From assembly GCA_025362495.1 (NCBI GenBank), contig JANYGI010000216.1, positions 1-52,473 on the forward strand: a stretch of 52,473 nt of DNA, in the 5' to 3' direction. A program made the translations under genes and the position numbers. The DNA comes from Byssovorax sp. Lineage in GTDB: Bacteria; Myxococcota_A; Polyangia; Polyangiales; Polyangiaceae. Within the stretch, counting starts at the first letter, position 1, and each line of letters begins with the position of its first letter. Positions 1 through 52,473 of the stretch are shown here, piece by piece. The notes beneath the pieces are model-generated. The model searched no databases, had not been told where the DNA came from, and saw only the letters and a program-made list of their open reading frames with translations.

Positions 1-384
1 CCGGGTCGACTCGACCTCTTTCTGGGCCGTGTAGAGGAGCGGCCCGGCCAGATCGCCGCAGTCGAAGACGTCGGGAGATACCTTGTCGGGCGGGGTGCTC
101 GTCCGGTACGCATGCACATGATGCGTGCCCGGGCTGGACGCGTGATCGATCTTCCCGACCTCGATGGCCACGTCGCCCGGGAGCACGAGCTCTCTGCAAA
201 CGACGACCTCTCTTCCAGGATCGACCTTCACCTTCAAGCCGAGCTGAAGACCCTTGTCGGCGGCGGGCGGCGCCAGGACCCCATCAGCGGGCTTGTCCCG
301 GGCCGTCGGCGGCGTCGTGGAGCACGAGAGTTGCGCAACACAGGACAGAGCGGAAAGCACGAGCAACGCACGGTGCGGTCGCAT
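1..384 (-). CDS. Lipoprotein with copper type II monooxygenase-like fold (partial, C-terminus off the window)
   Basis: The first 128 residues of a minus-strand gene are visible; the rest lies beyond base 1. The ATG at 384 is preceded by AAGGAG at good spacing. The start shows a short basic end, a hydrophobic stretch and a Cys in QLSC, so it is probably an exported lipoprotein, although the lipobox is not canonical. The body has a conserved-looking GTHHVHAYRT segment near residues 93-102, followed by a P-rich turn and FDCGD. The HHxHxY pattern resembles the N-terminal half of the PHM/PNGase-F-like fold of copper type II, ascorbate-dependent monooxygenase-related proteins, which myxobacteria carry in many secreted copies. 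The His pair would be a metal ligand if the resemblance holds. Family assignment is inference from one motif; the reading frame itself is firm. Confidence 0.6.
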   Translation of the reverse strand, partial: MRPHRALLVLSALSCVAQLSCSTTPPTARDKPADGVLAPPAADKGLQLGLKVKVDPGREVVVCRELVLPGDVAIEVGKIDHASSPGTHHVHAYRTSTPPDKVSPDVFDCGDLAGPLLYTAQKEVESTR

Positions 385-928
385 CGAGGACTCCTTGGAC
401 AGAGAGGATCAACGCGCTTATCGAGCAAGGCAGCAACGTTGTAGTCCGATAGATGACCTGGCATCTCTGTCTGTCAAGGAGCCGGCGTAGTCCAGGCAAA
501 TGGCGCTGAAAGGCGGCTCGGCGTCGTCCGGGCCAGAACGCGCGCTGTCGCGAGATCGGCGGAATGACCTCTTCATTGTCCGGGTCGGGCTCCCGCCCGC
601 CGTGCCTTCATTCCATCGCAGCCGATGGTCGAGGAAACCCCCGCTTCATCCGTCACTCGCAGCGCCGAACAAAACCGGACCGAGCCGGCCAAAAAGACTG
701 GAGCGGTTTGAAGCCGGGCGGGGCACCAGAGTCGTTCGCAAACCGCTTCGGCGAAAGTCTCTCCAGGTCACCTGGCGCCTTGAACCATCTCGGTGCCCAT
801 CTGTGGCAGTCGCGCAATAGGCGGGCAGCAGCTCGAATGGTCGTTGCCGCTAGAAGATTGCTGCGTACCAAGCAGGACCTCCAGGAGGCGATGACGCTGG
901 ATGACGCGCGTGCTACGCTCGGGACACC
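385..928. other. Intergenic region, 544 bp
   Basis: This gap lies between two divergent genes. Short frames occur on both strands, but none has a ribosome site or a recognisable product, and the base composition is less GC-biased than the neighbouring operons. The last 40 bases contain the candidate promoter listed separately. I see no repeat or RNA gene. Confidence 0.5.
891..919 (+). promoter_or_regulatory. Candidate -35/-10 promoter for the HEPN cassette
   Basis: ATGACG (891-896), a 17-base spacer, and TACGCT (914-919). The ATG of the next gene lies 9 bases after the -10 element, so the transcript would begin at or just before the start codon. No Shine-Dalgarno sequence is present. The same arrangement occurs before 13053 and 18158. 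Confidence 0.4.
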
Positions 929-1441
929 ATGACGAAGGCCAAAGAGTTCGTAGCAGCGCTGAGAAGCCAGCAATCGGCCCAGCCTGAAGGCGTCGAGGAA
1001 TACTGGAAGAGGCAGAAATCTCTCTGGATCACGGATCTGTCCTCGTTGCGAGCTTCCATTAAACAATGGATGGCTCCGGTCGTTCAGGATCACGCGGCGA
1101 CCGTCGAAGATAAAGGTTTTCTGGCGATGGAGCCTGATCTCGGAGGATACGATGCTCCTGGTCTCGAGCTCATGCTCCTGACGGAGCCGCCCCAGGCGGT
1201 CCTCCTGCGGCCGCGCGGGCTTCGTGTCGTGGGAGTCGTCGAGACGGGCGGAACCCGTGTCGTCGGCGCGAACGGGCGCATCGATCTCGAATGTGGAGTC
1301 AGGCGTGAGATTGTCCTGCGGTTCCGGAAGGACGACGTGACGACCTGGTATTCATTCAGCGGGGGCAAGAAGCGCGAATTCGATGAAGAGATTTTTTTCG
1401 AGCTTCTGGCACGAGTAGCGGATATCCGGGCGGCGTCATGA
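929..1441 (+). CDS. Unknown protein, first gene of a HEPN cassette
   Basis: This 170-residue protein is not one I recognise. The N-terminal 60 residues look helical and charged, with Trp and Lys/Arg pairs (YWKRQKSLW). The middle (about 75-135) alternates hydrophobic and polar residues like a beta-sheet domain (LRVVGVVETGGTRVVGANG, then REIVLRF). The C-terminus is an acidic helix. No signal peptide or membrane segment is seen. The stop overlaps the next ATG in ATGA, so the two genes are translationally coupled. By position it could be an antitoxin or sensor partner of the HEPN protein, but no nucleotidyltransferase (GSxxRG) or other known HEPN-partner motif is present. There is no Shine-Dalgarno sequence before its ATG. 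Confidence 0.6.
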   Translation: MTKAKEFVAALRSQQSAQPEGVEEYWKRQKSLWITDLSSLRASIKQWMAPVVQDHAATVEDKGFLAMEPDLGGYDAPGLELMLLTEPPQAVLLRPRGLRVVGVVETGGTRVVGANGRIDLECGVRREIVLRFRKDDVTTWYSFSGGKKREFDEEIFFELLARVADIRAAS

Positions 1442-1983
1442 CAGAGGCGGTCGATCCCGAGAATGCCTATGAATGGTATCTGCAGCAGATCGATCTGCTG
1501 GAAAGCATGGGTCGCACCGGGGCGCCAACACAGGACCCACACTGTGCGAAGTTTTTCGGCATGCCCTTTGACGACTTCACCGACGCGCTCCGCGATTTGC
1601 GCGACGAGATCGAGCATTCCGCCTACCTGGCCATCGTGTCGTCGAGTGAAGCTCTGATCCAGGTCGACTTCCGGGCTCGAAAGGGCGGTAAGGCGTCTGT
1701 GCCGCTGCAGGGCGAGGCCCGAAGGATGGCGAAAGAGGAGAAGCGCGGTCGGAGGATTGTTCTGGAGGATGTGCTGGAAGCCTGGAAAAGGGTGCCGGAC
1801 GCGCCGGTTCGAGCAATCTCCGATTTTAAGCAATTGCTCCTCCATCGACACTGGCTCGCTCATGGGCGGTACTTCGTGGATAGAGATTCAATTTCAGCCG
1901 ACCCGGGTTTTGCGATTGAGCGACTTCGAAAGCTGCGCACCTCGCTGAACAAGATCGACGTGGCGTTCCCACGCGCTGGCTGA
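1438..1983 (+). CDS. HEPN-domain protein with Rx4H motif, candidate RNase
   Basis: This 181-residue, largely helical, soluble protein carries near its C-terminus RHWLAHGRY (137-145), which gives the R-x4-H motif (R137, H142) of HEPN ribonucleases. The surrounding FRHWLAHGRY-like wording is typical of RiboL-PSP-type HEPN proteins. A conserved-looking SSEALIQVDF helix (69-78) precedes it, as in that family. HEPN proteins with this motif are usually metal-independent RNases in toxin-antitoxin, abortive-infection or RNA-processing systems. The start is fixed by the ATGA overlap with the upstream gene. The function as an RNase is inferred from the motif; the target and the role of the partner are unknown. 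A structural, non-catalytic HEPN protein is the main alternative. Confidence 0.6.
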   Translation: MTEAVDPENAYEWYLQQIDLLESMGRTGAPTQDPHCAKFFGMPFDDFTDALRDLRDEIEHSAYLAIVSSSEALIQVDFRARKGGKASVPLQGEARRMAKEEKRGRRIVLEDVLEAWKRVPDAPVRAISDFKQLLLHRHWLAHGRYFVDRDSISADPGFAIERLRKLRTSLNKIDVAFPRAG

Positions 1984-2205
1984 CGCTCACGAAGGGGTGC
2001 GATGCGCGTGCCTGCGTCCATCTCCGGAAACGCATTGCGCTCGCGGCGGCGCCGAGGCTGCAGACAGACCGTCCACGCGGAGGGGCACTCGCCGGCTGAA
2101 ATCAAACCCCGCTGCCCGCGCTGAAAATTTCACTGGACATCCCTCGATCCCAGTCGGTACGTTCGAGCTGTGCCCGGGCTCACCGGGTGAAGGAGGGAAC
2201 CCAGC

Positions 2206-2982
2206 ATGAATAGCTATTCAGCAGCGGACGTCATCCAGCTGCCGCGACTCCAGGCGTCCGGCGCCATGGCCCTTGGAGGGCAACTGCTCTCCGCCGCCAG
2301 ACCGCACAAGAAGGTGCTCTCGAAGAGCATCGCCAAGGCCCTGTTGGCCTTCGATGCGCAGCACACCGCGCTCAGCGATGCCATTCGCGATCAGGTCTTG
2401 CCGGAGCCCGAGGGAGGTGTCGATACCGTTCAGCTCGATCGCAACCTCGACGGCTGCTGGAGCGGGCTCAACGATTTCTTCACGGCGTTCACCAAGCTCC
2501 CAGGCGTGCCCCAAGCCGTCGAGGCAGCCTCGCTCCAGACTGCAATTCTTCCCGGAGGGCTCAAGTTCATCCTGCTGCCGTATGAGCTGGAGTGGGCCGA
2601 GAGCGAGACTCGCATTCAGCGGATCGAGAAGAACAAGCTCGACACGCGCGTGGAGGCGCTCGGCGGCGGGATCTTCCTCGAGTCGATCAAGAAGGCGCAC
2701 GCCGCCTATGGCAAGGCGCTGGGGATGACGGCTCCCACGACGGCGGGCGCCACCGCGCCGAGCATCCGTGAGCCGCTCGATGCGTTTGCCGCGGCGCTTC
2801 GCACGTACATCGTCAAGGTGATGGGCTCTGTCGAAGACGACGAGCCGGAGACGCAGGCGCTGTCCGACAAGCTGCTTTTGCCGCTCGCCGCCTGGGATAT
2901 CGGGCCGGCGCCGAAGGCGGCTCCTGCCGCGGTGGCACCGGTGGCGCCCGTCGCCGCGCCCACGCCCGCTCCGAACGCCTGA
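2206..2982 (+). CDS. Unknown helical protein with Ala/Pro tail
   Basis: This 258-residue protein is not recognised. An excellent AAGGAGG site precedes the ATG. Residues about 20-210 are predominantly helical, with many Leu/Ala/Lys heptad-like stretches and a conserved-looking GCWSGLNDFF segment near 83-92. The last about 30 residues are a low-complexity tail of alternating Ala, Pro and Val, probably a flexible linker or wall-spanning segment. There is no signal peptide, so it should be cytoplasmic. It stands alone, with a 222-bp gap before it and an inverted repeat after it. A similar Ala/Pro tail ends the otherwise unrelated protein at 14758-15576. Confidence 0.6.
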   Translation: MNSYSAADVIQLPRLQASGAMALGGQLLSAARPHKKVLSKSIAKALLAFDAQHTALSDAIRDQVLPEPEGGVDTVQLDRNLDGCWSGLNDFFTAFTKLPGVPQAVEAASLQTAILPGGLKFILLPYELEWAESETRIQRIEKNKLDTRVEALGGGIFLESIKKAHAAYGKALGMTAPTTAGATAPSIREPLDAFAAALRTYIVKVMGSVEDDEPETQALSDKLLLPLAAWDIGPAPKAAPAAVAPVAPVAAPTPAPNA

Positions 2983-3013
2983 CTGCTCCAGCCGGCGCAA
3001 CGTTGTGCCAGGA

Positions 3014-3077
3014 GGGGGTACTCGGGAGGCGGCACAACCGTTCTGCAGTGCGGCACAGTGACCTCCCGAGTACCCCC
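3014..3077. repeat. Perfect 16-bp inverted repeat with related copies nearby
   Basis: The left arm GGGGGTACTCGGGAGG (3014-3029) pairs perfectly with CCTCCCGAGTACCCCC (3062-3077) around a 32-base loop. The left arm is itself enclosed by GTGCC/GGCAC (3005-3009, 3031-3035). Related pieces recur at 3102 (TGTGCCACGGGAGGG) and 3175-3200 (TGTGCCGCGGGGGTACTC). It lies 31 bp after the 2206-2982 gene and could end its transcript, but there is no T-tract. The rest of the 2983-3339 gap shows no gene. Confidence 0.6.
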
Positions 3078-3273
3078 GCGCTCTCGTCGGAGCGGAATTT
3101 GTGCCACGGGAGGGCTAGATCGCGCTGTGGATTGCGCAGGTATGCGCCAGCGGGTGCGCTGAAACGCGGATTCGTGTGCCGCGGGGGTACTCCCGAGGCC
3201 TCCGGGGCGCTTCATGGTGCGGGAAATTGGCCTCGCGAGAGGGGGCGCTCGCTTGCGCCAAGCGGAAGCGCCC

Positions 3274-3326
3274 CTTGCTCACGCGCGGGGCTCGGGTCCA
3301 CTTGCTCACGCGCGCGGCTCTATTCA
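3274..3326. repeat. Tandem pair of a 26-27 bp intergenic repeat
   Basis: Two adjacent units begin with CTTGCTCACGCGCG (3274-3300 and 3301-3326). The first ends GGGCTCGGGTCCA and the second CGGCTCTATTCA. A related array lies at 4402-4468, on the other side of the Gly/Tyr-rich gene. Confidence 0.55.
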
Positions 3327-3339
3327 GCTACGCGGCGGC

Positions 3340-4143
3340 TCAAGTTCCGCCGTCGGGCTTGCCGCTGCCGCTGCCGCTGCCGCTGCCGCTGGAGGCGCCG
3401 GGAACAGGAGGGCCGCCATAGGGGCCGGGTCCGTAGCCGTAAGGGCCGGCATAGGCGCCAGGGCCATAGCCACCGCCGAAGGCGCCAGGGCCATAACCAC
3501 CGCCGAAGGCGCCAGAGCCATAGCCACCGCCGAAGGCGCCAGAGCCATAGCCACCGCCGAAGGCGCCAGAGCCATAGCCACTGCCGTAGGGGCCAGAGCC
3601 ATAACCACTGCCGTAGGCGCCAGAGCCATAGCCACCGCCGTAGGGGCCGGGTCCGTAACTGTTGCCGTAGGGGCCGGTCGCTTGAGGGCCGCCGCTGGGA
3701 CCGCTACCTTGGCCGGCTGCTGGAGCGCCGCCGGCGCCGCCGTCCTGGCCGGCTGCTGGAGCGCCGCCGTAGGGGCCGGATCCGTTGCCGTAGGGGCCGG
3801 ATCCGTTGCCGTAACCGCCGCCGTTGGGGCCGGAGCCGTAGCCGTAGCCGCCGCCGTAGGGGCCGGATCCGTAGCCGGATCCGTAGCCGTAGGCGCCGGG
3901 TCCGTAGCCGCCCCCGTAAGCGCCGCCTCCATGGGCACCGCCGAAGCTGGGGCCGCCGCCGTAGACCAGCTCCGCGCGATCGCTTTTGACCACCTCATCG
4001 TCGGTCATCGCCGTGGAATCGTTCGATCCATCGGAATCGGCTGCTGCCCCGGCATCCATGGATGCGGTGCAGCCACCGAGCAGGGGAGAGGTGATGACGG
4101 TGAGAAGAATGGGAATGCCACGCAGAAGCTTCGTAAGATACAT
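3340..4143 (-). CDS. Gly/Tyr-rich tandem-repeat lipoprotein
   Basis: This 267-residue protein is exported and lipidated: a basic start, a hydrophobic core and LLGGC, giving Cys25. I chose the ATG at 4143 over the longer frame because AGAGGA precedes it and it places the signal peptide at the N-terminus. After a short acidic Asp/Ser segment (about 27-60) almost the whole protein is low complexity, made of units such as GYGSGAFGG and GPYGGGYGSG, with Gly near half of all residues, regularly spaced Tyr and Phe, and virtually no charge. The end is a (GS)n stretch. The DNA under residues about 160-230 is a 27-bp tandem array. Such sequences form flexible, self-associating or adhesive surface material in other proteins; that role here is inference. 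No enzymatic domain is seen. Confidence 0.75.
   Translation of the reverse strand: MYLTKLLRGIPILLTVITSPLLGGCTASMDAGAAADSDGSNDSTAMTDDEVVKSDRAELVYGGGPSFGGAHGGGAYGGGYGPGAYGYGSGYGSGPYGGGYGYGSGPNGGGYGNGSGPYGNGSGPYGGAPAAGQDGGAGGAPAAGQGSGPSGGPQATGPYGNSYGPGPYGGGYGSGAYGSGYGSGPYGSGYGSGAFGGGYGSGAFGGGYGSGAFGGGYGPGAFGGGYGPGAYAGPYGYGPGPYGGPPVPGASSGSGSGSGSGKPDGGT
3454..3669. repeat. 27-bp tandem repeat, 8 units, coding
   Basis: Eight head-to-tail 27-bp units encode a 9-residue motif of the GYGSGAFGG type on the minus strand. Units 3508-3534 and 3535-3561 are identical, and the others differ by a few bases. Near identity at DNA level points to recent copy-number change by slippage or recombination. Confidence 0.85.
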
Positions 4144-4401
4144 GCGTTCCTCTTTCCCTTCCGGGAATTTGCCCGTGTCGCCGCGGTGCACCCGAGACGC
4201 CACGTGACGTTATTCACAGCTCTGGTCGGCGCTGCAAAGCATGTACCCACATCGGTCGGGCGATCGTGCGCGCCGAGCACACAGCGGTTGATCCTTTGTC
4301 GACAAGGCGGGAATCTGTCGGTGGGATTCCCCGGCAACCCTTGAATCGGCGCGCCGCCGAGGCTGGTCGATCGTGCCCGAAAAGCCCACGTGAGGCTGCA
4401 G

Positions 4402-4468
4402 CGCGCGCGGCTCGGGTCCGCTTGCTCACTCGCGCGCTCCGGATGCGCCTGCTCGTGCGTGGCTCCGG
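4402..4468. repeat. Second copy of the 26-27 bp intergenic repeat
   Basis: CGCGCGCGGCTCGGGTCCG (4402-4420) is followed by CTTGCTCACTCGCGCGCTCC and a degenerate third unit with GCTCGTGCGTGGCTCCGG. It matches 3274-3326 in the same orientation. It lies at the end of the 333-bp gap 4144-4476, in which I see no gene. Confidence 0.5.
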
Positions 4469-4476
4469 CGACCTTC

Positions 4477-5013
4477 TCAGCCGCGCTCGAGCAACAAGGC
4501 CTGATGCAGCACCAGGTTGTTCTCCGGCGAGTCGGCCTTCAGCCCATCACGCCAGGCTGACAGCCACTCTTCCGGCGTCTGTCGCAGCTCGGCGCAGAAG
4601 CGCGCGCGCTCGATCTCGGTCGAGGCGCGGTCGAGCTCGTCGGGATCGATCTCCTGCTCGCGCAGCAGGGCGGCGATCCCGCGGCGGCGGGCCAGCTCTT
4701 GCACGCCGGAGCCGCGGCGGAGGAGGAAGAGCACCAGGGGCGCCGTCCGGCGGAGGAGCAGCTCGCAGCGCGCGTCGAGGCCGCGGATGGCGTCGATCTC
4801 GTTGTGCGGCGTGAAGAGAACGACAGCGTTCTCCTGCTCGGCGTGGATCGACTCGTCGAGCTCCTCGGTCCGGCGGACTTCGAACTCGTTGGGCGCGATC
4901 AGGTACGAGAGCTCGACCAGGGCTTCGCGCGCCGCGAAGTCTTCGTAGAGCACGCACGCGAGCGGCCTGCCCGTGCGCAGCAGCTTCCAGAGGGCGCCTG
5001 TCGAGTCTCTCAT
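4477..5013 (-). CDS. Unknown soluble protein, 178 aa
   Basis: I do not recognise this protein. It is acidic and Leu/Arg/Glu-rich, without signal peptide or membrane segment. The first 90 residues alternate beta-like hydrophobic stretches (LACVLYEDF, AVVLFTP, APLVLFLLRRG) with helices, suggesting a small Rossmann-like domain. The last 80 residues are helical and highly charged, ending in ENNLVLHQALLLERG. The ATG at 5013 follows the TPR gene by 44 bp, so this is probably the last gene of the minus-strand run that includes hpt. The context does not fix a role. Confidence 0.55.
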   Translation of the reverse strand: MRDSTGALWKLLRTGRPLACVLYEDFAAREALVELSYLIAPNEFEVRRTEELDESIHAEQENAVVLFTPHNEIDAIRGLDARCELLLRRTAPLVLFLLRRGSGVQELARRRGIAALLREQEIDPDELDRASTEIERARFCAELRQTPEEWLSAWRDGLKADSPENNLVLHQALLLERG

Positions 5014-5057
5014 GGCTTCGATCGGGGCCTACGCGGCGCGCCGATTCGACGAGGAGT

Positions 5058-5372
5058 TTAGCCGAGGCCGGCGAGCGCGTCTTGCAGCTCGGACAGGGCG
5101 TGGCCGTCGCCCTTGGCCTGCGCCGCCGTGATGCCATCACGGAGCCAGGCGCGGCCGTCGTCGACCCGCCCCGCCTTGGCCAGCATGGTGCCGCACATCA
5201 GGTACATGGCGACGTAGGCCGCGTCGAGGGCGCGGAGCTTCTCGAACGTGGCGAGGGCGTCGTCGGTGCGGCCGAGGCCCGAGTATTCCATCGCCAGACC
5301 GTACCAGGCGAACGGGTCTTTGGTCCCGGCGGCCGTCATCTTCTCGAGGACGGCGAGGCGCTTGCTGCTCAC
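5058..5372 (-). CDS. Small TPR protein coupled to hpt
   Basis: This protein of 104 residues starts at GTG 5372, whose last two bases form the TGA stop of hpt (GTGA overlap). It is mostly two tetratricopeptide-like units: residues about 17-45 ([25 protein letters not shown]) and about 50-80 ([26 protein letters not shown]), followed by a capping helix rich in Leu. It has no signal peptide. TPR units mediate protein contacts, and the partner is not evident. Strict coupling to hpt suggests co-expression rather than a proven functional link. Confidence 0.75.
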
Positions 5373-5899
5373 TTGGCCTCCACCACGCCGATGAACGGCA
5401 GGTTGCGGTACCGCTCGGCCCAGTCGAGCCCGTAGCCGACGACGAAGCGGTCCTCGATCGTGAAGCCGAGGTAGTCGATCGGCACCTCGATCTTGGTGCG
5501 CGCCGGCTTGTGCAGCAGCGAGCAGACCTTGATGCTCGCCGGGTGGCGCGTCTTGAAGAGCTCGAGGAGGTGGGCGATCGTCAGCCCCGTGTCGACGATG
5601 TCCTCCACGATCAGCACGTCTTCGCCCTCGATCGGCTTCGAGAGATCTTGCGTGATCTGGACGACGCCGCTGGTGCTCGTGCCCTCGCCGTAGCTGCGCA
5701 CGCCGAGGAACTCGATCCGCACCTGGTGGGTGTCGATGGCGCGGCAGAGGTCGGCCGTGAAGATGAAGCTGCCCTTGAGCACGCTGACGAGGACGAGGCG
5801 GCGGCCCTCGTAGTCCTTGGTGATCTGGGCGCCGAGCTCGCGCACGCGCGCGGCGATTTGCTCGGTCGAGAGCAGGGTGCTGACGTGGGTTTGCGTCAT
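5369..5899 (-). CDS. hpt: Hypoxanthine phosphoribosyltransferase
   Basis: This purine-salvage enzyme transfers ribose-5-phosphate from PRPP to hypoxanthine or guanine in the cytoplasm. At 176 residues it has the usual bacterial length. The PRPP-binding motif is [11 protein letters not shown] (95-105), with the two acidic residues and Thr of the family. [11 protein letters not shown] (41-51) carries the conserved Lys-Gly PRPP loop. [10 protein letters not shown] (69-78) is the flexible catalytic loop, and [21 protein letters not shown] matches the C-terminal base-binding region. It sits 43 bp after the SNF2 gene and overlaps the TPR gene by 4 bp. Confidence 0.95.
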
Positions 5900-5942
5900 G
5901 GGAAGAGCGGGTTATCACCGCGCCCCCGCGGCGACTAGCCGC

Positions 5943-8885
5943 TCACGACAGCAGCAGCGCCAGATCGTCGGGCGTCAGATCCTGGATCAAGCTCCCTCCG
6001 CCGTCGATCACGCTCTCCGCGAGCGAGCGCTTCTTCGCCTGCAGCTCGATGATCCGCTCCTCGATCGTGTTCGCCGCGATCATCCGGTACGCGAACACCG
6101 GCCGCGTCTGGCCGATGCGGTGCGCGCGATCGATGGCCTGGGCCTCGATGGCCGGGTTCCACCACGGATCGAGCAGGTACACGTACTCGGCCGCCGTGAG
6201 GTTGAGGCCGAGGCCGCCGGCCTTGAGGCTGATCAAGAACACCGGGCACCCGGGATCGTTCTGGAAGCGATCGACGCACCCTTGCCGATCGTGGGTGTGC
6301 CCGTCGAGGTAGGCGTAGGGGATCCCGAGCTTGTCGAGCCCCTCGCGCACGATGGAGAGCAGGCTGGTGAACTGCGAAAATACCAGGGTTTTGTGGCCTT
6401 TTTCGACGAGGTCGGGCAGCTCGGCGAAGAGCAGATCGAGCTTGGCGCTCTCCTCGTCACGGCGGCTCGCGTCGAGCAGGCCCGGGTGACACGCGGCCTG
6501 GCGGAGGCGGAGCAGCGCCTCCAGCACCTGGATCTTCGACTGCGCGAGGCCCTGCGCGGCGACGCGCTGGAGCAGCGCCGCCTGGTAGTGCGCGCGCAGC
6601 TCGTCGTAGAGCGCGCGCTGCTTCGGGCCGAGCTCGCACGAGCGGGTCTCCTCGGTGCGCTCGGGCAGCTCGGGCGCGACCTGGGCCTTGGTGCGGCGGA
6701 GCAGAAAGGGCCGGATCGCCTTTGCCAGAAGGGGAATCGCGTCGGCGTCGGTGCCGCGCAGCGCCGCGATGTCCTTGAAGGCGGCGGCGCGCCCGAGCAT
6801 GCCCGGGTTGAGGAACTCGAAGAGCGACCACAGCTCGCCGAGGTGGTTCTCGATCGGCGTCCCGCTGAGCGCGAGCCGGTGATCGGCGTGGAGCAGCCGC
6901 GCGGCCTTGGCGGCGCTCGTCGCCTCGTTCTTGATGGCCTGCGCCTCGTCGAGGACCGCGTAATCGAAGGTGATCGCCGACAGCTCGGCGATGTCGCGGC
7001 GGAGGACGCCGTAGGTCGTGAGCACCACGTCGACGTCGTGAAAATGCTCGCCCGGCGGCAGGCGATCGTTGCCGGTGTGCTCGAGGACGCGGAGCTCGGG
7101 GGCGAAGCGCGCGGCCTCGCTCTTCCAGTTGAAGATAAGCGACCGCGGGGCGACGACGATCGACGGGCCGAGGCGGCGCGGCGCGGCCTTCTTGCCGCGC
7201 CCCTTCGACGGCGGCGGCTCGGTGCGGCCCTCGCGACGCGACGCGAGCAGCGCCAGCACCTGCACCGTTTTCCCGAGGCCCATGTCGTCGGCGAGGCAGC
7301 CGCCGAAGCCGAAGCGCTCGAGGAAGTGCAGCCAGCCGAGGCCCTCTTTCTGGTACGCGCGCAGCTCGCCGCGGAAGCTCGCAGGCGGCTCGCGCGGGGT
7401 GATCGCCTCGAAGCGCGAGAGCTCGTCGCGCGCGTGGGCGAAGGCCGCGTCGACGTCGACCTCGGGCGCCGCCGCGAGGAGCGCGTCGAGCATCAGCGCC
7501 TGGCTCTTCTTGAAGCGGAGCTGCCCGTCGTGCACCGTGGCGAGGCTCGCGAGCAGGCCATAGCGCGACAGCCACTCTTCGGGGAGCATCCCGAGCGAGC
7601 CGTCGCCGAGGACCACCTCGGTCTGCCCGCGTTTCAAGGCGTCGAGCAGCGTTGGCAGATCGGCGGAGACGCCGTCGAAGTCGCACGATGCTTTGAGGTC
7701 AAACCAATCGATGCCCGAGTTGAGGCGCATCTCGAGCTTGCCCGGGCGGCGGTAGAGCTTGCCCATCGCCGTCACGCGCCACCCCTCGCCGAGGAGAGCG
7801 CGCGTCGCGGCGGGCAGGCGGGCCGCGGCGATCTGGAGATCGGGCCCCTCGCCGGGGATGCGCGCGAGGTACGTGGACACCGAGTCGAACCCGAGCGCGT
7901 CGAGGCGCTCTTGCGCGGCGAGCTCGGCGGCAGCGTCGCGCACGAGGACGCGGCGGCGCTCGGCGTCGTAGAGCCGCTGCCCCGCCTTGCGCAGCGGGAC
8001 CTCGAGCAAGCCGTAGTCGAAGCGCAGCTCGGCGAAGAGCTGCTTGGCGTTGGCCGGCCGCCCGGCCTCGGGCGCGCGCAGGTGCAGGTGCGGCGTCGGC
8101 GCGAGCGCCTCCTGCGCGATGGTGCGCCCGTAGGGAAGCTCGAGCTCCGGCGGGTCAGGCAGGGCGTAGATCTCCTCCAGGAACGCGGCCTGATGCCCCG
8201 CGGGGATGCGGATGCGCGTGTGCCGGCGGAGCAGATCGATCCACGACCAGGCGCGGTCGTCGTCGATCTGCGCGAGCTTGCCGCCGAGGATCACGAGGCC
8301 GCCTTCGAGCACCAGATCGGCGTCGGCGAGGGGCACCGTCATGGCGCCGCGGCGGAGCGCGCCCGTCACCTCCCAGACCTCCACAGCCGGGCTCTCGCCG
8401 ATGATCTTGACCTGGAAAACAAGCTGGAGCGCGCCGCCGTCGTCCCACCCGAGCGGCTTCGGATCGAGGGTGTCGTAGTCGCGGCGGAGGTAGCAGCGAC
8501 CGGTGCGGCCGAGCAGCGGCGCGACGCGCTCGCGGGCCGCGCGCGCGAGGTCGAAGCTCGTGGCGCGCGAGGGCCAGCCGAGGCCATGGATGGCGTTGTT
8601 GGCGCTCTCGACGGTGCCGAGGAGGAGATCGAGCAGCTCGCCGTCGGCGGGCTCGTCGAGGCCCGTGATCAGCCGCCGATCGACGCTGAGCCGCGGCCAT
8701 TTTCCCGGCGGGCCTGCCGTCTTCGTGCGGCGCTGGCGGACCTCGACGCTGAGGCAGCGGTGGGCCTTCGACGTGACCAGATCGATGAGGTACGCGAGCG
8801 GCCCGGCCACGATAGTCTCGTCGTCGCGGGCGCGCGCGAGGGTGGCTTCACGCGCCGCGGGCTTCGCTTTCTTCTTCGTTACCAT
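5943..8885 (-). CDS. SNF2-family helicase
   Basis: This 980-residue DNA-translocating ATPase of the bacterial SNF2 (HepA/RapA-like) group acts in the cytoplasm on DNA-bound complexes. The N-terminal 500 residues are a family-specific region with a basic start (KKKAKP). The helicase core begins near 505: Walker A region DDMGLGKT (533-540), TTYGVL (623-628), Walker B DEAQ (646-649), and SGTPIEN for motif III. The C-terminal RecA lobe follows with LVFSQF, LISLKAGGLGLNLT, DPWWNP and QAIDRAHRIGQ (motif VI arginines). All core motifs are intact. Its start is 31 bp after the thioesterase gene, within the same minus-strand run. The actual remodelling target cannot be read from the sequence. Confidence 0.93.
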   Translation of the reverse strand: MVTKKKAKPAAREATLARARDDETIVAGPLAYLIDLVTSKAHRCLSVEVRQRRTKTAGPPGKWPRLSVDRRLITGLDEPADGELLDLLLGTVESANNAIHGLGWPSRATSFDLARAARERVAPLLGRTGRCYLRRDYDTLDPKPLGWDDGGALQLVFQVKIIGESPAVEVWEVTGALRRGAMTVPLADADLVLEGGLVILGGKLAQIDDDRAWSWIDLLRRHTRIRIPAGHQAAFLEEIYALPDPPELELPYGRTIAQEALAPTPHLHLRAPEAGRPANAKQLFAELRFDYGLLEVPLRKAGQRLYDAERRRVLVRDAAAELAAQERLDALGFDSVSTYLARIPGEGPDLQIAAARLPAATRALLGEGWRVTAMGKLYRRPGKLEMRLNSGIDWFDLKASCDFDGVSADLPTLLDALKRGQTEVVLGDGSLGMLPEEWLSRYGLLASLATVHDGQLRFKKSQALMLDALLAAAPEVDVDAAFAHARDELSRFEAITPREPPASFRGELRAYQKEGLGWLHFLERFGFGGCLADDMGLGKTVQVLALLASRREGRTEPPPSKGRGKKAAPRRLGPSIVVAPRSLIFNWKSEAARFAPELRVLEHTGNDRLPPGEHFHDVDVVLTTYGVLRRDIAELSAITFDYAVLDEAQAIKNEATSAAKAARLLHADHRLALSGTPIENHLGELWSLFEFLNPGMLGRAAAFKDIAALRGTDADAIPLLAKAIRPFLLRRTKAQVAPELPERTEETRSCELGPKQRALYDELRAHYQAALLQRVAAQGLAQSKIQVLEALLRLRQAACHPGLLDASRRDEESAKLDLLFAELPDLVEKGHKTLVFSQFTSLLSIVREGLDKLGIPYAYLDGHTHDRQGCVDRFQNDPGCPVFLISLKAGGLGLNLTAAEYVYLLDPWWNPAIEAQAIDRAHRIGQTRPVFAYRMIAANTIEERIIELQAKKRSLAESVIDGGGSLIQDLTPDDLALLLS

Positions 8886-8916
8886 CGCGATGCGCGCGGA
8901 GAACCCGGCCTCGTCG

Positions 8917-9372
8917 TCAAGGCGCGCCCGCCGGCGCGTCGGTCTCGGGGCTGCGGAAGACGGCGGCGATGTCCTCCGGGAAGCGCTTCGGCGCGAGCTC
9001 CGGGCCCACGCACGCGAGCAGCGTCTCGCCCTCGCAGATCCGCACGCCGTCGCTGACGCGCGTGAGCACGTAGCCGAACTTCACCGTCACCCGCGAGAGC
9101 TCGACGCAGGTCGTCTCGACCTCCAGCGTCTCGTCGAACTTCGCGGCCTTGCGGTAGCGCACGCGGGCCTCGACGACGGGCAGGTGGATGCCGCGCTTGA
9201 CCCAGTATTCATAGGAGATCCCGCGCTTGTGGAGCCAGTCGACCCGCCCCGCCTCGAAGTAGCAGAGGTAGTTCGAGTGGTGGACGATGCCCATGAGGTC
9301 CGTCTCGCAGAAGCGCACGGCGAAGGTCATGCGCGAGGAGAGCTTCGGCTGTTCGGTGGCGTCGATGATCAT
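8917..9372 (-). CDS. Acyl-CoA thioesterase, hotdog fold (YbgC/4HBT type)
   Basis: This 151-residue hotdog-fold enzyme hydrolyses acyl-CoA thioesters. The 4-hydroxybenzoyl-CoA thioesterase signature is clear: an Asp (D25) in ETDLMGIVHHSNYLCYFE, with the following His-His-Ser-Asn-Tyr and a Glu/Gly-Arg. It continues RVDWLHKRGISYE, then alternating strands to LACVGPELAPKRFP. It is the length of the YbgC family. The gene starts 10 bp after the preceding lipoprotein stop, so it belongs to the same transcript. The substrate is not determined; short-chain or phospholipid-linked acyl groups are typical of the family. Confidence 0.9.
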   Translation of the reverse strand: MIIDATEQPKLSSRMTFAVRFCETDLMGIVHHSNYLCYFEAGRVDWLHKRGISYEYWVKRGIHLPVVEARVRYRKAAKFDETLEVETTCVELSRVTVKFGYVLTRVSDGVRICEGETLLACVGPELAPKRFPEDIAAVFRSPETDAPAGAP

Positions 9373-9382
9373 CTTGGATCCG

Positions 9383-10723
9383 TCAGCCCCCGTCCGGCGC
9401 GCCGGCGTCGGCCGCGCCGCCGTGGACGAGGCGCGCCGGCATGTCGATCGCCTGCGCGGGGTAGACCTTCTCGCCGAGGAACGTGCGCCACTGCGCGACG
9501 TAGTGGCCGCGCACCGGGCCGATGACGTAGCGATCGCTCCCCGGCGGGACGGAGACGACGGGCACGCCGTCGAGCAGCAGGTAGAGCAGCGTGTCGCTGT
9601 GGTTCACGGCGACGAAGCCCTCGCCCGGCGCCGTCGCGTCGGTCGACGGCGGCATGGTGAGCGGGCCCGTGCGGAACGCCGTGAGCTCGTCCTTCGAGAG
9701 GAAGATCCCGTGGGGCACCGCGGGCAGCCCCGTCGCGGCGAACGCGGCGCCGGGCGGCGGCGTCAGCATCCCGTTCAGGGCAACATCGGTTCGCTTCGTC
9801 AACGTCGTGACCTCGAAGGTCACGCCGCCGCCGGGCTTGCTGGGATCGCTGCTCGCCCAGGTGTAGATCGCCAGGAGCGGGACCTCGCCTGGCTGGCACA
9901 CCGGCGTCTTCGGATCGATGCCGTCCATCTCGACGAGCGCGCGGCAGAGGAGCTGCCCGCCCTCGCCGACCTCGGGCGCCTTGCCCAGCTCGAGCTTGAG
10001 CGTGCCGAGGCTCGACCCCAGCTCGACCTTGCGCGTGACGAGGCCGAGGCGCTTGCCCTCACCTTGCGAGCGGACGATGCCGAGCGCGAGCGGCGTCACG
10101 TCGACGCGGCGCTCGCCGACGACGGTGCGGAGCGCGCCGGGCTGGATCACCCGGTACTCGGTGGCCATCGGCCAGATCACGAGGTTGCCGTAGCGATCGG
10201 CGCGGGCGCGGATCTCGGCGTGCGCGGGCAGCGGCAGGGCGCGCGAGGTGAACTCGATCCGCATGCGCCCGGCGTCGGCGAGATCGATCTTCCAGGTGAG
10301 CGCGGTGAGCTTCTGCGCCTCGCGGAGCCCGTCGGCCGAGACCTCGGTCGCCTTGGGCGGGGCGGGCACGTCTCTCCAGTGAAAGACGGCGTCGAGCGAC
10401 AGCCCGGCGACCTCGCGCGATGTCGGCGACTCGGGCGCGATCGGATCGGCGCGCAGCGCTTCGGGGAGGGGCGCGCCGGCGTCGGGGAGCACGAGGCGCC
10501 CGGCCGAGTCGGCGGGGATCCCCTGCGGGCCGGCGTCGATCTTCGTCGTCGGGCCGCCCGCGTCGAGCAGCTCGGGCGCCTCGGTGGCGAGCGGCGCGGG
10601 GAGGATGCTGGCGTTGGGGCTCGCCCCGGCGTCGGAGGTGACCGGCGCCGTGGACGTCGGATCACACCCGGCGACGACGGCAACGACGAGCAACGCCGCG
10701 ACGCGAGAGAGCAGCGCGCTCAT
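9383..10723 (-). CDS. Lipoprotein of unknown function, 446 aa
   Basis: The N-terminus has a hydrophobic signal ending in VVAGC, so the mature protein is anchored by Cys20. Residues about 21-100 are a flexible Ala/Pro/Asp-rich linker with repeated DAG motifs. The remainder is beta-rich, with many Val/Leu/Thr strands and two Cys (LLCRALV and TPVCQPGE) that could form a disulfide. The C-terminal 80 residues (GFVAVNHSDTLLYLLLDGVPVV...) resemble a small beta-sandwich. I recognise no catalytic motif. The ATG overlaps the stop of the HAD gene (ATGA), so the two are translationally coupled; this may mean the HAD enzyme and the envelope protein act in one pathway. Confidence 0.7.
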   Translation of the reverse strand: MSALLSRVAALLVVAVVAGCDPTSTAPVTSDAGASPNASILPAPLATEAPELLDAGGPTTKIDAGPQGIPADSAGRLVLPDAGAPLPEALRADPIAPESPTSREVAGLSLDAVFHWRDVPAPPKATEVSADGLREAQKLTALTWKIDLADAGRMRIEFTSRALPLPAHAEIRARADRYGNLVIWPMATEYRVIQPGALRTVVGERRVDVTPLALGIVRSQGEGKRLGLVTRKVELGSSLGTLKLELGKAPEVGEGGQLLCRALVEMDGIDPKTPVCQPGEVPLLAIYTWASSDPSKPGGGVTFEVTTLTKRTDVALNGMLTPPPGAAFAATGLPAVPHGIFLSKDELTAFRTGPLTMPPSTDATAPGEGFVAVNHSDTLLYLLLDGVPVVSVPPGSDRYVIGPVRGHYVAQWRTFLGEKVYPAQAIDMPARLVHGGAADAGAPDGG

Positions 10724-11487
10724 GTGTCGAGATCGAACGAGGCGATCACCTGGGCGCGGGGATCGAGTGCGCAGGGATCGGGCGCGTACTGCGTGTCGAG
10801 GAAGATGCCGTGCGACTCGGGGTGCGCGTCGAGGAAGAGGTTGACGTTGGCCGGCTCGTTGTCGAACGCCGCCACCACGGTGCCGAGGCGACGGAGCTCG
10901 GGGGCGACCGCGCGCTTGAAGTCGGCGTCGGGCATCTCGAACGTCGGCTTCACGACGAGCTCGGTGCCGATGACGCCGATGGGGAAGCCGAGATCGCGCA
11001 GGCTCGCGAAGGAGCCGAGCGCCATGTTCGGCAGATCGCGGCCCGTGAGGTACACGACGACGGCGCCCGCCTCGTAGCAGGCCTTCACGTAGCTGCGCGC
11101 GCCGAGGATCTCGACGTCGTGCTTCACGTGGGGATCCTGGAAGAAGCGCGCCTTCCAGAAGGCCAGGCCTTCTTCGTGGAGCGTGGGATCGACGACGCCG
11201 AGGTGGCGGAGGTTGGCGATGAAGCCGTAGCCGATGTCGTCGGCCGTCGCGCGCGCGCAGGCGTCGGCGGCGGCCGGGTGCCTCGTCGCCCAGGCGATCG
11301 CGAGCTCGTGGAGGATCGCGACGACGCGCGGGCGGTTGTCCATCAGCGTGCCGTCGAGGTCGAAGACGACGACGGCCGGCCCCCGCGCGACCTGGGCGCG
11401 GACCCGATCGACGACGGAGCGAAGGAGAGCCACCCGCTCGGCCGGGTGGAGGCGCAGGTGAAAGAACGGGGTGGTCACGGCGGGCAC
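10720..11487 (-). CDS. HAD-superfamily hydrolase
   Basis: This 255-residue HAD-fold enzyme shows motif I DLDGTLMD (43-50, nucleophile D43 and acid D45), motif II YLTGRD (Thr in LTG), a downstream Lys region (VVKPTF), and motif IV FDNEPANV with the metal-binding acid. It probably acts as a phosphatase; the small-molecule substrate is unknown. The frame opens with GTG (11487), and a second in-frame GTG lies four codons on, so the exact start is uncertain. It heads the long minus-strand run down to 4477 and overlaps the following lipoprotein gene by 4 bp. The 199-bp region behind it separates it from a divergent lipoprotein gene. Confidence 0.85.
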   Translation of the reverse strand: MPAVTTPFFHLRLHPAERVALLRSVVDRVRAQVARGPAVVVFDLDGTLMDNRPRVVAILHELAIAWATRHPAAADACARATADDIGYGFIANLRHLGVVDPTLHEEGLAFWKARFFQDPHVKHDVEILGARSYVKACYEAGAVVVYLTGRDLPNMALGSFASLRDLGFPIGVIGTELVVKPTFEMPDADFKRAVAPELRRLGTVVAAFDNEPANVNLFLDAHPESHGIFLDTQYAPDPCALDPRAQVIASFDLDT

Positions 11488-11686
11488 CCCATAGCGCGAA
11501 GGACGCGGGGCCAGAAGAGCACTCGGGATCGACCAGGCGCTACGGCCTCGGGTCGGCGTATGAAGGTCTATGTCGCCAATTGTCCTACATTTGTTGGCCG
11601 CGATGCACGGCGTTCCTTACCATCCGGGAATCAACTGAGCGGGGTGTGTCAGGCGGCCCTGACCCCCGTTGCCCCTGGAGAAGAAC

Positions 11687-12079
11687 ATGCGAATTCCCAT
11701 GAAGACGGCTCTCGCGTTGGTGTTCGCGCTGCCCGTCGTCGCGGGCTGCGAGAAGTCGCCGAAGGACAAGCTCCAGGGGCGCTGGCTGGGCGAGAGCATC
11801 GAGAACGTGCCCTCGGCGCAGCTGACGAAATCGACCGGCTGGGTCAAGGGCACGGCCATCGAGTTCGCTGGCAACAAGGTCACCGTCACCATCCCGGCCG
11901 AGACGCCGCGGACCGGGACGTTCAAGGTGGCCAAGGCTGAAGGCGACGGCCTGGTCGTGAGCTTCTTGCGCGACGAAGGCGGCCACGACGAGGCCGACAT
12001 GAAGCTCGTCGGCGATCAGACCCTGCGCTGGCGCATCGGCGACGGCCGCGAGATCGTGATGCTCAAAGCGAAAAACTGA
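11687..12079 (+). CDS. Small lipoprotein, 130 aa
   Basis: I chose the ATG at 11687 because GGAG lies 6 bases upstream and it gives a proper signal peptide (MRIPMKTALALVFALPVVAGC). A TTG six codons earlier is less likely. The mature protein starts at Cys21 and has KLQGRWLGESIEN, then alternating strands ending in LRWRIGDGREIVMLKAK. This is the shape of a small lipocalin- or META-like beta-barrel that senses or binds something in the envelope, but I cannot name the family. A GTCAGG-CGGC-CCTGAC hairpin (11648-11663) lies in the leader, 24 bp before the start. The gene is convergent with the Cys-rich lipoprotein, with a 6-bp gap. Confidence 0.75.
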   Translation: MRIPMKTALALVFALPVVAGCEKSPKDKLQGRWLGESIENVPSAQLTKSTGWVKGTAIEFAGNKVTVTIPAETPRTGTFKVAKAEGDGLVVSFLRDEGGHDEADMKLVGDQTLRWRIGDGREIVMLKAKN

Positions 12080-12085
12080 AGCTGC

Positions 12086-12868
12086 TCAGGGCGTGCACTC
12101 GCCGACGCTCGCGGGATCGCGGTTGTAGTGCACGCACGTCCCTTCGCCGCTCTGGCAGAAGGGATCGGCGCCGCCCGCGACGGCCTTGCACAGGCGGTGG
12201 CATTCGCCGCCGTTCTCGCCGATGACGCAGGTGAAGCCGCCCTTGCACGGGCAGGCGCCGCCCGAGGCGCCCGTGCCCTCGGCGATGCAGGCCGTGACGC
12301 CGGTGGGATCGGCGATCTGGCAGGTGGTGCCGGGCTTGGCGCAGCCCGTCGGCACCAGCGCATCGCACGTGTTGATGGGGTAGCAGAGCATGGCGTTCGT
12401 GGCGATCGTGCCGCCCTTGCCGTCGCCGTAGACGAGGCCCTCGATGCAGTGCTCGGCCGCGCTGGGGCAGCCCGTCCAGTCGCCGCCGCAGCAGAGCTTG
12501 TGGCAGGCGCCCTCGGCGCAGAGGAAGCCCGCGGCGCAGTCGGTCGACTGGGTGCACGCGGCGCCGCTCACGCCCGCGCCCGCGACGTCGCAGGCCGGCA
12601 CCACGCCGCCTTTGCCGTCGGAAGCGGGGATGCAGCTCGGGTTGCTCGCGGGGCAACCTGCGCCCGTCTGGTAGTTGCAGACGCCGCCCTGCGGGCACTT
12701 CGACGCGCCGTCGGGGGGCGTCGCTGGATCGCCGCCGCCGTCGAGGACCACCTCGATCACGTCGGGGCCGCCGTCGAGGCCGCCCGAGCTGCTCGTCACC
12801 TCGCCCGTGCCCGAGCTGCACCCGACGGCGAAGATCGCCGCGCCCACGATACCTGCAAAGAGCCGCAT
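12086..12868 (-). CDS. Cys-rich surface lipoprotein
   Basis: This 260-residue lipoprotein has a signal peptide ending FAVGC (Cys17). I took the ATG at 12868 rather than the long upstream extension because it starts the signal peptide. After a Gly/Asp/Pro linker (18-57) there are 26 further Cys residues in short loops. Two sets resemble each other: SGAACTQSTDCAAGFLC followed by CHKLC, and SGGACPCKGGFTC followed by CHRLC, so the fold is probably a tandem disulfide-rich module like those common in myxobacterial surface proteins. It has no enzymatic motif. It would be a disulfide-stabilised binding or adhesion protein outside the cell; that is inference. Confidence 0.8.
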   Translation of the reverse strand: MRLFAGIVGAAIFAVGCSSGTGEVTSSSGGLDGGPDVIEVVLDGGGDPATPPDGASKCPQGGVCNYQTGAGCPASNPSCIPASDGKGGVVPACDVAGAGVSGAACTQSTDCAAGFLCAEGACHKLCCGGDWTGCPSAAEHCIEGLVYGDGKGGTIATNAMLCYPINTCDALVPTGCAKPGTTCQIADPTGVTACIAEGTGASGGACPCKGGFTCVIGENGGECHRLCKAVAGGADPFCQSGEGTCVHYNRDPASVGECTP

Positions 12869-13016
12869 GAATTCGAGGCTATCCGTTGCGCGGGGGCCCT
12901 GCATTCGTTCATGCGTCGCGTGCGATTTTCCTCGCCCGGGGCACTCCTGCGAGCAGCGCGATGCGGCTCGCGCTCGGCCTCGTGCTGGTGGCGCGGAGGA
13001 AGCGCGAGCGCGGCGC

Positions 13017-13044
13017 GTGACGGGACGGTAGCGGACGCTATATC
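13017..13044 (+). promoter_or_regulatory. Candidate promoter, possibly leaderless, for Uma2 gene
   Basis: GTGACG (13017-13022), a 16-base spacer and TATATC (13039-13044), only 8 bases before the ATG at 13053. The gene has no Shine-Dalgarno sequence. Confidence 0.4.
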
Positions 13045-13052
13045 TTGCGACC

Positions 13053-13646
13053 ATGTCGGTCGCCGTGAAGATGTCTCCGGCCGGGATCGAGGATCTACTC
13101 GCGATCCCGGCGAACGAACGCTTCCATGAGATCATCGACGGCGAGCTGGTCCGCAAAGCGATGCCCAGCATCCGCCACGGCGGCGCGCAAACCGGGCTCG
13201 GCGGCCGACTCGATGGACCCTACAATCGACGCACCGGCGGCCGACGTCCCGGGGGCTGGCGCTTCGCGTCGGAGACGGAGATCCGCTTCGACGATCACCA
13301 GATCTACCGTCCCGACATAGCTGCCTGGCGGCGCGAGCGGATGCCCGAGCTCCCTGACGAGTTCCCCATCACGATGCGCCCCGACTGGGTCTGCGAGATC
13401 CTCTCGCCCTCGAACGAGCGCAACGACGTCATCAAGAAGATGCGCACGTACCAGCGCTGCCACGTGCCGCACTACTGGATCGTGGATCCGATCGCGGAGT
13501 CGCTGATCGTCTACCGGTGGACCGAGGGCGGCTACCTGCTCGTGCAGTCGGCGCAAGGGACGGAGCGCGTGAGCGCCGAGCCGTTCGACGCCGTGACGTT
13601 TTCGGTGCGCGGGCTGCTCGAAGGCGACGACGAGGACGACGAGTAG
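13053..13646 (+). CDS. Uma2-family PD-(D/E)XK nuclease-like protein
   Basis: This 197-residue protein carries the Uma2 (DUF820) core: a PD doublet in YRPDIAAW, the strand WVCEILSPSNERND with the catalytic-type Glu, then KKMRTYQ with the Lys and the HYWIVDP strand. This is the PD-(D/E)XK nuclease fold, and the family is widespread in cyanobacteria and myxobacteria with unproven biology. The C-terminus is a run of Glu and Asp (EGDDEDDE). It is convergent with a second, different Uma2 gene, with 36 bp between the stops. Promoter elements directly before the ATG suggest a leaderless mRNA. Confidence 0.88.
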   Translation: MSVAVKMSPAGIEDLLAIPANERFHEIIDGELVRKAMPSIRHGGAQTGLGGRLDGPYNRRTGGRRPGGWRFASETEIRFDDHQIYRPDIAAWRRERMPELPDEFPITMRPDWVCEILSPSNERNDVIKKMRTYQRCHVPHYWIVDPIAESLIVYRWTEGGYLLVQSAQGTERVSAEPFDAVTFSVRGLLEGDDEDDE

Positions 13647-13682
13647 CGCGACCACCGTCGGGCGCTCGCCTCGCACCAGCGG

Positions 13683-14255
13683 CTACGCGAAGACCTTCAG
13701 GTAGATCTCGTCGACCTCGATCGTGCAGTCGATCGAAGGCAGCGTGATGCGCCCGCCCGCGCGCGCTTCGCGAAGCAGCCAGGAGCCGTCGGGCTGCCGG
13801 CTGAAATGCTCCACGAGGACCTGATCCTGCGCCACCAAGACGTACTCGGAGAAGCTCGCCACGCTGCGGTACTGCTCGAACTTCTTGCCGCGATCGTAGC
13901 TCTCCGAGGACTCCGAGAGCACCTCGACGAGGACCTTGGGATTGAGAAGCGTGTCGTGCGCTTCGTCCGCGAACTCCGGTTTTCCGCAAACGACGACCGC
14001 GTCCGGGTAGGTGTAGAGGCCGGTCGCGGGGATGTTCGACCGCATGTCCGAGGGGTACACCTCGCAGGGCTTCTTGCGAAGCGCGTTCCGGAGCTCGGCG
14101 ACGACGTTGCCAACGAGCAGGTTGTGCTCCCGAGTCGCGCCCGCCATCGCGAAGATCTCGCCCTGAAAGAACTCATGCTTGGTCGGCTGGAGGCGCTCCC
14201 ACGCGAGGTACTCCTGGGCGGTCCAGATCCTCTTTTCGGCAGGCTCGGCTCTCAT
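13683..14255 (-). CDS. Uma2-family PD-(D/E)XK nuclease-like protein, second copy
   Basis: This 190-residue Uma2 protein is only distantly like its neighbour. It opens with WTAQEYLAWERLQPTKHEFFQGEIFAM, typical of the family. The PD doublet is in YTYPDAVVV, the Glu strand is VLVEVLSESSESYDRGKKFEQY, with Lys at the expected place, and EYVLVAQDQ ends the core. All nuclease-type residues look present. The ATG is at 14255. Substrate and biological role are unknown for the family; tandem or clustered Uma2 genes are common in these genomes. Confidence 0.9.
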   Translation of the reverse strand: MRAEPAEKRIWTAQEYLAWERLQPTKHEFFQGEIFAMAGATREHNLLVGNVVAELRNALRKKPCEVYPSDMRSNIPATGLYTYPDAVVVCGKPEFADEAHDTLLNPKVLVEVLSESSESYDRGKKFEQYRSVASFSEYVLVAQDQVLVEHFSRQPDGSWLLREARAGGRITLPSIDCTIEVDEIYLKVFA

Positions 14256-14318
14256 CGTCGGAAACTCTACACGCCGCGCCCGCGCGCAGCCGCTCGAATC
14301 GAGTCGGAGCCAGCTCCT

Positions 14319-14612
14319 GCCGTCCAGCGCGCGCCTGGTGCAGGCGGACGCGTTCTGCCAGCAGGAAGGCTCCGCGCCGCTGCAGGGCCGTCACCCCGGC
14401 GCGCAGGACCGTCATTCACGTTCGCAGCCGCGTCGCTCGCTCGCGCCGGCTCGCCGCGGGCCCTTGCAGGCCCGCGCTCGGCGCTCGCAGGGCCGTCCGC
14501 CAGGCGCGCAGGACCGCCGATCGCGCTCGCAGGGCCCTCCGCGGCGCTTGCCGGATCATCGCTCCGCGCCGCAGGCCCGCTGTCGCCTCGCGCAGGTTCT
14601 CTGCCGCGCTTG
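14319..14612. repeat. Degenerate tandem array of strictly 21-bp units
   Basis: GCAGG-type unit starts fall exactly every 21 bp at 14319, 14340, 14361, 14382, 14403, 14424, 14445, 14466, 14487, 14508, 14529, 14550, 14571 and 14592, followed by two units at 20 bp. The consensus starts GCAGG(G/C)CCG. The sequence is diverged but the spacing never slips over 14 units. A minus-strand frame (GTG at 14662 to 14267) would read as a 7-residue repeat of the xGPARxx type, and plus-strand frames are open as well, so coding is uncertain. The 502-bp gap 14256-14757 holds nothing else I can identify. Confidence 0.75.
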
Positions 14613-14757
14613 CGGGGCGTCTCGGTGGCTTGCAGGGGCACGCTTTGACCCACCCGCGGCACAGTCTCGCCACAAGTATCGCGGGAACACTCTTCGTGTG
14701 GTGCTCCGGCTCACGTACGATCGGCCACGTTCAACCCCACGCGATGGAGGGCTTCTC

Positions 14758-15576
14758 ATGACGATTGATCTCTCGACTCTCTCTCCCAAGGCGCGCGCCG
14801 AGTACATCCGCATCGGCCGCCAGTACGGATCCACCGACACGCTCGCTCAGGCCAACCAGACGCTGACGGGCCTCGGCAAATACACGCCCGAGCTCGTGCG
14901 ACATGGCTTCTCGCTCGGCGACGGGACGCGGCTCGAAGGCGCGCGTGATGGCCTCGTCGAGGCTGGCGTTGGCCGGGCTGACAAGGTCGGTATCCGGAAG
15001 GTGACCAGTCACGCGTACGTCGATGCGCTCGCCCACGGAAAGGCCAGGCGCGAGGACGCGCGCTCCATCCTCGACAACGCCAAACGCGCGTTGAGCGACA
15101 GCGTCGACGCGACCGCGGTGGACGGCGTCAACGTCATCAAGACCGCGCTCAAGCAGACACGGAGCGCGGGCGCCGACGGTGACAAGCTGGCCCTGCAGCT
15201 CGAGACGCTCCGCGCGGCGCTGGGCGATCCGAACGTGGCGGCCGAGGTCGCGGGCCGCGGCGGGCCTGACGCCGCGCTCGATCTCGGGATCGCCGCCGAC
15301 GCGCTGCATGCGGCGTCGCAAGATCGCGCGGGCGCGCCGGGGACGCCCGCCGAGACGGAGCTGCTGAACCTGCTCGACGGGATCATCGTCGGGCTCGTAC
15401 GCGGCGCGCGGAAGGCAGCGCGCCCCGCTGCGAAGCGGCTGGGGACCCCGGCGCTGATGGCGGACTTCGAGCTGACGAAGCTCTACGCGTCGCGTGGCAG
15501 CGAGAAGGCGCTGCCGGCCCCGGCGGAAGCGCCGGCCGTGACGCCGCCGGCCGGCACCACGCCTCCTGGTGCGTGA
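14758..15576 (+). CDS. Unknown helical protein with Pro/Ala tail, 272 aa
   Basis: The start ATG at 14758 follows GGAGG at good spacing; the long upstream extension has no support. The protein opens MTIDLSTLSPKARAEYIRIG and is almost wholly alpha-helical, with a recurring GxTLxxAxxGL...GF..GDxxRL pattern over the first 80 residues. The rest is Leu/Ala-rich helix pairs, and the C-terminal 25 residues are Pro/Ala/Thr-rich and probably disordered. No signal peptide or catalytic motif is seen. I know similar hypothetical proteins occur in myxobacteria but cannot assign a function. Confidence 0.65.
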   Translation: MTIDLSTLSPKARAEYIRIGRQYGSTDTLAQANQTLTGLGKYTPELVRHGFSLGDGTRLEGARDGLVEAGVGRADKVGIRKVTSHAYVDALAHGKARREDARSILDNAKRALSDSVDATAVDGVNVIKTALKQTRSAGADGDKLALQLETLRAALGDPNVAAEVAGRGGPDAALDLGIAADALHAASQDRAGAPGTPAETELLNLLDGIIVGLVRGARKAARPAAKRLGTPALMADFELTKLYASRGSEKALPAPAEAPAVTPPAGTTPPGA

Positions 15577-15637
15577 GGCCATCGCGCGAAAGGTTGGACA
15601 GGACGCCGATCAGGTCCGGCGCTCTCGTCCACGCGCA

Positions 15638-15871
15638 TCAGCGCTCTTTGCCAGGCGACGGCGCCGCTGACACCAGGGCTTCCACGTCCACCTCCAGCGC
15701 TTCCGCTATCCGCGCGAGCCAGCTCAACGTGGGTGAGCTCGTCCCCGCCATGACTCCGAAAAAATGCCATCGGCCCACGCGGGCGCGCTCGGGCAGGTGC
15801 GTGATCGGGATCCCCCGCTCGTCGGCGAGCTTCCGGATCCGATCCACGACCCGCTGATGAAGCTCGTCCAC
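15638..15871 (-). CDS. XRE-family transcriptional regulator, 77 aa
   Basis: This small DNA-binding protein carries a Cro/CI-type helix-turn-helix. I chose GTG 15871 because GGAGG precedes it; a longer frame from 15928 would run through a 16-bp DNA palindrome. Residues 1-20 form helix 1 (LHQRVVDRIRKLADERGIP), then THLPERARVGRWHFFGVMAGTSSPTLSWLARIAEALEV gives the HTH and the following helix. The expected spacing and the LARIAEALEV ending match the XRE fold, though W and F in the turn are unusual. It is divergent from 15983-16237, with two inverted repeats between them, so it most likely represses its own promoter and its neighbour's. Confidence 0.75.
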   Translation of the reverse strand: MDELHQRVVDRIRKLADERGIPITHLPERARVGRWHFFGVMAGTSSPTLSWLARIAEALEVDVEALVSAAPSPGKER

Positions 15872-15906
15872 GGGCGACGATCCTCCGGGCCGTCTACCGT
15901 TGGCAA

Positions 15907-15922
15907 GTCCGATATATCGGAC
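15907..15922. promoter_or_regulatory. Perfect 16-bp palindrome, candidate XRE operator
   Basis: GTCCGATATATCGGAC is perfectly self-complementary. It lies 35 bp upstream of the XRE start codon, between divergent genes. Confidence 0.6.
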
Positions 15923-15931
15923 CAGCATGGC

Positions 15932-15950
15932 TCGTCGTCATGTACGACGA
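15932..15950. promoter_or_regulatory. Second dyad in the divergent region
   Basis: TCGTCGT and ACGACGA arms surround CATGT. Its centre lies about 26 bp (2.5 helical turns) from that of the first palindrome. The sequence differs, so it may bind a different protein. Confidence 0.45.
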
Positions 15951-15982
15951 ATACGGCCCCGAACGAACCAGAGTCACAAGCT

Positions 15983-16237
15983 ATGGCCACCGTACCCGCG
16001 CGCCCGCTGAGCGTCACCCTCACATCGACCGACGTCCCCGATCATGATGCGTGGCTCGCCGCGCTGCGCCCGGCCATCGAGGATGCGCTCGCTGCCGGAG
16101 AGGATGCGACGCGGCGGCTTTCAGAGCGCGTGCTCTCGCGCGCGGAGGCGCGGCGCAAGATTCAGGAGGCGGAGACGAGGATCGAAACGTTGTTCGCGAC
16201 GCTGGGAAGCGCTGCTACCGGAGCCCCCAGGGGCTGA
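15983..16237 (+). CDS. Small coiled-coil-like protein, 84 aa
   Basis: The first 40 residues hold a Val/Thr-rich strand (PARPLSVTLTS) and Ala-rich helix. Residues about 45-75 form a highly charged helix (SERVLSRAEARRKIQEAETRIETL) with heptad character, probably dimerising. There is no signal peptide. I chose ATG 15983, although no good Shine-Dalgarno sequence is present. The gene is divergent from the XRE regulator and its last 23 bp overlap the end of the convergent gene at 16215-16583. No function can be assigned; a target of, or partner to, the XRE regulator is the likeliest reading. Confidence 0.5.
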   Translation: MATVPARPLSVTLTSTDVPDHDAWLAALRPAIEDALAAGEDATRRLSERVLSRAEARRKIQEAETRIETLFATLGSAATGAPRG

Positions 16238-16583
16238 CCCAGACGACGTCCTTCGAGGCGTCCAGGCACCATTCGATGATCTGCCGGACCAGCCCCGGCG
16301 TCACGACAGCATCGCTCCACGCCGGGGTTCCCAGGTAGGTCCAGCCGCCGCCAGCGTCTTTCAGTGGCGGAAACTCTGGACCGATCACGATGACATGACG
16401 CCGATCGGCCGGCTGGCCAAGCACGTAGCGCACCAGAAGGTGCCTGTCCGTGGAGCACAGGTGCAGCAGTAAATCGCTGGAGTCGAGGTCCGGCGCGATC
16501 CACCAGATGAAGCCCCGGTCCCCAATCTGGAGCTTGCGCCTCCGCTTCGTGCTGACGGTCACGACCTGATTTGATAGACGCAA
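16215..16583 (-). CDS. Unknown small protein, 122 aa or less
   Basis: The frame opens with TTG (16583); GTG at 16562, seven codons in, is a possible alternative start. The product is Trp-rich and beta-like: KRRRKLQIGDRGFIWWIAPD, then LLLHLCSTDRHLLVRYVL, then HVIVIGPEFPPL, ending in LVRQIIEWCLDASKDVVWVSPWG. It has no signal or membrane segment and no motif I recognise. It overlaps the tail of 15983-16237 on the other strand by 23 bp, which suggests compact packing of an accessory island rather than one operon. Confidence 0.55.
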   Translation of the reverse strand: MRLSNQVVTVSTKRRRKLQIGDRGFIWWIAPDLDSSDLLLHLCSTDRHLLVRYVLGQPADRRHVIVIGPEFPPLKDAGGGWTYLGTPAWSDAVVTPGLVRQIIEWCLDASKDVVWVSPWGLR

Positions 16584-16630
16584 ATGAGCGCCGGATCAAG
16601 ATCAAGCGGGCCGCGCCGTGGTCGACGAGA

Positions 16631-17077
16631 CTATCCAGTCTTCGTCCAGGGCACCTGGCCCCGCACGTAATCCTCGAACATCCGGACATCGATGTCCGCC
16701 GCGTCGAGCTCCGCCGATACCAGATCACCCATCGACACCAGCCCTGCGAGCTGGGCCCCGTCGAGCACGGGCAGGTGGCGAATGCGCTCGTGCAGCATCA
16801 CGCCCATCGCGTGACGTACGGTGTCGTCGATCCGGCCGACGGTGAGCCCGCGGCTCATGATGTCGCGCACGCGGAGCGAGGGCAGCTCGGCCGCGCGGAG
16901 GTGCAGCGTGTGAATCACCTCGCGAACGGTGAGCATCCCCTCGATGCAGGTGGTGCGCACCAGGAGGGCGCCAATCTTCCGATCGTCCAGGAGAGTCGCT
17001 GCATCCATCAGCGTCCGGTCTGGCTCGATGCAGACGACTTCACGGCCCTTTCGCGCGAGAATATCCACGAGACGCAT
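16631..17077 (-). CDS. CBS-pair domain protein
   Basis: This 148-residue soluble protein consists almost entirely of two CBS domains (about 5-60 and 70-130): VVCIEPDRTLMDAATLLDDRKIGALLV and VRDIMSRGLTVGRIDDTVRHAMGVMLHERIRHLPVLDGAQLAGLVSMGDLV. Stand-alone CBS pairs sense adenine nucleotides and regulate partner enzymes. The start ATG 17077 follows GGGGAAG, and a longer upstream frame lacks support. It is a lone gene, with 47 bp to the unknown gene downstream and 200 bp upstream without a gene. No catalytic domain is fused. Confidence 0.88.
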   Translation of the reverse strand: MRLVDILARKGREVVCIEPDRTLMDAATLLDDRKIGALLVRTTCIEGMLTVREVIHTLHLRAAELPSLRVRDIMSRGLTVGRIDDTVRHAMGVMLHERIRHLPVLDGAQLAGLVSMGDLVSAELDAADIDVRMFEDYVRGQVPWTKTG

Positions 17078-17277
17078 CTTCCCCACCCCCCTCGTCCTGT
17101 GGAGCGCTCTCGTCCACGTGGCAAGCGGGGTCCGCCGTCGAAGGGCGTCGTCACCGGGCGAGCGGCCGAGCAGGAGGGGAGTGCGGCGAGCGCGTTTTGC
17201 ACAGGCACGCTGCGAGTCAGGGGCGACGGCGCGGTGGAAGCGAGAGACTTCCACACCGGGGCTCCGTCCGCTCGCGG

Positions 17278-17976
17278 CTACTTCGTCGGGGCCTTCGTCG
17301 TCACGTGAATGAACGACTCGGTGATCGTCGGCAGCTCGAAGTAGGCGATGCCGGCGACGTCGTCGATGCGCTTCGGCGCGTACACCTTCCAGGTGATCTT
17401 CTCGCGGCCCTTGTCGTCGACGCTGATCGCCCCGACGGCCAGGTTCGCGTCCTTCTTGCTGCCGGCGGGCATCTGCAGCTCGAAGGGCGGGCCCTCGGAG
17501 GTGATGGTCGCCGGCTCCTGCGCCGGCGGGACGACAGGGATGAGGTGGAGGATCTTGCCGATCGGGGCGCCGTTGGCCTTGCCCTTCGCGTCGATCTTGA
17601 AGGTGATGACCGTCCCCTTGGCGAGGGCGTTCTCGGGGATCTTCAGCGTCGCCTTGTCCTTGTCGCCGAGCTCGAGCTTCGCGCCCGGGCTCGATCCGAA
17701 GGTGCCGGTGAGCTCGGCGCTGTCCGACATCAGCACGGCGGGGCGGCCGCTGCTCGGCTTCGGCGCGGCCGGCATGTCGGTCGCGGCCGATCCCGACGGC
17801 GCCGCCGAGGCCGAGGGCGGCGTCGCCTCGGCGCTGGCGCTCGTGGTCGGCGCGGGCGTCGCCGCGGGCGCGTCGGTGGGCGCCGGCGGGGCGACCGGCG
17901 CCGGCTCGCCGCCGCAGGCCGCGAGGAGAACGAGTGCGGACAGGAAAGCGGGGGCGCGGGTCGCGAGCATTTTCAT
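17278..17976 (-). CDS. Lipoprotein with ZU5-like C-terminal domain
   Basis: The ATG at 17976 starts MKMLATRAPAFLSALVLLAAC, a clean lipoprotein signal (Cys21). Residues about 22-90 are an Ala/Pro/Thr/Ser linker that would hold the domain off the membrane. The globular part contains LKIPENALAKGTVITFKI, which resembles the ZU5 pattern (a strand with I-P-x-x-A-L, then Thr/Ile), followed by further strands with PPFELQMP and ITWKVYAP. The resemblance to ZU5 is only by motif. It is divergent from the large lipoprotein at 18158, with 181 bp between them. Confidence 0.7.
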   Translation of the reverse strand: MKMLATRAPAFLSALVLLAACGGEPAPVAPPAPTDAPAATPAPTTSASAEATPPSASAAPSGSAATDMPAAPKPSSGRPAVLMSDSAELTGTFGSSPGAKLELGDKDKATLKIPENALAKGTVITFKIDAKGKANGAPIGKILHLIPVVPPAQEPATITSEGPPFELQMPAGSKKDANLAVGAISVDDKGREKITWKVYAPKRIDDVAGIAYFELPTITESFIHVTTKAPTK

Positions 17977-18120
17977 GGTGTTTCGCCTACGGCTTTGTGA
18001 TGCGGGGATCAAGCGACGCGGAGGGTTCCGCGCGCTTCCCCGGAACCTGGACGGTCGACCCCGTCAAAACGGCTCTGTTCCGCGCGGGCGTCGCAATGGA
18101 CAGCTCCATCCCTTTCGCGG

Positions 18121-18149
18121 GTGACGCGGCACCTGTCGCACCGTATAAC
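18121..18149 (+). promoter_or_regulatory. Candidate promoter, possibly leaderless, for 18158 gene
   Basis: GTGACG (18121-18126), a 17-base spacer and TATAAC (18144-18149), with the ATG 8 bases after the -10 element. The gene has no Shine-Dalgarno sequence. Confidence 0.45.
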
Positions 18150-18157
18150 CGGCGGCC

Positions 18158-20260
18158 ATGCGAACCTCCCCCCTCTGGATGGGCATTGCCCTCGTCCTCG
18201 CGGGCCCACTTGCCTGCGAGCCCGCGGCGCCGCCCGTCACGCCGGTGGTGCCTGCGGCTACGGTGGCCACCGGCGTCGCCGTCGTGCAGCCGCCCGCGTA
18301 CGATCTCGCGCCCGTCGCCGAGCCGGTCGACGTCATCGGCGTGCTCCGCTGGAAGAGCCCCGCGGTCGATCTCAACAACCTCGGCTCGTGCTCGAACGTG
18401 CCCGCCGGCATCCTCGAACAGGTCCCGCGCATCGGCCTCACCAAGGCCTTCGAGAAGGGCTTCCGCGATCAGGTCGACAGCAACGAGCTCGCCGGTCTCG
18501 TCGCGCTCGACGCGCCGGTCGACGCCGTGGTCGCGCTCGACTCGGCCGCGCGCAGCCCCAAGCCGATCTTCGCGTTCGCCGTCGGCCTCACCTCGCTCGA
18601 CGGCGCCAAGCACGCGGCGGGCGCCAAGGGCGCGCTCGCCGAGATCGTCCCTGGCATCTGGCGCATCGGTGACAAGGAGCGGCGCGGCCTCGCCTGCGCG
18701 ATCTCGGTCTCCGCGGGCGCCACGCCGGCGCGCCTCGTCTGCGCCGAGAAAGAGAAAGACATCACCACCCTCGCGCCGTTCCTCACGCGCACCGTCCCGA
18801 GCCAGGCACCGTTGGCCTCGGACTTCCACATGGAGGTCCGCGTCACGCCGCTCGATACGCGCTTCGGCGATCAGCTCCGCCAGCAGCTCCGCGGCCTGCC
18901 GATCCTCGCGCAGTCGCAGGCCACCATCGGCGAGCCCGACTTCGACAACGCCGTGATGACGTCGGCGACGGCGGCCGCGGACGAGCTCGGCGCCTTCGTG
19001 GGCGACCTCGACCGGCTCCAGATCGACGCGACGCTCGACAAGGGCACCTGCCTCACCTCGACGACCGCGCTGCAGATGCGCGGCAAATCGTCGTGGATCG
19101 TCAACACGCTCGTCGACCGCGCCGATCGCGTCGGCCCGCCGCCGGCGATCTTCTGGCGCGCGCCCCGCGACGCGAGCTCGGTGTACTACGGCCGCGGGGC
19201 CGATCCGGCGCGTTACACGGAGATCCTCCGCACGCTCCGCACCATGCTCGTCGGCGCGATGAAGAAGGCCTCCGTCGGCAGCGACGACGATCGCAAGGCC
19301 CTGGCCGAGCTCGTGGCCCTGCCGCTGAGCAAGGACGTCAACACCGTGTCGTCGAGCGGCCACTCGGGTCACGCGGAGCCGCCGCCCGCGAAGGCCGGCG
19401 CCAAGCCCGCCGCTGCGAAGCCCGCGCCCGCGCATCACGGCTCGTCCGGCGCGATCGTCGCCGCGGTGCAGAACCTCGGCTGGTACGTGACGGGCTTCGA
19501 CGACAGCGCCGACGCCATCGTCAAGCAGCTCAAGGATTTCGTCGCCGTCTACAACCGCAAGGGTCTCCACGATCTGCTGAAGAAGGCCCTCGGCGACGAC
19601 GCGACCTTCCTGCCGACGATCAAGCTCGTCGCTGCGCCGGCCAGCCTCGGCAAGGGCGCGCTCGACGTCGAGATCAAGCTCGACATCCCCGACGACGAGC
19701 CGTGGGCGTCCCCGCCCGGCGTGGTCCTCGACGACCAGGCCCCGCGCGGCGGCAAGCCCGGCAAGCCCGCGAAGCCTGTCAAGGCGCCCGCGAAGGCCAG
19801 GGCGAAGACCACGCTCACGTTCCACATGCTGCTCGCGATCGACGGCAAGGCGGCCTGGCTCGGCATGGGCGGCGACCGCGACGACGTCGTCAAGCACATG
19901 CTCATGAGCAAGAGCGGCTCACCCGACAGCGAGACCATCGCCTCGCGCCCGGGCCTCGAGCCCCTCAAGACGGGCAAGAACCTGTCGGGCGGCTTCCTGA
20001 CACTGAACACGTTCCTCGAGGCCTTCAAGAACGGCATGGGCACCGCGCTCGCCAGCAAGCCGAGCGAGCTCGCCGAGGCGCAGCGCATGATGAGCCAGCT
20101 CCCCAACAAGGGCGAGACTCCGATCTTCATCACCACGACCACCACGGCCGGTGGCACCCCGCGCACCGAGATGAAGCTGGAGATGACGAAGGGCTCGTTC
20201 GAGGACGTCGGCTCCATCGTCAACCAGGCGATGGGCGCATTCATGCGCGCGAAGCCTTGA
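18158..20260 (+). CDS. Large lipoprotein of unknown function, 700 aa
   Basis: The signal peptide ends LAGPLAC (Cys20), followed by a Pro/Ala/Val linker to about residue 50. The body has two large alpha/beta regions: VIGVLRWKSPAVDLNNLGSCSNVP to about 390, and 440-700 with SGAIVAAVQNLGWYVTGFDD. These are separated by a Pro/Ala/Lys/His-rich hinge (about 408-440), and a second low-complexity Lys/Pro/Ala segment lies near 525-552. I recognise no catalytic motif, and the size and two-domain layout suggest an outer-membrane-anchored binding protein. The last 80 residues include a Thr-run (FITTTTTAGGTPRTEMKLEM). It is probably transcribed alone. Confidence 0.7.
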   Translation: MRTSPLWMGIALVLAGPLACEPAAPPVTPVVPAATVATGVAVVQPPAYDLAPVAEPVDVIGVLRWKSPAVDLNNLGSCSNVPAGILEQVPRIGLTKAFEKGFRDQVDSNELAGLVALDAPVDAVVALDSAARSPKPIFAFAVGLTSLDGAKHAAGAKGALAEIVPGIWRIGDKERRGLACAISVSAGATPARLVCAEKEKDITTLAPFLTRTVPSQAPLASDFHMEVRVTPLDTRFGDQLRQQLRGLPILAQSQATIGEPDFDNAVMTSATAAADELGAFVGDLDRLQIDATLDKGTCLTSTTALQMRGKSSWIVNTLVDRADRVGPPPAIFWRAPRDASSVYYGRGADPARYTEILRTLRTMLVGAMKKASVGSDDDRKALAELVALPLSKDVNTVSSSGHSGHAEPPPAKAGAKPAAAKPAPAHHGSSGAIVAAVQNLGWYVTGFDDSADAIVKQLKDFVAVYNRKGLHDLLKKALGDDATFLPTIKLVAAPASLGKGALDVEIKLDIPDDEPWASPPGVVLDDQAPRGGKPGKPAKPVKAPAKARAKTTLTFHMLLAIDGKAAWLGMGGDRDDVVKHMLMSKSGSPDSETIASRPGLEPLKTGKNLSGGFLTLNTFLEAFKNGMGTALASKPSELAEAQRMMSQLPNKGETPIFITTTTTAGGTPRTEMKLEMTKGSFEDVGSIVNQAMGAFMRAKP

Positions 20261-20450
20261 TCCTGGCAAAAACAAACTCTCCTGTTGCATCGCCCGAGAT
20301 TTCGGCCACCGTCGCCGACGGCAAATATCCCGAGTCCCACCACGAACGACCCGACACGCGGCTCCATCTGCTGACCGCGCGCATCCGATGCCCACCGGCG
20401 CGGTACGCGGTTTGCGGGCAGAGCGCCCCAGGAAACGAGGCAAGTATTCA

Positions 20451-20918
20451 ATGAGCGACGCGATGGGACCCGACAAGCGCAAGGGCATGGCTGCACCGCC
20501 GCCGGTACCGCGCAAGGCTGCGCCCGCCGTTCCGGAAGAGCCGGACGTGCCGCCGCTCACGGCCGAGCAGATCGAATCCATGCGCAAGGAGCTCGAAGAG
20601 CGCCGCGCCAGCCTGCTCGTCAACATCGACGAGCGGCGCGAGCAGGAACGCGATCAGGGCCGTGAAGTGGGCGACGAAATGGACGACGCCAGCCTCGAGG
20701 GCACGACGTCGATGACATCGAAGCTGCTCGAGCGCGACGCTCGGCTGCTCGCGGAGATCAACCGCGCGCTCGCCAAGATGCGCGACGGCACCTACGGCGT
20801 CTGCGAGGGCACGGGCGAGCCGATCGGCTTTGCCCGCCTCCGCCTCCGCCCGTGGGCCCGCTACAGCATCGCCTACCAGGAGGAGCTGGAGCGCGAAGAG
20901 CGCACGCGCGGCATGTAG
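20451..20918 (+). CDS. DksA/TraR-family protein without zinc cysteines
   Basis: This 155-residue protein has the DksA coiled coil (about 37-110: EQIESMRKELEERRASLL, then LLERDARLLAEINRALAKM) and the C-terminal finger region YGVCEGTGEPIGFARLRLRPWARYS. In zinc-binding DksA proteins four Cys occur as CX2C-X17-CX2C; here the same spacing gives C118, T121, S139 and Y142, so the metal site is gone. Degenerate members keep the fold by packing and can still bind the RNA polymerase secondary channel. An Ala/Pro-rich N-terminal extension (15-36) is extra. The ATG at 20451 has GAGG 11 bases upstream. A hairpin after the stop probably ends the transcript. Confidence 0.88.
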   Translation: MSDAMGPDKRKGMAAPPPVPRKAAPAVPEEPDVPPLTAEQIESMRKELEERRASLLVNIDERREQERDQGREVGDEMDDASLEGTTSMTSKLLERDARLLAEINRALAKMRDGTYGVCEGTGEPIGFARLRLRPWARYSIAYQEELEREERTRGM

Positions 20919-20929
20919 TCCCAGCGATC

Positions 20930-20955
20930 GAGGAGGCCAATCGACAGGCCTCCTC
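20930..20955. terminator. Terminator hairpin between convergent genes
   Basis: GAGGAGGCC (20930-20938) pairs with GGCCTCCTC (20947-20955) around an 8-base loop. It lies after the DksA-like gene and before the end of the convergent nucleotidase gene. No T-tract follows. Confidence 0.5.
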
Positions 20956-21004
20956 CCCGCGCCCGGCGTCGTCGGCCTTCAGCGGGCCTCGACCCCGGGC
21001 GTTT

Positions 21005-22603
21005 TCAATGGTGCTCTTCGGGGGTGATGCCGCCGATGGGATCGATCCGTCGCTCCAGCGGGGCGAGCGGTGTCGTCTTCTGCTGGCGGATCCAGGTTAC
21101 CAGCGGAGCACGCCAGTCGATGCCGGTCTCCTTCGGCGTCGGATCTTGCTTCAAGAACTGGAAGCTCGAGCCCCCGTAATAGAGAAAATCGATGGTCGCG
21201 ACGGAGTACGTCGCCCCGGGATCCAGCGGCTTTCCGCTCGCGAGGCGGTAGCCCTTGCCCACGCGCTCCACCCCGGCGAAGCCCGCCTCCGGCATCTCGA
21301 TATCGGTGATCAGATCCCGGCCCTTCAGCTTCACGATCACCAGCTTGTTGTCGAAGGGGAGGATCGACCAGATTGACGCCTTGGTGATCGTGCCCTTCGG
21401 CAAACCCTGGCGGATCCCGCCGGTGTTCACGATCGCCACGTCCGTCTTGAGCTCGGCGCGGTAGGCGCCGGCGATCCAGCGGGCGATCGCCACCGACTCC
21501 TTGGTGAGCCCGGTCGACGTGTAGCCGAGCTCCTCGCCCAGGGCCTGCGTCAGCTTCGTTTGCCAGCCGGCCGTCGTGGCGGCGAGGCGCGCGTCGACAG
21601 GCTCTTTCGCGTCGCCCTGCGCGTGGGCGACGGCCACGAGCTGGGGGATCACCGCGCGAGCGCGCGGGGCAGAGGGCTTGTCGAGATCGATCGCCAGCGG
21701 GACGCGCACGTAGCGCTCGAAGCGCCAGCCGGGCGCGATGACAGGCGTGCTGCCCGAGCGCGTGACGAGCAGCTTGTGGCAGTGGCCCGCGCCCACGAAC
21801 GACAGGTTCCACTCGGGGTGGCGATCGAGGATCGGAACCAGCTTTTCCGGGCACTCGTGGGCGATCAGCACCACCGCGTCGGCGCCGGCGGCCCAGGCCG
21901 CGGGGATCGCCCGCCCGAGCGCCGGCTCCTCGGCCTCGAAGCCCACCCCGACGAAGCGGCTGGCCATCGCCGACGTCAACGTCGTCTCGGTGGCGAGGCC
22001 GACGATGCCAATCTTCGCCCCGCGCCGCTCGAAGATCTGGAACGCTGGCAGCTCCATCTCGTCGCTCTTCGCCGAGGGATCGAGCGCGTGGACATTGGCA
22101 GCCAGGTAAGGCGCGTGGACGCGAGCGCGGTTGGCGACGAAGGCGACGCGCCCGAAGTCGAGCTCGTGGTTGCCGAACGCCATCGCCGCATAGCCCATCC
22201 TACCCAGGGCGTCGGCCATCGGCTCGCCGACGAAATACGACGATATCGCCGGACCCGTGTAGTTGTCGCCGCCCGAGAGCAGCAGAGTCCGCGGATCCGG
22301 GCACGCCGCCGCGTCGCCCACACAGTGGCCCTCGTTCGCCTTCAGCGCCCCGAGCGTCTCGGCCGCGCCGCCGGTGACCGTGCCATTCTCGATCACGGGC
22401 AACAGCCAGCCATGCTCATCGCTGGTGTAGAGCAGCGTCACCTCGGCGAGCCCGCGCCCCGCTGCGCGCGGGGCCGCGGCCGCGATCGCCGCCGATGGCA
22501 CCGCCGGGGCGACTGGCACGCTCGGAGCGGGCGCCGCCGCCTCCCCGCACGCGAGGAAGAGCAGCGATGTCGCGGCGAGGCCGGCGAGGCAGAGGAAGCG
22601 CAT
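21005..22603 (-). CDS. 5'-nucleotidase family lipoprotein (UshA-like metallophosphoesterase)
   Basis: This 532-residue enzyme is exported and lipidated (MRFLCLAGLAATSLLFLAC, Cys19). After an Ala/Pro linker the N-terminal metallophosphoesterase domain shows TSDEHG (D62, H64), GGDN (111-114), GNHELD (144-149), IAHE and GAGHCH, the dinuclear metal site of the UshA/2',3'-cyclic phosphodiesterase group. The C-terminal domain (TKESVAIARW onward, with IVNTGGIRQGLPKGTI) is the nucleotide-specificity domain of the same family. It would hydrolyse nucleotides outside the cytoplasm, feeding nucleoside uptake and phosphate recovery. It follows the deformylase gene by 9 bp. Confidence 0.9.
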   Translation of the reverse strand: MRFLCLAGLAATSLLFLACGEAAAPAPSVPVAPAVPSAAIAAAAPRAAGRGLAEVTLLYTSDEHGWLLPVIENGTVTGGAAETLGALKANEGHCVGDAAACPDPRTLLLSGGDNYTGPAISSYFVGEPMADALGRMGYAAMAFGNHELDFGRVAFVANRARVHAPYLAANVHALDPSAKSDEMELPAFQIFERRGAKIGIVGLATETTLTSAMASRFVGVGFEAEEPALGRAIPAAWAAGADAVVLIAHECPEKLVPILDRHPEWNLSFVGAGHCHKLLVTRSGSTPVIAPGWRFERYVRVPLAIDLDKPSAPRARAVIPQLVAVAHAQGDAKEPVDARLAATTAGWQTKLTQALGEELGYTSTGLTKESVAIARWIAGAYRAELKTDVAIVNTGGIRQGLPKGTITKASIWSILPFDNKLVIVKLKGRDLITDIEMPEAGFAGVERVGKGYRLASGKPLDPGATYSVATIDFLYYGGSSFQFLKQDPTPKETGIDWRAPLVTWIRQQKTTPLAPLERRIDPIGGITPEEHH

Positions 22604-22612
22604 ATGCCCCGC

Positions 22613-23188
22613 CTAACCGCCCATCTTCTTCACGAAGGGCACTATCCGGTCGACGAAGGCTTGCTTGTGGTAGCGATCGAACTCGGCCCAGGTCGTCAGC
22701 GTCCGCGGATCCTTGACGCGATCGATGAAGAGCACGCCGTCGAGGTGGTCACACTCGTGCTGGAACGTGCCCGCGGTGAGGCCGCGGAGCATCCGATCGA
22801 ACACCGATCCATCGCGGTTCAGGCCCGTCACGTGGATCTCGGCCCAGCGCTCGACCACGCCGCGCAGGTTGGGCACGCTCAGGCATCCTTCGTAGTTCTC
22901 GAAGCGCTCTTCGCCGAGCGGCTCGAGCACCGGATTGACCAGGATCGTCAGCGGGATGTTGGGTTTGTACGGATAGCGCGGGTTGTCGTGGACCTCGACC
23001 GCGACGATCCGCACCGGGTTGTGCACCTGGATCGCGGCGAGCCCGGCCCCGTTCGCGTCGCGCATCGTCTCGACGAGATCGTCGATGAACTGCTGCGTTT
23101 CACGGCTCGCGAGCTCGTCCTGCGAGACCTCGCGGGCGCGCTGACGGAGCACGGGGTGACCAATCTGGGCGATCTTGAGCAGCGTCAC
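22613..23188 (-). CDS. def: Peptide deformylase
   Basis: This 191-residue enzyme removes the formyl group from nascent proteins. Motif 1 is GAGLAAIQV (47-55) rather than the usual GxGLAAPQ; Gln54 is kept. Motif 2 is EGCLSVP (100-106) with metal ligand Cys102. Motif 3 is HECDHLDG (144-151), ligands H144 and H148 and catalytic E145. The opening (KIAQIGHPVLRQRA) is typical. The Pro-to-Ile change in motif 1 is seen in secondary deformylases, so this may not be the only copy. It lies between the thioredoxin-fold lipoprotein and nucleotidase genes, all on one strand. Confidence 0.93.
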   Translation of the reverse strand: MTLLKIAQIGHPVLRQRAREVSQDELASRETQQFIDDLVETMRDANGAGLAAIQVHNPVRIVAVEVHDNPRYPYKPNIPLTILVNPVLEPLGEERFENYEGCLSVPNLRGVVERWAEIHVTGLNRDGSVFDRMLRGLTAGTFQHECDHLDGVLFIDRVKDPRTLTTWAEFDRYHKQAFVDRIVPFVKKMGG

Positions 23189-23212
23189 CGGCGGACCTTA
23201 CCACGCGCGGGC

Positions 23213-23809
23213 TCAGCGCCGGAAGAACGGCCCCAGCGCTTTCGCCATGCTCTCCGTGGTGGCCCGCCCCCAGGCGTCGCCGCTCAGCTTGCGCCCGGTC
23301 GGGCGCCCCTCGGCATCCAGCGCGTAAAACATGGGGATCTCGAACGGCGTGAGGCCCGTGCCGTCGAGCTTTTGCTGCCAGTCGTCGAAATTGAGCTTCA
23401 TCACGTAGGTGCCAGTGAACGCCTCCACGAGCGCGGGATCGCCCATCCGCGCCTCCAGCGCTTTGCAGGGTTTGCACCACTCGGCGAAGAACTGCACGAA
23501 GGGCTTGAGCCCGCGAGCGCGCGCCCTCTCCGCGTGGTCGTGCAACAGCGGCAAGAGATCGCCTTCGGTCGGCGCCAGCTCGATCACGTAGAACGGCCGC
23601 GCGGGCGCGACGTCGGCGCTCGCGATCGGCGCGGACACCGCCGTCGTCGGCTTCGGCGGCGCGGCGGCGGCGCTCCGCGGCGGCGCGGGCATCGCTGCGG
23701 GGGACTCGGTCGTCGGCCCCACCTCGCGGCTGCACGCGGGGACGAGCAGGGCAGAGCCCAGCGCGACCACGACGCCCCACGCAGAACGTCGACCCGGTCT
23801 GGACGGCAT
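23213..23809 (-). CDS. Thioredoxin-fold lipoprotein
   Basis: This 198-residue lipoprotein has a signal ending LLVPAC (Cys26), then a long Ala/Pro/Ser linker (27-70) and a thioredoxin domain with redox motif WCKPC (111-115) in FVQFFAEWCKPC. The strand/helix layout (LKPFVQFFAEW ... YVMKLNFDDW ... EIPMFYALDAEGRP) fits the family, with Pro in IPM playing the cis-Pro role. It would act as a thiol-disulfide oxidoreductase in the envelope. The ATG at 23809 is closely preceded by AAGGGGA. The gene ends 24 bp before def, so the three genes are likely co-transcribed. Confidence 0.88.
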   Translation of the reverse strand: MPSRPGRRSAWGVVVALGSALLVPACSREVGPTTESPAAMPAPPRSAAAAPPKPTTAVSAPIASADVAPARPFYVIELAPTEGDLLPLLHDHAERARARGLKPFVQFFAEWCKPCKALEARMGDPALVEAFTGTYVMKLNFDDWQQKLDGTGLTPFEIPMFYALDAEGRPTGRKLSGDAWGRATTESMAKALGPFFRR

Positions 23810-23894
23810 TCCCCTTGATATCACCGCCCGGGCGCGACCTGGATGCACGAAAGGGTCGACAAGGCCGGGGGAGACGATCGACAGTTCGCGCCGC

Positions 23895-24191
23895 ATGACC
23901 CACTGGAGGCTCGCCGCGCTGGTTTGTTTCCCGCTCCTCACCGGCTGCGGGAAGCCGATGATCTGCGCGACCGAGGTCACCGAGGGCAGCGGCACGTTCA
24001 AGGCCGTCGCCCGGGGCCGAAGCAACCATCGGCCGGTGATCGAGCACGAATCGGTCGAGCTCGCCTGCGAGCAGCTCTGCGTCGCGACCCGGCGCACCGA
24101 CCCCCGGGCCGCGTGCATCAGCCGCTGCGCCGTCGATGCCTCGATGGGGAAAATTGGCCTCCGCACCACCTGCTCCGAAGGATCGCTCTAG
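23895..24191 (+). CDS. Small Cys-rich lipoprotein, 98 aa
   Basis: The signal peptide ends FPLLTGC (Cys18). The mature 81 residues contain seven further Cys (ICATEV, LACEQLCVATRR, AACISRCAV, TTCSEG), most likely disulfide pairs in a compact extracellular domain. It has no other feature. The TAG stop is followed immediately by the ATG of the next gene with no gap, so translation is probably coupled. It stands divergent to the thioredoxin-fold lipoprotein, 85 bp away. Confidence 0.75.
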   Translation: MTHWRLAALVCFPLLTGCGKPMICATEVTEGSGTFKAVARGRSNHRPVIEHESVELACEQLCVATRRTDPRAACISRCAVDASMGKIGLRTTCSEGSL

Positions 24192-24887
24192 ATGATGCTC
24201 GCCTGGTCGTTCGCCGCGCGTACCGTGGAAGAAGTCACGCGCTTGATCCGGGTGCTCGGCAAGCACCGCTACGTGCACGAGGTCGATCACCGCATCCACT
24301 GGGCGGTCGACGCCGCGCTCGCGTCGCACCCGGCGTTCGCGCCGCACGCCGCCGCGTTCGAGGCCCTGCGCCGCAGCGATCCCGAGCTCGACGTCGCCTC
24401 GCGCGATCCGCGCCTGCACCGCCCCGCGCCGGCCGACGAGGTCAACGCGGCGCTGGCGATCTTCTGGTCCCCGGGCGACGACGGCGCGGCCGCGCGCGAG
24501 CGGCTGCTCGGCGTGCTCGTCGCGTCGCGCCTGTCGATCGGCGATCACCAGCCCTGGCACGCTTCCCCGGAAGAGCCGCCGCACCCGGAGCTGATCCAGC
24601 TCGACTGGGTGCTGCTCCCGGTCGACGAGCTCGACGCCGATCGTCACGCCGGAGCGCTCGACGCGCTGGAAGACTGCGACGAGGAGATCAACCCCTCGCT
24701 GCCGATCTACCAGGAAGGCCCGCTCCTCTCCGCCCCGGAGTTGACCCGCGGGGCGCCCAACGGCGTGCTGCCGGACGATTTCCTGGTGTGGTCCGAGGGG
24801 CCGTATCCCTACGCTGACTACGTGTTTCGCGGCGCCGCCAAGGCCGCGAAGCTGGTGGATCCGCCCGTCGGCTACAACGACATCTAG
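24192..24887 (+). CDS. Unknown acidic protein, 231 aa
   Basis: This protein starts with two ATGs directly after the upstream stop codon. It is acidic and Asp/Glu/Ala-rich, without signal peptide or membrane segment. The first 60 residues are helical (AARTVEEVTRLIRVLGKHRYVHEVDHRIHW). The middle holds DVASRDPRLHRPAPADEVNAALAIFW, and the end is ELTRGAPNGVLPDDFLVWSEGPYPYADYVFRG, rich in Pro and aromatic residues. I cannot place it. Coupling with the Cys-rich lipoprotein hints at a shared role, but one is exported and the other is not. Confidence 0.6.
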   Translation: MMLAWSFAARTVEEVTRLIRVLGKHRYVHEVDHRIHWAVDAALASHPAFAPHAAAFEALRRSDPELDVASRDPRLHRPAPADEVNAALAIFWSPGDDGAAARERLLGVLVASRLSIGDHQPWHASPEEPPHPELIQLDWVLLPVDELDADRHAGALDALEDCDEEINPSLPIYQEGPLLSAPELTRGAPNGVLPDDFLVWSEGPYPYADYVFRGAAKAAKLVDPPVGYNDI

Positions 24888-24894
24888 CGAGATT

Positions 24895-24925
24895 CAGGCC
24901 ACGTCGCGGAGGACGACGTGGCCTG
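24895..24925. terminator. Strong bidirectional terminator hairpin
   Basis: CAGGCCACGTCG (24895-24906) pairs perfectly with CGACGTGGCCTG (24914-24925) around a 7-base loop. It sits exactly between the ends of two convergent genes (24887 and 24971). Confidence 0.75.
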
Positions 24926-24970
24926 GTCTTCAAAGCGATCTCCCCCGCCGAAGCGCGGCGTCGGCGTCGG

Positions 24971-26398
24971 CTACGGGCAGCCCTTGGTGCCCGAGGCCGG
25001 GGGCATCGGAGCGTTGGTGAGCGTCGGACACTCGAAGTCGAACATGTCGAGCAGCGCGTCCGCGTTGGCGTCGCGGCCCGTGAGCGCCGGCAAATCGTTG
25101 AGCAGCTCGATCAGGCGCAGGGTCGAGGTGTGGTCGTGGACGCGGTGCGAGACGTAGTGCGGCCGGGCCCAGGGAGAGATGATGATCGCCGGGATCCGGA
25201 TCCCGTAACGGTCGAAGGCCGTTTGATCGGGGCTGGCGAGGCAGGCCGTGGGAGGGGGCATGTGGTCGGCGAGCCCGCCCGCCTCGTCGTAGGTGTAGAC
25301 GATGGCGAGCTTCGTCCAGAGCGGGCTGTTGCGCGCGGCCATGTAGATCTTCCGGCCCCAGGCCTCGCCGTTCTGCACGTCGGCCGCGGGGTGCTCGTCC
25401 TGCCCCGGACCGGGGTCGACGAAGGTGACCGCGGGCAGCGTGCCATTGCCGAGCGCGGTGAGGAACGCGGAGAACTTCCCCAGGCCGTTGTGCGCCTTCG
25501 TCCACCCGAGCGAGTCTTGCCGCACGCCGCCGTCGGAGTAGACACCCCAGGTGACACCGGCCTTGTCCATCGCGTCGTAGATGGTGGGAACCGAGATCGT
25601 GGCCTGTCCGGTGTCGGTCACGCCATCGGAGGTTGCGGCATAGAGGTAATCGCGGTTCGCCCAGGTCCCGCCCAGGGTCGAGCCGAAGTAGTGATCGGCG
25701 ATGGAGTACGTGTTCGCGAGCCAGTAGTAGAACGGCAGATCGGTGTCGTTGTAATACCCCATCGCGAAGTGCCCGTCGGTCCCGCTCACGGCGGCGGACT
25801 TGACGAAGCCATCCATCTTGCCCTTGTCCCACATGTTGTGCATCGGCACGCCCTGGTGCGGCGGATCGGCCGCGAGGCACGTCGAGGTGAGGTGATGGGG
25901 AGCGACCTTGACCAGGTTCTTGTCGGGGTTGGTGAAGGTGGCCGGCCACCCTGCGGCGTCGGGCTGCCCGAGCGTCGACAGCTTGCCGAAGTAGTGATCG
26001 AACGAGCGGTTCTCCTCGGTCACGATGATGATGTGGGTGATCGGGATCTTGGCGCGGGCCGCGGCGTCGATACCCAGCGTCGCCTCGACCTTGGCACCCT
26101 TGGCGAACATGCAGGCCTTGCGATCGGCGGCGTGCGCGTCCGGCGGCATCAACGGTGAGGGGCATATCGGCGCCGCGCCGCCGGAGCCGCCCGCTCCACC
26201 GGTTCCCTCGGATCCACCGGCGCCGCCCGCTCCGCTCGTCACGCTCGCCGTGGCGGTCGCGCTCGATTCGCTCGCCGTCGTCGTCGCGTCGCCGGTCCCG
26301 GTCGTGTGGGCTCCGCCCTGGCCGGCCTCGTCGACTCCACCGCATCCAGCCAGCAGCAGAAGACCAAGCGGGAATGCACGAAAGGAGGGGTGGAGCAT
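24971..26398 (-). CDS. Phospholipase C/acid phosphatase-family lipoprotein
   Basis: This 475-residue exported enzyme carries a lipoprotein signal (LLLLAGC, Cys19) and a Thr/Ser/Gly-rich linker to about 75. The phosphoesterase domain opens with THIIIVTEENRSFDHYFG, where E129-N130 is the conserved metal-binding pair of this family, and follows with STLGGTWANRDYLYAA, carrying the nucleophilic-type Thr. Later it has YTYDEAGGLADHMPPP and IIISPWARP, both conserved. It would cleave phosphodiesters such as phospholipids outside the cell. The domain is complete, and about 35 Cys-poor residues follow it. It is convergent with 24192-24887 across the hairpin. Confidence 0.9.
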   Translation of the reverse strand: MLHPSFRAFPLGLLLLAGCGGVDEAGQGGAHTTGTGDATTTASESSATATASVTSGAGGAGGSEGTGGAGGSGGAAPICPSPLMPPDAHAADRKACMFAKGAKVEATLGIDAAARAKIPITHIIIVTEENRSFDHYFGKLSTLGQPDAAGWPATFTNPDKNLVKVAPHHLTSTCLAADPPHQGVPMHNMWDKGKMDGFVKSAAVSGTDGHFAMGYYNDTDLPFYYWLANTYSIADHYFGSTLGGTWANRDYLYAATSDGVTDTGQATISVPTIYDAMDKAGVTWGVYSDGGVRQDSLGWTKAHNGLGKFSAFLTALGNGTLPAVTFVDPGPGQDEHPAADVQNGEAWGRKIYMAARNSPLWTKLAIVYTYDEAGGLADHMPPPTACLASPDQTAFDRYGIRIPAIIISPWARPHYVSHRVHDHTSTLRLIELLNDLPALTGRDANADALLDMFDFECPTLTNAPMPPASGTKGCP

Positions 26399-26543
26399 CG
26401 CCTGACGCTAAAGGGTCTGCCAGGCCCACGCAACCGGTTCCACTCATGCCTGGCCGCTCGCCGAAGCCGGCTCGATGCCCGCTGGATCCAGCGCGAGCGG
26501 CATTGTCGGCTGCTCAGGTGAGCGCGCTGGATGACGGAGGATG

Positions 26544-27056
26544 TCAGTGCGTCTGCGGCGGCAGCGCGGGTGTTCGCTCCGACGAAGGCGCTTCGTTCAC
26601 CGGGGTCGGGCGTCGCGGCGTCTCCACGTCGCGGTGCGCCTCGCGCGAGCTCGCGAACATCGCCGCGCTCACCGAGACCACCAGGAAGAAGATCCCGTAG
26701 ATTGCCAGTCTCCACCCCACCGACGGGATCGGATCACCGAGCGCGACGAAGATCGCGATCAGCAGGAAGACCACGCCCAGCAGCGCGGCGATGCCGGCCA
26801 CGGCGCCGAACGCGATCCGCGGGGCGGCCTCGCGGGCCTGGGATTTCGCGCGATCGATCGAGCGCCGCGCCGAGAGCTTGCCGATCGCGAGCGCGTCGCG
26901 CGCGATCACCTGCGCGTGGTCGACGACGTCGCGCGCCACGTCGCCGAGGCCGGCCGCGGGCAGCTCGCCCTGCCGCGGCGGCGGGCGCTCGCGGCGCGTC
27001 GACAGCGTCCGTTCGTCGATCGTCGATCTCTCGATTTTACCGTCCATGGGCGTCAT
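26544..27056 (-). CDS. Two-helix membrane protein (DUF1469/YqjE-like, phage-holin superfamily III)
   Basis: This 170-residue protein starts with an ATG overlapping the stop of the gene before it (ATGA at 27053-27056). Residues 1-90 are charged and soluble with Arg/Asp-rich helices. Two close membrane helices follow: AFGAVAGIAALLGVVFLLIAIFVAL and WRLAIYGIFFLVVSVSAAMF. A polar tail (about 40 residues) ends the protein. This layout matches the YqjE/DUF1469 group. The partner gene is YqjD-like, as in enterobacterial yqjDE, so the two probably sit together in the inner membrane, often linked to stress response or ribosome association in that group. Confidence 0.75.
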   Translation of the reverse strand: MTPMDGKIERSTIDERTLSTRRERPPPRQGELPAAGLGDVARDVVDHAQVIARDALAIGKLSARRSIDRAKSQAREAAPRIAFGAVAGIAALLGVVFLLIAIFVALGDPIPSVGWRLAIYGIFFLVVSVSAAMFASSREAHRDVETPRRPTPVNEAPSSERTPALPPQTH

Positions 27057-27334
27057 TTCCACACGATCCGCAGTCGCTTCTGCTGACGCCGCAGCACCAG
27101 CGCCGCGACGAGGCCGAGCATCACCGCGCCGCCGATCAGCGCGGCTCGCACCGCGCGTCGCGCCAGGCCTCGCGCGGTGGTCGAGGCGACCTGGCGGAGC
27201 TGCTTCTGAGCTTCGTCGAGGTCGGCGAAGAGGCGCTCCTTGGCGATCTCGATGCGGGCTTCGAGCGCGTGCCGCACGAGATCGTAGGGGGCGAGCTCGG
27301 CGTGCGCAGGTCGGGGCTCGGGGAGTCGGTTCAC
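27053..27334 (-). CDS. YqjD/ElaB-like small membrane protein
   Basis: This 93-residue protein begins with GTG (27334; the Shine-Dalgarno sequence is poor). Residues 15-65 form a long charged amphipathic helix (LVRHALEARIEIAKERLFADLDEAQKQLRQVAS), and the end has one membrane helix (ALIGGAVMLGLVAALVL) followed by a basic RRQQKRLRIVWK tail. This is the YqjD/ElaB/DUF3618 layout: a coiled cytoplasmic helix anchored by one C-terminal segment. Its stop overlaps the downstream membrane-protein gene by 4 bp. Confidence 0.65.
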   Translation of the reverse strand: MNRLPEPRPAHAELAPYDLVRHALEARIEIAKERLFADLDEAQKQLRQVASTTARGLARRAVRAALIGGAVMLGLVAALVLRRQQKRLRIVWK

Positions 27335-27362
27335 GAGAGGGCGAGCTGCAAGCGCTGTTCCG

Positions 27363-27395
27363 GCGAGGGCGAGGCGCCCTCGCGCACCTTTTTCC
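27363..27395 (+). terminator. Intrinsic-terminator-like hairpin ahead of the phosphohexomutase gene
   Basis: GCGAGGGC (27363-27370) pairs with GCCCTCGC (27376-27383) around 5 bases, followed by GCACCTTTTTCCTTTT. The T-tract reads on the plus strand, 120 bp before the phosphohexomutase start, where no plus-strand gene precedes it. It could be an attenuator in the leader or a block to antisense transcription. Confidence 0.4.
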
Positions 27396-27515
27396 TTTTC
27401 GTTTGTCGGTCCACCGTGCCAGATCCCGGCGGCGAAACAGGCGTCGCCCGCCCCGGCTCACTGGTCGGTACGAGGCGGCCCGCCGTGCACTCCGCGCGCA
27501 CTGCCCGAGACGATC

Positions 27516-28964
27516 ATGAACATCCCCCGCCACGCATTTCGCGAGTACGACATCCGCGGCGTCGCCGACGTCGACCTCTCCGATCACCTCGCCCGCGCCC
27601 TCGGACGCACGTTCGCGTTCATCCTGCGCCGCGACGCCTTGCCCGCTCCCACGGCCGGCACGAAGCTGCGCGTGGCCGTCGGCCGCGATGGACGCCTGTC
27701 GAGCGAGCGCCTCTTCGCGGCCCTCACGCGCGGGCTGCGCGACGGCGGCGTCGACGTCGTGAGCGTGGGCATCGGGCCGACGCCGCTGCTCTATTTCGCG
27801 GCCCACCACCTCGGCACCGACGGCGCGATGATGATCACCGCGAGCCACAACCCGGCGCCCGACAACGGCTTCAAGATGATGCGCGGCAAGGCCTCGTTCT
27901 TCGGCGCCGACATCCAGACGCTCGCCGATCTGCTCGAGCAAGACATCGCCTCGAAGGAATTCACCGGCGACGAGCGCGGGAGTATCGAGGCTATCGATCT
28001 CTCGGCCGCGTACATCGAGAGCGTGAAGCAATCGAGCCGCGTCGATCACACCAACGTGAAGTTCATCGTCGACGGCGGGAACGGCTCGGCCGGGCCGCTC
28101 GGCGTGGCCACGCTGCGCGCGCTCGGCTTCGATCCCGAGGCCCTCTACTGCGACATCGACGGCACCTTCCCGAACCACCACCCCGATCCGACGGTGCAGG
28201 CGAACCTCGTCGCGCTGCGCGAGCGCGTGCTGGCCTCCGGCGCTCTGCTCGGGATCGCGTGGGACGGCGACGGCGATCGCCTGGGCGCCGTCGACGACAG
28301 GGGCGATATGGTGTTCGGCGATCAACTGCTGATCTTGTTCGCCCGCGCGCTGCTGCGCGAGCACCCGGGAGCGATGGTCATCGGCGAGGTGAAGTGCTCG
28401 GAGACGCTCTACGCCGACATCGCGGCGCACGGCGGGCGCCCGCTCGTGTGGAAGACAGGACACTCCCTGATCAAGACCAAGATGAAGCAGGAAAAAGCCC
28501 TGCTCGCGGGCGAGATGAGCGGCCACATGTTCTTCGCCGATCGCTGGCCCGGCTTCGACGACGCGACGTACGCCACGGTCCGCTTGCTCGAGATCGTCGC
28601 CCACGAGGGCAAGGGTCTGCGCGAGCTGCTCGCCGACGTGCCGAAGACGTTCAACACGCCGGAGCTCCGGGTCGATTGCCCCGACGCGATCAAGTTCGAC
28701 GTGGTGCGCCGCGTGCTCGCGCAGTACCGGCCCACGCATCGCGTTCTGGATATCGATGGTGTCCGCGTCGACTTCGGTGATGGCGCGTGGGGCCTTTGCC
28801 GCGCTTCCAACACCGGTCCTGTCCTGGTGCTGCGCTTCGAGGCGCGCACCGAAGCCCGGCGCGACGAGGTGCGCCGCGACGTCGAGCAGGCCGTCGCCGA
28901 CGCCGTGCGCCGCTCGCTCCGCGGCGGTGCAGACATCACGCCGATACCGGGCATGCGATCGTGA
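27516..28964 (+). CDS. Phosphoglucomutase/phosphomannomutase (alpha-D-phosphohexomutase)
   Basis: This 482-residue cytoplasmic enzyme interconverts hexose 1- and 6-phosphates for polysaccharide and envelope synthesis. REYDIRG (9-15) opens the fold. The catalytic loop is TASHNP (108-113) with phosphoserine S110. The metal loop is DGDGDR (250-255) in IAWDGDGDRLGAVD. The sugar-binding loop is GEMSGH near 331-336. All active-site loops are intact. It overlaps prmC by 4 bp (GTGA). The family includes ManB/AlgC-like enzymes, and glucose or mannose preference cannot be read from the sequence. Confidence 0.93.
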   Translation: MNIPRHAFREYDIRGVADVDLSDHLARALGRTFAFILRRDALPAPTAGTKLRVAVGRDGRLSSERLFAALTRGLRDGGVDVVSVGIGPTPLLYFAAHHLGTDGAMMITASHNPAPDNGFKMMRGKASFFGADIQTLADLLEQDIASKEFTGDERGSIEAIDLSAAYIESVKQSSRVDHTNVKFIVDGGNGSAGPLGVATLRALGFDPEALYCDIDGTFPNHHPDPTVQANLVALRERVLASGALLGIAWDGDGDRLGAVDDRGDMVFGDQLLILFARALLREHPGAMVIGEVKCSETLYADIAAHGGRPLVWKTGHSLIKTKMKQEKALLAGEMSGHMFFADRWPGFDDATYATVRLLEIVAHEGKGLRELLADVPKTFNTPELRVDCPDAIKFDVVRRVLAQYRPTHRVLDIDGVRVDFGDGAWGLCRASNTGPVLVLRFEARTEARRDEVRRDVEQAVADAVRRSLRGGADITPIPGMRS

Positions 28965-29842
28965 GCGACCAGGCTGCCGAGGGAGACATCTGGACGATCC
29001 GGCGGGTGATCGCCTGGGCGGCCGACGATCTGAAGAAGCGGGGGATGCCCTCGCCGCGGCTCGATGTGGAGCTTTTGCTCGGGCAGGTCCTGAAGGTGAA
29101 CCGGATCGGGCTTGTCATCGATGCCGAGCGGCCGCTATCGAAGGAGGAGCTCGGCAGCTACCGGGCTCTGCACACGCGGAGGCGGGGAGGGGAGCCGGTC
29201 TCTTATCTGCTCGGCGTGCGCGAGTTTTACGGGCGCAACTTCAAGGTCGACAAGCGCGTCTTGATCCCGCGGCCGGACACCGAGACCCTGGTCGAGGTGG
29301 CCCTGGAGCAGACCAAGGCTATCTCGCTCTCGGCGCGCGTTCTCGATCTGTGTACCGGCTCGGGGTGCGTGGCGATCACGATTGCTCGCGAGCGACCGAC
29401 GATGCGCGTGATCGGAGCGGATATCTCGCCTGGAGCGCTGGTTGTCGCCCGGGAGAACGCGATCCGGCTCGGCGCGGCGATGATTGGCATCGTGCAGTCG
29501 GACCTCTTTGCGGCGTTCGAGGCGGGGCGTGATCGGTTTGATTTGATCACGGCCAATCCGCCGTACATCGCGGATGAGGAGATCCCGACTCTCGCGGTGG
29601 ATATCCACAAGTTCGAGCCGCGGCTGGCGCTCTCCGGCGGGGCCGATGGGCTCGATCTGGTGAAGCGGATCCTGGCCGACGCGCCGAAATTCCTGGCGCC
29701 CGGTGGCGTCCTGGCGATGGAGATTGGCGCGGGGCAGTCGCCGGAGGTGATGGCGCTGTTCGCGGAGGCCGGGTTCGGGAACGTGGCGGCCCGGAAGGAT
29801 TATGGCGGGCACGAGCGGGTGGTCTGGGGCGTGGCAGGGTAA
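28961..29842 (+). CDS. prmC: Release factor glutamine methyltransferase
   Basis: This 293-residue S-adenosylmethionine methyltransferase modifies the GGQ glutamine of peptide release factors. It starts at GTG 28961, whose TG is shared with the stop TGA of the phosphohexomutase gene. An N-terminal helical domain (1-90) recognises the release factor. PRPDTE (103-108) precedes the SAM motif DLCTGSG (129-135), and the catalytic NPPY is at 199-202. The closing GG(H)ERVV is the usual ending. The start is set by the overlap; the longer upstream frame is a shadow. Confidence 0.92.
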   Translation: MSDQAAEGDIWTIRRVIAWAADDLKKRGMPSPRLDVELLLGQVLKVNRIGLVIDAERPLSKEELGSYRALHTRRRGGEPVSYLLGVREFYGRNFKVDKRVLIPRPDTETLVEVALEQTKAISLSARVLDLCTGSGCVAITIARERPTMRVIGADISPGALVVARENAIRLGAAMIGIVQSDLFAAFEAGRDRFDLITANPPYIADEEIPTLAVDIHKFEPRLALSGGADGLDLVKRILADAPKFLAPGGVLAMEIGAGQSPEVMALFAEAGFGNVAARKDYGGHERVVWGVAG

Positions 29843-30068
29843 CGCTTCGTTTCAAGACAGGTATCAAGGAGCATCTGGAGCAAGGTCCGATTCGCGGAAA
29901 CGGTGCCTGCTTCGCGTGACCATGAAGCGCGCAAAGGCGAACGCTTCGCGCTGGAAGCTGACGTCGAACCCGCAGGCGCCGGCAGCGACGAGCGGCTCAG
30001 TGGCGGCAGGTCGGGGGAAGCTGCCGGCGAAGAGCGCGAACACTATCTCGCCCGGCGTCTCCGCGTAG

Positions 30069-30578
30069 CTACTCGGCGCCGACCGCGCGCGCGGGGCGCG
30101 CATCCCCCGTCTCCACCTTCCACTCGCCTCGCGTATGCCGCAGCGTCGCGCGAAGTGGGCGTCGCTCCCTGGAAATCGCAGCGAGCCTGTCCGTCGACAA
30201 CGACATCCCTTCGCGCAAAGCGAGGATCGCCCGCAGCATTCGATCGGCTACAGGACCCACCGGCTCACGATCGTTTTCCCATCGCGACACTTGCGACGAC
30301 GAGACGCCAAGGTGCGCAGCGAGCTCGACCGCGGTCCACACGAGCACATTGCGCAGCACGCGAACCTCGGCGCCCGTGAGGCGGTAGGGCTTCGTGATGA
30401 TCGCCGCCGCGAGCGCGCGATACATTGGCTCCATCGCGGGCCAGACCTCCTCCGTGGCACCGCACGCCGGGCAATGCTCGACGGCGAGATCGGCGATCGT
30501 CACCTCCGGCAGATCGTCGAGCACGCGATCCTCGTGTCGCGTTTCCATGTTCTTGTCGCACTCGACGCATTTGCTCAT
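30069..30578 (-). CDS. MqsA-like antitoxin (YgiT-type zinc finger plus HTH)
   Basis: This 169-residue protein is the likely antitoxin of the adjacent DUF4258 gene. The N-terminal zinc finger has C4, C7, C36 and C39 (KCVEC ... HCPAC), as in MqsA/YgiT proteins. The C-terminal XRE helix-turn-helix is at about 65-120 (TGAEVRVLRNVLVWTAVELAAHLGVSSSQVSRWENDREPVG). A basic, Arg-rich tail follows. Its ATG overlaps the toxin stop (AAATGA), and GGGGGAAG precedes it. Such proteins bind the toxin with one part and their own promoter with the HTH. It is 226 bp from the convergent prmC gene; that gap shows no clear gene. Confidence 0.88.
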   Translation of the reverse strand: MSKCVECDKNMETRHEDRVLDDLPEVTIADLAVEHCPACGATEEVWPAMEPMYRALAAAIITKPYRLTGAEVRVLRNVLVWTAVELAAHLGVSSSQVSRWENDREPVGPVADRMLRAILALREGMSLSTDRLAAISRERRPLRATLRHTRGEWKVETGDARPARAVGAE

Positions 30579-30883
30579 TTCTTCCCCCAAGCAGTGACGA
30601 CCAGGAGCGCCGCCTCCGATCGGAACGCGATCACGACGTACGTCGTCGCGACGCGCACGCGATAGCGCCACGAGCCACGTTCGAGCTCCGCAGGTTCGAC
30701 CATGCCACCGCGAAGCAGTGCGAACACTGCGTCCCGCCTGATCGCATCCTTCGCCATCTCGACCAGCGCGTGCGAGCTGAACCGAACCTCGCCGCTGAGC
30801 ACGATCGTCAGGATCAGACGGCGCGCGTCCGACGGCGAGAGCGGCTCATCGAGCACGGAAGCACCATAGCCGAATTTGCGCAT
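30575..30883 (-). CDS. DUF4258-domain toxin candidate
   Basis: I take the ATG at 30883 (102 residues); a longer frame reaches 30937 without support. The core is VRFSSHALVEMAKDAIRRDAVFALLRGG followed by ELERGSWRYRVRVATTYVVIAFRSEAALLVVTAW: the S-H-A-x-x-x-M motif, then three strands ending in a TxW, the DUF4258 pattern related to RelE-like RNase toxins. The toxin comes first in the operon, as in mqsRA. It is followed with a 4-bp overlap by its antitoxin. RNA cleavage as the activity is inferred from the fold group. Confidence 0.82.
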   Translation of the reverse strand: MRKFGYGASVLDEPLSPSDARRLILTIVLSGEVRFSSHALVEMAKDAIRRDAVFALLRGGMVEPAELERGSWRYRVRVATTYVVIAFRSEAALLVVTAWGKK

Positions 30884-31361
30884 TCCGCAAGCCCGCACCG
30901 CCTCCGTGTCCTCGCGGCAACAGGACGAGGCTCGCACCGCCTGACTCGGCCGCTCGCGAGACCAATGGATGCTGCTTCGTCGTTGCGGTCATGTGACCAG
31001 CTCTTTGTTCGCCTGCAAAGGCTGTCAACCAGCGTCTCGTGGTCGATGGAAGGCATCGCCGTAACACTCGCACCCGCGTCTCGACGCGCGATCCAAACGC
31101 TGCTCGACTTGCCATTTTGATTCCCACCTTTGCGGTGCCTCTTTGCCAGTTGCGGTGCCTGAACGCTCCAGTCCCGCTCGCCGCTCGCCCGGAGCCGCGC
31201 TGCGCCGCCGCCCCGCTCGCCGTCGCCCGCGCCCTTTCTTTTCCGGCCCCCAAGAAAAATGTCCGCCGCGTCGACCCTCGCACGCTGAAGGGCAACCTCG
31301 CGGCGCTCCAGGCGGAGCATCGATCCGCGAGAACTGCCGAGCACCGAGGAACCTGCATCCC
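30884..31361. other. Intergenic region, 478 bp
   Basis: This lies between the toxin-antitoxin operon and the DoxX gene. Open frames are present on both strands, but none has a start region or recognisable product. There is a short direct repeat (TTGCGGTGCCT twice near 31132-31162). I see no ECF-type promoter pair. Confidence 0.5.
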
Positions 31362-31817
31362 GTGAGCGACCAGTCGACACCCGAGGGCATCCTGCACGCT
31401 CTCCCGCTCAGCCCGCGACGCGCCGTGAACACCCGGCTCGTGGGCTACTGGATCTGCACCGCCCTGATCTGCCTCTCCTTCCTTGGCGGCGGGTCCGCCG
31501 ATCTGCTGCGCGTGCCGCAAGTGATCCAGGGCCTCGCCGCCGTGGGGTATCCACCGCACTTTGCCACCCTCCTCGGCGTGTGGAAAATCCTGGGCGTGGT
31601 CGCCGTCCTCGCGCCCGGCTTCCCGCGGCTCAAGGAGTGGGCTTATGCCGGGATGATCTTCGATCTCGTCGGAGCTTCCATCACGCACGCCGTCGTCGGG
31701 GACTCCGACGCCATGATGAGCAACGGGGGCCACATCGTCGTGCCGCTGATGATCGCGGCGCTGGTGATGGCCTCCTGGTGGCTTCGCCCCGCGGGCCGCA
31801 CGCTGAAGCAGGCCTGA
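31362..31817 (+). CDS. DoxX-like membrane protein
   Basis: This protein of 151 residues begins at GTG 31362, with CGAGGA 10 bases upstream. It has four hydrophobic segments: TRLVGYWICTALICLSFLGGGSADL, ATLLGVWKILGVVAVLAPG, WAYAGMIFDLVGASITHAVVG, and HIVVPLMIAALVMASWWLRP. This is the four-helix DoxX/DoxD layout with the typical PPHFATLLGVWKILG segment. The family is involved in redox or thiosulfate/quinone-related membrane processes in some species; the role here is not shown. It lies just upstream of the YCII/ECF pair, on the same strand. Confidence 0.85.
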   Translation: MSDQSTPEGILHALPLSPRRAVNTRLVGYWICTALICLSFLGGGSADLLRVPQVIQGLAAVGYPPHFATLLGVWKILGVVAVLAPGFPRLKEWAYAGMIFDLVGASITHAVVGDSDAMMSNGGHIVVPLMIAALVMASWWLRPAGRTLKQA

Positions 31818-31913
31818 GCAACCCCGGTCACCTTGCGAGAAAAATAGTGGCCGCCGCGCGCGTCGCACGCCTATCGCTCGACATCTGGAGGCCACGAGAC
31901 CCCCGGAGATCGC

Positions 31914-32249
31914 ATGAAAGACTTCCTCTACCTGTTCCGCGCCGCCCCGCAGTCCTATTCTGCCCAGGAGATGCAGCAGCAGATGCAGCTCTGGATGGCC
32001 TGGATGAAGGACCTGACCGACAGCGGTCACCTGAAGAGTCGGGGCGAGATCCTCGACGCCCGCTCCGGCGCGGTCGTCGAGAAAGACGGCACCACCACCG
32101 ATGGGCCGTACACCGAGGCCAAGGACATCGTCGGTGGGTACATGATGGTCAGCGCCGTCGACCTCGATCAAGCCGTCAAGCTCTGCGCGACTTGCCCAGT
32201 CCTCGCGGTCGGCGGTCGCGTCGAGGTGCGCCGCATCATCCGGATGTGA
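31914..32249 (+). CDS. YCII-related (DGPF) protein, ECF42 partner
   Basis: This 111-residue dimeric alpha/beta-barrel protein of the YCII/DGPF group has MKDFLYLFRAAPQSYSAQEMQQQMQLWMAWM followed by DGPYTEAKDIVGGYMMVSAVDLDQAVKLCATCPVLAVGGRVEVRRI. The DGPYTEAKD segment is diagnostic. These proteins are almost always encoded just before ECF42-type sigma factors and are thought to be part of their regulation or output. GGAG lies 7 bases before the ATG. The sigma gene starts 5 bp after its stop. Confidence 0.9.
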   Translation: MKDFLYLFRAAPQSYSAQEMQQQMQLWMAWMKDLTDSGHLKSRGEILDARSGAVVEKDGTTTDGPYTEAKDIVGGYMMVSAVDLDQAVKLCATCPVLAVGGRVEVRRIIRM

Positions 32250-32254
32250 CGCGC

Positions 32255-33115
32255 GTGGACGCCCGAGAGAACCTCTTCCGGCGCGAGTCGGGCCGCCTGG
32301 TCGCGACGCTCACGCGGCTCTTCGGCATCCACAACCTCGCTCTGGCCGAGGACGTCGCTCAGGACACCTTGGTCGCCGCGTTCGAGCTCTGGAAGATCGA
32401 CGGCGTGCCCGAGCACCACGCAGCCTGGCTCGCCGCTGCCGCGAAGAACCGCGCCCTCAGCGTGCTTCGTCGCGAGGGCACCGCCCGGAAATACGCCCCC
32501 GAGCTGACGCGACGGCTGGAGAGCGAACAGGAGCACGCGCCCCTCGTCGACGAGCTCTTCGCGGCTCACGTCATCCGCGACGATCAGCTCCGGATGATCT
32601 TCTCCTGCTGCCACCCGCTCCTCGTGCACGAGGCCCAGGTCGCGCTGATCTTGCGGATCTTGTGCGGCTTCAGCGTCGGCGAGATCGCGAGCGCTTTTAC
32701 CGAGCCGAGCGAGTATCACCTGGAGTCCGCGATAGCCGCGCTCTACGCGGCGGCCCCGAGCGCCGCCGAGACCCGCTGGGCCGACATCGTGTCTCTCTAC
32801 GATATCCTGATGAGGCTCAAGCCATCACCCGTCGTCGCGCTCAACCGGGCGATCGCCGTCGCGCAGAGCCAGGGCCCGGCGCGGGGACTCGAGGCGATCC
32901 AGGCGATCGAGCAGCGCGATCGCCTGGCCTCGTATCCCTTCTACCCTGCGGCCCTCGGCGAGCTCGAGCTGCGGCGGGGCCGTCACGCCGTCGCGCGCGA
33001 TCACTTCGTCGAGGCCGTCACCCTGGCCCGAAGCCCGATGGAGCGGCGCTTCCTCGCGGACCGCGTCGCCGCCTGCGACGACGCCAGTCCCGGGCCCCGC
33101 GGCCAGGAGCGATGA
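32255..33115 (+). CDS. ECF42-type sigma factor with internal in-frame deletion
   Basis: This 286-residue member of the ECF42 family starts at GTG 32255. Region 2 is intact (1-80: FRRESGRLVATLTRLFG, AEDVAQDTLVAAFELWK, AWLAAAAKNRALSVLRR). The region 4 start follows (QLRMIFSCCHPLLVHEAQVALILRILCGFSVGEIASAF, 111-148), but at residue 149 the sequence jumps to TEPSEYHLESAIAALYAAAP and then the C-terminal extension of this family (WADIVSLYDILMRLKPSPVVALNRAIAVA). From the family's usual about 400-420 residues, some 120-130 residues are missing: the recognition helix of region 4 and the first half of the extension (DUF6596). The frame stays open. The protein can probably still bind polymerase core by region 2 but should not recognise a -35 element. 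Confidence 0.85.
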   Translation: MDARENLFRRESGRLVATLTRLFGIHNLALAEDVAQDTLVAAFELWKIDGVPEHHAAWLAAAAKNRALSVLRREGTARKYAPELTRRLESEQEHAPLVDELFAAHVIRDDQLRMIFSCCHPLLVHEAQVALILRILCGFSVGEIASAFTEPSEYHLESAIAALYAAAPSAAETRWADIVSLYDILMRLKPSPVVALNRAIAVAQSQGPARGLEAIQAIEQRDRLASYPFYPAALGELELRRGRHAVARDHFVEAVTLARSPMERRFLADRVAACDDASPGPRGQER

Positions 33116-33122
33116 CAGCTAA

Positions 33123-33878
33123 TCAGATCCCCGTGTAAAGCGACGTCCGCCAGCCGATGAACAGCGCCGGCCGACGCACCGAGTCGCTCCACATGTAATT
33201 GCCCACCAGGAACGGGCCGCCCTTCAGCTTCCAGAGCTTGAACCCCTCGTAGAACGGGCCGCCGCCGATCATCGAGGCGCTGCCGCTGTCGATGAGCTTG
33301 GTGTCGCTGTCCTTCGGGGTCACCGTGGCGCTCCCCGTCCCGGCGTCGAACATCACCCCGAGGTCGCGCCAGCGCTTGCGGAGCGAGAAGAGCGGATAGG
33401 CCTCCATGTGGAAAATCAGGCCGCCCGCGCTGGCCTTCTGGTCCGTCAGGAGAGGCATGCTCCCGCCGATGAAGCCGATACCGAAGGTGAACCACTCGCT
33501 CAGGGCGCCTCCGAACCAGAGCGCGCCGACGCCGCCAATCGAGGCTCCCGTCTCGGTGTAGTGGCTCAGCAGGCCAATCTTGCGCGAGTCGTTCGGGTAG
33601 CCGGCGAAGGACGCGACGCCCGTGCCGATCGACAGGCCGACGACGAACCCGCTGCGGTACGGGCGCTCCTGGATCACCGCCGACGACGCGAGGCCGGCCT
33701 CACGCGCGACCACGAGCGGCGGCGCTTCGGGCTTCGTCTCCGGGGGCGGCGGCACCACCTTCGCCACCGTTTGCTTCGCCTCCTGGGCCGAAGCGGGCGC
33801 GGCCAGCGCGACCGCGAGTGCCGCGAAGAGGGGCGCCACGAGGCGAGAACGACCGCGAGCGAAGGAGGGGAGGAGCAT
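33123..33878 (-). CDS. Exported beta-barrel-like outer-membrane protein
   Basis: This 251-residue protein has a cleavable signal (MLLPSFARGRSRLVAPLFAALAVALAAPASAQ, cut after ASA). A Pro/Lys linker follows. From about residue 75 it alternates Gly/aromatic strands (GFVVGLSIGTGVASFAGY, GALWFGGALSEWFTFGIGFIGG, GLIFHMEAYPLFSLRKRW, LGVMFDAGTGSATVT), ending in FIGWRTSLYTGI, with an aromatic close to the C-terminus. This looks like a small outer-membrane barrel. No transport or enzyme motif is seen. The gene converges with the sigma factor with only 7 bp between stops. Confidence 0.75.
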   Translation of the reverse strand: MLLPSFARGRSRLVAPLFAALAVALAAPASAQEAKQTVAKVVPPPPETKPEAPPLVVAREAGLASSAVIQERPYRSGFVVGLSIGTGVASFAGYPNDSRKIGLLSHYTETGASIGGVGALWFGGALSEWFTFGIGFIGGSMPLLTDQKASAGGLIFHMEAYPLFSLRKRWRDLGVMFDAGTGSATVTPKDSDTKLIDSGSASMIGGGPFYEGFKLWKLKGGPFLVGNYMWSDSVRRPALFIGWRTSLYTGI

Positions 33879-33914
33879 GGGCGTCGAGCTTCTTCTTATA
33901 CGCGAAAGGCCCCG

Positions 33915-34754
33915 TCAATGCGGATGGTCGTGCCCTGCCGCCGGGGCGCGCCGCCAGAAGCTCCGCGCCGCGATCACCGCCGCGAGGGCCACGAAGCCGA
34001 AGGCGCGCAGCGCCACGGGGATGCGATCGATCCAGCCGCCTTCCTCCACGCCGAGCAGCGCGAGCAAGAGCCCCGCCCACCCCGCGATCATGTCGGCGAT
34101 GCGCCCGCCCCTGGTCTGCGACGCCGGCTCGAGCACGTCGTGCGAGAGCGCGTGGAGGAGCAGCCCCGCGACGGTCGCGAGGATCCACGGCTGCACCGAC
34201 GTGAGCCGCGCCGTGCCGAGCAAGTTGCCACCGAGGGCGCCCGCGCACGTGGCGAGCGCGACGCCCGCGAGCGCGAGCACCGTCGCCTGCTTCGCGCCCG
34301 GCCCGGCGCGCACCTCGAGCACGCGGATGGCCACGACCATCGCCAGCGGAACGGTGTGCGCCGCGATCGCCAGCACGATCGCCGCGGAGAGCGCGCCCGT
34401 CCCGGCGAGCGACGCGAGCGCCGCGCCCTCGCCCGCCTGGTGCGCGATCACCGCCGCGTACCCCATCGCCAGCGCCGTCGTGGGCGCGTCGTGCGTGTGC
34501 GCGCGCTCCGAGGGAATCATCCGCTCGAGCGCCGCCGGCCCGAACGCGCCGATCGCCGTCGCCACGAGCACGAGCCCGCCCGCCGACGAGATCGCCTCGG
34601 GTAGCAGGTGAAACAGCGCGATGGCCACCGCGGCGACGACGGCGAACGTGCGGATCGCCGGAACGGCGCGACGCCCACGCTCACGCCAGAGGGCAGCGAG
34701 CCCTCCGACGAAGACCGCGAACGCGAGGATGGCAATCCCGACGAGGAGCGACAC
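33915..34754 (-). CDS. ZIP-family metal transporter-like protein
   Basis: This 279-residue inner-membrane protein has about eight transmembrane segments and starts with GTG 34754. The ZIP helices that bind metal are visible: IALFHLLPEA near 46-55, IAHQAGEGAALASL (canonical HNxxEGxA with changes) near 103-116, AAHTVPLAMVVA near 132-143, and LLHALSHDVLEP. An EGAA Glu is kept, but the second motif (HTVPL) lacks the usual Glu, so metal selectivity may differ. A C-terminal His-rich tail (AGHDHPH) could bind metal. It is 95 bp after the glucosidase gene. Confidence 0.8.
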   Translation of the reverse strand: MSLLVGIAILAFAVFVGGLAALWRERGRRAVPAIRTFAVVAAVAIALFHLLPEAISSAGGLVLVATAIGAFGPAALERMIPSERAHTHDAPTTALAMGYAAVIAHQAGEGAALASLAGTGALSAAIVLAIAAHTVPLAMVVAIRVLEVRAGPGAKQATVLALAGVALATCAGALGGNLLGTARLTSVQPWILATVAGLLLHALSHDVLEPASQTRGGRIADMIAGWAGLLLALLGVEEGGWIDRIPVALRAFGFVALAAVIAARSFWRRAPAAGHDHPH

Positions 34755-34849
34755 GAGGGCGCCGTCCTAGCACAAATTGCCAGTCGATGACCGCGCGTAC
34801 CGTGACAACGGCGACAGCGCGTCCGTGACGGTGAAGCGCGCTGCGATCC

Positions 34850-37531
34850 TCAGCTCTGGCCGCGCGCGTGACGCGCGAGACGCAGCACCATCTCGGCCAC
34901 GAGGGCCGTCCACCCCGTCTGGTGCGAGGCGCCGAGGCCCTCGCCCGTCTCGGCGTGGAAGTACTCGTAGAACAGGAGCTTGTCGCGGAAGTGCGGATCC
35001 TCCTGGAACAGCTTCGATCGCCCGTGCGCGGGGCGCCGCCCGTCGGGCCCGCGCTCGAACAGCGAGACCATGCGCGCCGCGAGCTCGTCCGCGCCGTCCG
35101 CGAGCGTGCGCGCCGCGTGGCCGCTCACCGCCGGGATCAGCAGCGAATCGCCGAAGCCGTGGTCGAGCCGCAGGAGCGATCGATAGAGCATGTAACCCGT
35201 CGGGAACCACACCGGACCGCGCCAGTTGGAGTTACCGCCCTTCATGCGCGACACGCTCTCTCCGGGCTCGTAGCCGACCTCGAAGCGTTGATTGCCCTGC
35301 TCCAGCACGACCGGCGCGCTCTCGTGCTCCTTCGAGAGCGAGCGTGGCCCGAAGGGCGAGAGGAACTTCGCCTCGTCGAAGAGGTGCACGAGCACGCGCT
35401 CCAGCAGCGCCGGCGGCACCGCGGAGAGCACGTGTCGCCCGTCGAGCCTCCCGGTGATCGAGGCGCCGAGGTGCGGATTCTTGTCGAGGAACCACTCGGT
35501 CCGCCGCCGGAAGTTGTCGAGCTTCCGGTAGGTCTCGGCGTCGATCACGTGCACGGCGAAGAGCGGCACGAGCCCGACCATCGACCGCACCCGCACGTGG
35601 TGCGGTTTGCCGTTCTGCTTGAGGATGTCGTAATAGAACCCCTCTTCGTCGTCCCAGGGCGGGATCTGCCCCGGCTCGGCGTGGTGCAGCGCATGAGCGA
35701 TGCGGAGGAAGTGCTCGAGGAACTTGCTCGCGAGATCTTCGTAAGCGCTGTTGGTGAGCGCCAGCTCGAGGGCGATCCGCATCAGATCCAGGCAATACAT
35801 CGCCATCCACGCCGTCGCGTCGGCCTGCTCCAGCTCCCAGCCCGGCGGCATCGGCTGGCTGCGGTCGAAGACCGAGATGTTGTCGAGCCCGAGGAACCCG
35901 CCCTCGAACACGTTGTTGCCCTCCAGATCGCGCTTGTTCACCCACCAGGTGAAGTTGATCAAGAGCTTGTGAAAGACCCGCTCGAGGAAGTTGCGATCGG
36001 CCTTCCCCTTCTGCTTGCGCTCGATCTTGTAGATCTGGAACGCTGCCCAGGCGTGCACGGGCGGGTTGAGATCGCTGAACTCCCACTCGTAGGCGGGTAT
36101 CTGCCCGTTGGGGTGCTGATACCACTCCTTCACCATCAGCTTGAGCTGGGCCTTGGCCTGATCGATGTCGACCGAGGCCATCGCCAGGGTGTGAAACGCG
36201 AGATCCCAGGCGGCGAACCAGGGATACTCCCACGCGTCCGGCATCGAGATGACGTCGGCCACCGAAACGTGGCGCCAGCCGGCGTTACGCCCCTTCTCGC
36301 GCTCTTCCGGCGGCGGGTGCTGGTCGCCCTTCAACCACGTGTCGACATCGTAGTTGTAGAACTGCATCGTCCAGATCAGCCCCGCCGAGGCCTGCCGGTG
36401 GATGGCCCGGTGCTCGTCGGTGAGCTTGTTCTCCGCCCCCTGCACGGCGCGATAGAACGCGTCGGCTTCTTCCCGGCGGAGGCGAAACAGCTCGACCGTC
36501 CCCTCGAACGGATCCGCCTGCGCCTCGCCCGAGAGGCGGACCAGCACGCGCGCGCTGCCGCCGGCCGCGATGTCGAGCTTGCGCCACGCGCACGCCTTGG
36601 TGCCGCGCCCCTCGGGGTTCACCGCGCCTTCTTCCCCGGCGATCACCCGCCGATGAAACGCGTCCTTCACCCACGGCGTGCGCGACGGCGACTGATAGAG
36701 ACGCTCGTTGTTCGTCTCGTTGTTGGTGAAGAGCAAACCACCCTCGCCCTCGACGTACCAGAAGTGCTCGCCGAGCGCGGGATGGACGGCGCGCGCCGCG
36801 TCGACCGGTGTGCCCGGGCCCTTGTCACCGGCGTGGTCCGGGGCGCAGCGGCGGATCTCGGGCGGGCTCGGCTCCTCGTCTTTCCAGGACCAGGTGTTGC
36901 GAAACCACAGGTGCGGGAGCACATGAATCGTCGCCGCGTCGGGCCCGCGGTTCTCCACCGTTATCGCCATCACCACGTCGTTCGGCGCGCGCTTGGCGTA
37001 CTCGACGGTGACGTCGAAGTAGCGATTGTCGGCGAAGGCCCCGAGATCCTCGAGCTCCATCTCGCGATCTTCGGTGCCGCGCGCGGCGTTGGCCTGCACC
37101 AGCTCACCGTAAGGAAAGCGCTGCTGAGGGTACTTGTAAACGTACCGGAGGTAGCTCGCCGTCGGGGTCGCGTCCTCGTAGAAGTAGACGTCTTTGACGT
37201 CTTCCCCGTGGTTGCCCTCGGGCCCCGTCAGGCCGAAGGCGCGCTCCTTCAAGATCGGGTCCTGCCCGTTCCACAGGGCGAGCGCGAGGCAGAGCGTCTG
37301 CTCGCGATCGCAGAAGCCGGCCAGGCCATCCTCGCTCCAGCGGTAGGCGCGGCTCCGCGCGTGATCGTGGGGGAAGTAATTCCATGCGTCGCCCGTCGCG
37401 CTGTAGTCCTCGCGCACGGTGCCCCACGCGCGCTCGGCCACATAAGGCCCCCATTGCCGCCAGCGCACGATGCGCTCGCGATCTTCGACCATGCGACGAT
37501 GCTCTGCAGAATCCCAGGAGCTTCCGGACAT
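34850..37531 (-). CDS. GH63-type glucosidase (MGH1-like)
   Basis: This 893-residue soluble enzyme of the bacterial GH63/mannosyl-oligosaccharide-glucosidase-like group has an (alpha/alpha)6 barrel that cleaves alpha-glucosides. Landmarks are ERAWGTVREDYSATGDAWNYFPHDHARSRAYRW (N-terminal domain), PHLWFRNTWSWK, then the catalytic barrel with YEWEFSDLNPPVHAWA, GGFLGLDNISVFDRS, QADATAWMAMYCL, GGNSNWRGPVWFPTGYML and GEGLGASHQTGWTALVA. Catalytic acidic residues are at the D/E positions of these motifs. There is no signal peptide. The ATG at 37531 is chosen over GTG 37549 because it starts closer to the conserved region; neither has a Shine-Dalgarno sequence. Confidence 0.88.
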   Translation of the reverse strand: MSGSSWDSAEHRRMVEDRERIVRWRQWGPYVAERAWGTVREDYSATGDAWNYFPHDHARSRAYRWSEDGLAGFCDREQTLCLALALWNGQDPILKERAFGLTGPEGNHGEDVKDVYFYEDATPTASYLRYVYKYPQQRFPYGELVQANAARGTEDREMELEDLGAFADNRYFDVTVEYAKRAPNDVVMAITVENRGPDAATIHVLPHLWFRNTWSWKDEEPSPPEIRRCAPDHAGDKGPGTPVDAARAVHPALGEHFWYVEGEGGLLFTNNETNNERLYQSPSRTPWVKDAFHRRVIAGEEGAVNPEGRGTKACAWRKLDIAAGGSARVLVRLSGEAQADPFEGTVELFRLRREEADAFYRAVQGAENKLTDEHRAIHRQASAGLIWTMQFYNYDVDTWLKGDQHPPPEEREKGRNAGWRHVSVADVISMPDAWEYPWFAAWDLAFHTLAMASVDIDQAKAQLKLMVKEWYQHPNGQIPAYEWEFSDLNPPVHAWAAFQIYKIERKQKGKADRNFLERVFHKLLINFTWWVNKRDLEGNNVFEGGFLGLDNISVFDRSQPMPPGWELEQADATAWMAMYCLDLMRIALELALTNSAYEDLASKFLEHFLRIAHALHHAEPGQIPPWDDEEGFYYDILKQNGKPHHVRVRSMVGLVPLFAVHVIDAETYRKLDNFRRRTEWFLDKNPHLGASITGRLDGRHVLSAVPPALLERVLVHLFDEAKFLSPFGPRSLSKEHESAPVVLEQGNQRFEVGYEPGESVSRMKGGNSNWRGPVWFPTGYMLYRSLLRLDHGFGDSLLIPAVSGHAARTLADGADELAARMVSLFERGPDGRRPAHGRSKLFQEDPHFRDKLLFYEYFHAETGEGLGASHQTGWTALVAEMVLRLARHARGQS

Positions 37532-37591
37532 GCGCGGGACGGTACGCACACCCGCCCGCGCCGTCGAGCGCCAAGCACGCCCGAAGGCTTC

Positions 37592-38026
37592 TCAGCTCCC
37601 GGTCGCGCGCAGCGTCAACACCGGCACGGGGCTCTTGCGCACGATGTTCTCCGCCACGCTCCCGAGCAGCAGATGCGAGAACCCGGTGCGGCCATGCGTG
37701 CCCATCACCACCATCTCGGGCTGCAGCTCCTCGATCACGGCCAGCGTCTCGGTCGTCGGATCGCCGCAACGAAGCAGGCCGCGCAGCTCCCCGTGCTCCC
37801 GCGCGAAGCGCGCGAGCGTCTCGGCGGCGGCCACGCGGATCTCCTCGGAGAGGCCTGCGCCGACGAGCGGTGCGATGCCCGAGTACAGCGTGGCGGGGAC
37901 CGCGTAGACGTGGAGCAACACCACCTCGAACCCCAGAGTCTCCGCGAGCTCACGCGCCTGGGTCAGCGCGTCGATGGACGCCGTTTCGAAGTCGACGGGA
38001 ACCAGAATCGTTTTCGAGCCTGCCAT
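37592..38026 (-). CDS. Universal stress protein (UspA family)
   Basis: This 144-residue cytoplasmic protein starts at ATG 38026, which has GGGAGG 6 bases upstream. TILVPVDFE opens the fold. The ATP-binding loop GTHGRTGFSHLLLGS matches GX2GX9G(S/T), so the nucleotide site is intact, and the C-terminal VPVLTLRA strand closes the domain. Usp proteins dimerise and assist survival under stress. It lies 60 bp upstream of the glucosidase gene, on the same strand, and is probably co-transcribed with it. Confidence 0.92.
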   Translation of the reverse strand: MAGSKTILVPVDFETASIDALTQARELAETLGFEVVLLHVYAVPATLYSGIAPLVGAGLSEEIRVAAAETLARFAREHGELRGLLRCGDPTTETLAVIEELQPEMVVMGTHGRTGFSHLLLGSVAENIVRKSPVPVLTLRATGS

Positions 38027-38242
38027 GGTGAGCCTCCCGCCGAGCTGGGAGCAGTGAACGTGCCAGACATGTAGCGCAGAGATTTGAGCGATCACGACGG
38101 CGATCGTGCGGCAGAAATGCTCACGTGCTGCAACTGCGCCTCAGGCGCTCGTCGTCGCGTCGCGCAAGGCCACCTTCGCTCCGCCGAGCCCGGCGCCGAG
38201 GGCAGCGGACCGCGGCCCGCGGCTGGTGTACACAGCGTGCGA

Positions 38243-38974
38243 ATGGCTCCCTCGACCTCGCTGCTCCAGAAGATCGCCGCGACGCGCGCCGGCCTCCGCC
38301 TGCTGAACGGGCTCGCCGGAGGGGCGCGCGCGACCTTGATCGGCGAGCAGAACCTCCCGCGGCAGGGCGGCGCGCTCGTGGTCGGCAATCACGCGCTCGG
38401 CGGGCTCGACGCCTTCCCGTTGACGGCGTTGCTCATCGTCCACACCGGGCGCGTGCCGCGCTTCCTCGCCGAGCGGAACCTGTGGCGCATCCCGGGCCTG
38501 TCGGTGCTGCTCGCCGCGGCGGGCGCGATCCCCGGCGCTCCGGACGCGGCGACCCGCCTGCTCGTGGCCGGCGAGCTGGTCTGTGTTTACCCCGGCGGTA
38601 TCGACGACTCGTTCAAGCTCACGAGCGAGGCGTACACGCTCAAGTGGGGCTCTCGCGCCGGCTTTGCCCGCGTGGCGATGCGGGCCGGCGTGCCCATCGT
38701 CCCGGTGGCCGCGACAGGGATCGACGAGCTCTTCGAGGTCAAGCGCCGTGAGCACCGGCTCGGGCGCTGGTTCGGCGGCTCCGAACGCTACGACGTGCCC
38801 GTCCCGGAGACCCTGTTTCCGCGCCGCGTCCCGCTCGACTATCACGTCCTCCAACCCATCGATACGAGCGGTGATCCCGCGGACGGAGCGGCCGTGGAGC
38901 GGGTGCGCGCGGCGACGGTCGCGGCGATGGAGAGTGTCCTCGTCCCCTATCGCGCGCGCCTGCACCACCGGTAA
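38243..38974 (+). CDS. Lysophospholipid/diacylglycerol acyltransferase-like protein (MGAT/DGAT group)
   Basis: This 243-residue LPLAT-superfamily enzyme transfers acyl chains to a glycerolipid or related alcohol. The His motif is NHALGGLD, with H and D separated by five residues rather than four. RVPRFLAERNLWRIPGL is the second motif region. VYPGGIDDSFK and RAGFARVAMRAGVPIVPV are typical of the MGAT/DGAT branch (in which PGG replaces the usual PEG). It has no strong membrane segment beyond one short hydrophobic patch. The ATG at 38243 has no Shine-Dalgarno sequence, but TACACA lies 8 bases before it. It is convergent with the FG-GAP gene, 23 bp apart. Confidence 0.85.
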   Translation: MAPSTSLLQKIAATRAGLRLLNGLAGGARATLIGEQNLPRQGGALVVGNHALGGLDAFPLTALLIVHTGRVPRFLAERNLWRIPGLSVLLAAAGAIPGAPDAATRLLVAGELVCVYPGGIDDSFKLTSEAYTLKWGSRAGFARVAMRAGVPIVPVAATGIDELFEVKRREHRLGRWFGGSERYDVPVPETLFPRRVPLDYHVLQPIDTSGDPADGAAVERVRAATVAAMESVLVPYRARLHHR

Positions 38975-38997
38975 CCCGTGCGGGTGAGCGCGCTCCC

Positions 38998-41136
38998 TCA
39001 GCGGCCACGCGGCGACGAGGTGTTGATCAGCAGCCGCAGAAAGCGAGCCGTCCGCTGCACGATCAGCAGATCGGGGCGCCCGTCGTGATCGACGTCGGCG
39101 ATCGCGACGTCCCGCTCGTCGCCGCCGAAGCGCTGCGGGCTCCGGAACGTGCCGTCGCCGTTGCCCGCGAGGTACGCGGACGGTGAGCCCTGCGCGACGA
39201 GATCGAGCACGCCGTCTCCATCGAGATCCACCGCCGTGAGCCGACCGATGCCGCCCACCGCGGCGACGCTCGCCGGCGGCGCGAAGCCGCGCGCACCCAC
39301 GCCGAGGAGCACGCTCAGATCTTCGCCCTGCGCGGGCGCGACCGCGAGATCGAGCCGGCCATCCCCGTTGAAATCGCCGACCGTGAGAGCCTTCCTCGCC
39401 GCGCCGCCGAGGACCCGCTGCGCAGGCTCGAAGTGCCCATCGCCTCGACCGAAGAGCACCGAGAGCCCCGCGTCGGTGGCGACCGCGAGATCGAGCTTCC
39501 CATCGCCGTCGAGGTCTGCGGCAGCGGCGCTAGCGAGCGCTCCATCGAGCTCGATCGCGCGCGCGGTCTCGAACGTTCCATCGCCCTTTCCCCGCAGCAA
39601 CGAGGCGCTCCGCGATCCGGGCGAGAGCAGCACCAGATCGACGTTGCGATCGCCGTCGAAGTCGCCGAGGGCGAGCTGACGCGCGTCCACGTCGCTCCAC
39701 TTCGTCGCCGGCCCGAACGTTCCATCACCTTTGCCGAGCAGCACGACGGCGAAGGACGCGCTCACGACGTCGAGCTTGCCGTCGCCGTTCAGATCGACCA
39801 GCGCGAGCTCCGCGCCCGCGTCGGCGGGGCGGAGCGAGGTCACGCCCGCCGCATGAAAATAGCCCTTTCCATCGCCCCGGTGGACGGTGAAGCGATCGGT
39901 GTAGTCGGCGTCGGTGACGACGCAATCGGGCTCCCCGTCGCCGTCGACGTCGCCGACCACCACGCGCTTGGCATCGCGTGACACGAGGACCGCGCGCTCC
40001 CCGCGGAACGTCCCGTCGCCCTTGCCGAGGAGCACGTCGAGCCCGGTCGTCACTGCCACGAGATCGAGCTCGCCGTCGCCGTCGAGATCCGCCGCCGCGA
40101 GCGCGGTCGGCTTGCTGCTGAGGCCGGCGTACTCGCCCTTGCGGAAGGTGCCATCGCCGTTCCCGAGCAGCGTCAGCACCGTCCCGCCGCGCGACATGCC
40201 CACCAGGAGATCGCCCTTGCCGTCGCCGTCGACATCCCCGGCGGCCATCGCGCTCGCCCGCTGCCAGAACTCGAAGTTCGCCGCGACCGCGGGGCCCTTC
40301 CCGAGATCGATCGTCAACCACTCTTCTTCCTGCTCGTAGGACGTCGCGGCTATATCGGCCCTGCCATCGTGGTTCACATCCTCGACGGCGATGGCGTTGC
40401 GGTGAATGTCGCTGTCGATCGAGGTGATCTTGCCGGCCCGGAGCTCGGTGCCCGCGTTGAAGAGCGTCACGCTCTCGGTCCGGCTGACGGCGAAGAGATC
40501 GAGCTTCCCGTCGCCGTAGAAGTCCGCGGCGAAGAGCCCGGTGATCCCGTGAATCGAAGGGTAAACGACCGGATTGGCGAGGTCGCGTCGGCCCTGTCCG
40601 CGCATCACGCTCACCGTGCCCGCGGCGCTGGCGACCGCCAGATCGACGTGGCCATCGCCGTCGAAATCGCCGGCGGCGATCGCGGACACGGACTCGATGC
40701 GAGGAGATCCCGAGACCTCGTCAAAGGCTCCATCGCCCCGACCGAGCATCAGGCGCACGTAGCCGGGGAAGGCGACGACGAGATCGATCTTGCCGTCACC
40801 GTCGAAGTCCGTGGCGACGATGGCGCTCGGGTTGTCGCGATTGCCGACCACGACGCGCGCTTCTCCAAAGGTCCCATCCCCCTTGCCGAGCAGCGTGGCC
40901 ACCCCGAAGCTCGGGCCCACGATCACCAGATCCGGGTGGCGATCGCCGTCGACGTCGGCGACGGCGATCCCCGTCGCGGGACCCGGAATCGCGAGGCTGG
41001 GCGTGGTCTCGAAGCTCAGCGCTCGCGCCGGCTCGCCCGCCGCATGCGCGGTGCCTGAAGCGCTCTCGCCGCACGCGGCGACCAGACCGAGCAGGGCCGC
41101 TCCGATCGCCCGGTGCCAGCGGGAAGAAGAGATCAT
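38998..41136 (-). CDS. FG-GAP/VCBS repeat lipoprotein with 14 calcium-binding repeats
   Basis: This 712-residue lipoprotein has a signal ending LLGLVAAC (Cys22). I count 14 repeats of a D-x-D/N-x-D-G-x-x-D loop (for example VADVDGDRHPDLVI, ATDFDGDGKIDLVV, AADLDGDGELDLVA), spaced 40-50 residues apart, each followed by a GxGDGTF motif. Fourteen repeats equal two seven-bladed beta-propellers, as in integrin-like adhesins. Each loop should bind a calcium ion. Surface binding or adhesion is the likely role; no enzyme domain is fused. It is divergent from the large histidine kinase, with a 256-bp AT-richer gap between them. Confidence 0.9.
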   Translation of the reverse strand: MISSSRWHRAIGAALLGLVAACGESASGTAHAAGEPARALSFETTPSLAIPGPATGIAVADVDGDRHPDLVIVGPSFGVATLLGKGDGTFGEARVVVGNRDNPSAIVATDFDGDGKIDLVVAFPGYVRLMLGRGDGAFDEVSGSPRIESVSAIAAGDFDGDGHVDLAVASAAGTVSVMRGQGRRDLANPVVYPSIHGITGLFAADFYGDGKLDLFAVSRTESVTLFNAGTELRAGKITSIDSDIHRNAIAVEDVNHDGRADIAATSYEQEEEWLTIDLGKGPAVAANFEFWQRASAMAAGDVDGDGKGDLLVGMSRGGTVLTLLGNGDGTFRKGEYAGLSSKPTALAAADLDGDGELDLVAVTTGLDVLLGKGDGTFRGERAVLVSRDAKRVVVGDVDGDGEPDCVVTDADYTDRFTVHRGDGKGYFHAAGVTSLRPADAGAELALVDLNGDGKLDVVSASFAVVLLGKGDGTFGPATKWSDVDARQLALGDFDGDRNVDLVLLSPGSRSASLLRGKGDGTFETARAIELDGALASAAAADLDGDGKLDLAVATDAGLSVLFGRGDGHFEPAQRVLGGAARKALTVGDFNGDGRLDLAVAPAQGEDLSVLLGVGARGFAPPASVAAVGGIGRLTAVDLDGDGVLDLVAQGSPSAYLAGNGDGTFRSPQRFGGDERDVAIADVDHDGRPDLLIVQRTARFLRLLINTSSPRGR

Positions 41137-41392
41137 GGTGGTCTGATGCGGTCCGCGGCGAGAGCGTCAAGGAGGCGACTCCCGACTCCAGCACTGTTGT
41201 GAGCGAAGCTGCAAGAATATGGCGACATTATCGTCACATGTGGCGACCTGGTGTGGGGCGTTCGTGTTAGGGAGTCCCGAAAAGCATCTGTTTACGTGCT
41301 GGAGCGTTTGTTGCCACGCGAGCCATTCCCGCGCTTTGTGATCGAGTGACGAGGAGCGACCGCCCTCTCGCGATCATTGATGGAGCCTAATC

Positions 41393-45894
<4,502 letters not shown>

Positions 45895-45895
<1 letters not shown>

Positions 45896-47187
45896 TGTCG
45901 TCCGCGAGCATCCTGCTGGTCGACGATCAGCCCGCTAACCTCCTCGCCCTCGAGGCGATCCTCCAGCCGCTGGGCCACCAGCTCGTCTCGGCAGAGTCGG
46001 GCGCGGCCGCGCTCAAGCAGATCTTGCTCCGTGAGTTCGCGGTGATCTTGCTCGACGCGCGCATGCCCGGGCTCGACGGCTACGAGACCGCGGCGCTGAT
46101 CCGACAGCGCGAGCGCTCGGCGAACACGCCGATCATCTTCCTGACCGCCGACGCGGGCGATCGCGAAGCCACGCTCCGCGCCTACGATCACGGCGCCGTC
46201 GACTTCCTCGGCAAGCCCTTCGAGCCGAAGATCCTCCGCGCCAAGGTCGCGATCTTCGTCTCGCTCTACCTGCAGGGGGAGCAGATCAAGCAGCAAGCCG
46301 CGAGCATCCGCGAGCAGGAGCAAGTCACCGCGCGCTCCGAGGCGGCGCGCCAGTCCGCCGAGTGGCTGCGCGAACAGGAGAGGGCGCACGTCGAGCGCCT
46401 CGAAGAGGAGCGGCGCGCCGCGGAGCAGCACGCCGAGGCGCTCGCCAAGGTCAGCGCCGAGCTCGTGCGCAGCAACCGCGAGCTCGAGCAGGTCGCCTAC
46501 GGCGCCTCGCACGATCTCAAGGCCCCGCTGCGCGGGATCGCCACCGTCTGCGACTGGCTCGAAGAAGACATCGCCGACGCCATGACCGACGACTCGCGCA
46601 AGCACCTCGGGCAGCTCCGCAGCCGCGTGCGCCGCATGGGCGCGATCGTCGACGGCATCCTCGCCTTCGCCCGCGTCGGCCAGGCCCGCGCGCAGCCCGA
46701 GCTGGTGGACTTCGGCGCTCTCGTGCGCGACGTCGTCGAGCTGCTCCATCCGCCCGAGGGCGCGACGATCACCATCACCCCGGGGATGCCCGTCGCGCGC
46801 ACGCAGCGGCAGCTGCTCGAGCAGGTGTTCTCGAACCTGATCGGCAACGCGCTCAAGTACGCGCGGCGCGCCGACTCGTGCATCGTGGTGAGCGTGAGCG
46901 TGGGCCCGAGCTTCTACGAGGTCTCGGTCGCCGACAACGGCCCCGGGATCGCCGAGCAGTACCACGAGCGCATCTGGAGCTTGTTTCAGCGGCTGGAGTC
47001 GCAAGATCAGATCGAGGGCACCGGCGTCGGCCTGGCCCTCGTGAAGAAGATCGTCGACGGGCAAGGCGGCCGCGTGTGGGTCGAGTCGCAGCCCGGCCAC
47101 GGCGCGACGTTCAAGTTCCTCTGGCCGATCCTGCCCACCTCGCCGGTGAGCGGCATCATCGCCGTCGTGCCCGCGACGGCAGCGTAG
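45895..47187 (+). CDS. Receiver-histidine kinase, second gene of the signalling operon
   Basis: This 430-residue soluble kinase starts at ATG 45895, whose A is the last base of the upstream TGA stop (TGATG). It has an N-terminal receiver (LVDDQ, phospho-acceptor D54, K107), a long coiled coil (125-200, rich in Glu/Gln/Arg), HisKA with H206 in GASHDLKAPLRG, and HATPase with NLIGNALKYA, DNGPGI and GTGVGLALVKKI. The input receiver could be phosphorylated by the upstream kinase and modulate its own catalytic half. Receiver-first kinases are common in phytochrome-type and phosphorelay networks. The overlap means the two are translated together. Confidence 0.92.
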
Positions 47188-47238
47188 CGAAGCTGGGCTC
47201 CCGCCGTCGCCGGCGAGAGCGTCGTGGGTGGCGCGCCA

Positions 47239-47781
47239 CTACGCCGCGGTGACGGTGGCCCGGAGCGCTTCGACCTCGATCTCGATGGTCACCATCTCGC
47301 CGATGAGCACGCCGCCCGCCTCCAGCACCTGATTCCACCCGAGCCCGAAGTCCTTGCGATGAAGGGTGGCGCGAGCGCTGTAGTGCACGCGGGTGTTGCC
47401 CCAGGGATCCTGGTTGAGGCCGTTGAGCTCGACCTGGAGGGTGATCTCTCGCGTGTGCCCGTGCATCGTCAGATCGCCAGCCACCTCGATGCTCTCACCC
47501 ACGGTGAGGACGCGGCGGCTCTGGAAGGTGATGAGCGGGTGGATCTTGGCGTCGAAGAACTCGGGCGAGAGGAGGTGCTCGTCCCGCTTCTTGTCGCGCG
47601 TATCGATGCTGGCGACCTGGATCGTGGCCGACACCGCCGACGCCGCGGGGTTGTCCTGGTCGACCTCGATCAGCCCGCTCCAGTCCGTGAAGGTGCCCCG
47701 GGTCTTCGAGATGACCATGTGGCGCACCACGAAGTCGACGCTGGAGTGTGCGGTATCGATCGCCCATCGTTCCGTTGCCAT
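47239..47781 (-). CDS. YceI-family protein
   Basis: This 180-residue protein of the YceI lipocalin-like family binds polyisoprenoid or fatty lipids. ERWAIDTAHSSVDFVVRHMVISKTRGTFTDWSG is the family start, followed by ASIDTRDKKRDEHLLSPEFFDAKIHPLITFQSRRV and the closing strand VHYSARATLHRKDFGLGWN. It has no signal peptide here, although many homologues are exported. The ATG at 47781 follows GGAGGG. A TGAAAT/ATTTCA dyad lies upstream (47835-47852). Confidence 0.92.
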   Translation of the reverse strand: MATERWAIDTAHSSVDFVVRHMVISKTRGTFTDWSGLIEVDQDNPAASAVSATIQVASIDTRDKKRDEHLLSPEFFDAKIHPLITFQSRRVLTVGESIEVAGDLTMHGHTREITLQVELNGLNQDPWGNTRVHYSARATLHRKDFGLGWNQVLEAGGVLIGEMVTIEIEVEALRATVTAA

Positions 47782-47967
47782 CGCTGTCCCTCCGAAGTGA
47801 TGTGCCTTTCTCCTGGCAAGCCGCAGGCCGGGCTTGAAATCAGCGAATTTCACGGAAAAACCGCGGGGCGTCAAGAGCGGGTGGGAGGGCCATTGTGGCA
47901 TTTCACCACGGCGGCTCCGCCTGTGGCGCGATGGATCACATCTCGGCTCGACGCCCCCGCAAAGGCT

Positions 47968-48846
47968 TCATGCCACCACCCGCGCAATGCCCCCTCCCGC
48001 TCGCCACCCCGCGGCCTGCAGCTCCGGCGCCTCGATGAACTCCCCCAGCGCGGCCACCAGCGCTTCGGGCCGCTCGTGCTGCGGGAAGTGCCCGCAGCCG
48101 GGGAAATGCGTCACCACCGCGCCGTCGACCATCAGCTCGAACGCGCGGCTGTGGGCCACGGGGATGACGCCGTCGCGATCACCCCAGTAGAGCGCCACCG
48201 GCGGCAGCGCCCCGAGCGAGGCCGCGTGATCGGCGAAGAGCCGCTTCTGACCGCGCCAGTCGATCACGTCACGCACCGTGCGCCCGAGCGCCATCGCCGT
48301 TCCAGGCATCGAGTTGACCCAGCTCAACCAGGCCACGTCGTCGGGATCGAAGAAGCCTCCCATGGTGCGCATGACCATCCTCGTGGCGGGGCCCATGAAC
48401 GGTTGACCGAGGCGCTCCACCACGCCGGCGAGGGAGATCAAGCGCAGGCCGAGGCCGACCTCGGAGCCGAGCCCGCCCGCGGCGACGAGGCCGAGGCGGC
48501 GAATGCGCGCGCGGCGTTCGAGCAGGAGATACTGCGCGAGGCCGCCGCCGAACGAGTGGCCCACGACGTCGGCGTCGTCGAGGCCGAGGGCGTCGAACCA
48601 CGCGCCCATCACCTTCGCGTACCAGGCCAGCTCGTAGCTCGCATCGGGGCGCGCCGAGAGGCCATGGCCCGGGAGATCGGGCATGAGAACGCGGCGGCCG
48701 CGCGCCAGGGCGGGGGCAACGCGACGCCAGGTGCGGTGCGAGTCGTGGAGCCCGTGGAGCAGCACGAGAGGCCGGCCCCGGCCCAGCTCCGCCCAGTGGA
48801 TGTCGGTGTCGTGAACTCGCGTGATGAATCGGTTGGCGTCGTTCAT
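47968..48846 (-). CDS. Alpha/beta hydrolase
   Basis: This 292-residue hydrolase has the oxyanion motif HGLHDSHRTW, nucleophile elbow GHSFGG (S98), acid in YWGDRDGVIP and catalytic His in GCGHFPQHERPE. A helical cap (about 130-215, VVERLGQPFMGPATRMVMRTMGG) shapes the pocket. It has no signal peptide. AGGTGA precedes the ATG at 48846. Substrate cannot be deduced; esters or haloalkanes are typical of this fold. It is 186 bp upstream of the YceI gene on the same strand. Confidence 0.9.
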   Translation of the reverse strand: MNDANRFITRVHDTDIHWAELGRGRPLVLLHGLHDSHRTWRRVAPALARGRRVLMPDLPGHGLSARPDASYELAWYAKVMGAWFDALGLDDADVVGHSFGGGLAQYLLLERRARIRRLGLVAAGGLGSEVGLGLRLISLAGVVERLGQPFMGPATRMVMRTMGGFFDPDDVAWLSWVNSMPGTAMALGRTVRDVIDWRGQKRLFADHAASLGALPPVALYWGDRDGVIPVAHSRAFELMVDGAVVTHFPGCGHFPQHERPEALVAALGEFIEAPELQAAGWRAGGGIARVVA

Positions 48847-49052
48847 GGGTCACCTGGCCGGCAGCAAGGGCGCGCCGCGCGGCGAAACCCCCAGAAAAAG
48901 CGGCGATTGCCTGCGTTGTTAGCGCGTCGCGTCAATGCTACGCCGGATCGAGGTATCGCGTCATCCAGGGTAATACTTCAGCGAGGGGTCAGGCCGATCC
49001 CGACGTGGCCCGCCCGCGCTTCCCCCGCTCTGGTTGACGTGATTCCCGGGTC

Positions 49053-49742
49053 GTGGCACCTCCCGATCCGGTGCTGCCCCGCGCGACAGATCCCGCAGAA
49101 CCCCTCCGCGCGAGCCGTCCTGGCCCGCGGCTCTGGGGCGCGTCGCTGCTGCTCGCGGCCGCGCTGCTCGCGCCGGGCGCCTCGGCCTCACCGCCGAAGC
49201 ACCTGCGCGCCGAGGGCAAGGCGTCGAGCGGCGCGCAGGCCACGCGGCTCGTCCGCACCGGCGACGATCTCGACGTCCAGACCGGCAATCTCCGCCTCAC
49301 CGACGCGGCGCGCGGCCGGCTCGAGCGCATCGCGGCGCGGTTTCACAAGGTCACGAAGCGGCGCCTCGTGATCACCGGCGGCTCGCGCACGCCGACGCGC
49401 CAGGCCGAGCTGATGTTCGAGAAGCTCGACCACGGCGACAACCTCCTCGCACTCTACGAGAAGGCCCTCGCGACCGAGATCCAGGTCGCCTACCGCGACG
49501 GCGTGAAGCGCCACCTCTCGAAGGCCAAGCAGATCACGGCGATCCGCGATCTCATCAACGCCCAGATCAAGCGCGGCCTCTTCATCTCGCGGCACCTGCA
49601 GTCCGGCGCGGCCGACGTGCGGTCGATCAACATGACGCCCGCGCGCGTGCAGGCCTTCCGCGCCTCGGTCGCCGCCGAGCCGGGCGTGGTGCTCCTCGAC
49701 GAGCGCGACGCGGCCGAGCAGCACTTTCACCTCAGCCTCTGA
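49053..49742 (+). CDS. Exported LAS-type (M15-like) metallopeptidase
   Basis: This protein of 229 residues starts at GTG 49053, with a hydrophobic segment at about 28-44 (GASLLLAAALLAPGASA) acting as a signal peptide. The C-terminal half carries the two zinc-ligand motifs of the LAS fold: SRHLQSGAAD (S179, H181, D188, H-x6-D) and EQHFH (E222, H224, H226) near the C-terminus, so the site looks complete. LVITGGSRTPTRQAELMF precedes the first motif. The family includes D-Ala-D-Ala carboxypeptidases and peptidoglycan endopeptidases; activity on the cell wall is inferred. No Shine-Dalgarno sequence is evident. Confidence 0.75.
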   Translation: MAPPDPVLPRATDPAEPLRASRPGPRLWGASLLLAAALLAPGASASPPKHLRAEGKASSGAQATRLVRTGDDLDVQTGNLRLTDAARGRLERIAARFHKVTKRRLVITGGSRTPTRQAELMFEKLDHGDNLLALYEKALATEIQVAYRDGVKRHLSKAKQITAIRDLINAQIKRGLFISRHLQSGAADVRSINMTPARVQAFRASVAAEPGVVLLDERDAAEQHFHLSL

Positions 49743-49789
49743 TCGCGGCTGCGCGGCAGGCACGACAGACTGCCACTCTCGCGCCCCGA

Positions 49790-49818
49790 GGCTCCTGCGC
49801 CGCCTCCCGTCAGGAGCC
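49790..49818. terminator. Possible terminator hairpin
   Basis: GGCTCCTG (49790-49797) pairs with CAGGAGCC (49811-49818) around 13 bases, between convergent genes. The right arm covers the stop codon of the minus-strand gene. No T-tract follows. Confidence 0.4.
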
Positions 49819-50865
49819 AGGGGGGCACTCGGGCACCGGATCGACGCCGCCGAAGAACTCGCGCGCTATCCGCCGCCAGGCCTCCCGGTTCTCGGCCGGG
49901 CCACACTTGAACGGCAGCGTCGAGAGCGGTTTGCCCTCGAGGATCTCCCTGGATTCCCGGTAGTAGCGCAGCGCGAGCTCGGCCGCGTACTCCCGCGCAG
50001 CGCCGCGCCCGGCGAACGCGTAATAGACACCATCCATCATCGTCTCGGTCGGCGAATAGGGCGCGAGACAGGCGCTCTTCTTGCCGCAGCGAGCGACGAT
50101 GCGGGCGTGGATCGGGGCGAGCGCGCGGGCCGACCAGCCGTCGTTGAGGTGAAACACCTCGTGAAATAGCGTATCACGCACGGCCTCGGCCGAGATGTTC
50201 ACCACGCCGTAGAGGTTGTATCCGAGGTTCCGCTGGACGGCGAAGGCCGAGGGGGCCTGCTTGCTCGTCGAGTAGAAGAAGCGGAGATCCACGGGTCGGT
50301 CGCGGAACGTCACCGGGCCGAGGGCGGCGAGCTCGGTGAGGAAGCGTCGGTAGCCACGGAAGGCGTCGAGGATCCACGCGAGCTGCTCGCGGTTCGCGCC
50401 GATGGGACGCGCCGGGAGCAAATGCACCTTGCCGCCACGGCCATCCTCGCTCGTCTCCTCGGGGAGCAGCCCCGCGAGACTGCCAGTCTCCGAGTAGAGC
50501 GTGAGGGCCAGCTCGCGCGACGGCGGCTCGTCCTCGTAGCGGAGCGCGAGCAGGCATCGGATCCGCGGCTCGGTCGAGAGGCTCGCGGGGCAGACGCGCC
50601 GGACCGCGTCGGTGCGGAGATCGGTCGCGAGGAACAGCACGCGCTCGGCGTCCTCGGCCCGCAGATCGGGCCCGATCGCGACCTCCGCCCCGGGCGCGGG
50701 CGCGGGAGGCGCAGGATCGATCGGCGCCGTGACGCTCGATGGAGGCGCCGTCACCGCGGCGATCGCGCGCAGCGCGGGCGGCCGATCACCCGCGCCGCAC
50801 GCGAGGAGCGAGAGCCCGAGCAGCACCGCGAAGAGGCGCGAGCGCAGCACCATGCGGGCGAGCAT
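49810..50865 (-). CDS. Lipoprotein with HExxH zinc-metalloprotease motif
   Basis: The signal sequence ends LSLLAC (about Cys23). ATG 50865 or 50853 is the likely start, and a longer frame reaching 50940 runs through the upstream palindrome. An Ala/Pro linker follows to about 60. The globular part contains DTLFHEVFHLNDGWS, in which HEVFH (235-239) is a zincin active-site motif with two His ligands and the general-base Glu. The third ligand is not obvious. Cys at about 92 and 104 could pair. It is divergent from the hydrolase/dehydrogenase operon. A secreted zinc peptidase is the best reading, but non-catalytic HExxH matches occur. Confidence 0.7.
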   Translation of the reverse strand: MLARMVLRSRLFAVLLGLSLLACGAGDRPPALRAIAAVTAPPSSVTAPIDPAPPAPAPGAEVAIGPDLRAEDAERVLFLATDLRTDAVRRVCPASLSTEPRIRCLLALRYEDEPPSRELALTLYSETGSLAGLLPEETSEDGRGGKVHLLPARPIGANREQLAWILDAFRGYRRFLTELAALGPVTFRDRPVDLRFFYSTSKQAPSAFAVQRNLGYNLYGVVNISAEAVRDTLFHEVFHLNDGWSARALAPIHARIVARCGKKSACLAPYSPTETMMDGVYYAFAGRGAAREYAAELALRYYRESREILEGKPLSTLPFKCGPAENREAWRRIAREFFGGVDPVPECPPGS

Positions 50866-50922
50866 ACCAGGCTTCGCCCCGGCGTCGGCCTCGCGGCGGG
50901 CTCGCGAGGGCCACCGCAAAAA

Positions 50923-50941
50923 ATTGTTGCGCCGCAACAAT
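50923..50941. promoter_or_regulatory. Perfect 19-nt palindromic operator
   Basis: ATTGTTGCGCCGCAACAAT has 9-base arms around a single central C. It lies 4 bases upstream of the -35 element of the hydrolase-dehydrogenase operon, centred near -49. Confidence 0.7.
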
Positions 50942-50945
50942 CGCG

Positions 50946-50974
50946 TTGACCAGCGCTGCGGCGGCGTCTACCTT
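50946..50974 (+). promoter_or_regulatory. Sigma-70-type promoter of the hydrolase-dehydrogenase operon
   Basis: TTGACC (50946-50951), an exact 17-base spacer and TACCTT (50969-50974). It would give a leader of about 100 nt before the ATG at 51081. Confidence 0.65.
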
Positions 50975-51080
50975 CGGCGACGTCGGGACCCCGGGAGTAG
51001 CGCGGCGTCGTCGCCTGGCCGTCGCTCCGGGGGGTGGTGGTTCCGTCCTTTTGCATCGCACCAAAAAAGGATCGCCGACC

Positions 51081-51917
51081 ATGTCCAGCCCCCCTGTCGA
51101 GCTCACGCTGAAGCTCTCCTCAGGCCGCCTCCGCGCGCACAGCTTCGGCCCCGAGACCGGGCGGCTCACGCTCTGCGTCCACGGCCTCTCGGCCAACTCG
51201 CGCAGCTACGATGTCCTCGGCGGCGAGCTCGCGGGGCCGGGCCGGCGCCTCGTCGCGATCGACCTCCGGGGCCGTGGATTCAGCGAGATCACCGGCCCTG
51301 GCACCCACGGCTGGAGCAACCACGCGCGCGACGTGCTCGAGGCCGCGACCCGGCTCGGGGCCGAGCGGTTCGATTACATCGGCCACTCGATGGGCGCCTT
51401 CATCGGGATGGAGACCGCCGTTCAGGCCCCCGCTCGCGTCGAGAATCTCGTGCTCATCGACGCCGTCGGCGTGCCCGAACCGGCCTCGCTCGTGCCGATC
51501 GTTGCTGCGGTGCAGCGCCTCGGATCGATCCACGCGGACGCCGACGCGTACGTGGCGAAGGTGAGGAGCCTCGGCACGATCACCCCCTGGAGCCCCGCCT
51601 GGGAGACGCATTATCGCTACGACCTCATCGCGGCCGACGGCGGGGTCCGCCCCCGCACCGACCACGCCGCCGTGCTCGAAGACCTGGCTCATGGTGCACT
51701 GCAACACCCGCGCACGTTCTGGCCGAAGCTGACGATGCGGACGCTGCTCGTGCGCGCGGGCCTGCCCCTCGGCGAGGGCTTCATCGTCAGCGCCGCCGAC
51801 CGCGACGCCTTCGTCCGCGAGGCGCCGCGAGCCGAGGCGGTCGACGTCGAGGCCAATCATTACGGAGTCATCACTCACCCTCGAACTGCAGACGCGATCC
51901 GGAGTTTCCTCTCATGA
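51081..51917 (+). CDS. Alpha/beta hydrolase, operon partner of hydroxybutyrate dehydrogenase
   Basis: This 278-residue protein has no signal peptide. It shows the oxyanion HGLSANSRSYDV, nucleophile elbow GHSMGAF (S103), and the C-terminal His in EANHYGVI. AAGG lies 11 bases before the ATG. Its stop overlaps the dehydrogenase start (ATGA). Next to a 3-hydroxybutyrate dehydrogenase, an esterase that releases 3-hydroxybutyrate from an ester or oligomer would make sense, but it could equally serve another ester in the same pathway; the sequence does not decide. Confidence 0.88.
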   Translation: MSSPPVELTLKLSSGRLRAHSFGPETGRLTLCVHGLSANSRSYDVLGGELAGPGRRLVAIDLRGRGFSEITGPGTHGWSNHARDVLEAATRLGAERFDYIGHSMGAFIGMETAVQAPARVENLVLIDAVGVPEPASLVPIVAAVQRLGSIHADADAYVAKVRSLGTITPWSPAWETHYRYDLIAADGGVRPRTDHAAVLEDLAHGALQHPRTFWPKLTMRTLLVRAGLPLGEGFIVSAADRDAFVREAPRAEAVDVEANHYGVITHPRTADAIRSFLS

Positions 51918-52473
51918 GCCAAGGCACCTCGCTACATGGACGCTCGGCCCTCGTCACGGGCGCCGCCTCGGGCATCGGCCTCGCCGTCGCGCGCGAGCTC
52001 GCCGCCGAGGGCGCCCGCGTGATCCTGAGCGACCTCTCGGCGGCGGCGCTCGCCGACGTCGCCGCCACCATCCCGGGCGCGTCGATCATCGCGGCCGATC
52101 TCTCGCAGCGCGCCGACGTGAAGCGCCTCGCGGCCGAGGCCGGCGCGGTCGACATCCTCGTCAACAACGCTGGCCTCCAGCACGTGAGCCCGATCGAAGA
52201 GTTCGACGAGGCCCGCTGGGATCTGCTCCTCGCGATCATGCTGACGGCGCCGTTCCTGCTGCTGCGCGCGGTGCTCCCGGCGATGTACGCCAAGAAGTGG
52301 GGCCGGGTGCTCAACGTGGGATCGGTCCACAGCCTGATCGCCTCGCCCTACAAATCGGCCTATGTCTCGGCCAAGCACGGTCTCTTCGGCCTGACCAAGA
52401 CTGCCGCTCTCGAGGCCGCCGACAAGGGGGTCACCGTCAATGTCCTCTGCCCCTCGTACGTGCGCACTCCGCT
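51914..52473 (+). CDS. bdhA: 3-hydroxybutyrate dehydrogenase (SDR family), partial
   Basis: The first 186 residues of an NAD-dependent short-chain dehydrogenase are visible; the end lies beyond the window. TGAASGIG (15-22) is the cofactor loop, NNAG is at 84-87, and the catalytic set is S137, Y150 and K154 (YVSAK). The segment NNAGLQHVSPIEEF is specific to the 3-hydroxybutyrate dehydrogenase subgroup, which oxidises 3-hydroxybutyrate to acetoacetate. The start ATG is in the ATGA overlap and CGGAG lies 9 bases upstream. The specific function is likely but needs the missing C-terminal substrate loop. Confidence 0.88.
   Translation, partial: MSQGTSLHGRSALVTGAASGIGLAVARELAAEGARVILSDLSAAALADVAATIPGASIIAADLSQRADVKRLAAEAGAVDILVNNAGLQHVSPIEEFDEARWDLLLAIMLTAPFLLLRAVLPAMYAKKWGRVLNVGSVHSLIASPYKSAYVSAKHGLFGLTKTAALEAADKGVTVNVLCPSYVRTP

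Follow-up and report, generated by a model that had tools for sequence, protein, structure and literature searches.

An ECF42-type sigma factor gene without its region 4 recognition helix: an in-frame deletion that is probably a recent loss

Sigma factors of group ECF42 carry a C-terminal extension that, according to passages of two reviews, is essential for their activity and contacts region 4 through its sigma4-proximal part (PMC8999054, PMC9023288). Sigma factors without region 4 function when that region is replaced, as described in excerpts on SigO-RsoA (PMC8103513) and on sigma-I with its SigIC domain (PMC10575876). In the parts of a sigma70 survey used here, class H.3 ('r2 + accessory domain') comprises proteins with region 2 and an extra domain and without region 4 (PMC11119718), which means that the bare architecture already exists on paper. 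A literature search on region-4-less or truncated ECF sigma factors returned nothing that was recognised on ECF42.

The stretch of DNA analysed here (the window, 52,473 nucleotides) contains a truncated ECF42-type sigma factor gene at 32255..33115 (+), the third and last gene of a doxX-YCII-sigma operon. The first gene is DoxX-like (31362..31817, +; Pfam DoxX_2, 85.4 bits). It is followed by a YCII-related (DGPF) gene (31914..32249, +; Pfam YCII, 47.2 bits), whose stop codon overlaps the upstream one of two possible sigma starts. Translation from GTG 32255, which aligns with the start codons of relatives, yields 286 aa and translation from the alternative GTG 32246 yields 289 aa; the two starts overlap or closely follow the YCII stop, and the reading frame ends at 33115. 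The best relatives of the protein are full-length proteins with the ECF42 make-up, and the full-length relatives L004 and L033 show all of Sigma70_r2, Sigma70_r4_2 and DUF6596 in Pfam. The earlier note on this DNA had called the gene an ECF42-type sigma factor, and domain make-up and full-length relatives confirm this. Assignment to ECF42 is based on the domain make-up, the YCII neighbour and group descriptions in the published passages (PMC8999054). Judged by sequence comparison, the gene is clearly an ECF42 relative by descent, not a complete member. Divergent from the sigma operon, at 30069-30937 (-), lie two small overlapping genes that resemble a toxin-antitoxin pair, with a weak DUF4258 match (19.4 bits, cut-off 25) and a helix-turn-helix protein.

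Region 2 of the sigma factor is intact (32273..32479, +; residues 10-78 of the 289-aa form) and matches Sigma70_r2 with 28.4 bits at a cut-off of 24. A region 4 stub follows (32558..32698, +; residues 105-151), in which the alignment with relatives finds only the first helices. The protein then passes over the deletion junction (32698..32699, +) into the distal, TPR-like part of the ECF42 extension, which is intact according to the structure model and fold search (32711..33085, +; residues 156-280). The Pfam search of the window protein found neither Sigma70_r4_2 nor DUF6596, and its list of families was confined to Sigma70_r2 and a weak TPR, with the TPR_12 match below its cut-off.

An alignment with full-length ECF42 proteins, proposed in the earlier note, was made with 44 relatives and fixed the junction at 32698/32699, between F151 and T152. 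The missing stretch is 414-426 bp, in frame. It corresponds to 138 residues relative to 4 relatives, 139 relative to 19, 140 relative to 20 and 142 relative to one; the 120-130 residues estimated before were too few against every one of the 44. The match to the family pattern, formerly placed as far as residue 148, reaches F151 and resumes at T152. The left deletion end lies just before the region 4 recognition helix and the right end near the end of DUF6596; the positions of the recognition helix and of the first helices within region 4 are those we assume from general knowledge. Removed are the recognition helix and the DUF6596 half of the extension, and region 2 and the TPR-like end are kept. 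Thus an in-frame internal deletion with loss of the recognition helix (no Sigma70_r4_2, a gap in the alignment) and retention of region 2 and the C-terminal end, all claimed previously, were borne out. The extension does resume in frame as stated, but not at its beginning, the DUF6596 half being gone. The flanks of the junction each share about 60% identity, in one and the same frame, with the same closest orthologues, so the deletion is more than chance. A search for DUF6596 in the 240-contig draft assembly detected no other copy of the missing segment; the two matches both lie in other ECF42 frames (430 and 438 aa), which rules out that the segment is located elsewhere in the assembly.

The structure of the window protein was modelled with AlphaFold using 31 relatives in the alignment (pTM 0.54). 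Region 2 was modelled as confident helices (pLDDT block means 81-90 over residues 11-80). The linker and the region 4 stub were modelled poorly (47-72 over residues 81-150, with 47-65 in the stub). The C-terminal part reached pLDDT 75-78 up to residue 170 and 92-98 over residues 171-280. Most of the 50 matches listed by Foldseek are TPR domains; the best E value is 0.01 and none lies below 0.001, and ranks 1-2 are labelled TmrC, not TPR.

Matches to the gene were found in 56 of 97 related genomes and in 112 of 377 genomes of the phylum, the own genome included in both counts, and in neither set was the same short form present elsewhere among the matches listed. The best relatives (L004-L010) each match in two pieces separated by about 0.4 kb, the pattern that normal genes should give. 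A query of 82 residues spanning the junction had a match in 65 of 108 genomes of the family, again including the own genome; among the matches listed it was matched over its full length solely by the window itself. The sets of 97, 108 and 377 genomes overlap, and the counts are based on the best matches of each. A pattern scan of the GTDB contig collection recovered at least 586 stretches, 567 of which were confirmed, and the best 80 loci were kept. Both halves of the gene were present in 139 of 142 loci, with 131 distinct in DNA, and a single half in three (L022, L036 and L131). The spacing between the halves was normal (420-462 nt) in 136 of the 139 measured loci and short in three, namely the window, seen twice (L003, L113), and L087. 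Twenty further matches, picked for short frames (<400 aa) or for matching across the junction position, were also measured, and none had an in-frame short form. They consist of four full-length genes with over-extended matches (L177-L180), nine matches that reach or nearly reach a contig end (L162, L163, L164, L167, L168, L169, L170, L175, L176), four frameshifted genes that have not lost the segment (L166, L172, L173, L174), two with mostly the C-terminal part and away from a contig end (L165, L181), and one out-of-frame internal deletion (L171). A common subfamily of the short form is ruled out, as no second instance occurs among the matches listed.

Independent internal deletions were identified in three other ECF42 genes. 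The gene at L087 4968-5759, in a Verrucomicrobiaceae MAG, is an independent short ECF42 gene of 263 aa, in which region 2 is followed directly by the second half of DUF6596 (Pfam) and the extension. Its deletion is 471 bp long, in frame, and lies between two copies of the 7-base repeat CGCCGCT. The relative G501 has a full-length 441-aa frame with DNA identities of 94% and 92% over two stretches, and in 96 surrounding genomes (70 with a match) no other match listed spans both halves. Since separation, the L087 branch has acquired 18 nonsynonymous and 10 synonymous changes compared with 9 and 13 on the intact branch (259 codons, 5 changes undecided), a trend towards relaxed constraint in the sequence that is not significant (Fisher p = 0.15). 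At L131, about 1246-1910 (-), about 208 residues are lost, and the DUF6596 end that comes after region 2.1 is in another frame; the genome, G054, is listed with 5 contigs and belongs to the same family as the window's genome. At L171, about 1285-2375 (-), the gene has lost about 50 residues, beginning with the recognition helix, and its halves are in different frames, matching L031 residues 4-161 in one and 212-420 in the other. Its genome (G144) is also of the same family. The start of the loss in L171 and the left end of the window's deletion are only a few residues apart. With two deletions in frame (window, L087) and two out of frame (L131, L171), internal deletions arise repeatedly in ECF42 genes; none of these four was seen to be common to a group of genomes. 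On sequence evidence the independent deletions elsewhere look like losses. Damaged copies are likewise not rare in these assemblies, as seen from a stop in L071 and frameshifts in L048, L166, L172, L173 and L174.

The substitution load of the window gene is ordinary. By root-to-tip distance it ranks 14 of 45. The terminal branch of the N part is 0.334 against a median of 0.161 (rank 9), and that of the C part is average (rank 22). Among 76 columns with conservation in at least 90% of relatives, the window shows 6 departures, compared with 5 in L004 and 7 in L116, its nearest neighbours in the tree. Residues 8-54 presumably represent regions 2.1-2.2, the polymerase-binding part, and residues 55-85 regions 2.3-2.4. 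None of the six departures falls within residues 8-54. Three fall within residues 55-85 (P58H, D72S and R78G), of which position 58 is changed in L004 and L116 as well. Relaxed selection in the window gene is not demonstrable, the nearest listed relative, L004, being about 63% identical. The ordinary load and the positions of the departures fit a young deletion, without demonstrating function.

A subgroup promoter motif was derived by reading the sequences upstream of the relatives' YCII genes, and consists of an A-tract, TGTCCG, 15 bases and AACGTC; it resembles the promoters listed for the ECF42 factor RpoE10 of S. meliloti in the part of the source used (PMC6180224). A uniform predicted subgroup promoter precedes YCII in about 30 loci, e.g. 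L118, L035 and L043, and most relatives' -10 boxes read NNCGT[C/T]. Sites selected by their -35 half occur in 38 of 92 loci in the sense and 5 of 92 in the antisense direction, in a set that includes one locus twice (L010 and L079). The corresponding predicted promoter of the window operon lies upstream of doxX at 31252..31288 (+), with an A-tract, the -35 box TGTCCG (31260-31265), a 15-base spacer and the -10 box CACGCT (31281-31286). With a matrix from 26 sites chosen for their CGT core, 31252 (+) scores best of the 104,874 positions in the window (32.5, next 11.6); with a matrix from 42 sites chosen regardless of the -10 box it scores 34.7, next 9.8. It is the sole site in the window that matches the consensus with at most 3 mismatches, which was matched in 10 of 100 shuffles. 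The first pattern used, TGTCG..CGTC from S. meliloti RpoE10, was rejected for this operon, as nothing matched upstream of it; among the loci it matched 19 of 131, against 6 of 131 in antisense. No regulon was found in the own genome, with 4 promoter matches (at most 2 mismatches) against 2 in the reversed control.

The -35 box of the window is perfect. Three positions separate the -10 box CACGCT from AACGTC. Two of them are variable in relatives as well (CACGTC, CACGTT, AACGTT); the change from CGT to CGC is the one present in no relative's site. Among 43 comparison sites, -10 positions 3-5 read CGT in 30 and otherwise in 13 (9 of these in distant relatives), and CGC in none. L042, a full-length relative, has two sites, and one of them is likewise without the CGT core. 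The -10 box of the window hints at decay without proving it. The earlier note had seen no decay in the remainder of the gene; this holds for the frame and the substitution load, not for the -10 box of the operon, which is unusual. The second-best promoter-like score (11.6 and 9.8 with the two matrices) was obtained at 31837-31873 (+), just upstream of YCII and with a broken -35 half. Most relatives carry their promoter just upstream of YCII at the matching position, and 31837-31873 is possibly the relic of an older promoter. In L005 and L007 the promoter is found about 1.04-1.05 kb upstream of sigma, before an extra gene that precedes YCII and is comparable to the window's doxX. The extra gene is presumably a RibD/DHFR-type reductase.

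Taken together, this ECF42 sigma factor was probably inactivated by a single in-frame deletion of recent date, which among the genomes searched is private to this one. Going by the relatives and the passages of the reviews, region 2 of the ancestral protein would have served to bind core polymerase and region 4 to read the TGTCCG -35 box, the DUF6596 part of the extension would have kept the protein in its active shape, and the protein would have switched on its own promoter-doxX-YCII-sigma operon. The surviving protein would be left without the helix that reads the -35 box and without DUF6596 support for region 4. As both the recognition helix and the sigma4-proximal part are gone, it should not activate its own promoter. 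A recent loss is favoured because the short form is unique among the matches listed, because independent deletions elsewhere look like losses and because a part that the reviews describe as required for activity was removed; we infer that activity was lost, that the loss is recent and that the deletion is real and not an assembly error. The unusual -10 box, the low-confidence model of the region 4 stub and the lack of a further copy of the missing segment in the assembly also speak for a loss. Several findings speak against inactivation. The frame is intact, the substitution load ordinary and the polymerase-binding part free of conserved-column departures. The -35 box is perfect, and the full-length L042 also has a site without CGT. 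The chance of an in-frame deletion is 1 in 3, and the deletion of L087 is in frame too, with a nonsynonymous excess that is not significant.

It is unlikely that the short protein is a working region-2/TPR protein, which would contact core polymerase via region 2 and a partner via its TPR end and would either be a dominant-negative decoy or contribute region 2 to a two-part sigma factor, cf. RsoA-SigO. The frame is intact and residues 8-54 show no conserved-column departures, but D72S and R78G alter positions in regions 2.3-2.4 that are conserved in at least 90% of relatives. Both surviving modules are confidently modelled, with the broken region 4 stub and a low-confidence linker persisting between them. 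A second in-frame region-4-less ECF42 gene exists in L087, but there the form is private and the closest relative has an intact gene, and no genome group was seen to keep the short form among the matches listed. The known region-4-less sigma factors function with region 4 replaced, and a stand-alone DUF6596 piece is absent from the assembly. In principle region 2 could still touch core polymerase and hence have a decoy effect; selection for a decoy role has no support among the findings. Of the roles suggested in the earlier note, recent loss is thus favoured, and dominant negative and polymerase-binding regulator gained no positive support.

An assembly or population artefact, in which the full-length gene is present in the organism, or in most of its population, and about 414-426 bp were dropped in assembly, is quite improbable. 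The assembly is a draft of 240 contigs, but the missing segment is on no other contig, and the junction is in frame, for which a random error has a 1 in 3 chance. The relatives listed include no genome of the same genus, and their copies are damaged in other ways (the frameshifts and the stop named above); internal deletions nevertheless occur in other assemblies too, one of them the 5-contig G054. It is highly improbable that in-frame loss of region 4, together with part or all of DUF6596, can turn ECF42 factors in a single step into regulators of the region-2/TPR type, which would hold core polymerase and recognise the -10 box at most, with the window gene (altered -10, D72S, R78G) as one case and L087 as an independent second.

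Should the deletion be a loss, there is nothing unusual in it, and it serves mainly as a warning against taking in-frame loss of a domain for a new function. A clear predicted promoter for an ECF42 subgroup (A-tract, TGTCCG, 15 bases, AACGTC) is a by-product of the comparison. If the short protein works, it would be a natural example of a sigma factor that does not read -35, and would test what the TPR end of ECF42 proteins binds.

Compared with ECF42 factors such as Sven_0747, P. putida ECF-10 and S. meliloti RpoE10, the window gene shares region 2, the distal TPR-like extension and the adjoining YCII gene, and differs in lacking the region 4 recognition helix. The ECF42 extension has about 200 residues, with TPR; its distal TPR-like half is retained in the window gene, and its sigma4-proximal DUF6596 half is absent. 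Ahead of its operon the window has a predicted promoter that resembles the TGTC..CGTC type of these factors, with a perfect -35 and an altered -10 box. To our knowledge, RsoA has no TPR extension. As described in excerpts, SigO-RsoA of Bacillus subtilis has a carrier of region 2 without region 4, like the window, and a partner that supplies region 4, for which the doxX-YCII-sigma operon has no counterpart (PMC8103513). A similar arrangement in the window would need region 4 from another protein. Sigma-I of Bacilli and Clostridia likewise carries a region 2 domain and lacks one for region 4, but in the passages used its SigIC domain reads the -35 box, whereas the window protein has a TPR-like domain and a region 4 stub instead (PMC10575876). 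Class H.3 is defined, in the parts of the survey used, by profile hits, whereas the loss in the window was defined by alignment of orthologues and includes DUF6596 (PMC11119718).
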